NCBI GenBank assembly: GCA_020073585.1
Contig: JAIQEV010000028.1
Coordinates: forward strand, 1 to 46,228
DNA length: 46,228 nucleotides
Origin: Terriglobia bacterium
GTDB taxonomy: Bacteria; Acidobacteriota; Terriglobia; Acidiferrales; UBA7541
Reading direction: 5' to 3'
The notes below the pieces were generated by a model, which was not told the DNA's origin, searched no databases, and saw only the letters and a program-made list of their open reading frames with translations. A program made the translations under genes and the position numbers. Positions 1 through 46,228 of the stretch are shown here, piece after piece; within the stretch, counting starts at the first letter, position 1; the number at the start of each line of letters is the position of its first letter.

Positions 1-2194
1 TGTAGGTTTGCTTGCTCGCGGCGCCCGTAATGACCTGCGCGCCGGCGGTCTGGTTGATAACGAAAGCCGTCCGCGTCAGCGCGGAATTCGCGCACGGGTC
101 CACGATGGCCGTGTTCGTGCCGTCGGTGATCTTCTGGAAGCCCGCGCGCGCCCCGGCGTCCATCGCCGGCATGGAGTTCGTGCCGTCGGTGACCTTCACC
201 GGCCACGCGCCGGCCAGCGCGGCCGCCGTGCCCTGGTTGGCGCTCGTGCTCGTGAGCGTCACCGCCTGCGCACTCGGGAAGACCACGTTGAAGGGATTCG
301 CCGATGTGCCGCCGGCCACCGCGCCGCCCGACGCCGGCAGCGCCAAGCCCACGAGCTTCATCGTCTGTACGCCCGCGCCGGTGTCGTAGTCCGCGGTGAT
401 CTCCGTGTTGACTTTGGTGTTCAGCGCGGAGAGCGTCGCTTCCGTCGCCGCGCCCGCCGGCAGCGGCAGGCTCGCCGCGGAAACCGGCTGCGTCGCTTGC
501 CAAAACGTCCCGGAAACCGGTTGCGTCGTCGTGCCCACGGGGTCCACGCGCAGCGCGGCTCCCGCGGTGCCGATCTCCGTTCCGCTGGCGTTGCGCAGAT
601 TGACGTGGAAGGCGCGGTTATTCGTGAGGCGCGCCGCGCCGCCCTGCCCGCTGGTCAGCGCGGCGATGGCGTCGTTGAAGACGCCGCCGCTCGGGGTGAA
701 TTGCGTCGTGCCGCCGGTGAAGGCGCCCGTGTCCGTCATGGCCGTTCCCCCGGTGCCGCCGCCGCAGCCGGAATCGCAGGTCATGTGGATCGAGCGCCCG
801 GCCGCGTCGCCCGTCGGCATGGAGTTGACGCCGTCCGTCACCTTCACCGGCCACGCGCCGCCCAGCGCGGCCGCCGTGCCCTGATTGGCGCTCGTGCTCG
901 CGAGCGTCACCGGCTGCGCCGTCGTGCCGGTAGGATCGGTGCGCAGGGGATTCGTGGACGTCCCGCCGGCCACCGCGCCGCCCGACGCCGGCAGGGCCAG
1001 GCCCGTGAGCTTCATCGTCTGCACGCCCACGCCCGTGTCGTAGTCGAGCGTCACTTCCGTGTTGACTTTCGTGTTCAGCGCGGAGAGCGTCGCTTCCGTC
1101 GCCGCGCCCGCCGGCAGCGGCAGGCTGGCCGCGCTCACCGGCTGCGTCGCCTGCCAGAATGTTCCGGTAACGGGCTGCGCGGTCGTCCCGGCCGGATCCA
1201 CGCGCACCGTGCCGTCGTTGGCCATGCGGATCGCATGAATGAAGCCGTCCGCGCCTTTCCCGGCGACCCACACGGGATTGTTGACGGGTGCCGCGCCTTC
1301 GGCCGCCGGGCCGCTGACGATGGGATCGCCGGGCACGTACTTCGATTGCGCCGCATTCCAGATGGGCACCTGGCCGTCGGAGCTCGGCGCGGCACTGTTG
1401 TTCAGCCCGCCATTCGCCACGCCCACAATGCCCAGCGTCGCCTTGACGTTTCCGAGCGAAGGGTTCGACCAGGTGATCGGCCCCTGGTCCTGGAAGTTGA
1501 CCGGATTCTGCGCCGCGAGCGCGATGCCGTTGAGCTGATGCGTCGCGCCCCCGCCGCCCGTCGCGGTGCAGTCCGTCGCCAGCGTCAGCGCGTTATCCGT
1601 GCAGCCGCCGCCCGTGAAATTCAAGATATTGCGGAGGGGCAAACTCACGCCCGCGTTTTGGACGGTGGAGTAGCCGGTATAGGTCGGCGCGGTGATTCCC
1701 GCGGCGGCCAGCGCGCCCCAGTCCGCGCTCACCTGCTGCGGGATCTGCTTATCCTCGCTCCAGGAGACGCTGGGAACCCGTCCGTCCGCGGAAGGAGCCA
1801 GCGTCACGAACGAGCGCATCACCAGGCCCGATGGCGTGCAGCCGATTTCGGGAACGAGGTCCACGCCGGCGGCGCCCGTGTAGTTATCCACCAGCGTGCC
1901 ATCGCCCTTGATCCACCCGCGCACGCGCTGCGGGAGGTAGGTGATTCCGCCGCAGAGGATCCGCGCGGGCTTGTTGCCCTGCGAATCGTAAGGCTGGAAA
2001 TCCACCGTGCCGTAGACGCCCACCGCGCCGATCGTGGCGATCTGCTTCAGCCCGGCCGCCGCGGGCGTCTTGCCTTCGGGTGTTTTGAATGTTCCGGTGA
2101 CGTGCGGAATGGTCTGCGCGGCCGCATTGCCCGCGCAGAAGAGGAAGAACGCGCAGAGGGCCGTGTATGGCCATCCGCGAAGAAGTCGTCGCAT
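1..2194 (-). CDS. Large secreted, internally repeated phage tail-like protein (C-terminus beyond window)
   Basis: The open frame starts at ATG 2194 (GGAGG 4 nt upstream) and runs without a stop for 731 codons off the left edge. The first ~27 residues form a clear signal peptide: MRRLLRGWPY, a hydrophobic core, then a cut after AAA or AAAQ. Residues ~30-230 resemble secreted/tail-associated domains. After that come Gly/Thr/Ala-rich repeats in which a block containing GTFWQATQPVSAASLPLPAG and ALNTKVNTE occurs twice, 654 nt apart. This repeat style is familiar from phage tail-fibre or virion-surface proteins. It follows an 87-nt gap, the widest at this end of the operon, so it may have its own promoter. 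An exported protein is unusual for a virion component; a cell-surface or receptor-modifying role is possible. It is masked by a long spurious antisense frame. Confidence 0.85.
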   Translation of the reverse strand, partial: MRRLLRGWPYTALCAFFLFCAGNAAAQTIPHVTGTFKTPEGKTPAAAGLKQIATIGAVGVYGTVDFQPYDSQGNKPARILCGGITYLPQRVRGWIKGDGTLVDNYTGAAGVDLVPEIGCTPSGLVMRSFVTLAPSADGRVPSVSWSEDKQIPQQVSADWGALAAAGITAPTYTGYSTVQNAGVSLPLRNILNFTGGGCTDNALTLATDCTATGGGGATHQLNGIALAAQNPVNFQDQGPITWSNPSLGNVKATLGIVGVANGGLNNSAAPSSDGQVPIWNAAQSKYVPGDPIVSGPAAEGAAPVNNPVWVAGKGADGFIHAIRMANDGTVRVDPAGTTAQPVTGTFWQATQPVSAASLPLPAGAATEATLSALNTKVNTEVTLDYDTGVGVQTMKLTGLALPASGGAVAGGTSTNPLRTDPTGTTAQPVTLASTSANQGTAAALGGAWPVKVTDGVNSMPTGDAAGRSIHMTCDSGCGGGTGGTAMTDTGAFTGGTTQFTPSGGVFNDAIAALTSGQGGAARLTNNRAFHVNLRNASGTEIGTAGAALRVDPVGTTTQPVSGTFWQATQPVSAASLPLPAGAATEATLSALNTKVNTEITADYDTGAGVQTMKLVGLALPASGGAVAGGTSANPFNVVFPSAQAVTLTSTSANQGTAAALAGAWPVKVTDGTNSMPAMDAGARAGFQKITDGTNTAIVDPCANSALTRTAFVINQTAGAQVITGAASKQTY
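168..1215. repeat. Two ~400-bp coding repeats, period about 654 bp
   Basis: Copies lie at roughly 168-561 and 816-1215. Long identical runs (for example from 421 and from 1075) are 654 nt apart. Another landmark (171 versus 819) is 648 nt apart, so the copies differ by a small indel. They encode the repeated GTFWQATQPVSAASLPLPAG region of the left-edge gene. Confidence 0.85.
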
Positions 2195-2281
2195 CGAGCC
2201 TCCGCGTGCGAAACGGAAGCCCGTCCGTGATATCCCCGCCGCTACTTTACTCCATCCTGCATTGCCTGAACATGCTTCCAT

Positions 2282-2554
2282 TTATTTGGTCCTCTCCCGG
2301 TGAACAGCGCCTCCGCGCCGCGCCTTCGGTTCGCGCGTGTTCCGCCGGATCTGCCGGAGAGTTTCGGGAATGCTCACGAAGTTGGGGCACTGGAGGAAGT
2401 CATTCAGTTTCTTCAGCTCGTCGCGCACCTCCTCCATGACGTTGCGGCAGGACTCCAGCATCTCGATTTGGGAGCAGTCCATGCTCTGCGTTTCTGCCGT
2501 TGGATAGCGCCAGGTCGGCCGCTTTTCGCCATCTGGTCGAGTGACCTTGCTCAC
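2282..2554 (-). CDS. Small phage protein with amphipathic helix, unknown function
   Basis: 90 residues from GTG 2554, chosen because AAGGG lies ~10 nt upstream and the longer frame runs back into the preceding gene. The middle part, around ESCRNVMEEVRDELKKLNDFL, is a predicted amphipathic/coiled-coil helix, and the C-terminus is very basic. It is the last small gene before the big secreted protein and lies 17 nt after its upstream neighbour, so it is probably co-transcribed. No family recognised. Confidence 0.6.
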   Translation of the reverse strand: MSKVTRPDGEKRPTWRYPTAETQSMDCSQIEMLESCRNVMEEVRDELKKLNDFLQCPNFVSIPETLRQIRRNTREPKARRGGAVHRERTK

Positions 2555-2571
2555 GCCGCACGTCCCTTCGC

Positions 2572-2763
2572 CTATCGATCGACGTAAAAGAACCTTCCGT
2601 CCTTCCGCTTGATGACCGTTCCTCGCCCGACGCAGGCCCACATCGCCAGCGCGGCTTCCATCCACGAAATCTTCAAGCTCTGTGCGATCTCGGATGGTCG
2701 CCAAAAGCGGCGATCAGCCTCCATCATTTGCTCCACTTTCAGGACCAGGCGCTGCGGGGTCAC
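2572..2763 (-). CDS. Small winged-helix-like DNA-binding protein
   Basis: 63 residues from GTG 2763, which overlaps the TGA of the preceding PolX-like gene (GTGA). The region RPSEIAQSLKISWMEAALAM reads as a helix-turn-helix, and the following GTVIKRKDGRFFYVDR looks like the beta-wing of a winged helix. This is inferred from pattern only. The tight coupling to the PolX-like gene suggests the two are made together; it may be a regulator or DNA-recruitment partner. Confidence 0.65.
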   Translation of the reverse strand: MTPQRLVLKVEQMMEADRRFWRPSEIAQSLKISWMEAALAMWACVGRGTVIKRKDGRFFYVDR

Positions 2764-3392
2764 GCCACGCCTCCCGGCAGCCACACCGGCCGCCCGTTTT
2801 TGCATTCGCGATCCGCCGGCAACGGAAGCGGCAGCCCCAGGGCCTTGAAGATTTCTTCCTCGGTTTGCGCGCGGATCACGCGCGAGTTCACCACGCGCTG
2901 CGCCAGCGGATCGTACTGGCCGGGCACCTCGAGGCCCGAGCCGTCGGCATGCAGCTTCCCGCCGCAAGCCTTCGCGCGCTGCGCCAGCCAGATGTTGTGC
3001 TCGGCCGAGCCGGTGCGGATCAGCAGCAGCGTCGCCCAACTCTCCGGCGTCGCGAGGTAGCAATCGACCTGGATCTCCCCGGCAGAGCCGGACTTTTCCC
3101 ACCTGGTCTTGAATCGGACGATCTTGTCGCCCATGCAGTTCGCCCGCGAAATGCCGTCATCATCCTCGGCGAAATCGAGCAGCGCGGCCATGAAGTCCGT
3201 CTCCGCCAGCGGCACGGGGCCGAAGAGCGAGGACTTCGAGGCGAACCGCGGAATCGCCACGAGGTCGATGTCGCCGATGGTGGGGCGCAGCCTGCGCAGC
3301 GAGCCCGCGATCTCGATGCGCTCGCAATGCGGCGCCAGGCCCTCGACGATCTTGTCCGCGACGAGGCGGCCGACGTGATGGGGAACTCTCAT
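2760..3392 (-). CDS. Minimal PolX-family (DNA polymerase beta-like) nucleotidyltransferase, palm + thumb only
   Basis: 210 residues from ATG 3392 (ATGA overlap with the upstream gene). Residues 30-45 hold the polymerase X signature GSLRR...GDIDLV, giving metal ligands D41 and D43. The third carboxylate is D110 in EIQVDCYL. Residues ~120-190 match the pol-beta thumb (TGSAEHN at 127-133, then TEEEIFKALGLP). The N-terminal 8-kDa lyase and fingers (HhH) domains of normal PolX enzymes are absent, as is the PHP exonuclease domain. With all three Asp present it is likely active, in gap filling, end processing or nucleotidyl transfer during transposition repair. The substrate is unknown. Confidence 0.85.
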   Translation of the reverse strand: MRVPHHVGRLVADKIVEGLAPHCERIEIAGSLRRLRPTIGDIDLVAIPRFASKSSLFGPVPLAETDFMAALLDFAEDDDGISRANCMGDKIVRFKTRWEKSGSAGEIQVDCYLATPESWATLLLIRTGSAEHNIWLAQRAKACGGKLHADGSGLEVPGQYDPLAQRVVNSRVIRAQTEEEIFKALGLPLPLPADRECKNGRPVWLPGGVA

Positions 3393-3562
3393 GCTTTTTC
3401 TCCCGCGGCACACTGCGGCTCTTCCCGCCCGAAAAGCAGATCCTGAATCTCGTCCATCGAGAACGTTTCCGGGCAATCCGCGCAGCGCCAGATGCCGTCG
3501 GCGAGGCGCTGGATGTTCGGGTGCTCGCATTCCTTGTAGCCGTCGCCCTGGCTGTCGCTCAT
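3389..3562 (-). CDS. Small zinc-knuckle protein
   Basis: 57 residues from ATG 3562. The stop overlaps the start of the PolX-like gene (ATGA), and the start overlaps the stop of its own upstream gene in the same way. ECEH near residues 11-14 and WRCADC near 26-30 provide Cys/His ligands for one zinc site. It resembles the many short zinc-ribbon proteins of phage early regions; function unknown. Confidence 0.7.
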   Translation of the reverse strand: MSDSQGDGYKECEHPNIQRLADGIWRCADCPETFSMDEIQDLLFGREEPQCAAGEKA

Positions 3563-3945
3563 GCGGCCTCCTGCGCCTGCTTCGAAGTCCGCCGTTTGAC
3601 GCCTGCTTTGTACTTCTTCAGGTATTCCCTCCGGCAGGAGCGGCAGATGTTGTTGCCGTGAAGGCGGCCGGATCCGTCGCTCACTCCTCCGCAGCCCGGG
3701 CAGCTTTTCCGCGCCATCTTCGCGGCCTCGTCATCGCTCGGCAGGTGAGGGGCCACGCGGCCGCACCCCGCGATGGGGCAGCGCCAGGCCCTGCGGGCCA
3801 GCGCGGCCGCTTTCTCCTCCGCGTCGTCCGTGTTCAGATGGATCCACCGCGGCGCGGGCATGGGCACGAGCTCCATCCTCGCTCCGGTATGCAGCGGACA
3901 ATGCGGCGCGGCGGCGCCCGCCGACCGCCGGCGAAGGCGGATCAT
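3559..3945 (-). CDS. Double zinc-ribbon phage protein
   Basis: 128 residues from ATG 3945, overlapping the preceding TGA. Two putative metal sites are visible: WRCPIAGCGR with KSCPGCGG in the middle, and NICRSCRREY near the C-terminus, followed by a lysine-rich tail. Such modules usually bind nucleic acid. It sits between an OB-fold-like gene and a zinc-knuckle gene, all translationally coupled. No specific family assigned. Confidence 0.7.
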   Translation of the reverse strand: MIRLRRRSAGAAAPHCPLHTGARMELVPMPAPRWIHLNTDDAEEKAAALARRAWRCPIAGCGRVAPHLPSDDEAAKMARKSCPGCGGVSDGSGRLHGNNICRSCRREYLKKYKAGVKRRTSKQAQEAA

Positions 3946-4394
3946 TTCAGCACCTCCAGCTTTTCCACCGGATGGATCTCCGCCCAGTTGTGCATTCGAT
4001 TTTCGGCGTCGAAGCGGTAGATGCCCCGCACCTTCACGCGCTGGCCCACCCGCGGCGCTGCGCAGGGAATCTCCGGGATGCATTCCGCGACCACGCAACG
4101 GGTGCGGTCCATCGTTTTGATGGCCGCCGAATCGCAGATGCGGATGTGGATGTCCGAGTCGGCCTCCAGCTTCACAAAGGTCGCCCATCCGGTGATCTCG
4201 ACGTGCGTGTGAACGTGCGCCCACTTCGCGGGATTGTCCGCGGCCATCTGCGCAATCGTGACGGGATGGTAGACGCGCGCCTCTTCGGTCGCGCGCACCC
4301 GCCGCAGAGCGAAAAAAAACGCCATCGCCGCGAGAATCCAGGTGAATGCGGTCGCCGCGGCGATCCGCCGAACGCCCTTGCTCATTGCTTTCAC
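3942..4394 (-). CDS. Membrane-anchored OB-fold-like protein
   Basis: 150 residues from GTG 4394, which has an ideal AGGAGG 5 nt upstream; the ATG three codons later (4385) is the alternative. One N-terminal hydrophobic segment (about residues 10-30, AAATAFTWILAAMAFFFAL) is a signal anchor. The remainder ends in GIYRFDAENRMHNWAEIHPV, a pattern seen in OB-fold-like domains of secreted bacterial proteins. The role inside a prophage early operon is unknown; an inner-membrane-tethered nucleic-acid or superinfection factor is possible. Confidence 0.7.
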   Translation of the reverse strand: MKAMSKGVRRIAAATAFTWILAAMAFFFALRRVRATEEARVYHPVTIAQMAADNPAKWAHVHTHVEITGWATFVKLEADSDIHIRICDSAAIKTMDRTRCVVAECIPEIPCAAPRVGQRVKVRGIYRFDAENRMHNWAEIHPVEKLEVLK

Positions 4395-4404
4395 GCCGCC
4401 CTCC

Positions 4405-5181
4405 TCAGTAGTTGCGGATCAGCAGCTCGGTGGCCTTTTTCCAGAGGCCGCCCTGCAGCCCGTAGCGAGTCTTCACCTGCTCGATCGTCACGCCGCGCGT
4501 GCGATAGAGGTTCCGGATGAACTTGTCGTCGTTGTAACTCAGCAGCCACTTGCCTTTCACGCTCTGTTGCAGGACGTCGGCCAGCCGCGCGTGATCCTCG
4601 TCCGTGAAGTAGTGCCGGTAGGCCTTCGCGCTCTCTACGTGATAAGGCGGATCCACGTAGAAGAACGTCGCCGGAGTGTCGTAGGACTCGACGCACTTCT
4701 CCCACGGCAGCCGCTCGACCCACACGATCCGCAGCCGGTCGATGACCTTCTTCACTTCTTCCTTCGCTTCCGGCCAATACAGTTCCGGCCGCTTCATCCG
4801 CCGGATGCCGAAATGGTTCTTCACCCGCTTCGCCCCGTAGGCGATGCGCAGCACGGCGTAGAATTTCACCGCGCGCGCGATCTCCCCGCCGATGCCCGGC
4901 AGCTCCCGCCATTCCTGGAACAGTTCCCGCGAGGCCAGCAGCCAGCTCGCCGCCTCCGTGAACTCCGCGGGCCGGTGCTTCACCACGCGCCAGAAGTTGA
5001 TCAGCTCCCCGTCCATGTCGTTCAGCACTTCCGACTTCGACGTCGCGGGGTCCTTGCCGAAGAGCACCCAGGCCGCGCCCGAGAAGAGCTCCACGTAGCA
5101 AACGTGCTCCGGAAACCTCTTCAGGATTTCCTCGCGCAGCCGTGATTTCCCGCCTACCCATCGCAGTGGACTCCTGAGCAT
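4405..5181 (-). CDS. Dam-type DNA N6-adenine methyltransferase
   Basis: 258 residues from ATG 5181 (AAGGA six bases upstream). WVGGKSRL at 8-15 is the start of the SAM-binding region, ELFSGAAWV at 31-39 is motif I, and DPPY at 177-180 is catalytic motif IV. This arrangement is typical of the D12/Dam class. Phage orphan methylases of this class protect phage DNA from host restriction or control transposition and packaging. No restriction gene is adjacent. It follows a 146-nt gap containing a strong hairpin, so it may be expressed separately from the genes before it. Confidence 0.93.
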   Translation of the reverse strand: MLRSPLRWVGGKSRLREEILKRFPEHVCYVELFSGAAWVLFGKDPATSKSEVLNDMDGELINFWRVVKHRPAEFTEAASWLLASRELFQEWRELPGIGGEIARAVKFYAVLRIAYGAKRVKNHFGIRRMKRPELYWPEAKEEVKKVIDRLRIVWVERLPWEKCVESYDTPATFFYVDPPYHVESAKAYRHYFTDEDHARLADVLQQSVKGKWLLSYNDDKFIRNLYRTRGVTIEQVKTRYGLQGGLWKKATELLIRNY

Positions 5182-5288
5182 GCATTTTCCTTTTCGGCAC
5201 CGTTCGGTTTCAGTTACCATCTCCCACGTTCGTCATGGCGAACTGGGAGGCGGCCCCGAACGGGCTGTTTGGAGTTCATGCTCCATTC

Positions 5289-5318
5289 GTCCTGGTTCCG
5301 CGCTAACGGGACCAGGAC
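5289..5318. other. 30-nt near-perfect hairpin in the gap before the Dam-type gene
   Basis: Minus strand: GTCCTGGTCCCG, loop, CGGAACCAGGAC. Thirteen positions pair (one a G-T wobble), with a single C-A mismatch and a 4-nt loop. No T-run follows on either side, so it is not a classic intrinsic terminator. It lies in one of the few non-coding gaps of the early operon and could be an attenuator, processing site or protein-binding site. Confidence 0.75.
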
Positions 5319-5327
5319 GCCTTCCGA

Positions 5328-5564
5328 CTAAACTCTTTCGCGGCCTTCTTTGCTCTGCGCCAGCTCGCGCAACATCTTCATGTGGCCATTCTTGCGCAGT
5401 TTGCGGATCGCGCTCCGGTACAGCATCCATGCGCCGCCTGGCGTGATGCCGAGCGCGCGGCCGATCTCCGCAAAGGTTCGCTCGCCTTCAGCCGGCGCGC
5501 CCGCCGAAGCCTGCGCCCCAGCTCCTGCGGTGGCGCAAGCCTGTTCCTGGCGAAGGCGGGTCAC
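5328..5564 (-). CDS. Sigma-70 region 4-like HTH protein
   Basis: 78 residues from GTG 5564, overlapping the preceding TGA. Residues ~29-57, RTFAEIGRALGITPGGAWML then a basic RSAIRKLRK helix, follow the region-4 HTH pattern of sigma factors. A separate region 2 is absent, so it is not a full sigma factor. Position late in the early operon fits a regulator of middle or late transcription, functionally comparable to Mu Mor/C, although it is not visibly homologous to them. Confidence 0.72.
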   Translation of the reverse strand: MTRLRQEQACATAGAGAQASAGAPAEGERTFAEIGRALGITPGGAWMLYRSAIRKLRKNGHMKMLRELAQSKEGRERV

Positions 5565-5959
5565 GCCGCCTCCCTGGGAAACGGAAAGATCAGCGTCAGG
5601 CGGCCGCGGTCCTTGGGATCGAGCCCCGCGGCCACGGCGTTGCCGTCCTCGACGTTTCCGCAGAAGACCGCCAGGTAAGCGTCGAGGCAGCGGTATTTGT
5701 CCTTCCACGCTTTCGCCAGCGCGGGGCCCCGCATGGTCTTGGCCATCTCTTCGAATTCGGCGACGGCCTCGGGGAAGAATTCCTTCACCCGCCGCTTGTG
5801 CGCTTCCCAGCAGCCCTTCTTCCGCGCGCAGCCGCCGCAATAGGCGTTGCCGGACGGCGCCGGCCCGTGCGCCGCCAGGCTCCAGCCGCTGCCGAATCCG
5901 AAGTAGCCGAAGCAGTTGAGCTGCTCCTCGATCTTCAGGAGCAAAGGTCCGGAGCTCAT
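5561..5959 (-). CDS. Phage protein with Cys-rich N-terminal cluster, unknown
   Basis: 132 residues from ATG 5959, which overlaps the TGA of the upstream zinc-knuckle gene. Four cysteines (in QLNCFG, AYCGGCARKKGCW) could form a metal site within the first ~50 residues. The rest is helical (VKEFFPEAVAEFEEMAK) and ends in a hydrophobic strand. I do not recognise the family. It is coupled to the sigma-region-4-like gene downstream. Confidence 0.68.
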   Translation of the reverse strand: MSSGPLLLKIEEQLNCFGYFGFGSGWSLAAHGPAPSGNAYCGGCARKKGCWEAHKRRVKEFFPEAVAEFEEMAKTMRGPALAKAWKDKYRCLDAYLAVFCGNVEDGNAVAAGLDPKDRGRLTLIFPFPREAA

Positions 5960-6105
5960 GCGGTTTCCTTCGGCAGCACGATTCGAAAAACGCGTCCCGG
6001 GCAGAACGGGCATGGCCGCTCGAACATCTCGCGCCGGCGCTGCGTGGACGCCCAGAAATCCAATTCGCGTCCGCAAGAAGTGCAGAACAGCCGAAAGAGA
6101 GGCAT
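5956..6105 (-). CDS. Tiny two-CxxC zinc-ribbon protein
   Basis: 49 residues from ATG 6105. FCTSCGRE near the N-terminus and RPCPFCPGR in the second half make a complete four-Cys zinc ribbon (CxxC...CxxC). Its stop overlaps the next start (ATGA). Nucleic-acid or protein binding is likely; the specific role is unknown. Confidence 0.7.
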   Translation of the reverse strand: MPLFRLFCTSCGRELDFWASTQRRREMFERPCPFCPGRVFRIVLPKETA

Positions 6106-6107
6106 TC

Positions 6108-6311
6108 TCACGCGGCCTCCGACTGAATCGCCACTTCCATCTCATGGCGCGGACAATATTTGTGGCCAGGATCCGCGACGTAGCGGCAGGGAATCTCCTG
6201 ATAGCAAAGGAACGCCCCGTTCTCGTTTTCCCATTCGGACCGGTCTATCTGGAAGTTCCCGAGAGACTTCATGAAGACCGGTATGCGCTTTATCCACTCA
6301 CACTGTTTCAC
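6108..6311 (-). CDS. Small Cys/His-containing phage protein
   Basis: 67 residues from GTG 6311 (GTGA overlap with the preceding stop). The C-terminal half has FLCYQEIPCRYVADPGHKYC followed by PRH, giving Cys and His residues spaced for one zinc site. The N-terminal half is polar. No family recognised. Confidence 0.6.
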   Translation of the reverse strand: MKQCEWIKRIPVFMKSLGNFQIDRSEWENENGAFLCYQEIPCRYVADPGHKYCPRHEMEVAIQSEAA

Positions 6312-6778
6312 GCGGCCTCCTTGGGCTTTCCGGCTTCGGCATCGAGCTGCAGCATGGCCTGGCCGAAGAGGCGGGCGACGTCGGTCTTGGACGTCAGCGC
6401 GCGCAGCCGCCGCAGATGCGCGTAGACCTCGCCCCACAGCGGATGAATCGCCAGATCGAGATCTCCGGCGCTGGCGATCAGGAAATAGCCGTAGGGCTTC
6501 ATGCGCAGGCCGCCGATGGGGATGCGGTAGAGCAGCACCGCGGTCTCGACCACGCCGGCGATCTCCCGCCGCGCGCGCTCGCACCATGCCATTCCCGCCT
6601 GCCTCGCCACTTCTTCCGCGCGGATGGCCTGCGCCGCGCCCCGGTGCCCGGCAATCACCCGCAGGACCTCCTTCTCGCGCTCGCTCAGTAGCGCCGAGCG
6701 CAGTGCCGCGGCGACCTTGGCGTCGAGCTCCGCCCAGCGGTCGGTCAGCGTCACCCCGAATTGGAGCTGCTCGGTCAC
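6308..6778 (-). CDS. Winged-helix-like phage regulatory protein
   Basis: 156 residues from GTG 6778, which overlaps the TGA of the upstream gene. Residues ~33-85 (LSEREKEVLRVIAGHRGAAQ, then an EVARQAGM segment and an IGGLRMKPYGYFLI strand pair) look like a winged helix of the kind common in phage replication/regulatory proteins. The C-terminal part is helical. DNA binding is inferred from fold pattern only. Confidence 0.65.
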   Translation of the reverse strand: MTEQLQFGVTLTDRWAELDAKVAAALRSALLSEREKEVLRVIAGHRGAAQAIRAEEVARQAGMAWCERARREIAGVVETAVLLYRIPIGGLRMKPYGYFLIASAGDLDLAIHPLWGEVYAHLRRLRALTSKTDVARLFGQAMLQLDAEAGKPKEAA

Positions 6779-6978
6779 TGGGCCTCGACGACCGATTTTT
6801 TGAGCTTCTTCACCGCATGCAAGTGGTACTCGGCGACGAACGTGTAGTCCTCGTCGTCATCCACGGCGTCGTCGCGATTGCCATATGCAAGAAAGTCCTT
6901 GCCATCCTCCTCGTCTGCCAAGCTTGGATTGCTTTCGCGGCGAACGAACATCGCCTTCGGAAAGATTTTTTCGTCCAT
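6775..6978 (-). CDS. Small acidic phage protein
   Basis: 67 residues from ATG 6978. The start shares one base with a TGA at 6980-6978 (TGATG) in the frame that continues the split gene upstream, a coupling typical of this operon. The middle is strongly acidic (DDAVDDDEDY), and the C-terminus is a lysine-rich helix. Function unknown; DNA mimicry is a speculation I would not press. Confidence 0.6.
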   Translation of the reverse strand: MDEKIFPKAMFVRRESNPSLADEEDGKDFLAYGNRDDAVDDDEDYTFVAEYHLHAVKKLKKSVVEAQ

Positions 6979-7504
6979 CAGTTCACCTCCGGCAGCCGAT
7001 TCAAAAGCGCCGCCTTCTTCTCAAGCGGCAATGCCGCCCAGATCCCGTCGCAGAGTTCCGGAGTCGCTATAAGTACAGGTTTCAAAGGCGTGCCGCTGAG
7101 CAAAGATTTCGCGGCCCGGCCGCGCCGAGCGGCCGCGGAGCTTTTGGGACGCCCCCCCCCCCATGCTTCCCGCCGTTTGCCTTAACAATCGCGTTCACCG
7201 TGCCCCATGCCATGCCATGTTTCGTCGCAATCGCGTTGATGCCCATCCCCGCGGCATGATCTTCCAGGATCTTCGCCCTCGTCCCTTCATCGGTCCGTTT
7301 CGGCATCGCCTTTTCCTCCTTCGTCGTCTCTATAGCCGCTCTGGCGGCAGCCACCGGGGAGATCCCGCGCGTCTCGGGCGGCATCCCCAGCCGCTTCCGC
7401 ATGTGCTCGTCGCAGACCGGCGTCCTTCCGATCAGCCGCGTGGCCTTCACCTCGAGCTGCAGGTCGCGGCAATCCCTGCACAATGGATCCGAAAAAGGCG
7501 CCAT
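6978..7504 (-). pseudogene. HTH + zinc-knuckle gene split by a G11 tract (frameshifted or slippage-expressed)
   Basis: From ATG 7504 (TGATG overlap) the frame encodes a CRDC...CDEH metal site, then a resolvase-type HTH around RAKILEDHAAGMGINAIATK. It reaches a run of 11 G at 7162-7152 and then stops at 7082 after unrelated low-complexity sequence. In the -1 frame after the run, the reading continues as RPKSSAAARR...KPVLIATPELCDGIWAALP and ends in a TGA at 6980-6978 that overlaps the next start exactly as elsewhere in the operon. A 12-G (or 9-G) tract would restore one ~175-residue protein with a GRPK AT-hook-like linker. Sequencing error, mutation, phase variation and programmed slippage are all possible. 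Confidence 0.72.
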
Positions 7505-7797
7505 CAGCCTTCACTCCGTTTCGGCTGATTTATCAGCAGCTCCCCGGCGCGGCCGTGCGCGAGCGCCTCGCGCACCGCCAGATAGGCTTCGTCGCATTCG
7601 CAGCAGCGCGTCCGGCCATCGCGGTTGACGAACCATGCATGCTCGCGCCCGCAGGCGCAGCCGCGCCTCGGAACGGCCAGCAGGATGTGCACGGCGTCGC
7701 CGATGAAGTGCCAGCTCTCGATCGCTCCGGCCATTTCCAGATCGACCATGCGCGCGAGAACCGGATGCGCGCCCCGATGCATCGCCGGCGCGCTCAC
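7504..7797 (-). CDS. Small zinc-binding phage protein
   Basis: 97 residues from GTG 7797 (GTGA overlap with the upstream TGA; a GTG at 7806 is possible but lies inside the preceding gene). The pattern RRGCACGREHAWFVNRDGRT then RCCECDE provides four to five Cys for a zinc site. It is coupled by TGATG to the split HTH gene. No family name assigned. Confidence 0.65.
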   Translation of the reverse strand: MSAPAMHRGAHPVLARMVDLEMAGAIESWHFIGDAVHILLAVPRRGCACGREHAWFVNRDGRTRCCECDEAYLAVREALAHGRAGELLINQPKRSEG

Positions 7798-8147
7798 TGC
7801 AGCCACCTATCGCGCCGCGGAACGCGCACGATCTCAGGCAAGGGAACATGGTCCCCAGGGAGAGCGGCACCCCTCGGTGACGCAGGGCGGGAACGGTCAC
7901 CGTCCGTCCCGTTTTTTGGCACACTCCCCCTGAATCTCGCGAAAAAAGCTTGCGCCCGGACGTCGAGCCACTCGGCGGTTCGAACCGAAAGCGTGCCGCA
8001 CCATTTCAGGGCAACCAGCGCCAGCGCCGCGCAGACCGCGATTATCAGCAGCGCCGCGGCCAGCACGCCCAGCACCAGGCCCAGGACAAAGCTCCCGGGA
8101 CAGAGCATCGCGACCGCCATGATCTGGAATACCTTTTTCTTCGTCAT
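7794..8147 (-). CDS. Small membrane protein
   Basis: 117 residues from ATG 8147 (ATGA overlap). After a short basic start (MTKKKVFQ) come one or two closely spaced transmembrane segments (residues ~8-48, rich in Leu/Ala/Val/Ile). A soluble basic/proline-rich tail of about 65 residues follows. Membrane location is well supported; the role is unknown. Such proteins in phage early regions sometimes act in superinfection exclusion. Confidence 0.65.
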   Translation of the reverse strand: MTKKKVFQIMAVAMLCPGSFVLGLVLGVLAAALLIIAVCAALALVALKWCGTLSVRTAEWLDVRAQAFFARFRGSVPKNGTDGDRSRPASPRGAALPGDHVPLPEIVRVPRRDRWLQ

Positions 8148-8371
8148 CGTGACGCCTTTCCCTTCCGCGAGGGGCGCCGCTGCAGGCGCTCCAGCTCGTC
8201 TTCCGCATAAAACCGTCCGTCGTCCGTCTCGTACCCCGGGCGAGCCACGACCGCTCGGATCACTTCCAGAGGCGTATCCATGCCGCGCTGCACGACGATT
8301 TCGCCGTCGGCGAACTTCGCGCGCATCACGAACCGCCGGCGCTTGTCTGCCGATTTAGCCGTTCGCTTCAT
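8144..8371 (-). CDS. Small basic phage protein
   Basis: 75 residues from ATG 8371, preferred because AAAAGGG lies about 8 nt upstream. An in-frame ATG at 8407 would add 12 residues and overlap the previous gene by 14 nt. Central strands (MRAKFADGEIVVQRGMDTPL) suggest a small beta-rich domain, followed by DDGRFYAEDELERL and a basic tail. No family recognised. Confidence 0.58.
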   Translation of the reverse strand: MKRTAKSADKRRRFVMRAKFADGEIVVQRGMDTPLEVIRAVVARPGYETDDGRFYAEDELERLQRRPSRKGKASR

Positions 8372-8393
8372 CGAGTGGACCCTTTTCTCCTTT

Positions 8394-8708
8394 TCACCGG
8401 CGCTCATGCGTTTCGCCGAGCCGCGCCTCGATATGCGGGACGCAGTCGCGAAAGCTGCTCACGGCCTGCCCGCGCTCGGCCGCGTGCGCGAAGGCCCGCG
8501 CGATCCCGGCCACGATGTCGCTGACCGGCACCGCCCACCTCTTCGCCCAGCGGCGCACGATCTCTTCCTCGGTCGGCTCGCGCGCGTCGCCCGGCTTCGG
8601 CCGGTAATAGAGCTCCGTCCGCGCGTGGCCGGAAAGCTGCAGGCATTCGAGGAAATATGCGCGGATGCCCGCGAACCGAGCCTCGATCTCGATGCGTTCA
8701 GGGTTCAT
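8394..8708 (-). CDS. Helical phage protein of unknown function
   Basis: 104 residues from ATG 8708 (ATGA overlap). It appears all-helical. EEEIVRRWAKRWAVPVSDIV may form a helix-turn-helix, but the signal is weak. It sits in the run of small accessory early genes downstream of the transposase/ATPase pair. Confidence 0.6.
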   Translation of the reverse strand: MNPERIEIEARFAGIRAYFLECLQLSGHARTELYYRPKPGDAREPTEEEIVRRWAKRWAVPVSDIVAGIARAFAHAAERGQAVSSFRDCVPHIEARLGETHERR

Positions 8709-9016
8709 TCGCGAGACTTCCTGCGTCCGCCGGCGGCGACCTTGCCAGCGAGATGCGCCGCTTCGAATTGCGGCGTCCCAGCGAGCGCCTTCAGGGGCAC
8801 CATGTCGTAGACCGCGACCTGCAGAACTTCAGTGTCGATGATGTAAACATCGAACGGCCCGTAATCGATGGGGTGTTCGCGCCGTTTCTTATCTGCCTCG
8901 CATTGCTCGTTGAAGCGAAATAGACCGGACAGCGACGTGAAAACTTTGTGCTGCGGACCAGATTGGTCTTCGCGGAACACCGCAAGATAGAACACCGTGG
9001 GCGTTGGCTGGCTCAT
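8705..9016 (-). CDS. Unknown small phage protein
   Basis: 103 residues from ATG 9016. The longer open frame upstream is the antisense-like continuation into the previous gene and lacks a better start. Alternating strands and helices (TVFYLAVF..., FDVYIIDTEVLQVAVYDMV) suggest a compact alpha/beta fold. The last residues are basic. No family recognised. Confidence 0.6.
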   Translation of the reverse strand: MSQPTPTVFYLAVFREDQSGPQHKVFTSLSGLFRFNEQCEADKKRREHPIDYGPFDVYIIDTEVLQVAVYDMVPLKALAGTPQFEAAHLAGKVAAGGRRKSRE

Positions 9017-9047
9017 GCGCCACGCTCCGCTATGCGCGAATGGCTCA

Positions 9048-9542
9048 TCAGGCCGCTTCCTCTCCCGCTTTTCGGACCTTGCTCTGAGCCGGTCGCAGTT
9101 CCCGGATTTCGAGCTGTGGCGCGAGTTCGCGCACGCGCAGCGCGCGCGCGAAGAGTGAGCGCAGATTCCGCGGCGCATGCTCCGGCAGTTTGGCCTGGTT
9201 GATAATCTCGTCCGCGCCATCCGCCAGCACGTAGGTCTCGACCTTGCGGAAAAGTTTTCCGGTGATCCTTCCGGCGCCCGCGCGCAGGCAGACCAGCTTC
9301 AGGATCCGCACCCTCCGCGCATCCACCGTCACCTCGACCGGACGGCTAACGCGGAGCTCGTACTCTTCCCCGCGCAGCGCCAGCGTCTTCGCCGCTCGCG
9401 CGGGGACCTGGCCTTCCTTCAGGACCAGGGTGATGATCCTTTCGCGGACTTTGCTCAAATCCTCCTCGGCGGCATCCGCGGCCTCTTTGGAGCGCCTGAA
9501 TATCTCCACCAGTTCGTCGATCCGATTCTTGTCAGTCGCCAC
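9048..9542 (-). CDS. Coiled-coil phage protein, possible Gam-position protein
   Basis: 164 residues from GTG 9542 (GGAAGG 5 nt upstream; the start overlaps the previous gene by 11 nt). The N-terminal ~45 residues form a charged helix (RIDELVEIFRRSKEAADAAE), followed by beta-rich segments around LALRGEEYELRVSRPVEVTV. In Mu the genes after B include the host-nuclease inhibitor Gam, also a coiled-coil protein. I see no convincing Gam signature, so equivalence is positional only. Confidence 0.6.
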   Translation of the reverse strand: MATDKNRIDELVEIFRRSKEAADAAEEDLSKVRERIITLVLKEGQVPARAAKTLALRGEEYELRVSRPVEVTVDARRVRILKLVCLRAGAGRITGKLFRKVETYVLADGADEIINQAKLPEHAPRNLRSLFARALRVRELAPQLEIRELRPAQSKVRKAGEEAA

Positions 9543-9828
9543 GGCTGCCTTCCTTTCCGGTAGAGGGAGCGGGAAGATCGTGAGGGTAAAAGTTTTCGAC
9601 GATGAGCTGCGCCGCGATCTTCAGCCCGCAGTCGATTCCGCAGGCGTGTTTCGCGTTGAACATCTCGGCGCAGAAATCGTTCCACGGCTGAATAGAGACG
9701 CGGGCATAGATGTCCGTCGGCGGCGCCGCGGGCAAATAAGCCACGATCAGCCAGTGGTTCGTGTCGTTCGCGCGCAGGATCCCGCACGCCGGGTTGTCGC
9801 ACTTCCACGGATTGGCGAGCTTGCTCAT
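9532..9828 (-). CDS. Cys-rich small phage protein
   Basis: 98 residues from ATG 9828. KCDNPACG near the N-terminus and HACGIDCGLK in the middle provide paired Cys and His ligands for a zinc site, as in many short phage early proteins that also carry the NHWLI stretch seen here. It follows a ~100-nt palindromic gap, so its translation is not coupled to the gene before it. Confidence 0.65.
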   Translation of the reverse strand: MSKLANPWKCDNPACGILRANDTNHWLIVAYLPAAPPTDIYARVSIQPWNDFCAEMFNAKHACGIDCGLKIAAQLIVENFYPHDLPAPSTGKEGSRGD

Positions 9829-9846
9829 CGCGCCTCCGCGCTTCGC

Positions 9847-9908
9847 GCTACGGTCGCCGACGCGCCAAAGCCGCTTTGGCGACGGCGCGCGGATGCGTTC
9901 GCCGTAGC
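9847..9908. repeat. Nested palindrome (potential cruciform/long hairpin) between two early genes
   Basis: The outer arms GCTACGG (9847-9853) and CCGTAGC (9902-9908) are perfect. The inner arms CGCCAAAG (9863-9870) and CTTTGGCG (9874-9881) are perfect with a 3-nt loop and extend further with a small bulge. It occupies the 100-nt gap 9829-9928, one of the longest non-coding stretches in the early operon. No T-run follows. It may be a REP-like element, transcript-processing hairpin or protein site. Confidence 0.75.
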
Positions 9909-9928
9909 CGTTTTGTGGCGAAGGCGAA

Positions 9929-10105
9929 TCACCTGGGGAACCACCCGAGATCCGAGAAGATCAGCGACAGCCCCGCCGCCGCGAGGATCATGCAGAGGAA
10001 CGCCAGGCGCGCCCTCCGGGGATCCGCGAAGAACACTTCCAGGCGGCTGTTCATCCGCCGCACCCGCTCCTGCCGCTCCCAAACGTGTTCGTGAAGTTCC
10101 CGCAT
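9929..10105 (-). CDS. Small single-pass membrane protein next to the MuB-like gene
   Basis: 58 residues from ATG 10105, overlapping the TGA of the ATPase gene (TGATG). The first ~30 residues are charged (ELHEHVWERQERVRRMNSRL). Residues ~34-51 (LAFLCMILAAAGLSLIFS) form one transmembrane helix near the C-terminus. It may be a tail-anchored protein or a holin-like accessory; nothing more specific can be said. Confidence 0.65.
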   Translation of the reverse strand: MRELHEHVWERQERVRRMNSRLEVFFADPRRARLAFLCMILAAAGLSLIFSDLGWFPR

Positions 10106-11178
10106 CACGCCACCTCCTTTTTCCCGCCCGCCAACACCCGGCCCAGATTCGCGTGCTTTTGCTGGCGCACCTTGTGGAGCAGCCGCCGCGCCGAGTAGTA
10201 CTTCCGCGGGGCCGACTGCCGGCCCTCGGCGTCGCTGGCGTACAGGTCCTCGACCTCGCACGCCTCCAGCAGCTTTTCCTCCTGCGCCGGCGTGAACTTC
10301 GCCTTCGTGCCGTTCCCCCAGGCGCGCGCGGCGATCTCGATCACTTCCTCGCGGCTCATGCCCTCGAGCTGGATGCGGTTGGGCAGGCGCGAGAGCCACT
10401 GCTCGAGCCGCGGGCGCGCCGCCGGATGCATGAAGTTGCGGAAGAGGTTGTGGCTGCCGGCCAGGATGATTCCGCAGCCCGGCCGGTTCTTGCGCCGCGT
10501 GCGATCGTGCAGCGCGCGGATTATTTCCAGCGTTTCCACGGGCAGGTGCTGCGCTTCGTCGAAGACCAGCGCCGGCGGGAAGGGGCGCGCGTCGAACGCC
10601 GCCAGCAGCGCATTGATGTAGCGCTCGCGCGTCCATGCGCGCGCCACCCACACTTCCGCTTCGCGGGCGATCCGCGAGAGCAGCGCCAAGGGCGAGATGC
10701 CGGGGTCGCAATAGACGTACAGGGCGCCGGCTTCCCCCGCCGCGCGCCGCTCCGCGATCAGGTTCTCCAGCACGAAGCTCTTCTCCGCCGAGGGCGGCCC
10801 GTAGATCAGCGAATTGATTCCTCCCTCGACGGCCTCCTCGAAGCACCTGCGGATCTCCCGGTAACCCCGCGTGGCCAGCATCGTTTGCGCGTGCCCGTGT
10901 TCCCGCGGCTTGGGCCAGTTGCGGTTGCAGAAGTCCCACACCCGCGCGTCCATCCAGCGGGTGTCGTTGCCCGCGCCGTGCTCCCGGTAGCCGCCCCGCA
11001 GATAGACCAGGATGGTGGAACGCCCGCCGCGCCCGAATTCCCGCTGAATTTCCTCTCCGAATTGCGCCGCGGACATTCCGCTGCGCGCGCAGAATTCGTT
11101 CCCGCGCGCCACGCACTGCTCGTGAGGGGGCGGATTCACCGCGCGGAGGAAGTTTTGCTCAGTCGTCGGCAGCGGCAT
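10105..11178 (-). CDS. MuB-like AAA+ ATPase (transposition target-DNA protein)
   Basis: 357 residues from ATG 11178. The ATG at 11184 abuts the GGAGG, so the second ATG with 6-nt spacing is preferred. Residues 1-100 contain an N-terminal DNA-binding-like region (EQCVARGNEFCARSGMSAAQ). The ATPase core has GPPSAEKS at 127-134 as P-loop, ALVFDEAQ at 203-210 as Walker B, and ILAGSHN near 238 as sensor I. The P-loop has Glu where the glycine before Lys is normally found. Mu B binds target DNA as ATP-dependent filaments and delivers it to the transposase. Position directly after, and overlapping, the transposase gene supports this role. Confidence 0.88.
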   Translation of the reverse strand: MPLPTTEQNFLRAVNPPPHEQCVARGNEFCARSGMSAAQFGEEIQREFGRGGRSTILVYLRGGYREHGAGNDTRWMDARVWDFCNRNWPKPREHGHAQTMLATRGYREIRRCFEEAVEGGINSLIYGPPSAEKSFVLENLIAERRAAGEAGALYVYCDPGISPLALLSRIAREAEVWVARAWTRERYINALLAAFDARPFPPALVFDEAQHLPVETLEIIRALHDRTRRKNRPGCGIILAGSHNLFRNFMHPAARPRLEQWLSRLPNRIQLEGMSREEVIEIAARAWGNGTKAKFTPAQEEKLLEACEVEDLYASDAEGRQSAPRKYYSARRLLHKVRQQKHANLGRVLAGGKKEVA

Positions 11179-13225
11179 CGCCATCCTCCAGTGCGACCTC
11201 GGCGAAAACCTCCGCGTCGGCCGCGATGGTGTCGGAAACGAACGCCGCCCGCGGCTTCCTCGCCGGCGGCGGAAGCTGCGCCGGGCCGCGCAGCGCGCCC
11301 GGAGCGGCGGCGCTCAGCAGCCGGCCGTCCGATCCCGTGCGCGCGAGCGCGCGGCCGACGAGCGCTTCGCGCTCCGTCTGCCAGCCCAGGCTTGCGGCGA
11401 TCGCGGAAAGCGCCGCGAGATATTCCGCGTAGCCTCGCCGCAGCGCGCGCTCGCGGCGCATCCCCGCCTTGATCTGGTCGCGGGTGATCTGTCCGTTGGG
11501 GCATTGCGCCACCAGCTCCTGGATGCGCAGCTCGCCCAGGAACTGCAGCGTCTCGGGATCCGCCGCCACCGCTTCGCCCAGGTTGTAGGGATCGCGCAGG
11601 ATCATCGCCTGCTGGCCCTTGCGCACGTCCAGCGCGAAGAGACTGGCATCCGTCGGCTCGTAGCGCATGCCGTCGAGCTGCACGCAGCCTCCGGCCTGGA
11701 TCACCCGCTTGTCGCGCTCGCTGAAAAGCACGTCCAGGAGCCGGGGATTGATCTGCGGGCGGTTGCGTTCCGGGTACTGTTCGTTCATCACTTCGTTCGG
11801 CGTGCGGTGCTGCAGCGCCCCGAGCGGCGCGTCGTTGAACTCCTCGATCCACTGCATGGCCGCGAGGATGAATTCCGCGTCCGTCGGCAGGGGGCTATCC
11901 GCGCGCCGCCCTTTCAAATGCTTCTGGTGCAGCGCCTCCGCCGTCCGCGCGCTCTCCGGCTTGTTCCCCGGCTGGTTTCCGAGATACGCCGGGCGCCACA
12001 GCACGTCGAAGCGTCGCGACCAGCGCGTGAAGTAAGCCTCGATCGGCTTCGAGCGCGGATGGAACGGCAGCGCGCTGGTGATCCCGATGCTCTCGCGTCC
12101 CATCACGGCCTTGGCCTCGTCGGACAGCGTGATCAGCTCGAGATCCCGGCGCACTTTCTTGTAGTCCTCGCCGTTGTCCCAGTAGAAGTTCTGCGGGAAG
12201 CCGTGGGAGAGAACCGCCAGGCGCAGCGCGGAATTGATCGTGCGCGAGGAAGGCGTCGGGGCGAAGCACCAGCCGACGATTTTGCGCGTGCCCCAATCGT
12301 AGATCGCCGTCAGCCACGGGCGGTAGGCTTCCTCCGGCTTCAGCTCCGCGAAGAGCGTGTTGCGCACCAGCACGTCGAACTTGCGGTGATCGGAGATCCA
12401 CCACTCCATCGCCGGGCGCGGCCCGCGCTGCAGGAATGGCGAGCACCTCTTCCCGTGGGCTTCCGGCCCCTCGCGGCCCAGCACGCGCAAGGGCTCGGGC
12501 AGCGTATTCAGAAAGCGCCGCGCGGCGTTGTAGGAAGGGGCGGCTCCCGCCTTCTCGATCTGCTTCCATTCGCGGCGCAGCGCTTCCCAGCACATCTGCC
12601 GCGACAATCCCTCCTCGAGGAATTTGCGGTGCAGGAAGACGGCGGCGGCGGCGTGCTCCTCGAAGAAACGCGAGCGGCCCCGGTCCTTGCGCGGCCGTTC
12701 GGCCAGCGCCGCGTAGCCGCCGGCCTCGAAACGGTCGAGCCAGCGGAAAAGCGTGCGCGAAGAAACCGCCGGGCGCTGCTGCCCGGCCAGGTATTCCGCG
12801 AGATCGTTTAGCGTGTCCACCTTGCGCCCGCCGGGAAGCTCGATCACCGGGCGGTGCCCGTTGGTCCGCCGGCGAAAATCCAGCAACGGTTCGATGGCCG
12901 TGAGGCGCGCGCGCACCTGGTCCTCGAGGCCTTCCGGAACCGCCAGGCGCGCGGCGGCCGAAACCTCGGGGAGCGCGGCAAATAGCGGCAGTGAGTCCGG
13001 GGAGTGCCGCGGAACGATCGCCAGCGCGGCCTTCTGCCCCGCGCCCGCCGCGTATTTGAGCTGCGCTTTCGCCGGCAGGGAGCTCAACAGGTATTCGCGT
13101 TCGCGCTTGCCGTTGGAAGCCGCCGACCCCGAAAGGCGCGCCGCGTTCAGCGCGCGGCGCACATGCCGGCCTGTCCAAGCCGTCAGTTCCATCACCTGTT
13201 CAGTGCTGAGCCAGACGTCAGCCAC
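11159..13225 (-). CDS. MuA-like DDE transposase
   Basis: 688 residues from GTG 13225 (8-nt overlap with the gene before). Residues ~5-35 form a Mu-type N-terminal HTH (STEQVMELTAWTGRHVRRAL). Residues ~95-245 contain further DNA-binding helices. The RNase-H core has D279 (ISDHRKFDV), D350 (YWDNGEDYKK) and E396 (SKPIEAYF), the expected DDE triad. Residues ~490-560 are the Mu-type C-terminal beta-barrel, and the tail presumably contacts the MuB-like ATPase. Length is close to MuA (663). It would pair the prophage ends through sites such as those at 17,025-17,204. It appears intact. Confidence 0.96.
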   Translation of the reverse strand: MADVWLSTEQVMELTAWTGRHVRRALNAARLSGSAASNGKREREYLLSSLPAKAQLKYAAGAGQKAALAIVPRHSPDSLPLFAALPEVSAAARLAVPEGLEDQVRARLTAIEPLLDFRRRTNGHRPVIELPGGRKVDTLNDLAEYLAGQQRPAVSSRTLFRWLDRFEAGGYAALAERPRKDRGRSRFFEEHAAAAVFLHRKFLEEGLSRQMCWEALRREWKQIEKAGAAPSYNAARRFLNTLPEPLRVLGREGPEAHGKRCSPFLQRGPRPAMEWWISDHRKFDVLVRNTLFAELKPEEAYRPWLTAIYDWGTRKIVGWCFAPTPSSRTINSALRLAVLSHGFPQNFYWDNGEDYKKVRRDLELITLSDEAKAVMGRESIGITSALPFHPRSKPIEAYFTRWSRRFDVLWRPAYLGNQPGNKPESARTAEALHQKHLKGRRADSPLPTDAEFILAAMQWIEEFNDAPLGALQHRTPNEVMNEQYPERNRPQINPRLLDVLFSERDKRVIQAGGCVQLDGMRYEPTDASLFALDVRKGQQAMILRDPYNLGEAVAADPETLQFLGELRIQELVAQCPNGQITRDQIKAGMRRERALRRGYAEYLAALSAIAASLGWQTEREALVGRALARTGSDGRLLSAAAPGALRGPAQLPPPARKPRAAFVSDTIAADAEVFAEVALEDGDAAADD

Positions 13226-13907
13226 GGTTCGCCCTCGCCAGAACTTGCGCGCGCGGAAGCAGCGCGGGAATCCAGCCCAGCTTTTCGAGATTGAAGAGGT
13301 GCTCGGGATTCGCGCCGACCCGCCAGGCCAGCGCCAGCCACACGGCGGAAAGAACCAGGACCAGCGCCGGGTAGGCCCACGCCCCCGGGCGCAGCATCCC
13401 GATGAAGATGTAGCCGAAGCCGTAAACGAGGAAGAAGATCCCCGCGGCGAGCCACAGCAGCCGGTCGGGCGCTTGCGCCCCCACCGATGCGAAAAGGAAA
13501 ATCGCGCCGGCGAGCACCGCCGCCCAGGAGTTCAGCGCGAGGATCCTGCCCGTGGCGCCCAGCGCGGCGTTTTCGAAGATGAACTTGACGGAGAGGATAG
13601 CGAGGAAGAGAACGGCGGCGGTGGCGATCGAATAGCCCGCGGACCGCGCCACTCGCGAGCTCGCCAGCCAGATCGCCGGCGCGCCGTAGGTCCAGGCCGC
13701 AATCGTCAGCCAGGCGAAGACGGCCGCGTATTCCGGCGAGCCGGCCGGATGAACTTGCGCCAGGAAGAGCGTCAGGAGCGAGTAGACCAGCCAGGAGGCC
13801 AGAAAGAAGAACATCGCGCGGCGCTCGGTGTGCAGGTGCACGAACGTCATGCGCAGCAGCGCCAGGAGCAGGAAGGCGTCGGGGAGCAGGTGGAGGCCGT
13901 ATCTCAT
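13218..13907 (-). CDS. Multi-pass membrane protein encoded just before the transposase
   Basis: 229 residues from ATG 13907 (ATGA overlap with the ASCH gene stop). About seven hydrophobic segments are visible, for example LPDAFLLLALL, AMFFFLASWLVYSLLTLFLA, ATAAVLFLAILSVKFIF, LLWLAAGIFFLVYGFGYIFI and YPALVLVLSAVWLALAW. No catalytic motif was recognised. A 7-TM protein between Ner-type regulators and the transposase is not part of the Mu plan. It may be cargo, such as superinfection exclusion or anti-defence, expressed with the early genes. Confidence 0.75.
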   Translation of the reverse strand: MRYGLHLLPDAFLLLALLRMTFVHLHTERRAMFFFLASWLVYSLLTLFLAQVHPAGSPEYAAVFAWLTIAAWTYGAPAIWLASSRVARSAGYSIATAAVLFLAILSVKFIFENAALGATGRILALNSWAAVLAGAIFLFASVGAQAPDRLLWLAAGIFFLVYGFGYIFIGMLRPGAWAYPALVLVLSAVWLALAWRVGANPEHLFNLEKLGWIPALLPRAQVLARANRG

Positions 13908-14290
13908 CGGGGCACCGTGTAATCCCACAGGCCTAGATGGCCGCGGCATTTGAGCGGCGTAGGAAGTTCTCGAACGCCGCCTAGAATCCAGGCGTAGCGG
14001 CCGGGAGCGAAGTTCCCCATTTCGATTTCGCGTTGGCCGTAGACCTGCCTCCATCGGCGAATCAGGTCCTCGGTCATCAGAACGCAACCCAGCAATTTAA
14101 CGATGCAGATGATCGCGCTCAGAGGGAGCGGGTAAGGCAGGTAACGCTCGAACACCATTGTCTCGAGATTGCGCGCAGCGTGGATCGCAAGATCGCCGCG
14201 ATACGGTGTGGACCAGGAGCGCGTCTCGATTCGCTTGTACCTTTTCGCGATGAGCGAAGCCCAGGGCTGCGTCAACGTGAGCGCCTTCAT
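13904..14290 (-). CDS. ASCH-domain protein
   Basis: 128 residues from ATG 14290 (GGGGAG 6-7 nt upstream). The opening KALTLTQPWASLIAKRYKRI, then ETRSW and GDLAIHAA, is the hallmark of ASCH domains, a PUA-related beta-barrel thought to bind RNA or modified nucleic acid. The strand ILGGVRELPTPLKCRGHLGL is the distal part of the fold. Phage ASCH proteins are common but mostly uncharacterised; RNA binding, nuclease activity or anti-defence are options. It is coupled on both sides by ATGA overlaps. Confidence 0.88.
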   Translation of the reverse strand: MKALTLTQPWASLIAKRYKRIETRSWSTPYRGDLAIHAARNLETMVFERYLPYPLPLSAIICIVKLLGCVLMTEDLIRRWRQVYGQREIEMGNFAPGRYAWILGGVRELPTPLKCRGHLGLWDYTVPR

Positions 14291-14622
14291 CGCGGGCTCC
14301 CCGGGCACGGCAGAAACACGCGCTCTTCGCCGTACATGTGCCGCTGCAGCGGCACGTAAGTCTCGAGGTGCTTGCGCTTTTTCTTCGCGGGAGTAGACTT
14401 CTTCGAGGAGGTGTTCGATGCCACCGCTACCGCCGTGGCCAACGTCCCTTCCGGGGGATTGAGGCCGGTCAGGCGGCGGTCCGGCACCGACGTCGCATCG
14501 GTACCGGACCTTGAGCGGCCCCGGCCAGGCCGGGGTTTTTGGGCGCGCTCTTCGCCTGCCCCTCTCTTGGGGTGGCCCCTGAGAGAACCGCTAGATTTCG
14601 TGCGTCCCCCGCCGCCGCGCAT
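14287..14622 (-). CDS. Low-complexity basic protein of uncertain extent
   Basis: 111 residues if started at ATG 14622, which overlaps the upstream TGA (TGATG). The N-terminal ~65 residues are low-complexity Gly/Arg/Pro and are encoded by three consecutive strong hairpins. The C-terminal part (KKSTPAKKKRKHLETYVPLQ onward) looks more like real protein. The true start may be a TTG at about 14446 behind GGAAGGGA, making the hairpins non-coding. The stop overlaps the ASCH start (ATGA), so the C-terminal reading is well supported. Confidence 0.5.
   Translation of the reverse strand: MRGGGGRTKSSGSLRGHPKRGAGEERAQKPRPGRGRSRSGTDATSVPDRRLTGLNPPEGTLATAVAVASNTSSKKSTPAKKKRKHLETYVPLQRHMYGEERVFLPCPGSPR
14478..14510. 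other. Hairpin, 13-bp arms with one mismatch
   Basis: GGTCCGGCACCGA (14478-14490), a 7-nt loop, then TCGGTACCGGACC (14498-14510). It is the first of three adjacent stem-loops and could be an operator, RNA structure or transposition enhancer-type site. Confidence 0.75.
14519..14540 (+). terminator. Intrinsic-terminator-like hairpin with T5 (plus strand)
   Basis: CCCCGG, loop CCAGG, CCGGGG, followed directly by TTTTT, reads as a rho-independent terminator for rightward transcription. There is no obvious rightward gene upstream to terminate, so it may block read-through antisense transcription toward the repressor region, or it may be only structural. Confidence 0.5.
14562..14585. other. Hairpin CTCTC-GGGG / CCCC-GAGAG
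   Basis: Arms CTCTC tt GGGG (14562-14572) and CCCC t GAGAG (14576-14585) enclose a 3-nt loop. It is the third member of the stem-loop cluster in the low-complexity region. Confidence 0.65.
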
Positions 14623-15026
14623 CACCGCGCTCCAGCTTTCACCGCAGTTTTGATTTGCCCCGTCCAGAAGGCCGGCCGTAATCTGCCCGCGCGCACTTCC
14701 TTGCGGACGGCGGAGATGAGCACGTCGATCAGGTCGAGCGAATTCCACGGATGGCCCAGCTCGCGCAGCATGCCTTCGAGGAACTCGCGGTTTTCCTGGG
14801 AGAGGAAGCCGAGCGTGATCACCTGGCGCACGCACCAGGTGCAGAACGGCCCGACCAGGGGATCGCCGTCGCCGTACTTCCGCCGGCGCGCTTCGTCGTA
14901 GGCCCGCGCGTGCAGCTCGGGCTCCAGGCGGATCGTCACCAGCTTGCGCGTGTCGATCCCCATCAGCAGCGGTGCGTGCAGCGCGGCGGCTTGGCCGCCG
15001 AAGCCATTCAGGCGTAGGAGACTCAT
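14622..15026 (-). CDS. Phage early protein, unknown
   Basis: 134 residues from ATG 15026 (ATGA overlap). The central region TRKLVTIRLEPELHARAYDE resembles the start of a ribbon-helix-helix-type segment. It is followed by FCTWCVRQVITLGFLSQENR and a helical C-terminus. DNA binding is plausible from position between Ner-like and ASCH genes, but no family is assigned. Confidence 0.62.
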   Translation of the reverse strand: MSLLRLNGFGGQAAALHAPLLMGIDTRKLVTIRLEPELHARAYDEARRRKYGDGDPLVGPFCTWCVRQVITLGFLSQENREFLEGMLRELGHPWNSLDLIDVLISAVRKEVRAGRLRPAFWTGQIKTAVKAGAR

Positions 15027-15361
15027 GCGGCCCTCCCGGGGAGAAGTTCCTTGAGGCGTTCGAAAATGCGGTCGGCGATTAGAGAGGCCAGCTTTTCGAT
15101 GTCACCGAGTTCCGGGCGGCGCGCCGGCTGCTGGACGTGCACGTCGAACCAGCGGTGCAGCACCGACGGCGCCAGCCGTTTGGGAGAAAATTCGCGGGAT
15201 AGCTCCGCGATCTCTTCCCACGTCTTTCCCTCGGCTCGCAGCTCCTTAATCCGGTCGCGCACTTTGGCTGGCAGCGTGTTGATCCAAAAGTGCTGGTGCA
15301 CCCTCCGCGGCTCGCCGGTCCGGGGCCGCTTGTACCCGGGACGGTGCTCGCCCCGGCTCAT
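15023..15361 (-). CDS. HTH phage protein, weakly like Mu gp27/DUF3486
   Basis: 112 residues from ATG 15361 (ATGA overlap). The sequence WINTLPAKVRDRIKELRAEG, then KTWEEIAELS, then a region before HRWF, reads as an HTH of the kind seen in Mu gp27-like (DUF3486) proteins. The basic N-terminus and a helical C-terminal part (DIEKLASLIADRIFERLKEL) suggest DNA binding with oligomerisation. The family assignment is tentative. Confidence 0.62.
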   Translation of the reverse strand: MSRGEHRPGYKRPRTGEPRRVHQHFWINTLPAKVRDRIKELRAEGKTWEEIAELSREFSPKRLAPSVLHRWFDVHVQQPARRPELGDIEKLASLIADRIFERLKELLPGRAA

Positions 15362-15582
15362 GCGGCCCTCCGAAAGCGCCCGGACTCGGCCTTTTCGAGT
15401 TCGCGCAGGATCACACGCATTAAAGGCGTGGACTTGCGTTGCCCGGAGACGACGAAACTGACATGCGCGCGAGTCACGTCGGCCAAGTTGGCGATGTGCG
15501 CCATTAAACCGAAGAATCCGCGGACGCGTCGTGCCAGGTCCGGGCTGCCCGTGGTAACGTGTTGCCGTAAAGAGGTAGCCAT
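15358..15582 (-). CDS. Ner/Cro-like early regulator
   Basis: 74 residues from ATG 15582, the first leftward gene. HIANLADVTRAHVSFVVSGQ is a Cro/XRE-type HTH. In Mu, Ner is the first gene opposite the repressor and damps early transcription, so position and fold agree. With the predicted -10 at 15598-15593 the transcript would start only a few bases before the ATG, so the mRNA may be nearly leaderless. Confidence 0.75.
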   Translation of the reverse strand: MATSLRQHVTTGSPDLARRVRGFFGLMAHIANLADVTRAHVSFVVSGQRKSTPLMRVILRELEKAESGRFRRAA

Positions 15583-15585
15583 AGG

Positions 15586-15616
15586 TGGCCTTACAGTAGC
15601 CTCACCTTTTGGCCTT
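15586..15616. promoter_or_regulatory. Putative operator: direct repeats of TGGCCTT
   Basis: TGGCCTT occurs at 15586-15592 and 15610-15616, 24 bp apart, flanking the -10 of the leftward promoter. This is a plausible binding pair for the repressor or Ner-like protein; binding is inferred from position only. Confidence 0.5.
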
Positions 15617-15621
15617 GTCAA
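15593..15621 (-). promoter_or_regulatory. Leftward early promoter
   Basis: TTGACA at 15621-15616, 17 bp, TACTGT at 15598-15593 is a near-consensus sigma-70 promoter pointing into the Ner-like gene and the whole early operon. Confidence 0.82.
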
Positions 15622-15637
15622 GAGAAAAATCGTCGGG

Positions 15638-16129
15638 GTGTCTGTGCCGCTAGCTAGTCTGACAAGAAGGGTACGTCGCAGCCTTGATTTGACTCAGGAG
15701 GAATTCGCTCATTCGCTGCAGGTTGCAGGCAGCAGTATCGGCAATTGGGAGTCCGGCCGGAAGCGACCGGCGCCTAAATATCTGCGTAAGATGGCGGGGT
15801 TGGCGCCAGCCTTCGCCCGCGAGATCGATGTAGAGTTGAGAAATTACGAATGGCATCGGAAAGCGGCGCCAGCAAGCGCTCCCGATGAACTCCATGAACT
15901 CCCGCCCGATATCGGGAAGGAGATCCAACGCCTTGCGGGGAAGCATGAACTTGACACCTCTGTTATCATTCTTCAGGCTCTTCGCACAGGGCTAGCCGCC
16001 TTGTCCCGCGATTCCTCTCCGGATTGGAAGACCCTGGTTAAGCGCCAGGCCGATATCGCCCGAAAGGTCCATGACCGTGAGCACCCAGCCGAGCCCGGCA
16101 GGAAACATCCTCGTTCTAAAATTGCGTAG
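15638..16129 (+). CDS. XRE-family prophage repressor
   Basis: 163 residues if started at GTG 15638; GTG 15644, with GGGG just upstream, is the alternative. The N-terminal HTH (RRSLDLTQEEFAHSLQVAGS then SIGNWESGRKRPAPKY) is a textbook XRE domain. The C-terminal part has no protease motifs, so it is not a LexA/CI-type self-cleaving repressor. Divergent orientation from the Ner-like gene and placement near the prophage end match the Mu c gene. It likely shuts the leftward promoter to keep lysogeny. Base composition here is less GC-rich than the early operon. Confidence 0.85.
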   Translation: MSVPLASLTRRVRRSLDLTQEEFAHSLQVAGSSIGNWESGRKRPAPKYLRKMAGLAPAFAREIDVELRNYEWHRKAAPASAPDELHELPPDIGKEIQRLAGKHELDTSVIILQALRTGLAALSRDSSPDWKTLVKRQADIARKVHDREHPAEPGRKHPRSKIA

Positions 16130-16370
16130 AAAGAATCTCGCGCGGTTCGCCCACACGATCTACCAGGAGGATCTCGAGGAGCTGCTTCTGAAGCGCCGGC
16201 TCGCGCGCGAGGCCCTCAAAGAAGTGGAAAAGAAGGAAGAATTCATCAGCACGGCGCTGCGCACCGGCGCCTGCATCGAAGAGGGTCTCCATATCGCGGA
16301 GTTGGTGCGTGTGGAACGGTGCAGGTTTCGCATGAAGTCCTGCAAATATTTTCGCCTCTCGGTCCGTTGA
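16071..16370 (+). CDS. Coiled-coil phage protein downstream of the repressor
   Basis: 99 residues from ATG 16071 (AAAGG upstream), overlapping the repressor end by 59 nt in another frame. A long charged helix (YQEDLEELLLKRRLAREALK onward) is followed by TALRTGACIEEGLHIAELV, a pattern seen in short phage proteins of unknown role. Being on the repressor transcript, it is probably expressed in the lysogen. Confidence 0.6.
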   Translation: MTVSTQPSPAGNILVLKLRRKNLARFAHTIYQEDLEELLLKRRLAREALKEVEKKEEFISTALRTGACIEEGLHIAELVRVERCRFRMKSCKYFRLSVR

Positions 16371-16386
16371 AAGAGGAGGCCAACCG

Positions 16387-16941
16387 ATGTATGAGAGAAT
16401 CGTTCATCAGTCGCTGAAGTTGATTATTTTCGTTCTTGCGCTGGCCGCTTTTGCTGACACGGGGAACCGCGCGCAGCCATCCGCCGCTTCACTGCGCGGG
16501 CAGACGCCAGAGCAACAAAAACGGGTACCTGGTTCGCAGTCGAATCTGCCGCGCAAAAACGCTCCACAGAAAGCCGACCGGGTCATGCCACCGTCGAAGG
16601 AATTTGTTGACCTAGCCGAGGATGCGATGGATGCGATAGATCGCGAAAGCGGCCAGCATCTGGGGCCTGAAATAGTATTTCAGACTGCGAAGCTTGAAGC
16701 TGAGCGCCTCATTCAAAAGCTTCTACGCACTGCGAAATCTCCGAGTGAAAAGAATGTCTATCAGGCCGTGGCTTCTTATTTTGTGCAAGTCGAGACCTGC
16801 CGGATAACAGAGCCCTTGGGCAATGATGCTTTTAAGAAATGTCTGGATGAAGAAACTGCGGCCCGCGACGGGGCGTTCCGATCCCTGGCGATATATAAGA
16901 AAGGGTCAGCCAGTCGGCGCGATGATCGAGTTGGCGAATGA
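16387..16941 (+). CDS. Predicted secreted protein, likely lysogeny-expressed cargo
   Basis: 184 residues from ATG 16387 with an excellent AGGAGG 7 nt upstream. The N-terminus (SLKLIIFVLALAAFADTGN) is a signal peptide or anchor. It is followed by a Gln/Pro/Lys-rich linker and a helical domain with two Cys (ETCRI and FKKCLDEE) that could form a disulfide. No family recognised. It lies between the repressor and the prophage end and is co-directional with the repressor, where a lytic Mu-type phage has no gene. Composition differs from the early operon, which suggests separate acquisition. Confidence 0.7.
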   Translation: MYERIVHQSLKLIIFVLALAAFADTGNRAQPSAASLRGQTPEQQKRVPGSQSNLPRKNAPQKADRVMPPSKEFVDLAEDAMDAIDRESGQHLGPEIVFQTAKLEAERLIQKLLRTAKSPSEKNVYQAVASYFVQVETCRITEPLGNDAFKKCLDEETAARDGAFRSLAIYKKGSASRRDDRVGE

Positions 16942-17024
16942 GAGAAGAAAAATTAGTGTCGCCAGCGAAGCCTGGGCAGGGGCGAAACTAGGCGAAAGGT
17001 TTTGGCAAATCTGCAGGTTTGCGA

Positions 17025-17204
17025 TGTCCGTTGGATGTCCGTTGGATTTTAGGAGTTGCACGTAATGTCCGTTGGATTAGTGGCTTATTATGAAGTACTT
17101 GCGCGGGCTAGGCGCGGAGTAAGTACTCATGTCCCTTGGATTGCTGTTTCGCCCGCGACGCGCCCGCTATAAATAAAGGACTTACTCCTTAATTCCAACG
17201 GACA
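17025..17204. repeat. Prophage end: array of TGTCCGTTGGA sites with terminal inverted copy
   Basis: Copies of TGTCCGTTGGA lie at 17025-17035, 17036-17046 (tandem) and 17066-17076, with one mismatch at 17130-17140. An inverted copy, TCCAACGGACA, lies at 17194-17204. The inverted copy reads inward as TGTCC... so the element ends in ...CA, like Mu ends. A further inverted pair, GGAGTAAGT (17116) and ACTTACTCC (17180), lies between them. Multiple transposase sites at an end are a hallmark of Mu-type att ends. The boundary at 17,204 is inferred. Confidence 0.82.
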
Positions 17205-17375
17205 TCGCCCAGCGCACTGACACTCAATTCGGAGAGCGCGCCGCGCGCCGCGCGGCGCGAAAATCCACCCAACTCCAAACTATTCTTCATCTTACCCCAC
17301 CTTATCCTCACTTTCTCCCACTGACAACGAACGCGGTGATTAACAGGGATGCGTGGCCCGGGAGGCGAAGGGATG

Positions 17376-17390
17376 TGCTAGAATCCCCGC
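17376..17390 (+). promoter_or_regulatory. Extended -10 promoter of rpe, leaderless type
   Basis: TGC TAGAAT (17376-17384) is followed by CCCCGC and then the GTG start at 17391. Transcription would begin at or next to the start codon. The same 18-nt layout precedes purS. Confidence 0.7.
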
Positions 17391-18083
17391 GTGATGGCGG
17401 CCCATTCTTCGGTAGAAATCGCACCTTCCATTCTGGCGGCGGATTTCTCGGCGCTCGGCGAGGCGGTGCGCGCCGTGGAGCACGCCGGGGCCAAACTCAT
17501 CCACGTGGACGTCATGGACGGGCACTTCGTGCCCAATATATCCATCGGCGTGCCGGTGGTGGCCTCCCTGCACAAAGCAACCCAACTCCCTCTGGACGTG
17601 CATCTCATGATCGAGCGCCCCGAGCAGTACATCGGGGCGTTTGCCAAGGCGGGCGCCGCCTGGATCACGGTGCACCAGGAAGCGACGGCGCACCTGAACC
17701 GCACCATCGGCCAGATCCGCGAGCAGGGTTGCCGCGCGGGGGTGGCCATCAATCCGGCGACCCCGGTGAGCACGCTGGCGGAGATTCTTCCGGACGTGGA
17801 CCTGGTGCTGGTGATGTCGGTGAACCCGGGCTTCGGGGGGCAGCACTTTCTGCCCAGTGCGACGCGCAAGATCGCCGAGCTGCGGGAGCTGCGTTCACGT
17901 TATACTTATAATTTCGTGATCGAAGTGGATGGGGGAGTCGCCCGGGAGACGGTTCCGCAGGTGGTGCGGGCGGGAGCGGAGTTCCTGGTCGCGGGCACCT
18001 CGGTGTTTCACCAGCAGGACCCGGGAAAGGCGCTGCAGGAGTTGCAGCGGCTGGCCTCGGAGGCGTTCCTGCAGCGGGCTTGA
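17391..18083 (+). CDS. rpe: Ribulose-phosphate 3-epimerase
   Basis: 230 residues. The enzyme interconverts ribulose 5-phosphate and xylulose 5-phosphate in the pentose phosphate pathway. IAPSILAADF near the start, HVDVMDGHFVPN, DVHLMI, MSVNPGFGGQ and EVDGGV are the characteristic TIM-barrel signatures, with metal ligands in HVDVMDGHF and DVH and the phosphate-binding end at GGVARE and VAGTSVF. Start GTG 17391 is chosen because it stands where the purS ATG stands relative to the same -10 box; ATG 17394 is equally possible. It is the first chromosomal gene after the prophage, ~187 bp from the boundary. Confidence 0.96.
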   Translation: MMAAHSSVEIAPSILAADFSALGEAVRAVEHAGAKLIHVDVMDGHFVPNISIGVPVVASLHKATQLPLDVHLMIERPEQYIGAFAKAGAAWITVHQEATAHLNRTIGQIREQGCRAGVAINPATPVSTLAEILPDVDLVLVMSVNPGFGGQHFLPSATRKIAELRELRSRYTYNFVIEVDGGVARETVPQVVRAGAEFLVAGTSVFHQQDPGKALQELQRLASEAFLQRA

Positions 18084-18156
18084 AGGCGGATCCCCGTGCC
18101 GCCGGATGCACAACCGGGCCCCGCGGGGGGCCAGAACCAAATCGAGAGGTGATCGC

Positions 18157-19551
18157 TTGCGTCGTGCTTTACTGCTGCTGATTGCTGCGCTGCTGGGCCT
18201 GAACTTGTTTGTGAACGCGGGCTCCGGCTACGCGCAAAAAAGGAAGAAGCACGCGAAGAATACCGCGGCGGCGACGGACAGCTCCGCCGAGCCGGACAAG
18301 GTGCTCTACAATCGCGCGCTGGAGGACATCAAGCACGGACGGCATGAGATCGGGCGGCTGACGCTGCAAACGCTGATCAATACCTACCCGGACAGCGAGT
18401 ATCTGGCGAAGGCCAAGCTGGGAATCGCGGACTCCTTCTACAAGGAAGGCGGGACGGCCAACATGGCCCAGGCCATCGCCGGGTACAAGGATTTCATCGT
18501 GTTTTTCCCGTTCCTGCCGGAAGCGTCCTACGCGCAACTGCAGGTGGGCATGGCGCACTACCGGCAGATGGAGAAGCCGGACCGCGACCGCACCCACGCG
18601 CGGGCCGCGGAAGACGAGTTCCAGACGTTTCTGCAGAAATACGGGAACGATCCGCTGGCGCCGGAGGCCGAGCAGCACCTGCGCGAAGTCCAGGAGGTCC
18701 TCGCGGAGGGCAACTTCCGCATCGGCAACTACTACTACCTCAAGCAGTCCTACCGCGCGGCGGCCGCGCGGCTGCTCACGCTGACCAGCCGCTATCCGCT
18801 CTACAGCCGCTCGGACCGCGCGTTGTGGATGCTGGGAGCGATCTTCGAGCGCGGCGAGCGCAAGGACATCGCCGCCAACTACTACGCGAAAATCGTGCGC
18901 AATTATCCGCTCTCGGGCCTCGCGGATGACGCCAGGAAAAAGCTGACGGCGCTGGGCGCGCCCATCCCGCAGCCCGATCCGCAGGCCCTGGCGCGCATGC
19001 AGCAGGAGCGCACCATAGAGCGCCCGCATGTCGGCGTAATGCACAAGGCCACGGGCATTTTGCACTCCGGACCGGATGTGCGCACCGCGGCCCGCGTGGG
19101 CAAGCCGAACCTGGAGCCGGAATCGACGTCCGTCGCGGGCGTGGACGTCCTCACGCCGGGCGGGCAGAACCGCCTGGGCGGAGGCCCCGGAACCACCGCC
19201 GTGGTGGCCACCGTGACTCCGGGCTCCTCCACCGGGAGCGCCGCCACAGCCGGAGCGGAGTCGGCGCCGGCGGCCACAGGCACGGAGAGCGCTCCCGCGC
19301 CCGATGCCACGGCCCCGCCGGCCACGGGCGCCGGAACCGTGGCGGACCCCGCGAAGGCTGAGGCAACACCCGCGGAAAACGCCGCAGGGAGCGGCGCCGC
19401 AGCCCCTGATGGCGCGTCTGCACCTCCGACGAACGTCGCGAATCCCCCGGACTCTTTCAGCAAAACGGGCGACGACAAGAAGTCCGCCGACAAGAAAAAA
19501 GAGTCCACCAACAAGAAGAAAAAAGGGCTGAGAAAAATTATTCCCTTTTAA
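18157..19551 (+). CDS. BamD/YfiO-like secreted TPR protein
   Basis: 464 residues from TTG 18157, with GAGAGG 7 nt upstream; ATG 18106 is the alternative. A signal peptide (RRALLLLIAALLGLNLFVNA) is followed by TPR-like helices at ~45-265: RALEDIKHGRHEIGRLTLQT, then YPDSEYLAKAKLGIADSFY, and later LLTLTSRYPLYSRSDRALWM. This is the layout of the BamD outer-membrane assembly lipoprotein. No lipobox Cys is visible, so it is probably periplasmic or anchored through a partner. The second half is an Ala/Pro/Thr-rich linker and a lysine-rich end, much longer than classical BamD (~245 residues). Confidence 0.78.
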   Translation: MRRALLLLIAALLGLNLFVNAGSGYAQKRKKHAKNTAAATDSSAEPDKVLYNRALEDIKHGRHEIGRLTLQTLINTYPDSEYLAKAKLGIADSFYKEGGTANMAQAIAGYKDFIVFFPFLPEASYAQLQVGMAHYRQMEKPDRDRTHARAAEDEFQTFLQKYGNDPLAPEAEQHLREVQEVLAEGNFRIGNYYYLKQSYRAAAARLLTLTSRYPLYSRSDRALWMLGAIFERGERKDIAANYYAKIVRNYPLSGLADDARKKLTALGAPIPQPDPQALARMQQERTIERPHVGVMHKATGILHSGPDVRTAARVGKPNLEPESTSVAGVDVLTPGGQNRLGGGPGTTAVVATVTPGSSTGSAATAGAESAPAATGTESAPAPDATAPPATGAGTVADPAKAEATPAENAAGSGAAAPDGASAPPTNVANPPDSFSKTGDDKKSADKKKESTNKKKKGLRKIIPF

Positions 19552-19752
19552 CTATGCCGGGAAGGGGCGCTGGCGAGGACCTCCCGCACCCCCCTCCGGC
19601 CTGTCCAACGGGACAGGTTTCCATCCCCGGTGACTGCCATATCCCCTTCGGACACATAGCCCTAGCCTTTGCGTTGACGCTTTGTGGCACCAGTGCTCCA
19701 ATAGCTGTTGTAGACTCGCAGGTCGCGGATGGGGTTCCGCGGAGGGCGCCCG

Positions 19753-21288
19753 GTGGCCAAGATTCTGGTTGCTGACGACAACAGCAACATCCAAAAAATG
19801 GTCGGCCTTGCTCTGAAGGACCAGGGCATTGACGTCGTCGCCGTAGGCAACGGCGAAGCCGCGGTGCGCAAGATTTCCGAGTTGCACCCGGACCTGGTGC
19901 TGGCCGATGTCTTCATGCCGGTGCGCAACGGCTATGAGGTCTGCGAGTACGTCAAGACCGACACCGCTCTGGCGCACACTCCCGTGATTCTGCTGGTAGG
20001 CGCTTTCGATCCCCTGGACGAACAGGAAGCGCAGCGCGTGGGTGCGGACGGCGTCTTGAAGAAACCCTTTGTTCCGCCGGAACCGCTGATCTCCATGGTC
20101 AAGTCGGCGCTGGCGCGCGCGCTCGCCGCGGCGGCCGCAGCCCCTCCGGCAGCAGCTCCGGCTCCCGCAGCCGCTGCGTCGGCAGTGCCCGCAGCCGCAC
20201 CCGAAGAGCTTCCGGACATCTTTTCCCTGCAGCCCGCCTCCGTGACCGTTCCGGAGGGATCGGAGGCGCTGGCGTTTGGCAATCTGCTGGAAACGGAAAC
20301 TCCCGCGGCGGCCGAAGCAGCGCTACCCCCGGAACCGGAGCATGCCTGGGGCAGCGCGCCGGCGGCGAGTACCGCGACCGAGGAAGTGGCCGAAGAAGCC
20401 GCGCCGGAACTGCACTGGCAGAGCCAGTCCCCCGAGGAGACCGTGGATGGACTTCCACCCGCGGGCGCGAAGGATTGGCGGGACAGTGATCTGGCCGCGG
20501 TGCCCGAAACTTCCGGCGCCGAACAGCCCGCAGCCGCGGAGCACGCGGAACCCGCCTCGGCCTACGCAGCCACCGGTATCGAAGAAGAAGCCAGCGCCGT
20601 ACCCGAGGTCTCCAGCCACGCCTGGACGGAAGCAGCACCCGCGGCGGAAGAAACCCTGACGCCGCCCTGGGAGCGCTCCGCCGCAACCAGCAGCCCTGCG
20701 TATGAGGAACCTGCTCCGGCGGAAGAGATCGCCGCGCCGGCCAACGCCTGGGACACGGAAGTACCGAAGGCCGGGCGGCTCGCGGCGACCTGGGATTCGG
20801 CCCAGGCAAAAACACCTGCCGCCGAAGCGGAAACCGAGGCCGCGGCCGAGAACGAAGAGCCCGTGGCGCAGCACGACTTCTACGTGCCCGTGGCATCCAG
20901 CGAAGAACTCCTGCTGGCTCGCCAGGAAGAGCAGCCTGTAGCTTTCGCGGAAGAAGTGCCCGCGCCGGAGATCTACCACGGCGTCGCAGCGGCGGAAGAA
21001 GTACCATCCCCTGCGGCCGCGGAAGAGGCGGAAGTGGCAGCCGTGGAACCCGAGCCCGCGGCGATGGAGTTCGCAGGCTCCCCTGCTTTTTCCCGGTTGG
21101 TGTCGGAAGCGGTCCCCAGCATGCCCGCCGGGGCGCACGCCGCGGCGGCCTCCGAGCTGGATATGGACGCCATGGTGGCCAAGGTGCTGGAGAAGATGTC
21201 ACCCGAAGTGATCCAGGCCGTGACGCGGGAGCTGGTAAAGCCGATGATCGAGGCGATCCTGCGCGGCGAACTCGACAAGCAGAAATAG
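19753..21288 (+). CDS. Receiver-domain protein with very long acidic Ala/Pro/Glu tail
   Basis: 511 residues from GTG 19753 (GGAGG 7 nt upstream). Residues 1-125 are a CheY-like receiver: acidic pocket D8/D9, phospho-acceptor D52 in LADVFMP, and KKPFVPPE with the conserved Lys. There is no DNA-binding output domain. Residues ~130-450 are low-complexity Ala/Glu/Pro-rich. The final ~45 residues (DAMVAKVLEKMSPEVIQAVT then RELVKPMIEAIL) form a conserved-looking helix. It is likely a scaffold or localisation regulator analogous in layout to FrzS-type proteins. Its partner kinase is not in view. Confidence 0.82.
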   Translation: MAKILVADDNSNIQKMVGLALKDQGIDVVAVGNGEAAVRKISELHPDLVLADVFMPVRNGYEVCEYVKTDTALAHTPVILLVGAFDPLDEQEAQRVGADGVLKKPFVPPEPLISMVKSALARALAAAAAAPPAAAPAPAAAASAVPAAAPEELPDIFSLQPASVTVPEGSEALAFGNLLETETPAAAEAALPPEPEHAWGSAPAASTATEEVAEEAAPELHWQSQSPEETVDGLPPAGAKDWRDSDLAAVPETSGAEQPAAAEHAEPASAYAATGIEEEASAVPEVSSHAWTEAAPAAEETLTPPWERSAATSSPAYEEPAPAEEIAAPANAWDTEVPKAGRLAATWDSAQAKTPAAEAETEAAAENEEPVAQHDFYVPVASSEELLLARQEEQPVAFAEEVPAPEIYHGVAAAEEVPSPAAAEEAEVAAVEPEPAAMEFAGSPAFSRLVSEAVPSMPAGAHAAAASELDMDAMVAKVLEKMSPEVIQAVTRELVKPMIEAILRGELDKQK

Positions 21289-21345
21289 CGCTTCCCCACC
21301 CTTCTCCCTTTTCAGCCAGTTGCCGGCGGCCCACTTGCCTGCGGA

Positions 21346-21375
21346 TTGACGCACGCGCGTCCTCGCCCGTATAGT
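21346..21375 (+). promoter_or_regulatory. Promoter upstream of valS
   Basis: TTGACG (21346-21351), 18 bp, TATAGT (21370-21375) gives a good sigma-70 promoter with a leader of about 65 nt before the valS ATG. Confidence 0.68.
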
Positions 21376-21448
21376 CAAGTTTTCGTCTGCACACCATTAC
21401 CGCGCGCGAGTCGCGCGATCTCGAGAAAAGGCAGGACGGAACCGTCGC

Positions 21449-24154
21449 ATGGCGCGCGAAATCGCAAAGGCCTATGAACCGCAACAGATCGAACCCCGCT
21501 GGGCGCAGGCCTGGGTGCGCGAGGCGCTGTTCCGCGCCGACGCTGCGGCGCCCGGCCCGGCCTTCTCCATCGTCATCCCGCCGCCGAACGTGACCGGATC
21601 GCTGCACATCGGGCACATGCTGGACCACACGGAGATCGACATCCTCACGCGCTGGCACCGCATGCGCGGCTATAACACGCTGTACCTCCCGGGCACGGAC
21701 CATGCCGGCATCTCCACGCAGCGCGTGGTGGTCCGGCAGCTCGCCGAGCAGGGCGTGGATTACCGCACCCTGGGGCGCGAGGAGTTCGAGAAGCGGGTGT
21801 GGCAGTGGAAGGAAGAGTCCGGGGGCACGATCACCGCGCAGATGCGGCAGATCGGGGAGAGCTGCGACTGGTCGCGCGAGAAGTTCACGCTGTCGCCGGA
21901 GTTGTCGCGGGTGGTGCGCGAAGTCTTCGTGCGGCTGTACGAAGAGGGGCTGATCTACCGCGCGCACTACCTGATCAACTGGTGCCCGAACTGCCTGACG
22001 GCGCTGAGCGACCTGGAAACGGTGCACGAGGAGCGCCAAGGACATCTGTGGCACATCCGCTACCCGGTGGTGGGAACGGACCAGCACATCGTGGTGGCCA
22101 CCACGCGGCCGGAAACCATGCTGGGAGACACGGCGGTGGCCGTGCACCCCGCAGACGAGCGCTACCAGCACCTGGCGGGCAAGAAGATCCTGCTCCCGCT
22201 GATGAACCGCGAGATCCCGCTGATCGCGGATGAGATGGTGGACCGGGAATTCGGCACGGGAGCCGTGAAGATCACCCCGGCGCACGATCCCAACGACTTC
22301 GAAGCCGGGCGGCGCCACCACCTGCCGGAAATCGACGTAATGACCGACAATGGGCACATGAGCGCCGCGGCGGGGCCGTATGCCGGACTCGACCGCTTCG
22401 CCGCGCGCAAGCGCGTGGTGGAGGACCTGAAGGCCCTGGGGCTGCTGGAAAAGATCACCGACCACGCGCACGCCATCGCGCAGTGCGAGCGCTGCAGGAC
22501 GGTGGTCGAGCCGCGGGCCTCGACGCAGTGGTTCTGCAAGATGAAGCCGCTGGCGGAGCCGGCGCTGGCCGCGGTGGAAAGCGGCGCGATCCGCATGATC
22601 CCGGAGAACCGGCGCGAGGAGTACTTCAACTGGATGCGCAACATCCGCGACTGGTGCATCTCGCGCCAGTTGTGGTGGGGCCACCGCATCCCGGCGTGGC
22701 ACTGCGCGGAGTGCAAAGGCGTGACCGTGGCGCGGGAGACGCCAGCGAAGTGCGCGAAGTGCGGCGCGGCGAAGATCGCGCAGGACCCCGACGTGCTGGA
22801 CACCTGGTTCAGCTCGGCGCTGTGGCCGTTTTCGACGCTGGGCTGGCCGGAGAAGACGCCGGACTTCCAGAAATACTACCCCACGAGCCTGCTGATCACC
22901 GGTTACGACATCATTTTCTTCTGGGTGGCGCGGATGATCATGATGGGCATGCACTTCACGGGACAAGTGCCCTTCCGCAACGTCTATTTTCATTCCCTGG
23001 TGCGCACGGCGGAAGGCGCGAAGATGTCCAAGTCCAAGGGCACCGGCCTCGATCCCGTGGCGCTCAACCAGCAGTATGGCACCGACGCGATGCGCTTCTG
23101 CCTGGCCTCCATGGCCGCGCCGGGCACGGATATCGTGCTCTCGGACGACCGCCTGCTCGGGGCGCGGGCCTTTGCCAACAAGATTTGGAACGCGGCGCGG
23201 TTTTTGTTCATGAACCTGGACAAGTTCGAGCAACAGGGCGGGGCCAAGCTGGAGGAGCTGGCGGCGCCGGAAATGCGCGCCGGGGCGCCGTACCCCGCGG
23301 GCGGGAGCGTGCCGCTGGCCGATGCGTGGATTTTTTCGCGGCTGGCGCACACCACGGCACTGATTGACGACGCGCTGGCCAACTACCGCTTCCACGAGGC
23401 CGCGCAGGGCGTCTACCAGTTTTTCTGGGGCGACTTCTGTGACTGGTACATCGAGTGGGTCAAGCCGGAGCTGACCGGAGCGGATCGGGAGCGCGCCACG
23501 GTGGCGTGGAAGAACCTGTTCGCGGCGTTCGAAGCGGCGCTGCGCCTGCTCCACCCCTTCATGCCCTTCCTCACCGAAGAGCTGTGGCACCAGTTGCCGC
23601 AGCACGCGGAAGCCAAGTCCATCGCCATGGAGCCCTTCCCGGCCGCGAAGAAGGAATGGCGCAACGCGCCGGCCGACGAGGCCCTGGCGCTGATCCAGGA
23701 GATTATCGGGGCGCTGCGCAATGTCCGTGCGGAAATGAAGCTAGATCCCAGGAAGAAGATTGCGGCGGATTTTTCCAGCGGCGCTGCGGCTGTCCGCGAA
23801 CTCATCGAGCGCAACCGCGAGCCGATTTTGCGCCTGGCGATCCTCTCCGACCTGCGCATTTCGGCCGGGGCCCTGCCCACGGCGGGCGGGACGCTGCGTT
23901 CCACCGCGCGCTTCGATGTGCGCGTGGCCTTTGCCGAAGGCGTGGACGCGGCCTCCGAGATGGCCAAGCTGCGCAAGGAGAAGGAGCGGCTGGAGAAGGA
24001 TATCGCGGCGAAACAGGGGCGCCTGGCCGACGAGACCTTCCGCAGTAAGGCGCCGGAACAGATCGTGCAGGGGCTGGAGAGCACGCTGGCCGAGCGGCGC
24101 ATCGAATACGCGAAGGTGACGCAGCGGCTGGCGGAGCTCGAACGCGGGGCGTGA
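21449..24154 (+). CDS. valS: Valyl-tRNA synthetase
   Basis: 901 residues, normal length. It charges tRNA-Val. Class I signatures are HIGH in GSLHIGHML (HIGH at 53-56) and KMSKS at 525-529. The editing (CP1) domain lies between them (TTRPETMLGDTAVAVHP). The WWGHRIPAWHC segment and a zinc-finger-like CAEC...CAKC follow. The C-terminal ~70 residues are the ValRS coiled coil (AKLRKEKERLEKDIAAKQGR). The start ATG is the natural N-terminus. It is followed closely by nadC (6 nt), so both are probably in one transcript. Confidence 0.98.
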   Translation: MAREIAKAYEPQQIEPRWAQAWVREALFRADAAAPGPAFSIVIPPPNVTGSLHIGHMLDHTEIDILTRWHRMRGYNTLYLPGTDHAGISTQRVVVRQLAEQGVDYRTLGREEFEKRVWQWKEESGGTITAQMRQIGESCDWSREKFTLSPELSRVVREVFVRLYEEGLIYRAHYLINWCPNCLTALSDLETVHEERQGHLWHIRYPVVGTDQHIVVATTRPETMLGDTAVAVHPADERYQHLAGKKILLPLMNREIPLIADEMVDREFGTGAVKITPAHDPNDFEAGRRHHLPEIDVMTDNGHMSAAAGPYAGLDRFAARKRVVEDLKALGLLEKITDHAHAIAQCERCRTVVEPRASTQWFCKMKPLAEPALAAVESGAIRMIPENRREEYFNWMRNIRDWCISRQLWWGHRIPAWHCAECKGVTVARETPAKCAKCGAAKIAQDPDVLDTWFSSALWPFSTLGWPEKTPDFQKYYPTSLLITGYDIIFFWVARMIMMGMHFTGQVPFRNVYFHSLVRTAEGAKMSKSKGTGLDPVALNQQYGTDAMRFCLASMAAPGTDIVLSDDRLLGARAFANKIWNAARFLFMNLDKFEQQGGAKLEELAAPEMRAGAPYPAGGSVPLADAWIFSRLAHTTALIDDALANYRFHEAAQGVYQFFWGDFCDWYIEWVKPELTGADRERATVAWKNLFAAFEAALRLLHPFMPFLTEELWHQLPQHAEAKSIAMEPFPAAKKEWRNAPADEALALIQEIIGALRNVRAEMKLDPRKKIAADFSSGAAAVRELIERNREPILRLAILSDLRISAGALPTAGGTLRSTARFDVRVAFAEGVDAASEMAKLRKEKERLEKDIAAKQGRLADETFRSKAPEQIVQGLESTLAERRIEYAKVTQRLAELERGA

Positions 24155-24160
24155 ACTAGG

Positions 24161-25018
24161 ATGGACTGGAACTCGGAAGCGATCACGGCGCTGATCCGGC
24201 AGGCCCTGGCCGAGGATATCGGCACAGGCGACGCCACGTGCGCGGCCACGATTCCGGAACGCGCCACGGCGCGGGCGCGCATTCTCACACGGGATGCCGT
24301 GGTTTGCGCGGGATTGCCGCTGGCGGAGCGCATCTTCCGCGCGCTCGACCCGCAGATGAAGATCGAAGCGCTCTGCCAGGACGGCGGGAGCGCCGCGGCG
24401 GGCAGCGACCTGCTGCGCCTGCAGGGCGGCGCGCGGGCGATCCTGACCGGCGAGCGCACGGCTCTGAATTTCCTGGGCCGCCTTTCCGGGATCGCCACGC
24501 TGACCGGCCAGTTCGTGCGGCAACTCGCCGGCACGCGGGCGAAGATCCGCGATACACGCAAGACCACGCCGCTGCTGCGCGCGCTGGAAAAATATGCCGT
24601 GCGCATGGGCGGCGGCGTGAATCACCGCTTCGGGCTCTACGACGCCATCCTGCTCAAGGAAAATCACATCGCGCTGGCCGGCGGCGTGCGCCCGGCGCTG
24701 GAGAAGGCCCGCGCCTATTCCGCCTCCCTCCCCGTGCAGATCGAAGTGCGCAATCCCGCCGAGTTGCGCGAGGCCCTGGCCGCCGGAGCCGATGCCGTGC
24801 TGCTCGACAACATGACGGTCGAGGAAGCCGCGCGGTGCGTTTCGCTGGCCCGGCAGTTGCGCCCGCAGTGCGCGGTGGAGATTTCCGGCGGCATCACCCT
24901 GGCCAATGCGCGCGCGTACGCGCAGACCGGCGCGGACTACCTCTCGTCCGGCACGCTGACGCATTCCGCTCCCGCCGCCAATCTCAGCCTGCTTGTGGAA
25001 TCGGTGTCCGCCGGGTAA
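24161..25018 (+). CDS. nadC: Nicotinate-nucleotide pyrophosphorylase (carboxylating), quinolinate phosphoribosyltransferase
   Basis: 285 residues. The enzyme converts quinolinate and PRPP to nicotinate mononucleotide in de novo NAD synthesis. Diagnostic segments are ALAEDIGTGDAT at the start, GERTALNFLGRLSGIAT, the substrate-binding RDTRKTTPLLRALEKYAVRM, GGGVNHRFGLYDAILLKENH, and the barrel end EISGGIT. Length and order are typical. nadA and nadB are not in the window. Confidence 0.96.
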   Translation: MDWNSEAITALIRQALAEDIGTGDATCAATIPERATARARILTRDAVVCAGLPLAERIFRALDPQMKIEALCQDGGSAAAGSDLLRLQGGARAILTGERTALNFLGRLSGIATLTGQFVRQLAGTRAKIRDTRKTTPLLRALEKYAVRMGGGVNHRFGLYDAILLKENHIALAGGVRPALEKARAYSASLPVQIEVRNPAELREALAAGADAVLLDNMTVEEAARCVSLARQLRPQCAVEISGGITLANARAYAQTGADYLSSGTLTHSAPAANLSLLVESVSAG

Positions 25019-25021
25019 GCT

Positions 25022-25059
25022 GCGGCAGGTAAGCGGGGCAGGCGGGAATGCCTGCCGCA
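25022..25059. repeat. Inverted repeat between nadC and birA
   Basis: TGCGGCAGG ... CCTGCCGCA frames an inner hairpin GGCAGGC-gggaat-GCCTGCC. It looks like a dispersed intergenic palindrome, and also sits where a biotin-operator-like site for BirA could lie. Confidence 0.65.
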
Positions 25060-25070
25060 CCCTCACGTTG

Positions 25071-26075
25071 ATGGCTACGGAAACAATTTCGGGGACGACG
25101 GACCGGCGCATCGCCGCGCTGCTGACGCTGCTGGCAGACAACTCCACGATTGTCATCAGCGGGGCGCGCATCGCCGAGGAGATCGGCGTATCGCGCTCCA
25201 CGGTGTGGCGCTGGGTCGAGCGGCTGCGCGCGCTCGGGGTGCGCGTGAAGGGCGAGCCGCGCACCGGCTATTTCCTGGAGAAAGTTCCGGATATTCTCAC
25301 GGCGGAGATGCTGCGGCGCGGCCTGCGCGGCAGCATCTTCGGCCGCTCCATCCACCATTTCATCAAGACGGATTCGACCAACCGCGTGGCGCTGGAGCTG
25401 GGCCATGCCGGCGAGCCCGAAGGAGCGCTGGTGCTGGCCGAGGAGCAGACGGCGGGGCGCGGGCGCGCGGGCCGCAAGTGGCATTCCGCGCGCGCCGCGG
25501 GAATCTACGTCACGCTGCTGCTGCGCCCGCGCCTCTCTCCGGTGGAAGCGCCGCTGCTGACGCTGCTCGCGGGCCTCTCCGCGCGCGCCGCGATCGAGGC
25601 GCAAACGGGCCTGGCCCCGGAGCTGAAATGGCCGAATGACTTGCTGCTGGGCGGGCGCAAGGCCGGCGGGATCCTGACGGAGATGCACGCCGAGCCGGGG
25701 CTGGTGCGCTTCGTGATCGTGGGGCTGGGGCTGAACGTGAACCAGACGAAATTTCCGGAAGAGCTGGCGGCGATCGCCACTTCCCTGCGCGCGGAAACCG
25801 GGCGGGAGCACTCCCGGCTGGAGCTGCTGCTGCGGTTGCTGCGGCAATTCGAGAGCGACTACAATCGTTTTCTGCAGGAAGGGCCCGGCTGGGTGGTGGA
25901 GCGCTTCTCCGCGGTCTCGAGTTTTGCGCGCGGCAAGCGCGTGAGCGTGAACGACGGCCGCGCGAGCTACACGGGAACAACGGCGGGGCTGACCCCGCAA
26001 GGGCTGCTGCAGGTGCAACGGGACGACGGCCGGACGGTGGCAGTGCTTTCCGGCGATGTCGCGGAGGCGCGCTAA
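25071..26075 (+). CDS. birA: Bifunctional biotin-protein ligase / repressor
   Basis: 334 residues from ATG 25071. Residues 1-65 form a winged HTH (ARIAEEIGVSRSTVWRWVER), so this is the regulatory class II BirA. The ligase domain has DSTNRVA, the biotinyl-AMP loop GRGRAGRKW at 129-137, and KWPNDLL with GGILTE. The small C-terminal domain ends the protein. It attaches biotin to acetyl-CoA carboxylase BCCP and can repress biotin genes. It abuts coaX with no gap. Confidence 0.95.
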   Translation: MATETISGTTDRRIAALLTLLADNSTIVISGARIAEEIGVSRSTVWRWVERLRALGVRVKGEPRTGYFLEKVPDILTAEMLRRGLRGSIFGRSIHHFIKTDSTNRVALELGHAGEPEGALVLAEEQTAGRGRAGRKWHSARAAGIYVTLLLRPRLSPVEAPLLTLLAGLSARAAIEAQTGLAPELKWPNDLLLGGRKAGGILTEMHAEPGLVRFVIVGLGLNVNQTKFPEELAAIATSLRAETGREHSRLELLLRLLRQFESDYNRFLQEGPGWVVERFSAVSSFARGKRVSVNDGRASYTGTTAGLTPQGLLQVQRDDGRTVAVLSGDVAEAR

Positions 26076-26912
26076 ATGCTCCTGGTGATCGATGTCGGCA
26101 ACACCAACACGGTGCTGGGCGTCTACCGCGGCGAAGAGCTGATCGCCAACTGGCGGCTGACCACGGCGCGGCAGCAGACCGTGGACGAATACGGGGTGCT
26201 GACGCGCAATCTTTTTACCCTGGGAAATCTGGACCGCGACGCCATCGGGGGGATCATCATCAGCTCGGTGGTGCCGCCGGTGAATCCGACGCTGGCGGAG
26301 ATGTCGCGGCGCTATTTCGGCCTAAAAGCGCTCTTCGTCGAGCCCGGCGTGAAGACCGGCATGCCCGTGTACTACGACAATCCCCAAGAAGTGGGCGCCG
26401 ACCGCATCGTGAACGGCGTGGCGGCGTTCAGCAAGTACGGCGGGCCGTGCATCGTGGTGGACTTCGGAACGGCGATCACCTTCGACGCCATCTCCGAGCG
26501 CGGGGAATATCTCGGCGGGGTGATCACGCCGGGGCTGGGCATCTCCTCCGAGGCGCTGTTTTCGCACGCCGCCCGCCTGCCGCGCGTAGAGATCAAGGAC
26601 CCCGGCAAGATCATCGGGACCAACACGGTCACCTCCATGCAGGCGGGGCTGTACTACGGTGCGGTGGACATGGTGGACGGCATGCTCGCGCGGATGAAGG
26701 CGGTGTTGGGCCCGGACACCAAAGTAATCGCCACGGGCGGACAGGCGCCGCTGGTTGCGCGCGGCTCGCAGCACATCCAGCACACCGACGAATTCCTGAC
26801 CCTGGAGGGCTTGCGCCTGATCTGGGAGAAGAACCTGCCCGCCGCGCGCGAGGCCCGCACCGCGCCGGAGCGCGCCGCCCGGCCCGCCAGCGCGAAGAAA
26901 ACGAGCCGCTGA
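26076..26912 (+). CDS. coaX: Type III pantothenate kinase
   Basis: 278 residues. It phosphorylates pantothenate, the first step of CoA synthesis. The ASKHA-fold motifs are present: DVGNTNT at 6-12, GADRIVN with the catalytic Asp, and [11 protein letters not shown] for phosphate binding. TGGQAPL closes the nucleotide site. The last ~25 residues are a basic Ala-rich extension. The start codon follows the birA stop directly, a common birA-coaX pair. Confidence 0.97.
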
Positions 26913-26922
26913 ACGGCGCCGC

Positions 26923-27648
26923 ATGGACGACTGGAACTACTTCAGCTACTACAGCGAGATCGAAGAGTATTTCTGGAAGAAGCGCGGGGCGCACCTGCTC
27001 GTTTCGCCGCTGGACTGGGCGATCATGGAGACGTGGCAGAAGGCGGACGTGCCGCTCTCCGCGGTGCTCAAAGGGATCGACCGGGCCTTCGAAAGCTACC
27101 AGCGCTCGCGGCGCGGCGCGGGCCGTCCGCTGAAGAGCCTGGCCTACTGCACGGATGCCGTGCTGGAAGCCGCAGAAGAAGAAAAAGCGGCCGCTGCGGG
27201 CGCCGCGCCGCCGAAAAAGACCGGCGCCGCCGCAGAAGAGAGTTTCTCGCGCGACGCCCTGCGCGCGTACTTCGGGAGAAACCTCGAGCAACTGCGCAGC
27301 GCCGCGGAGCGGCTCGCCGCCGCTTCGAGCGAACTGGCGGCGCGCGTGCGGGAGGTGGCGCAGTCGCTCGAAGGCAGCCTCGCGCTCGTGGAGGCGCCCG
27401 GAATGCTCGACATCGAGGACCTGGAGCGCCGCTTGACCGTCCTCGACGACAAGCTGCAGGCGGCGCTCACCAGCCTCGCGAGCGAAGAGCTGATGCTGGG
27501 GATCCGGCGCGAGCTGGACCGCCAGCTCTCCGCGTACCGCAGCAAGATGAAGGCGGAGCAGCTTGCGCAGGTGGAGCGCCAGTTCATTCACAAGCGGCTC
27601 CTCGAGGAGTTCCGCCTGCCGCGCCTGAGCCTCTACTATTTCTGCTGA
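26923..27648 (+). CDS. Conserved-looking protein of unknown function
   Basis: 241 residues from ATG 26923, 10 nt after coaX. The N-terminal ~75 residues (FSYYSEIEEYFWKKRGAHLL then PLDWAIMETW) look like a compact helical domain. An Ala/Lys linker (~88-108) and a long coiled coil (~115-220) follow. Position in the coaX operon suggests routine expression. It reads like a lineage-specific family; no function can be assigned. Confidence 0.8.
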   Translation: MDDWNYFSYYSEIEEYFWKKRGAHLLVSPLDWAIMETWQKADVPLSAVLKGIDRAFESYQRSRRGAGRPLKSLAYCTDAVLEAAEEEKAAAAGAAPPKKTGAAAEESFSRDALRAYFGRNLEQLRSAAERLAAASSELAARVREVAQSLEGSLALVEAPGMLDIEDLERRLTVLDDKLQAALTSLASEELMLGIRRELDRQLSAYRSKMKAEQLAQVERQFIHKRLLEEFRLPRLSLYYFC

Positions 27649-27713
27649 CGGCGCCCGGCAACGCCGCCGCCTTTCCTTTGCGGGCAATGTATCGCAGAAT
27701 GGTAGCCACTCCC

Positions 27714-29021
27714 ATGCCTGAAGATTTGCACTTCAAAGTCGAAAAGCTGGTTTACGGCGGCGACGGCCTCGGTCACGCCGACGGCAACACCATCTTCGTG
27801 CCCTACGTGCTGCCGGGGGAAGAGGTGCGCGCCGAGATCGTCACGAAGAAGAAGACGCTGATCCACGCGCGGCTGCTGGAGGTCCTGACGCCTGCGCCGG
27901 AGCGCACCGCGCCGGTCTGCGCGCACTACGGCGCGTGCGGCGGCTGCCATTACCAGCACATCCCGTACGACGCGCAGGTGCGCCTGAAGACGGAGATCCT
28001 ACGCGAAACGCTCTCCCGCCTCGGCGGCATCGCCTGGGACGGCCCGGTGGCGCATCACGTCTCGCCCGCGGCGGGCTACCGCAACCGCGCGCAATGGGCG
28101 GTGCGCAGCCTGCCGCAGCCCGCGCTCGGCTATTTCCAGGCGGGCAGCTCCACGGTCTGCGAAATCAAGGAGTGCTCCGTTCTTTCTCCGGGACTCGCGG
28201 AAGTCTTCGGGCAGTTGCAGGCCCTGGTGACCTCCGGCACCTTGCCGGGCAACCTGAAGGAGATCGAAGCGTTCGCGGATTCCTCCGACGAGAAGGTCGC
28301 CATCAACGCGGCCTTCACCGCGTTTTCCAAATCCGGGGCGGAGCTGGCCAAGATCCTGCAGCGCGGCGTGCCGCGCCTGGCGAGCGTGCTGCTGAACGAC
28401 CAGTCCAGCCAGAAATTCGAGCTGGCCGGCCCGGGCTTCCTGACCCAGGAGGCGGGCGGATTCCGCTACAAGGTCAGCCACCTCTCGTTTTTCCAGGTGA
28501 ATCGCTTCCTCATCGAGGAGCTGCTGGAAAGCGTCACGCGCGGCGCCACGGGCGCGCTGGCCCTGGATCTCTACGCAGGCGTGGGCTTCTTCTCGCTGCC
28601 GCTGACGCGGACGTTCAAGAAAGTGATCAGCGTGGACGCCAATCTGGCCGCCACGCACGACCTGCGCGCCAACGCCGAGGCCGCCAAGGTGAAAATTCAG
28701 TGGCATCACGAGCAGGTGGACGCCTTTCTCCGCCGCCCGCACGCGCGCCCCGATTTCGTGGTGCTGGACCCGCCGCGCGCGGGACTCGGCGCGGAGGCCG
28801 CGGCCAACCTGGCCAAGCTGGGCGCGCCCGAAATTGTCTATCTTTCCTGCGACCCGGCGACGTTGGCGCGCGACCTGGCGGTCCTGACCGGGTCGCCGAA
28901 GAGCAAGCAACTGCTCAGCGGGACTTCGCCGCGCTATGAGATCGCCAGCGTGGCCCTCTTCGATCTCTTCCCCCAGACCTATCACCTCGAAACCCTGGTG
29001 CGACTGAGGTTCGCCCCGTGA
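27714..29021 (+). CDS. TrmA/RlmD-family RNA (uracil-5-)-methyltransferase
   Basis: 435 residues from ATG 27714; ATG 27687 or 27699 would add a few residues. An N-terminal TRAM-like segment (EKLVYGGDGLGHADGNTIFV) is followed by Fe-S ligands C69, C75, C78 and probably C154. The SAM domain has LDLYAGVGFFSLPLT, the DPPRAG motif and the catalytic Cys in YLSCDPATLARDL. It methylates a uridine of 23S rRNA (RlmC/RlmD type); which site cannot be told from sequence alone. Its TGA overlaps the comEC start (GTGA). Confidence 0.92.
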   Translation: MPEDLHFKVEKLVYGGDGLGHADGNTIFVPYVLPGEEVRAEIVTKKKTLIHARLLEVLTPAPERTAPVCAHYGACGGCHYQHIPYDAQVRLKTEILRETLSRLGGIAWDGPVAHHVSPAAGYRNRAQWAVRSLPQPALGYFQAGSSTVCEIKECSVLSPGLAEVFGQLQALVTSGTLPGNLKEIEAFADSSDEKVAINAAFTAFSKSGAELAKILQRGVPRLASVLLNDQSSQKFELAGPGFLTQEAGGFRYKVSHLSFFQVNRFLIEELLESVTRGATGALALDLYAGVGFFSLPLTRTFKKVISVDANLAATHDLRANAEAAKVKIQWHHEQVDAFLRRPHARPDFVVLDPPRAGLGAEAAANLAKLGAPEIVYLSCDPATLARDLAVLTGSPKSKQLLSGTSPRYEIASVALFDLFPQTYHLETLVRLRFAP

Positions 29022-31786
29022 AGCTCCCTGCCGTCGCGATCGCCACGGCCTTTGCGGGCGGTATCGTCCTCGGCAGGCAGAGTTTCTTCACTGCACCCGC
29101 TTCCCTGCCCTTTGCCTTGCGCGTGCTGCTGCCGGGCGCGCTGCTCGCGTTTTTGGCGGGCGTGTGGCTGCTCCGGAAAAACCATCTGCGCGCGGCCGCG
29201 GCGGCGGCCCTCGTCTTCTGGTTGGCGCTCGGCACGATTTCCGCGCGTGTCGCGTACCAGCCTCTCCCCGCCGAACATCTCCTCTCGCTCCTCGATGCGC
29301 GCCGCCTGGACCTGGCCACTCCGCTCCGCTGGCAGGGGCGTCTGCGCGACGAACCGCACCCGCTGCCCTGGGGCCTGGGGATGGATGTGGACCTCACCGG
29401 GGTCGAGTTCAACGGCGCCGCGCTTCCCGTCACGGGAGGTATGCGCCTCACCTACGCCGCGGAAGCGGCTGCGGGAGCGCCCTTGCCGGAGCTGCACGCG
29501 GGCGACGAAGTCGCCTTCACCGCCAAGGCCCGCTTGCCCGCGCTCTTCCGCGACGACGGCGCTTTCAATCGCCCCGCCTATCTCGGGCAGCAGAACATTC
29601 ACCTGACGGCCAATCTGCGCGCCGCGGAGCTGGCTCAGCGCGTGGCGCCCGCACCGGAGTCGCTGCGCTACGCGCTGGCGCGGGTGCGCGCCCATCTGCG
29701 AGCGACGCTCGACGCACTCTTCCCCGCCGCGCCGGAGTCCGCGGCAATCCTGCGGGCCATGCTGCTGGGGGACCGCAGCTTCGTGGAGCGCGCCGAGTCC
29801 AAGAGCTTTCAGATTACCGGCACCTATCACGTACTGGTGGTGGCCGGGCTGCACGTGACGGCGCTGGCGGTCTTTCTGTTCTGGGCCGGGCGGGCGCTGC
29901 GGCTGCCGCGCACTCTCGTTTCCTTGCTGGCGCTGGCGTTGCTCCTCGCCTACGTGGGCGTGGTCGAGCAGCGGCCGCCGGTGGTGCGCGCGGCGCTGAT
30001 GGCCGCAGTGGTGGTCCTGGGAAGCATGCTCTACCGCCGGCTGGACCTGCTGAACTCCGCGGCGCTGGCGGCGCTGCTGATCCTGGTGGCGCGTCCCCTG
30101 GAGCTGTTCGACCCCAGCTTCCAACTATCGTTTCTGGCCATGGGCTGCATCGGGGGGCTGGCGGTGCCGTGGCTGGGGCGCTCCGTGGAGCCGTACGCGC
30201 GGGCGCTGCGCGGCTGGCGCGACGTGACCCGCGACGCCGCGCACGCCCCGCGCCAGGCGCAGTTCCGCATCGATCTGCGCTCGCTGGACCGCTGGATCGC
30301 GCAGCGCCTCCCCGAGAAAACTGCGCGCTGGGGCGGCGCCGCGGCCGCCTCGCTGCTTTCCTTTTCCTTCCGCGCGTGGGAGATCTTTCTGCTCTCCCTC
30401 GTCCTGCAGATCGGCATGCTCCCGATGATGGCCCTGCAGTTCCACCGCATCGCGCTGTCGGGGCCGCTGGCCAATCTCTTCGCCGTGCCCCTCACCGGCG
30501 TCATCGTGCCGCTAGGATTTTTGACGCTGGGAACGGCGGCGGTGTTTCACCCGCTGGGGCAGGTGCTGGCGCTGCCGCTTAGCTGGCTCACGGCGCTGCT
30601 GACCCACGTTGCGGGGTGGTTCTCGCGCCTGCCGCATGGGAGCTACCGCATCCCGGGGCCGCCGTGGTGGCTGCTGCTGCTGTTTTTCGCGGCGTTCGCG
30701 GGGCTGGCGGCAGCGCTGCGGCGCGACGCGGAAGAGTTGACCGCTTTGCGGTCACAGTTGAAGTTGACCGCTTCGCGGTCGCACAGTGCGGCGCCGCCGC
30801 GCAACGTGCGGCGGACAACCCTGCTATTCACGGCCGCGCTGCTGGCGTGCGCCGCGGTCATCGCCCTCTATCCCTTCGCCCCGCGCACCATCCCCGGAAA
30901 GTTGGAGGTAACGGCGCTGGACGTGGCGCAGGGCGATGCCCTGCTGGTGGTCTCCCCGCACGGACGGACGATGCTCATTGACGGCGGCGGGGCCTTCGCC
31001 GGGTACGGGCAGCCGGAGCGGCGCGAGCGCAGCGACCCGGGCGAAGAGGTGGTCTCGCCGTATCTTTGGTCGCGGGGACTGCAGCGGCTGGACATTGTGG
31101 CCCTGACGCACGCGCACCAGGACCACATCGGCGGGCTGGCGGCCATTCTGGAAAATTTCCGCGTGGGCCGCCTGTGGATCGGCCGCGAGGTCGCTTCGCC
31201 GGCGCAGGCTGCGCTCGAAGAGCTGGCGCGGAGCAAGGGCATCCCCATCGAGCACGAGCGCCGCGGCGGCGCCTGGGACTGGGACGGGGTGCGCATGCGC
31301 GTGCTGTGGCCGGAGATCGCCGCGGAGGAAACCGCGCCGGGACCGAAGAACAACGATTCCCTGGTGCTGCGCCTGGCCTTTGGGCGGCGCGTGATCCTGC
31401 TGCCGGGGGACATCGAGAAGCAGGCGGAGCGGGAGATCGCCGCGGAGACCCCGGAGGACGGCTTGCGCGCGGACGTGCTGAAGGTCGGGCACCACGGGAG
31501 CAAGAACTCCACGATGGAAGAGTTTCTAGCGCGGGTGCGCCCGCGGATTGCGGTAGTATCCGCGGGTGCGGAAAATCCTTACGGCCATCCCAGCCCGGAA
31601 GCACTCGAGCGGCTGGAGCAGGCGGGAGTGCGGGTGCTGCGCACGGACCGCAGCGGGGCCATCCACATACTGACCGACGGGGAGAGCGTGGAAATCTATT
31701 GCTATACGCAGTGCGCGGCGCAGGAGCCGCAGCGGGCGTCAGGGGAGCCGCACGGCCCAGAGCAGGACGAGCAATCCCAGAATTAG
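29018..31786 (+). CDS. comEC: ComEC/Rec2 DNA-uptake channel
   Basis: 922 residues from GTG 29018. The N-terminal domain has two membrane helices and an OB-like region. Residues ~245-560 are the competence membrane domain (HVLVVAGLHVTALAVFLFWA, GVVEQRPPVVRAALMA). The C-terminal metallo-beta-lactamase domain has THAHQDHIGG with the HxHxDH motif at 698-703 and GHHGSKNST. It imports single-stranded DNA during natural transformation. Between membrane and MBL domains two copies of a short palindromic repeat are embedded in frame (30736-30786). The C-terminal 48 nt overlap the convergent methyltransferase-like gene. Confidence 0.95.
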   Translation: MKLPAVAIATAFAGGIVLGRQSFFTAPASLPFALRVLLPGALLAFLAGVWLLRKNHLRAAAAAALVFWLALGTISARVAYQPLPAEHLLSLLDARRLDLATPLRWQGRLRDEPHPLPWGLGMDVDLTGVEFNGAALPVTGGMRLTYAAEAAAGAPLPELHAGDEVAFTAKARLPALFRDDGAFNRPAYLGQQNIHLTANLRAAELAQRVAPAPESLRYALARVRAHLRATLDALFPAAPESAAILRAMLLGDRSFVERAESKSFQITGTYHVLVVAGLHVTALAVFLFWAGRALRLPRTLVSLLALALLLAYVGVVEQRPPVVRAALMAAVVVLGSMLYRRLDLLNSAALAALLILVARPLELFDPSFQLSFLAMGCIGGLAVPWLGRSVEPYARALRGWRDVTRDAAHAPRQAQFRIDLRSLDRWIAQRLPEKTARWGGAAAASLLSFSFRAWEIFLLSLVLQIGMLPMMALQFHRIALSGPLANLFAVPLTGVIVPLGFLTLGTAAVFHPLGQVLALPLSWLTALLTHVAGWFSRLPHGSYRIPGPPWWLLLLFFAAFAGLAAALRRDAEELTALRSQLKLTASRSHSAAPPRNVRRTTLLFTAALLACAAVIALYPFAPRTIPGKLEVTALDVAQGDALLVVSPHGRTMLIDGGGAFAGYGQPERRERSDPGEEVVSPYLWSRGLQRLDIVALTHAHQDHIGGLAAILENFRVGRLWIGREVASPAQAALEELARSKGIPIEHERRGGAWDWDGVRMRVLWPEIAAEETAPGPKNNDSLVLRLAFGRRVILLPGDIEKQAEREIAAETPEDGLRADVLKVGHHGSKNSTMEEFLARVRPRIAVVSAGAENPYGHPSPEALERLEQAGVRVLRTDRSGAIHILTDGESVEIYCYTQCAAQEPQRASGEPHGPEQDEQSQN
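30736..30786. repeat. Two copies of a palindromic GTTGACCGC-NN-GCGGTCACAG element inside comEC
   Basis: 30736-30757 (GTTGACCGCTTTGCGGTCAC then AG) and 30763-30786 are near-identical, each with a GACCGC/GCGGTC palindrome. A third copy is at 43712-43732. This resembles a REP-like dispersed repeat inserted in frame. Confidence 0.78.
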
Positions 31787-32293
31787 GACGAAGCCGAAAG
31801 CCGCCTGGTATTCGCGGTTCTTGCGGTACTGCGCCCAGGAAAACGCTGCGTCTCCTTCCGCGGCCAACGCCGCGGGGGTGAGCCGGGGCAGGAAGAGCGG
31901 CACGGCGCGCGCGTAATCGTCGAACGCTGCCCCGTATAGCCGGCGCAACTCCGCTTCCTCATTGCGCATGACGATGGAGTAGAAAAGCGCGAAGTAGCCG
32001 AGCAGCAGGGCGGCCGAAATCCAGGAGTGCGCGGCGATCGCCAGGCCGGCGGTGAGAATGGCGCTGCCGAGATAGAGGGGATTGCGGGTGTAGGCGTAGG
32101 GACCGGTGACGGTGAGCATCTCCTGCTTGTGCAGGTAGCCCGCGGCGCAGGCGCGCACCAGCAGGCCCAGCGTGCCGATGCAGCCGCCCAGGAGAATCAT
32201 GCGCGGCACGGGCCGCGCGAACCAGAAGACGGCCAGGGCCAGCAGGTAGCCGAGGCGCACGCGCCAGCGGGTGAAGAACGCCGCGGCGCTCAT
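31739..32293 (-). CDS. Isoprenylcysteine carboxyl-methyltransferase-like membrane protein
   Basis: 184 residues from ATG 32293 (ATGA overlap with the glycosyltransferase before it). Four or five membrane helices surround GPYAYTRNPLYLG, the signature of the ICMT/PEMT-type integral membrane methyltransferases, with RNEEAELRRLYGAAFDDYAR completing the SAM-binding end. The substrate is unknown; many bacterial members methylate lipids or small molecules. As the last gene of the LPS operon it could modify an envelope lipid. Confidence 0.82.
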   Translation of the reverse strand: MSAAAFFTRWRVRLGYLLALAVFWFARPVPRMILLGGCIGTLGLLVRACAAGYLHKQEMLTVTGPYAYTRNPLYLGSAILTAGLAIAAHSWISAALLLGYFALFYSIVMRNEEAELRRLYGAAFDDYARAVPLFLPRLTPAALAAEGDAAFSWAQYRKNREYQAAFGFVLILGLLVLLWAVRLP

Positions 32294-33300
32294 CGCGGGG
32301 CCTCCAGGCGGCGCTGCACGGCGTCCAAGACGGCATCCACGGTGAGTTCGAGCATAGCGGGATCGGGCGCGCTGCCGCGCTTGTAGCTGGTGCGCGCCTG
32401 GGGACTGCGCAGAACGATGTCCGCGGTGCGCGCGGCGCGAAACGGGCCGTTGCGTGCGGGATCGGTGGGCCCGAAGAGCGCGACGGCGGGCGCACCCAGG
32501 GCCACGGCCAGGTGCAGCGGGCCGGTATCCCCGCCCACAACGAGATCGGCTTTGCGAAGAAGCGCCATGAGTGGTCCGAGCGGGCTATTGTCGAGGACCG
32601 GCTCGGCGCCGCCGCTGGCCGCGCGCACCGACTCCGCGAGTGCCTCTTCCCCCGGTCCATAGTTTACGACACAGCGCAGGCCCAGTTCGCCGGAAATGCG
32701 GCGGCAGAGTTCCCCGAAGCGTTCCGCGGGCCAGCATTTGGAGCGCCAGCCGCCGCCGGGCGAGAGCACGCAATAGCGCGTGAGGCCTGCGCGGGCCATG
32801 CTTGCCGCCCACTGCGCTTCTTCTTCCGGAGTCACGCGCAGTGTGAAGGGAGCCACTCCGCTGCGCGCTCCGGCGCGGAGCGATAGCTCGCCATTCTGCT
32901 CGGCGACGTGCGGCGACCGCGCTCCCACGCGGTCGGTGTACACCAGGGGCACGCCGAATTCGCGGATGCAACTGGAATCGAAACCGATGCGCCGCGGCAC
33001 GCCGCCGAAGAAGCCGAAGAGCGCCGACTTCCACAACCCCTGGTAATCCACCGCCGCGTTCCAGGATCGCCCGCGGATGCGGCGAACGGTCTCGCGCACG
33101 GACGCCCAGGAACGCGTGTCCACGGTCCACACGGCGCTGGCCAGGCCGCTGCGCTCCACGAGCAGGCGCCACCGCGCGTCGGTGAGCCACACGATCTCGG
33201 CATCGGGAAAGGAAGCGCGCAGCCCGGCCACGGCGGGAAAGGTGTGCACGATGTCGCCGAGCGAGCCCAGCCGCAGGACGAGAAATCCCGGCTCAGGCAT
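32290..33300 (-). CDS. Glycosyltransferase family 9, heptosyltransferase I-like
   Basis: 336 residues from ATG 33300, overlapping the previous stop by 8 nt. The opening [20 protein letters not shown] is the N-terminal GT9 signature, and [17 protein letters not shown] and [20 protein letters not shown] form the ADP-heptose site. It likely adds the first heptose to Kdo of the LPS core (WaaC role), because a second GT9 (WaaF-like) lies in the same operon. Which of the two adds HepI is inferred. Confidence 0.85.
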
Positions 33301-33784
33301 GCGGAACCTTGCGGATTTTTTCCAGCAGATCGCGCGTCGAGTGCTCCTTGGGGTCGCCGACGATGGCCACGCGCACGCCCAGACGCGCCGCGGTCTCGCG
33401 CTCCGGCACGGTCTCCTCGGTGTAGTCGGTGCCCTTGGCGTGCACGTCCGGGCGCAGGGCGGCGAGAAGCGCCTCCACATTGGGCTCGGAGAAGATCACC
33501 ACGTAATCCACGGCGCGCAGCGCGGCGACCAGCTCCGCGCGCGCCATCTCCGGCAGCACCGGGCGATTCGGCCCCTTGAGCGGGCGCGCGCTGGCATCGG
33601 AGTTGACGCCGACGACGAGCACGTCGCCCTCGCGCCGCGCGCCTTCCAGGTAACGCACGTGGCCCACATGCAGCATGTCGAAGCAGCCGTTGGCGAAGAC
33701 GATGCGCTGGCCCCGGCGGCGGTGTTCGGCCAGGCGCGCGGCCAGCTCATCTCGCGAAAGAATCTTTTCGGCAGCGGCGCGCAT
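33293..33784 (-). CDS. rfaE2: Heptose 1-phosphate adenylyltransferase (HldE C-terminal-type)
   Basis: 163 residues from ATG 33784. It activates D-glycero-beta-D-manno-heptose 1-phosphate to the ADP sugar. [18 protein letters not shown] contains the HxGH nucleotidyltransferase motif (39-42), and KGTDYTEE with the [12 protein letters not shown] end completes the cytidylyltransferase-like fold. It is separate from the kinase domain, which is the neighbouring gene three bases upstream; in E. coli both are one protein (HldE). Confidence 0.93.
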
Positions 33785-33787
33785 GGC

Positions 33788-34843
33788 TCAGGAACCCGTC
33801 ACCTCGCGGCGGATGGCGGCCAGCAGCTCTTCGCGGGGCACGGTGGCCGTGCCCCGCTTCATGACCACGATGCCGCCGGCGATGTTGGCGAGATGCGCGG
33901 CCTCGAGCGGGCTGGCGCCGCTGGCCAGCGCTAAGGTGAAGGCGGCGAGAACGGTGTCGCCCGCGCCGGTCACATCCACGGCCTGATCGCTGCCGTGGAT
34001 GGGAATGTGCGTCGTGGGCTTTCCTGATTCGAACAGGGCCATGCCGTGGCGGCCCCGGGTGACCAGCAGCGAGCGCAGCTTCATGGCCAGCAGCGCCGCG
34101 CGCCCGCTGCGCTCCAATTCCGGCAGGTTCTGCCCGATGCTGGTTTGCAGGAGCGCCTCCAGCTCGGACTCGTTGGGAGTCGCGGAGGTGATCCCGGTGC
34201 GCGCGTACGCGGTCAGGTCGCGGCGGGCGTCGAGCGTGGCGATGCATTCGCCCTTTTTGCGCTGCAGCACAGCGCGCACGGACTCCGGCGTGGCTACGCC
34301 GAAGCCGTAATCGGATACCGCCAGGACATCCACGCCCTGCAAGCGCTCGCGCAGTTTTCGATCGAGCTTGCCGCGGGCTTCGGCGGGAAGTTCGCCCTGC
34401 GGCTCGCGATCCACGCGCAAAACCTGCTGGTGCGTGGTGTGCGGCCAGCCCGCCAGGAAGCGCGTCTTCACCGGCGTGGTCCAGCCCTTCACCCGCACCA
34501 CCCCGGAGACGTCCACGCGCTTGGCGCGGAAGAATTCCACCAGCGCGTCGCCCGCGGCGTCGTCGCCGACGGCGGTGACCGGCAGGACTTTGGCACCGAG
34601 GTCCGCGAGGTTGTTGGCGGCATTGGCGCCGCCGCCGGGAGCCATGTGCGTCTCGCGGTGCCGCAGGATGAGCACCGGCGCTTCCCGCGAAACGCGCGCG
34701 ATCTCCCCGAACTGGAACTCATCGGCGACGAAATCGCCGAACAGCACCGCCTTCCGCCCGGGAAAGCGCTCCACGAATTCGCAGAGCGCGGCGTAATCCA
34801 CGGCGGTGCCCGCGGCGGGGGCGGCTATTTTACGTTTCTTCAT
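33788..34843 (-). CDS. rfaE1: Heptose 7-phosphate kinase (HldE N-terminal-type, PfkB family)
   Basis: 351 residues from ATG 34843 (ATGA overlap with gmhB). It phosphorylates D-glycero-D-manno-heptose 7-phosphate at C1. Family marks are VLFGDFVADEF, PGGGANAANNLADLGA, ATPNESE, LVTRGRHGM and the catalytic DVTGAGDTVLAAF with the base Asp. It is the stand-alone kinase half of HldE, immediately followed by the adenylyltransferase half, so the activities are split between two coupled genes. Confidence 0.94.
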   Translation of the reverse strand: MKKRKIAAPAAGTAVDYAALCEFVERFPGRKAVLFGDFVADEFQFGEIARVSREAPVLILRHRETHMAPGGGANAANNLADLGAKVLPVTAVGDDAAGDALVEFFRAKRVDVSGVVRVKGWTTPVKTRFLAGWPHTTHQQVLRVDREPQGELPAEARGKLDRKLRERLQGVDVLAVSDYGFGVATPESVRAVLQRKKGECIATLDARRDLTAYARTGITSATPNESELEALLQTSIGQNLPELERSGRAALLAMKLRSLLVTRGRHGMALFESGKPTTHIPIHGSDQAVDVTGAGDTVLAAFTLALASGASPLEAAHLANIAGGIVVMKRGTATVPREELLAAIRREVTGS

Positions 34844-35409
34844 TCGCTGGGCCTCAATATCCAGTCCACCGCTTGCGCCAGGTCTTCCGCAACGTAATCG
34901 GGCTGCGCCGGCCACTTGGCGGAGTCCTCTTCCAGCTCCCCGCGGCCGTAGCCGGTCTTCACCAGCACGCTGCGAGCGCCGGCGCAGCGCGCCAAGTCCA
35001 CGTCCAGGTAGCGGTCGCCCACCACCACCGAGCGCCGCAGATCCAGGTGCTGTTCCCGCGCGGCGCGCTCCAGCAGCCCCGGCTTCGGCTTGCGGCATTC
35101 GCAGCCGTCTTCGGCGCGGTGCGGGCAATAGTAGATGCCGTCGAGCTTCGCGCCCGCGGCGGCAAGCTGCCGGTTCATCTCCGCGTGCACTTCGCCGATG
35201 AGCGATTCAGGAAACAGGCCCCGCGCCACGCCGGACTGATTGGTCACCACAAACACGGGCCAGCCCGCGGCATTCAGCCGCCGGATGGCCTCCCCGGCGA
35301 ACTCAAACATACGGAAACGGCTGAGATGATTCAAGTAGCCCACCTCCTCGGAGATGGTGCCGTCGCGGTCGAGGAAGACCGCGGGGCGCAGCGCGGCCGG
35401 CTCAGGCAT
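34840..35409 (-). CDS. gmhB: D-glycero-D-manno-heptose 1,7-bisphosphate 7-phosphatase
   Basis: 189 residues from ATG 35409. HAD phosphatase: nucleophile motif FLDRDGT (14-18), VVTNQSGVARG, and a zinc loop with C95, H97, C103 and C105 (CPHRAEDGCECRKPKPG), then VGDRYLDVDLA. It makes heptose 1-phosphate between the kinase and adenylyltransferase steps. It overlaps its neighbours on both sides. Confidence 0.95.
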   Translation of the reverse strand: MPEPAALRPAVFLDRDGTISEEVGYLNHLSRFRMFEFAGEAIRRLNAAGWPVFVVTNQSGVARGLFPESLIGEVHAEMNRQLAAAGAKLDGIYYCPHRAEDGCECRKPKPGLLERAAREQHLDLRRSVVVGDRYLDVDLARCAGARSVLVKTGYGRGELEEDSAKWPAQPDYVAEDLAQAVDWILRPSE

Positions 35410-36448
35410 GCGAGGCCCGCCTCGCTTCCAGCCAGGAGCGCGCGGCGGCGGCCACGGTTTCCGGGGCGATGCGCGTCATGCAGCGGTGGTCGATCGGGCA
35501 GCGGCGCAGGAAACACGGGCTGCAGTGCGGTTTTTCCTGCACCACGGTGCAGCGCGGCGTCACCGGAGCGGTGCCCTGCGGGTCGGTAGGGCCGAAGACC
35601 GCCACCACCGGCAAACCCACCGCCGCGGCCACGTGCATCGCGCCGGAATCGTTGCCGATGAAGAGGTGGCACTGCGCCAGCAGCGCGGGCAGATCGGCGA
35701 TGGCCGTCTGCCCGGTCAGATTCAGGGGCGGGCGCTTCATTTCGGCGACGATGGCCTGCGACACCCTGGCTTCGGAAGCCGTGCCGAACAGCAGCACCTC
35801 GCAATCGAACTGCGCCTGCAGCGCCCCGGCCAGCGCGGCAAAGCGCGCGGGGGGCCAGCATTTGGCCGAACCGTAGGAGGCTCCGGCGCCAATGGCCACG
35901 CGCAGGGCTTGCGGGCGCGCGCCGGCTTTTCGCAGCGCCTCGGCGGCTTGCCGGTGCTGCGCATCGGAGACCGCGAGCGGGATGTGCTCCTCCCCTTTCA
36001 GAGCGTCGAGCCACCCGGCGCGGCGCAGGAGCTCCAGATAGTAGAACTGCTCGTGCGCGGGGATCTCGCCGCGCCGCGGTACCGCGATGGCCCGCGTCAG
36101 CAGCAGGCTGCGGCCATCCCGGGCATAGCCGACGCGCGCGGGGATTCCGGCGCGCCAAGCGAGCCAGGCGGCGTCAAAAGCGTTCTGGAACAGGACGGCG
36201 AGATCGAAGCGCTGCCCGCGCAGCTCCTCCACCAGGCGCTCCCGGCCACGCCAGCCGCGGTGCTCGCCGCGCACGTCGTAAGGGAGGAGGCGGTCCGCCA
36301 CCTGCTGCCCGCGGTAGATCTCCGCGACATAGGGCCGCGCCAGAACGCTGATCTCGGCCTCCGGCCATTTACCGCGCAGGGCGCGCAGCGCGGGCAGCGC
36401 CAGGATGGCGTCGCCGACCCAGTTGGTGGCGCGGACCAGGATCTTCAT
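35402..36448 (-). CDS. waaF: Heptosyltransferase II-like (GT9)
   Basis: 348 residues from ATG 36448 (ATGA overlap with lpxK). KILVRATNWVGDAILALPAL is the WaaF-type start. GAGASYGSAKCWPPARFAAL and FIGNDSGAMHVAAAVGLPVV with AVFGPTDP are the nucleotide-sugar site. A Cys-rich segment (HCSPCFLRRCPIDHRC) near the end is common in this family. It likely transfers the second heptose to the LPS inner core. Confidence 0.9.
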   Translation of the reverse strand: MKILVRATNWVGDAILALPALRALRGKWPEAEISVLARPYVAEIYRGQQVADRLLPYDVRGEHRGWRGRERLVEELRGQRFDLAVLFQNAFDAAWLAWRAGIPARVGYARDGRSLLLTRAIAVPRRGEIPAHEQFYYLELLRRAGWLDALKGEEHIPLAVSDAQHRQAAEALRKAGARPQALRVAIGAGASYGSAKCWPPARFAALAGALQAQFDCEVLLFGTASEARVSQAIVAEMKRPPLNLTGQTAIADLPALLAQCHLFIGNDSGAMHVAAAVGLPVVAVFGPTDPQGTAPVTPRCTVVQEKPHCSPCFLRRCPIDHRCMTRIAPETVAAAARSWLEARRASHA

Positions 36449-37440
36449 GCGCCCGCCCCGCGGCGCACGCGGATCTTCTGCTCGAGCGCCGCCAGAAAGT
36501 CGTCCTCGCCGAACAGCTCCATCTCGATCACGCAGACGTAGACCGGCAACGAGGAAAAGCGCACCGTACCCAGATTGTAGGAATCCTTCTCGGTGGTGAT
36601 GAAGGCCGCGGCACCGGCCTTGTGCGCGGCCAGCTCCAGTTCGTGCACATCCGCCTGGGTGTAGGCGTGATGATCGCGGAAAGCGCGGGTCCCCGCGAGA
36701 CGCGCGCCCCAGTGGCGCAGATCGTGGAAGAAGGCCAGCGGATTGCCGATGCCGCAAAAGGCGAAATACGGCCCCGCGGCGATTTCGCTCAGGAACTGCA
36801 GCCCGCCCTCTCCCCCCAGACGGCGAAAGCCGGCGAGATGCGTCTTGGCGTAGAAGATGGATTGCGGCAGGCCGCGGGCGGCCAGATCCTCGTCGGCCTC
36901 CATGCGCGTGAAGACGCAGAAGTCGGCGCGACGCAGCGCGCTCCGCGGCTCGCGCAGGCGCCCCGCGGGCAGCAGCCACTCGCCCTCCAGATCGCGCATG
37001 CCGTCGATCATCACGATATCCAGATCGCGCGCCAGCCGCAGGTGCTGGAAGCCGTCGTCCAGCAGGAAAATGTCGATGCCCTGCGCTTCGAGCCGCCGGC
37101 CCTGCGCGTAGCGGTCGCTGCCGACACCGAAAGCCACGCGGCCCTGCAAGCGGTCTTTCAGCAGAGCCACTTCATCGCTGATGCCGCCCGCGCCGCGGTA
37201 GCCGCGCGAGAGAATTGCCACGCGCTTGCCCTGCGCCAGAAACTTTTCCGCCAGCCACAGCACCATGGGCGTTTTGCCCGTGCCGCCCACGGTGAGATTG
37301 CCGACGCTGATCACCGCCGCGCCGAGCCGCTTCTGCGTCCGCACGCCGCTGGCATAGAGCCAGGCGCGCAGCCGCACCACCGCGCCGTAGACCACCGAGA
37401 ACGGCCACAGCAGCATGCGCAAAGCCAGCGGCAAATTCAT
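36445..37440 (-). CDS. lpxK: Tetraacyldisaccharide 4'-kinase
   Basis: 331 residues from ATG 37440 (ATGA overlap with waaA). The N-terminal membrane-associated helix is followed by the P-loop region ISVGNLTVGGTGKTPMV at ~44-60. Then come ILSRGYRG, GSDRYAQGR, LLDDGFQHLRLARDLDIVMI, PAGRLREP and ITTEKDSYNL. It adds the 4'-phosphate of lipid A at the inner membrane. The open frame extends far upstream, but that part is antisense-type readthrough over waaA and not LpxK. Confidence 0.96.
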   Translation of the reverse strand: MNLPLALRMLLWPFSVVYGAVVRLRAWLYASGVRTQKRLGAAVISVGNLTVGGTGKTPMVLWLAEKFLAQGKRVAILSRGYRGAGGISDEVALLKDRLQGRVAFGVGSDRYAQGRRLEAQGIDIFLLDDGFQHLRLARDLDIVMIDGMRDLEGEWLLPAGRLREPRSALRRADFCVFTRMEADEDLAARGLPQSIFYAKTHLAGFRRLGGEGGLQFLSEIAAGPYFAFCGIGNPLAFFHDLRHWGARLAGTRAFRDHHAYTQADVHELELAAHKAGAAAFITTEKDSYNLGTVRFSSLPVYVCVIEMELFGEDDFLAALEQKIRVRRGAGA

Positions 37441-38807
37441 TTCCCCTTTCCGCCCCCCAGCACCCGCGCCACTTCCGCCAGGGCCCGCGCGGTCGCCCCG
37501 CGGCTTTCTTCCACCAAGCGCTTGGCCCGCGCGCCCATCTCCTGCATGCGCGCGGGATTCTTCAGCAGGTCGATCCACGCCACCCCCGCGTCCTCGGGGC
37601 TCTCCACGCGAATGGCCGCGTCCGCTTCCACGAAGCGCGCGGTCATCTCCGCGAAATTTTCCGTGTGCGGGCCGAAGACCGGAATCTTGCCGAACGCCGC
37701 GGGCTCCAGAATGTTGTGCCCGCCCGCGGGCACCAGCGACCCGCCCACGAAAACTACATCGGCTACGCGGTAGAGCGAAGCCAGCTCCCCGATGCTGTCG
37801 AGCAGCAGCACGGTGACGTCGTCGGGTATCGCCGGGGGCGCGCCCGACGAAGGCAGGCCCTGCCCGAACGGCCCGGGAATGGCCAATTGCGAGCGGCGCA
37901 GGAATTTCCAGTGCGCCTCCCGGATGAACTCCGCGGCGGCCTCGAAGCGCTCCGGCTTGCGCGGCGCGAGGACCAGCAGCGCGCGCTGGTGCTCGCCCTG
38001 GGCCGTGCCGAAGGCGATCAGCGTCAGCGGCTCTTCGTTGGCCACCACGCTGCCGGCCACCACCAGCGGCCGCCGGCCGCGCGCGTTCACTTCCTTCTCC
38101 AGCCAGGCGGAAAGCGCCGAATCGCCGGGCAGCTCCTGATCGTATTTGAGGTTGCCGCTGACGCAGACGCGGCCGGCGGGCGCGCCCAGCGCGCGCATGC
38201 GCGCCGCATCGTCCTCCGTCTGCATCAGGAACGCCGCGGGCAGGGCCAGCACGCGCGCCAGAAACGGCCGCAGAAAAAGGCCCAGCGCGCCGAGCCACCG
38301 CCGGTAGCGCGCAAACGACCGCGGCGAGAGCCGCCCGCTGACCACCACCACGGGCACGCTGCGCTGCGCCGCTTCGCGCAGGAAGTTCGGCCACAGCTCC
38401 GTCTCCAGGATCACCACGATCTCCGGCTGCACGGCGCGGAAGGCGCGGCGCACGGCGAAGCCCCAGTCCAGCGGAAAATAGATCACCGCATCGGCAAAGG
38501 GCATGCGCTCGCGGGCCAGGGCCTGCCCGGTGAGCGTGGTAGTGGAAACGATCAGCGGGCGCCCGGGATTCTGCTCTTTCAAGCGCCTTGCCAGCCCCAG
38601 ACCGGCCAGCGCCTCCCCGACCGAGACAGCGTGCACCCAGATGGCTCCCGCACGCTGCGCCGGGAGCTTCTCCAGCGCCGCATACGCCAGACCGAGCCGT
38701 TCCCCCAGATTCGAGAAATATTTGCCGTGGCGCAGTCCCTGCCACACCCAGTAGGGCAAAAGCAGGATGGCGGCCAGCGCCGTCAGTGCACTATAGAGAA
38801 AATACAA
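37437..38807 (-). CDS. waaA: 3-deoxy-D-manno-octulosonic acid (Kdo) transferase
   Basis: 456 residues from TTG 38807, preferred because GAGG lies 7-10 nt upstream and the first residues form the usual N-terminal membrane anchor (YFLYSALTALAAILLLPYWV). IWVHAVSVGEALAG holds the family's catalytic Glu. LETELWPNFLREA, SGRLSPRSF, GNLKYDQ and GGSLVPAGGHNILEPAAFG are further WaaA signatures. It adds Kdo to lipid IVA. It is the first gene of the LPS operon. Confidence 0.95.
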   Translation of the reverse strand: MYFLYSALTALAAILLLPYWVWQGLRHGKYFSNLGERLGLAYAALEKLPAQRAGAIWVHAVSVGEALAGLGLARRLKEQNPGRPLIVSTTTLTGQALARERMPFADAVIYFPLDWGFAVRRAFRAVQPEIVVILETELWPNFLREAAQRSVPVVVVSGRLSPRSFARYRRWLGALGLFLRPFLARVLALPAAFLMQTEDDAARMRALGAPAGRVCVSGNLKYDQELPGDSALSAWLEKEVNARGRRPLVVAGSVVANEEPLTLIAFGTAQGEHQRALLVLAPRKPERFEAAAEFIREAHWKFLRRSQLAIPGPFGQGLPSSGAPPAIPDDVTVLLLDSIGELASLYRVADVVFVGGSLVPAGGHNILEPAAFGKIPVFGPHTENFAEMTARFVEADAAIRVESPEDAGVAWIDLLKNPARMQEMGARAKRLVEESRGATARALAEVARVLGGGKGK

Positions 38808-38947
38808 GCGTGGACCTCAGTCATTTCCCCGCCGCCAACCGGCAGGCGGACCCCTTCCGGCGATTGCGCTGGCAACCCGCCCCTCCCCCGCAGAATCGAA
38901 TCCTCAGGGTTGCCACCGCAAAGCAAACGCCAGTCGTGCAAACCCGG

Positions 38948-38959
38948 TATTATAAACCG
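38948..38959 (+). promoter_or_regulatory. -10 box 6 nt before the start of the secreted unknown gene
   Basis: TATTAT (38948-38953), AAACCG, ATG 38960. Spacing equals that at rpe and purS. The complementary strand reads TATAAT within the same palindrome (cggtattataaaccg), so it may also serve the divergent waaA operon. Confidence 0.55.
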
Positions 38960-39616
38960 ATGCGCCTGCGAACCATCGTACTCCTTGGAATCATTCTCGC
39001 CGCCAGCGCCTGGGGACTGGCCGGCGGGCAGGGCCGCGCCCAGAGCCTCGCGCCATCGCCCGCAGCCGCCGAAACCCACGAGGGCGTGACCATCACCGCC
39101 CAGCCCTGGACCGCACCGGCCGACTATAAACCGCGCTTCCCCAAAAAGACGCCGCTGACGGCAGGACTGGTGGGCATCCAGGTCGCCGTCCAGAACGATT
39201 CCGCGGCGGCCGTGCGCGTCAACCTCGAGCGCATCCGCCTGGTCATCACCCTGGACGAGGAGTCACGCCAGAACCTCGCGCCGCTCTCGGCCGAGGACGT
39301 CGCCGACCTGATCCTGAAGGGCGGCTCCAGCGACCCCACCGCCAAGCGCCAGCGCATTCCCCTGCCCATCGGCAAGCCGAAGACCGGCCGCAGCAAGGAA
39401 TGGACACAGCTCGAGGATGCCGCGCGCGCTGCCGGCGTCCCGGCCAGCGTGATCCCGCCGCACGGCAAAGTGCAGGGGCTGCTGTACTTCGATCTCGCCG
39501 GGCAATACGACCTGCTGCGCACCGCCCGGCTGTACATTCCGGAAGTCACGGACATCGAAAAAGGCCGCTCGCTCCTCTATTTCGAGCTGGAACTCTCCAA
39601 GGCCGCGGCGCGTTGA
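38960..39616 (+). CDS. Secreted protein of unknown function
   Basis: 218 residues from ATG 38960. A signal peptide (MRLRTIVLLGIILAASAWGL then GRAQ) precedes a beta-rich domain: VGIQVAVQNDSAAAVRVNLE, then RLVITLDEES. A later segment, HGKVQGLLYFDLAGQYDLLR, suggests a single Ig-like or DUF-type sandwich. The divergent waaA operon starts only ~150 nt upstream. Function unknown; periplasmic location well supported. Confidence 0.82.
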   Translation: MRLRTIVLLGIILAASAWGLAGGQGRAQSLAPSPAAAETHEGVTITAQPWTAPADYKPRFPKKTPLTAGLVGIQVAVQNDSAAAVRVNLERIRLVITLDEESRQNLAPLSAEDVADLILKGGSSDPTAKRQRIPLPIGKPKTGRSKEWTQLEDAARAAGVPASVIPPHGKVQGLLYFDLAGQYDLLRTARLYIPEVTDIEKGRSLLYFELELSKAAAR

Positions 39617-39775
39617 GCGTATTCGCCGAACGCAGCGCTGTTTCTGCGCCAGCCCTCGCGGAGAATCATAAATTTTTCCGGAGCCACGGAAAACCACCGG
39701 CGCGGCGCGATTTGCCGCCCGGACTTTCCTCGGCTACCATGAAATAGCACGCACAGACCTGGGACCTGCCAACGA

Positions 39776-42055
39776 ATGAGAACTTTTCTCGACGATTTGA
39801 ATCCAGAACAGCGCCTCGCCGCCGAAACCACCGATGGGCCCGTGCTCATCCTCGCCGGCGCGGGCACCGGCAAGACTCGCGCCATCACCTACCGCATGGC
39901 CCACCTGCTGGCCCAGGGCGCCTCGCCGGACGCCATCCTGGCCGTCACCTTCACCAACAAGGCCGCGGAGCAGATGCAGGAGCGCCTGGGAAATCTGCAG
40001 CGCCAGGCGGGACTCCTGCCGGCGGCGCCGTGGATCTCCACGTTTCACTCCCTCTGTGCGCGCCTGCTGCGCCGTGAAGCGCCCAGCGCCGGCCTGCCCC
40101 GCGATTTCTCCATCTTCGACGACGACGACCAGATCGCCGCCGTCAAGCTCATCCTCAGCCGCCTGGCGCTCACCGAGGAAAAAATCTCCCCGCGCGCCAT
40201 CCTCAGCAAGATCAGCTACGCCAAGAATCACGGGCAGACCGCGCAGCAGCTCGCCGCCGAAGCCATCGCCGAAGACGGGCGGCGCGTCGCGCGCGTCTTC
40301 GAAGCCTACGAAAAGGTGCTGGCGCAGAGCCACGCCCTCGATTTCGACGACCTGCTGCTGCGCGCCGCGCGCCTGCTGCGCGACGCCGCCGACGTGCGCC
40401 GGCGCTGGCAGGCGCGCTTCCGCTACATCCACGTGGACGAGTATCAGGACACCAACCGCGTGCAGTACGACCTCTTGCGCCTGCTCACCGGACCGGAGGA
40501 GAACGTCTGCGTGGTGGGCGACGAGGACCAGGCCATCTACCGCTGGCGCGGCGCCGACGTCGGCATCCTGCTGCGCTTTTCCCAGGATTTTCCCGCGGCC
40601 CGGGTGATCCGCCTCGAGCGCAACTACCGCTCCACCCAGAAAATTCTCGACGCCGCGGGCGCCGTGGTGGCCAACAACTCGCAGCGCCTCGGCAAAACGC
40701 TCACTTCCGAGCAAGGCAGCGGCAAGAACCTGCGCTTCTACGAAGCGCGCGACCCGCAATCCGAGGCGGAATTCGTGGCCGGCGAAGTCTCCAAGATTCT
40801 CGTGGACGACTCCTCGCAGACTTGCGCCGTGGAATACCGCACCAATGCCCAGTCCCGCGCCTTTGAAGAGGTCTTCCGCCGCCTGGGCGTGCGCTACCGC
40901 CTGGTGGGCGGCTTCAGCTTTTACGACCGCGCGGAAGTGAAGGATGCCCTGGCCTATGTGCGCCTGACCATGCATCCCGAAGACGACATCGCCCTGCTGC
41001 GCGTGCTCAACGTGCCGCCGCGCGGCATCGGCAAGACCACCGTGGATGCGCTGCGCGAGGCCACGCGCAAAGACGGCTTGCCCATGTGGCAGGCCATCGA
41101 GCAGTTCGTCGCCAGCGCCGCCGCCGGACGCGCCGTGGCTCCCCTGCGCGCCTTTCAGGAGATGATCCGCGAGTTGCAGGCCAGCCTGGAAAAGAACAGC
41201 CCCGCCGAATTCCTGCACGGCCTGCTGGACCGCACCGGTTACCTGGACATGCTCCGGGAGCGCAATACCCCGGAGGACGTCTCGCGCATGGAAAACCTCG
41301 AGGAACTCGTGCGCGCCGTCGCGGAATCCACCGATGCCGGCGAGACCTTCACCGATTTCCTCGACCATGCCGCCCTGGTCAGCGACGCCGATTCCGCCGA
41401 CGAAAAGCCCGGCGTCACCCTGATCACCCTGCACAGCACCAAGGGTCTCGAGTTCGACCACGTCTACCTCACCGGCCTGGAAGAGGGCATCTGCCCCCAC
41501 AGCCTCTCGGCCACCGATGAAAACGGCGTCGAGGAAGAGCGCCGCCTGGTCTATGTGGGCATGACCCGCGCGCGCGCCTCGCTGACCCTGACCCGCGCCG
41601 TCTACCGCCGCATCTTCGGCGACGAGCAGCGCCTGCGCGCCTCCCTGCCCTCGCGCTTCCTCGCGGAAATTCCCGGCGACCTGATGGACACGGTGCGCGG
41701 CTCGCTGGCGGAGTTCGGCGAGTCCCGGCGCTATGATCCCGACCCGGAATACTCCTACTCGCCCGAGGATTTCATGCGCCGCGTGCGCGGCGGCCCCGCC
41801 CGCCCGGCTGGTCAGCCGCGCCCGGGCCGCGGCAGCGGCGATTTCGAGCGCCCGGCGCGGCAGCGCGACACCTTCGGAAGAAGCGGCAAGGGCGAAAACC
41901 CGCTCCTTGGCCGCAAAGTCCGCCACCCCAGCTTCGGCGTCGGCACCATCGTGGCCGTCGAGGGCGACGAGGAGGACCGCCGCCTCTCGGTGACCTTCCC
42001 CGGGCGGGGCACCAAGAAGTTCATCGAGCGCTATGCCCAGCTCGAGCCGGCCTGA
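39776..42055 (+). CDS. UvrD/PcrA-type superfamily 1 DNA helicase
   Basis: 759 residues. A 3'-5' DNA helicase for repair and replication-fork maintenance. All motifs are present: GAGTGKT (28-34), TFTNKAAEQM, DEYQDTN (from D221), GDEDQAIYRWRGA, LERNYRST, TLHSTKGLEFDHV and RLVYVGMTRARASLTL. The last ~55 residues (GRKVRHPSFGVGTIVAVEGD onward) are the PcrA/UvrD C-terminal Tudor-like domain that binds RNA polymerase. Length is normal. PcrA versus UvrD naming cannot be settled by sequence alone. Confidence 0.96.
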   Translation: MRTFLDDLNPEQRLAAETTDGPVLILAGAGTGKTRAITYRMAHLLAQGASPDAILAVTFTNKAAEQMQERLGNLQRQAGLLPAAPWISTFHSLCARLLRREAPSAGLPRDFSIFDDDDQIAAVKLILSRLALTEEKISPRAILSKISYAKNHGQTAQQLAAEAIAEDGRRVARVFEAYEKVLAQSHALDFDDLLLRAARLLRDAADVRRRWQARFRYIHVDEYQDTNRVQYDLLRLLTGPEENVCVVGDEDQAIYRWRGADVGILLRFSQDFPAARVIRLERNYRSTQKILDAAGAVVANNSQRLGKTLTSEQGSGKNLRFYEARDPQSEAEFVAGEVSKILVDDSSQTCAVEYRTNAQSRAFEEVFRRLGVRYRLVGGFSFYDRAEVKDALAYVRLTMHPEDDIALLRVLNVPPRGIGKTTVDALREATRKDGLPMWQAIEQFVASAAAGRAVAPLRAFQEMIRELQASLEKNSPAEFLHGLLDRTGYLDMLRERNTPEDVSRMENLEELVRAVAESTDAGETFTDFLDHAALVSDADSADEKPGVTLITLHSTKGLEFDHVYLTGLEEGICPHSLSATDENGVEEERRLVYVGMTRARASLTLTRAVYRRIFGDEQRLRASLPSRFLAEIPGDLMDTVRGSLAEFGESRRYDPDPEYSYSPEDFMRRVRGGPARPAGQPRPGRGSGDFERPARQRDTFGRSGKGENPLLGRKVRHPSFGVGTIVAVEGDEEDRRLSVTFPGRGTKKFIERYAQLEPA

Positions 42056-42177
42056 GCGCTGCTGCTTCCGGTTGCGCGGTGGCGGTTTATCGGGGTAAAG
42101 TGACCGGCGCACTTATTCTGTAGTGTTTTCCGGTACTTCCACATCCTCGGCAGAGCCGGGGCGAACGGAGTGGATGG

Positions 42178-43716
42178 GTGGGATCAAAACTTTTCCGCAC
42201 CAGAAACATCGACCAACTGATAGCCGACTCCGAAAACCCCGAGAGGCGCCTCAAAAAAACACTGGGATGGCTGAGCCTGACCTCGCTGGGCATTGGCGCG
42301 GTGATCGGGTCGGGCATTTTTACGGTAGTCGGGACCGCGATCGCCGGCCAGAAGCTGCAGTTTTCCTCGGTTCTGAATGCCCCTCTCCTGGAATATCTGA
42401 TTTACCATTCCGCCTCCTTCGGGCGCCCGGGCGCCGGCCCGGCCATTGCCTTGTCCTTCGTACTCGTCGCGGTCGTGTGCGGATTCGCGGCCCTGTGCTA
42501 CGCGGAGCTGGCGGCGATGATCCCCATTGCCGGGAGCGCCTATACCTATACTTACGCCACGATGGGCGAGTTGATCGCCTGGATCATCGGCTGGGACCTG
42601 ATCCTCGAATATGCGGTGAGCAACATGGCCGTAAGCGTCGGATTTTCGGCGCACATCGTGGACCTCATGGACTGGTTCGGTATCCATCCGAGCCTGCGCT
42701 GGATTACTCCCGCGTATCTGCCCAGCGGCTTGACCGACTTCCAGGGCAACACGCTCTATCAGCCGGGCTGGCATTTCGGCTTCAACGTGCCCGCCTTCGT
42801 CATCGTGCTGCTGCTGACCTTCGTGCTGGTGCGCGGGATTCGCGAATCCGCGGAGACCAACAACATCATGGTTCTGCTGAAGATCGTCGCCATCCTGGTC
42901 TTCGTGGGCTTTGCCGCCCGCTACATTCACCCCGCCAACTGGCATCCCTTTGCCCCCAACGGCTGGCCGGGCATCCTGACCGGCGGCTCGATCATCTTTT
43001 TCACCTACATCGGCTTCGATTCCGTCTCGACGGCCGCCGAGGAAACCAAAAATCCGCAGCGCGACCTGCCCATCGGCATCATTGCAACTCTGGTCGTGTG
43101 CACCCTGCTCTATATCGCGGTGGTGGTGGTGCTGACAGGCCTTGTGCCCTGGCAGACCCTTCTGGACGATGCCGCGCCGGTGGTGAATACCCTGAAGAAG
43201 CTGCATTTCACGAGCATCCGCCTGATCGTGCTCCTGGGCGCCTTGATGGGCATGATCTCTTCCCTGCTCGTGTTCCAACTCGGCCAGGCCCGGGTCTGGT
43301 TTGCGATGTCCCGTGACGGCTTGCTCCCGCAGATCTTCGGCCGCGTGCACCCGCGCTTCCGGACGCCGGACTTTTCCACCTGGATGGCGGGTTTCCTCGT
43401 GGGCATTCCCGCCGGGATGCTGGATATCGGCACCCTCGCAGACCTGTCCAACATCGGCACGCTGTTCGCTTTTGCTCTGGTAGCCGCGGGAGTCCTGATT
43501 CTGCGCTATAAACAGCCGGACCGCCCGCGCAGTTTTCGCGCGCCGGGCGGCCTGCTGGCGCCGATCATGACCATTCTCACCTGTGTGCTGCTGATGGCGG
43601 GCCTGCCGATCACCAATTGGATCCGCTTTTTTGTGTGGCTTGCGATCGGCCTGGTAATCTTCTTCACTTACAGCCGCAAACGGAGCACACTGAACGCGTC
43701 AGCAAGAAACTGTTGA
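42178..43716 (+). CDS. APC-family amino-acid permease
   Basis: 512 residues from GTG 42178. Twelve or more transmembrane segments, with the APC opening LTSLGIGAVIGSGIFTVVGT and the conserved FFTYIGFDSVSTAAEETKNP in the middle. It is closest in look to cationic amino-acid transporter-type (CAT/YfnA) permeases; the substrate cannot be fixed. The stop codon lies inside a copy of the palindromic repeat also found in comEC. Confidence 0.9.
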   Translation: MGSKLFRTRNIDQLIADSENPERRLKKTLGWLSLTSLGIGAVIGSGIFTVVGTAIAGQKLQFSSVLNAPLLEYLIYHSASFGRPGAGPAIALSFVLVAVVCGFAALCYAELAAMIPIAGSAYTYTYATMGELIAWIIGWDLILEYAVSNMAVSVGFSAHIVDLMDWFGIHPSLRWITPAYLPSGLTDFQGNTLYQPGWHFGFNVPAFVIVLLLTFVLVRGIRESAETNNIMVLLKIVAILVFVGFAARYIHPANWHPFAPNGWPGILTGGSIIFFTYIGFDSVSTAAEETKNPQRDLPIGIIATLVVCTLLYIAVVVVLTGLVPWQTLLDDAAPVVNTLKKLHFTSIRLIVLLGALMGMISSLLVFQLGQARVWFAMSRDGLLPQIFGRVHPRFRTPDFSTWMAGFLVGIPAGMLDIGTLADLSNIGTLFAFALVAAGVLILRYKQPDRPRSFRAPGGLLAPIMTILTCVLLMAGLPITNWIRFFVWLAIGLVIFFTYSRKRSTLNASARNC

Positions 43717-43732
43717 CCGCTCCGCGGTCACA
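43712..43732. repeat. Third copy of the GTTGACCGC-NN-GCGGTCACA palindrome
   Basis: GTTGACCGCTCCGCGGTCAC then A overlaps the permease stop codon. It is homologous to the two copies in comEC, supporting a dispersed REP-like family. Confidence 0.75.
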
Positions 43733-43751
43733 CATACAAAGGAGGAGCCGA

Positions 43752-44612
43752 ATGCCGCAGTTTGTCTCCCCAAGGATCCGCGGGATCTTTCTGGCGTTGG
43801 CCGCCGGGGCCGTGCTGGGCCTGCTTCTCGCTCCCGCTGCGCGCGCCTGGGGCGAAAAGGGCAACAAGCTGGTCGTCGAGAAGGCCTTCGAGACGCTGCC
43901 CCCGGAAATGCGCCCTTTTTTCGAAGCCAACCGCGGATTTCTTCTGCAGCACGTGACCGATCCGCTGGAAGCCAGCCAGAGAAGCCCGGCGGAGCGCAAG
44001 AACCGCTACCTCTTTCTCGACCGCTACGGCCGCTTCCCCTTCGAAACCCTGCCGCGCAGCTACAAAGCTGCGGTCGGGAAGTACGGCAAAACCAAGCTGG
44101 AATCCAACGGCCTGCTCCCCTGGCAGATCGGCGTCTACAGCGAAAAACTGACCAACGCCATGAAGGCCGGCAAGTGGGACGAAGCGCGCCTGAACGCGGC
44201 GCTGCTGGCCAGCTACGTCGCGGAAGCCCACGACCCCTTCAACACCACGGAAAACTACGACGGCCAGCTCACCGGACAGGCGGGCATCAGCACGCGTTTC
44301 GGCGTCAACCTCATCGACCGCTTCTCCTCCTTCTTTCCCGTGCGCCCCAACGACGCCTTCTTCGTCAGCGACCCCACTGACCACGGCTTTGAGGCCTGCC
44401 TCAGCGCCCACAGTTGGCTCGAAACCATTCTCCTCGCCGACCGCAACGCCCGCCGCGGCCTGCCCTCCTACACCGACGAATACTTCGACCGCTTCTACAA
44501 CCAGGCCGCCGCCATTCTCATCCGCCAGCTCTCCGACGCCTCCACCGACGTCGGCTCCTATTGGTACACGGCGTGGGTCAACGCCGGGCGCCCGGCGCTC
44601 CCGCAGCGTTAG
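43752..44612 (+). CDS. Secreted S1/P1-nuclease / zinc phospholipase C-fold protein
   Basis: 286 residues from ATG 43752 with GGAGGAG just upstream. The signal peptide ends AAARA before W33, so the mature protein would begin with Trp, as S1/P1 nucleases do, where the N-terminal Trp binds zinc. HVTDPLEAS and YVAEAHDPFNTTENYDG match the following helical metal-binding region. The sixth mature residue is Asn where P1 has a His ligand, so one zinc site is altered. A periplasmic phosphodiesterase or a degenerate relative is likely; the substrate is unknown. Confidence 0.75.
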   Translation: MPQFVSPRIRGIFLALAAGAVLGLLLAPAARAWGEKGNKLVVEKAFETLPPEMRPFFEANRGFLLQHVTDPLEASQRSPAERKNRYLFLDRYGRFPFETLPRSYKAAVGKYGKTKLESNGLLPWQIGVYSEKLTNAMKAGKWDEARLNAALLASYVAEAHDPFNTTENYDGQLTGQAGISTRFGVNLIDRFSSFFPVRPNDAFFVSDPTDHGFEACLSAHSWLETILLADRNARRGLPSYTDEYFDRFYNQAAAILIRQLSDASTDVGSYWYTAWVNAGRPALPQR

Positions 44613-44621
44613 TTTTCGCGG

Positions 44622-45647
44622 ATGAGCCCTTCCTCACTGCCCGCGCACTTCCTCTCCCTCCCCAAAGCGGAGCTGCACCTGCATCTCGAAGGCTCGATCG
44701 AGCCCGCCACCGTCTGCGCACTCGCCGCGCGCCATGGCCAGCCCCTCGCCGAGCAAGAGGCCCGCCGCCGCTACTCCTACGCCAACTTCATGGAATTCAT
44801 CGAGGCCTTCAAGTGGGTCACCTCCTACCTCCGCGACCCGGAGGACTACGCGCTCATCACCCGGGAGCTCGGTAAGCGCCTCCTCGCGCAGAATGTCGTC
44901 TATGCCGAGCTGACTCTCTCCGTCGGGATCATGTTCCTGCGCCAGCAGCAGCCCGAGGCCAATTTCGAAGCCATGTGCCGCGCCAGCGAGGAGCTGCGCA
45001 AGCAGGGCCTGCGGCTGCAGTGGATCTTCGACGCCGTGCGCCAGTTCGGCGCGGAGGCCGCGATGCAGGTGGCGCGCATCGCCCCGCACTACCGCAACGA
45101 GGGCGTCGTGGCCTTCGGCATCGGCGGCGACGAACTCTCCCTCCCCACCGCGGACTTTCGCGCCGTCTATGACTACGTCGCCGAGCAGGGCCTGCACCGC
45201 CTGATCCATGCGGGGGAGACCGGCGGCCCGCAACTGGTCCGCGAGGCCGTGGAACTCCTCGGCGCGGAACGCATCGGCCACGGCCTCGGCGCCATGCACG
45301 ACCCGGCGCTTCTCGAGATGCTGGCCGAGCGCCGCATTCCCCTGGAGCTCTGCCCCACCAGCAATATCTGCACCGGCGCGCTGGCGCGGCAACTGACCCG
45401 CGGCTCCGCGCGCATCGCCGAGCATCCCTTGCCAAATTTTCTCCGCCAGGGCCTCGCCGTCGTGCTTTCCACCGACGATCCGGCGATGTTCCACACCTCC
45501 CTGCTCGCCGAATACGCGCACACCGCCGCCATGGGTCTGACGGAGGCGGAGCGCGATCGCCTTGCTGCCCTCAGCTTCGAGCACGCTTTCCTGCCCGCCC
45601 CGGAAAAGCGCGCCCTGGCCGCCGCACGCCCCGGCGCACACTCCTAG
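44622..45647 (+). CDS. Adenosine-deaminase-family enzyme (adenosine or aminofutalosine deaminase)
   Basis: 341 residues from ATG 44622. The amidohydrolase metal motif ELHLHLEGS (H19, H21), then GIGGDE, HAGET, the GHGLG loop, LCPTSN and STDDPAMF are all present, so the catalytic centre is complete. The GIGGDE variant and neighbourhood do not decide between adenosine deaminase and 6-amino-6-deoxyfutalosine deaminase of the futalosine menaquinone route. It begins 9 nt after the P1-like gene. Confidence 0.9.
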   Translation: MSPSSLPAHFLSLPKAELHLHLEGSIEPATVCALAARHGQPLAEQEARRRYSYANFMEFIEAFKWVTSYLRDPEDYALITRELGKRLLAQNVVYAELTLSVGIMFLRQQQPEANFEAMCRASEELRKQGLRLQWIFDAVRQFGAEAAMQVARIAPHYRNEGVVAFGIGGDELSLPTADFRAVYDYVAEQGLHRLIHAGETGGPQLVREAVELLGAERIGHGLGAMHDPALLEMLAERRIPLELCPTSNICTGALARQLTRGSARIAEHPLPNFLRQGLAVVLSTDDPAMFHTSLLAEYAHTAAMGLTEAERDRLAALSFEHAFLPAPEKRALAAARPGAHS

Positions 45648-45672
45648 CGGTCCGCGCCAAAGCCCAAGCTTT

Positions 45673-45686
45673 GCTATAATCCCCGC
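45673..45686 (+). promoter_or_regulatory. Extended -10 promoter of purS, leaderless type
   Basis: TGC TATAAT (the hexamer at 45675-45680), CCCCGC, ATG 45687. Apart from two bases it matches the rpe start region over 18 nt. Confidence 0.75.
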
Positions 45687-45929
45687 ATGAAAGCACACGT
45701 CTGGGTGTTGCCGAAGTCCACAGTCCTCGATCCCCAGGGGAAAACCATCCAGCATGCCCTGGCTTCGCTCGGGTATGCCGCGGTAAAGGACGTTCGCCAG
45801 GGTAAATTCTTCGTCCTCGATCTGGACGGCTGGACCCGCGAAGAAGCGCAAAAGCACCTCGAGCGCATCTCCCGCGAAGTCCTGACCAACCCGGTGATTG
45901 AAGAGTACCGCTTCGAAATCGTCGAATAA
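45687..45929 (+). CDS. purS: Phosphoribosylformylglycinamidine synthase subunit PurS
   Basis: 80 residues. PurS forms the complex with PurQ and PurL that converts FGAR to FGAM in purine synthesis, helping ammonia transfer. KAHVWVLPKSTVLDPQGKTI, then GKFFVLDLDGWTREEAQKHL and TNPVIEEYRFEIVE are standard PurS, and length is right. purQ and purL do not follow directly here. Confidence 0.95.
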   Translation: MKAHVWVLPKSTVLDPQGKTIQHALASLGYAAVKDVRQGKFFVLDLDGWTREEAQKHLERISREVLTNPVIEEYRFEIVE

Positions 45930-46039
45930 GCCGCCGCCGCGGGCCCCGGCTGGCGTGATTCGGCACAGCCGCCCGGAAACCCGGCGCGCCGCCGCGCCGC
46001 CATGTTACCCTGCTCAATGCGACCGGAGGAGCTTGCCGT

Positions 46040-46228
46040 ATGTGCGGGATTGTCGGATACATCACGTGGCCAATGCCGACGGCAGCCAATTGGCGTTCCT
46101 GGGTTCTGCGCGGGGCAATGCCCTCCGGCAAGACCTCGCCGATACGTACACGCCGGGCTGCGATTATCGGCTGACCGTGGCTGTGGGGATCTCCATGCGA
46201 TTCCCGCCGGCGGTCCAGGCCCCGGTGG
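46040..46228 (+). pseudogene. GlmS-like start (MCGIVGYI) followed by unrelated sequence
   Basis: ATG 46040 (GGAGGAG ~11 nt upstream) encodes MCGIVGYI, the conserved start of glutamine:fructose-6-phosphate aminotransferase with the catalytic Cys2. After about 46,063 the frame becomes nonsense and stops at 46174, while another frame reads as a coherent, different protein (HVANADGSQLAFLGSARGN, then QDLADTYTPGCDYRLTVAVG), similar in style to PEP-CTERM-type surface proteins. A chimeric contig edge or a recent rearrangement is likely. Confidence 0.7.

Follow-up and report, generated by a model that had tools for sequence, protein, structure and literature searches.

We describe here a small gene for a predicted family X DNA polymerase (PolX), carried by what appears to be a Mu-type transposable prophage of a Terriglobia bacterium. 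The window, by which we mean the whole 46,228-nucleotide stretch of DNA analyzed, is phage-like from about 1 to 15.4 kb and host-like from about 17.4 kb, as judged by eye from the translations, and the PolX product (P0001) is encoded in a phage-like block that the contig end truncates, with a Mu-type transposase gene 7.8 kb upstream of it (Table 1). The genes are ordered along the strand as transposase, AAA ATPase, small genes, Dam methyltransferase, two small Cys-rich genes, PolX, and a 63-aa gene. A DDE transposase and an adjacent AAA ATPase, by which we class an element as Mu-type, are both present, and the profile matches of these two proteins bear out the transposable setting proposed in the initial annotation; residues D279, D350, and E396 of the transposase are invariant in a four-row alignment (A7). 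The contig begins inside the element, and in the closest relative locus, L047, an endolysin gene lies further downstream. L047 has a transposase 67% identical to that of the window, an AAA gene, and then PolX, directly followed by a gene for a 1295-aa protein whose relative in the window is cut by the window start. In a quick PolX tree the window groups with its four closest relatives, L047, L048, L049, and L050, in a single supported set (SH-aLRT 97). A search for the element ends with a guessed Mu-end pattern gave chance-level numbers. We also note a segment at 15023-15361 (-), upstream of the transposase, whose relative in L049 instead lies some 9 kb downstream of PolX, a placement that possibly reflects a rearranged element end.

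Table 1. Features of the phage-like part of the window. Positions are nucleotides of the window, except for the motifs, which are given as residues of P0001.
Feature	Position	Strand	Basis and remarks
Long protein, start only (cut by contig end)	1..2194	(-)	Start codon by eye; relative of the L047 1295-aa protein
63-aa protein	2572..2763	(-)	GTG start overlaps PolX stop; best Pfam match DnaD_N, E 0.25
Predicted minimal PolX P0001, 210 aa	2760..3392	(-)	Palm ~1-120, thumb 123-197; Pfam, alignment, AlphaFold2 model
P0001 motifs	G30-S31-x-R33-R34; D41, D43, D110; IRTGS 125-129		Sequence/alignment
57-aa Cys/His protein	3389..3562	(-)	Stop overlaps PolX start; sub-threshold Pfam match to Ribosomal_L37ae (E 0.0013)
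105-aa protein with Cys pairs (zinc-knuckle-like by eye)	3559..3876	(-)	Relatives in L049, L050
Dam-type N6-adenine DNA methyltransferase	4405..5220	(-)	MethyltransfD12 E 9e-27; phrog_56 E 4e-70
156-aa protein, phrog_2113	6308..6778	(-)	Relatives in L047, L048, L049, L050
AAA ATPase, MuB position	10105..11184	(-)	AAA_22 E 1e-12; relatives in L047, L048, L050
Mu-type DDE transposase, 688 aa	11159..13225	(-)	phrog_310 E 3e-85

The PolX gene overlaps both of its neighbors by four bases (ATGA at 3389-3392 and GTGA at 2760-2763), an arrangement that fits coupling of PolX to each. The initial annotation had described coupled winged-helix and zinc-knuckle genes at this place; the overlaps agree with the coupling, but the winged-helix and zinc assignments find no Pfam match above cut-off. 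The same PolX-winged-helix-zinc cluster was sought in other loci and is not a conserved module: in the other loci searched no relative of the 63-aa or the 57-aa gene turned up, and the 105-aa gene recurs only in L049 and L050. Judged by gene order, the PolX block may be an early operon. We considered that the gene might be a mis-assigned host PolX, which is ruled out by its position in one strand block with the transposase, the AAA gene, and Dam. Host-type PolX in the class lies mostly in ~600-aa frames, and among the places listed only two frames are shorter than 431 aa, one of 285 aa in the window and one of 205 aa in G383.

The open reading frame is translated without an internal stop, and residues 123-196 match the Pfam family DNA_pol_B_thumb (PF14791; E 2e-10, 40.8 bits against a cut-off of 25). 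DNA_pol_B_palm scores only E 0.019, under the Pfam cut-off, and PHROGs returns no match up to E 0.1. An AlphaFold2 model, computed from an 89-row alignment (A2, 88 family sequences plus P0001), has a mean pLDDT of 91.7 and a pTM of 0.87, and its top Foldseek match is Pol lambda (E 7e-14). With VIA-align, residues 1-197 of the model superimpose on Pol lambda 385-575 (Z 18.9), and Pol beta 148-335 (Z 18.6) and T. thermophilus PolX 156-327 also align; the 50 structural matches listed are family X DNA polymerases throughout. D41, D43, and D110 coincide with the PolX acidic triad in the alignment, the GS motif of the palm is present, as is a Pol beta-type C-terminal thumb with its TGS motif, and because P0001 starts at the palm start and stops past the thumb it has no 8-kDa, fingers, or PHP part. 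The structure prediction that the initial annotation had called for thus sustains its reading of a three-Asp active site and a pol-beta thumb in a protein otherwise stripped of these domains, and the assignment of P0001 as a palm-plus-thumb family X polymerase holds for the predicted fold. From this fold and the intact motifs we infer that the enzyme is active.

P0001 belongs to a sizeable family. A protein scan of uncultured virus contigs gave 23 relatives and an alignment-based rescan 206 viral loci, the best 80 of which were retained, and cellular genomes (one per species) contributed 53 loci with a PolX of this type. A family profile recovers PolX in 147 of 148 loci, with a median reading frame of 185 aa. 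Of its 151 matches, 139 cover the full short domain (median 170 aa), which rules out that these are truncated versions of a full-length PolX. With the 12 partial matches set aside and identical sequences merged, 130 distinct sequences remain, the window's included, with viral origin established for part of them only. Among 50,697 GenBank phage records a single Vibrio phage matches P0001, and a second member of the family has no match in them; the palm and thumb of that phage, 2.275.O, lie at L044:3695-4459 in a 349-kb record where the protein is annotated as hypothetical. One transposable-phage record, L071, has two PolX-like genes (5090-5632 and 6555-7127), the first of which is divergent at the GS/RR motif by eye, and L112 likewise gave two PolX matches. 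Minimal PolX genes also occur in contigs binned as Candidatus Bathyarchaeota (L125, L129, L130, L131, L132, L149, and L155). Two matches in an actinobacterial plasmid collection were considered as PolX2 and rejected, their frames of 619 and 630 aa resembling full PolX with a C-terminal PHP domain.

The catalytic center is strongly conserved across the 130 family sequences. Residue 41 is aspartate in every row, residue 43 is aspartate in 54 and glutamate in 76, and residue 110 is aspartate in 127 and glutamate in three; G30, R33, and R34 are kept in all 130 and S31 in 129. Acidity at the triad positions is above chance. The initial annotation had reckoned with homologues that all lack the Asp triad, and this is not what we see, yet glutamate at the second position is the commoner state. 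The latter, together with the unusual pocket described below, could be taken to indicate that P0001 is a nucleotidyltransferase with a substrate other than DNA (RNA, a protein, or a signal), or else a regulator with no catalytic activity, a reading we hold to be highly improbable given the acidic residues in all 130 rows, the complete thumb, and structural matches that are family X DNA polymerases.

The surroundings of the active site are quite different. We compared the family with 47 PolX proteins encoded in the bacterial class of the host (mostly ~600-aa frames), assigning the Pol beta equivalents by counting along the conserved stretch from D256 to R283. At position 112 (Pol beta R258) all 47 host proteins have arginine, whereas 129 of the 130 family members have F, Y, or W and one has a gap. 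Position 125 (Y271) is tyrosine in 47/47 host sequences but isoleucine in 104 and cysteine in 19 of the family, and position 126 (F272) is phenylalanine in all host PolX and arginine in the entire family. Position 137 (R283) is arginine in each of the 47 and L, A, V, C, M, I, S, or T, never R, in the family; P0001 itself has I125, R126, and A137. In Pol beta, Y271 is described as the steric gate (PMC9226535), R258 and F272 as a switch that frees D192 (PMC12362244), and R283 as moving the templating base into position (PMC6237750). The steric-gate motif of canonical prokaryotic PolX is reported as YF in 54.3% and HF in 40% (PMC9226535). P0001 has neither, with I125-R126 in its place, although other accepted PolX proteins also deviate and P0001 is thus a variant still within family X.

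The constancy at positions 125-133 is partly a product of selection, because these residues formed part of the scan patterns (125-133 in the viral-contig pattern and 124-133 in the cellular-genome pattern). The first scan used six patterns that did not include residues 125-130, one of them spanning 131-138, and residue 112 was absent from every pattern. Free of such selection, R126 is present in all 22 loci aligned after the first scan and in 16/16 first-scan rows retained in the 130-sequence set. A profile search of the class also turned up L224, from a different genome, with Y112, I125, R126, and C137. Viral PolX is not always altered in the pocket, since the Vibrio phage protein has R112, H125, Y126, and R137. 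We thus show by computation a joint, family-wide change at four positions predicted to handle the nucleotide and the template, with the catalytic motifs kept.

Searches of the window's genome, which is 97% complete, turned up no second PolX; a sub-threshold thumb match on contig 55 (E 0.84) was rejected, as it overlies other genes by eye. Across the class, 256 of 299 genomes have a PolX match, the window's genome counted. As P0001 is the only PolX found in its host, the element might supply an activity that the host is missing. Three listed genus mates also have no PolX match, although one of them (G020) matched in another search, and such absences therefore vary with the search used and with gaps in the assemblies.

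The family appears to be over-represented in Mu-like phages. A phrog_310 transposase, detected with a profile built independently of the PolX loci, is present in 14 of 92 distinct PolX-bearing viral records and in 1 of 128 arbitrary viral contigs, the latter drawn with two arbitrary 15-mers (1/80, plus 0/48 from a second draw of 80 of which the 48 of at least 15 kb were used). When both sets are confined to records of at least 15 kb the counts are 14/72 and 1/99 (Fisher p 2e-5). PolX shares its strand with the transposase in 14/14 records and always lies within 7.5 kb of it, downstream in twelve (2.0-7.4 kb) and upstream in two (2.7 and 3.1 kb). The sample was ranked by similarity to P0001, and the transposase becomes rarer down the ranking (10 of the first 50 records, 2 of the last 30). 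Because of this ranking, the lack of independence among records, and a control unmatched for temperate life, the size of the enrichment is uncertain. Seven of the 78 PolX-bearing records without phrog_310 carry a MuB-like AAA or a Gam-like gene, which is weaker evidence as it comes from our own profiles. Searches of viral contigs for relatives of the transposase returned only records already in the sample.

The initial annotation had proposed that P0001 fills the 5-bp gaps left at transposition target sites, and one reading of these data is that it is dedicated to that task after strand transfer, independently of the host machinery. The enrichment and the shared strand fit this, as does the failure to find another PolX in the host genome, and Mu gaps are reported to require repair (PMC3325207). 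However, 78 of the 92 records have no phrog_310 transposase, and the transposase label is scattered on the PolX tree, with 14 changes for 15 tips; counted by groups, there are 10 changes against a shuffled mean of 11.6, with 117 of 500 shuffles as low (the tree included every fourth host PolX, 11 rows, together with the Vibrio row and L224). Such scatter rules out that PolX marks a single lineage of transposable phages. Of 25 other transposase places in same-class genomes, 17 were fetched and six excluded as having too little downstream sequence; the remaining 11, which are transposase loci rather than established phages, have about 15 kb downstream and none has a PolX, so PolX is optional. 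The single Vibrio phage match in GenBank also counts against a transposition-specific enzyme, as does the missing R283 equivalent, and plain templated filling of a 5-nt gap is not the obvious prediction for a pocket altered on both its dNTP and template sides. A role for P0001 in transposition is plausible, but a function restricted to target-site gaps we regard as unlikely.

The neighborhoods of PolX are varied. A Gam-like family lies about 6 kb or less from PolX in 12/147 loci, upstream in 11, and two members that were tested match PF07352 (E 4e-15) and phrog_491 (E 2e-32); among the loci, L009 and L109 are one record. This proximity again favors a gap filler, but no Gam was found in the window's genome, and a pairing of a Ku-like Gam with PolX in the window's phage is rejected for that reason. 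The same absence weighs against a template-independent enzyme of the TdT or Pol mu kind that tails or joins the ends of phage DNA, which the initial annotation had also raised. P0001 has no 8-kDa domain to take the 5' phosphate of a gap and would have lost both the steric gate and the template-side R283 equivalent, as might be expected of such an enzyme, although the idea is deduced from residues and we judge it very unlikely. In 13/147 loci an ASCH-domain family (one member tested, PF04266) lies about 6 kb or less from PolX, for example at L106:6908-7402 and L009:7560-7973, and another family, also of 13 loci, is ASCH-like by eye but has no Pfam match. Neighbor rates (transposase, AAA, Gam, integrase, C5 methylase, ASCH, and Dam) derive from profiles trained on PolX neighbors and from shorter control loci, and we do not use them as evidence.

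A tyrosine-integrase family (one member tested) is found about 6 kb or less from PolX in 27/147 loci, and together with the broad spread of the family over 206 viral and 53 cellular-genome loci this could indicate a generic phage base-excision polymerase unconnected with transposition. Such a polymerase would resemble African swine fever virus PolX, with which P0001 shares the palm-plus-thumb architecture (PMC13252658). This explanation leaves the transposase enrichment and the family-specific substitutions unaccounted for, and no AP endonuclease or glycosylase was seen among ten neighbor-family proteins scanned, a small part of the neighbors; we consider it somewhat unlikely.

Our preferred explanation, to which we give about an even chance, is that a Mu-type transposable prophage encodes in P0001 a minimal family X nucleotidyltransferase with catalytic competence, and that the enzyme would lengthen 3' ends by a nucleotide or a few, either inside short gaps or at the ends of the phage's own DNA. 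Its selection of sugar, base, and template would be relaxed, because the Y271 gate is replaced by I or C, the R258-F272 pair has become an aromatic-arginine pair, and R283 is gone. In transposable phages its substrates would also be the short gaps that strand transfer leaves behind, and in other phages the enzyme may act in short-patch repair or end processing. This explanation and its rivals overlap, and our estimates for them do not sum to one. A bolder version, which we think quite unlikely, is that the gate, the switch, and the template arginine were replaced together in a distinct PolX subfamily of uncultured phages that is constitutively active, ribonucleotide-tolerant, and weakly templated, and that Mu-type phages have recruited it repeatedly for closing transposition gaps or joining ends independently of host recombination.

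Searching titles and abstract openings of the open-access literature, we found no description of a phage PolX of this kind. A methylophage gene is annotated as 'DNA polymerase beta' (PMC9004378), and the main text of a 12-cluster PolX classification does not contain the words phage, virus, or viral (PMC12362244). What appears to be new is the joint change at four pocket positions in a viral-type minimal PolX, the palm-plus-thumb form having a known precedent in African swine fever virus PolX. Repair of transposition gaps is unsettled for most elements; the gap-filling polymerase once assumed for Mu in E. coli has been displaced by PriA/DnaT and RecABC (PMC3325207). A PolX borne on a transposable phage would be a candidate for a dedicated gap-repair enzyme. 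A natural polymerase of ~160-210 aa in which four fidelity-related Pol beta residues are changed would also offer a test of catalysis versus selection, and small PolX scaffolds are reported to be wanted for template-free DNA synthesis (PMC13252658).

The closest architectural parallel is African swine fever virus PolX, which likewise consists of palm plus thumb with no 8-kDa domain or fingers (PMC13252658). The family profile detects it (1jaj, E 1e-12) but gives higher scores to T. thermophilus PolX and Pol lambda, both of which are nearer in sequence. The viral PolX is described elsewhere as having neither the thumb nor the 8-kDa domain (PMC5330486); the two accounts conflict because they use opposite names for the same subdomain. 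The viral enzyme has an aromatic residue, F102, at the R258 position as does our family, but F116 at the F272 position where the family has arginine (PMC5330486). By spacing, its H115 and R127 fall at the Y271 and R283 positions, where the family has mostly I or C and never R, respectively, and P0001, with I125 and A137 there, has no counterpart of the His115-Arg127 platform.

Bacterial PolX1, which carries PHP, is homologous to P0001 in the palm and thumb, and the best PDB profile match is T. thermophilus PolX (E 2e-22); the NCBIfam model NF006375 reaches E 5e-7, although its 28.6 bits are far below the 426-bit cut-off. PolX1 is described with 8-kDa and PHP domains (PMC12926913), both absent from P0001, and the host PolX proteins of the class retain Y, F, R, and R at the pocket positions that are altered in the family. 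PolX2 is reported to have no 8-kDa or PHP domain, a conserved polymerase site, and viral members, all of which recall P0001, but also an extra alpha-helical C-terminal domain (PMC12926913) that is absent from the P0001 model, in which no helix of at least four residues follows 178-184; the two are set apart here by the published description of PolX2. Pol lambda and Pol beta share the predicted fold of P0001 but possess the 8-kDa and fingers domains, and relative to Pol beta P0001 is altered at the steric gate, at the R258 and F272 positions, and at R283.

Phage Mu and its relatives have, as in the window, a transposase (phrog_310) followed by an AAA ATPase, although among the 50,697 GenBank phage records only the Vibrio phage matches P0001, and a further difference from Mu is that the search of the window's genome gave no Gam. 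The initial annotation had suggested that P0001 provides a repair step that Mu takes from its host; PMC3325207 agrees that the host repairs the Mu gaps, but what it names in E. coli is PriA/DnaT and RecABC and not a gap-filling polymerase. A phage-borne gap filler would therefore differ from the repair of Mu in E. coli.
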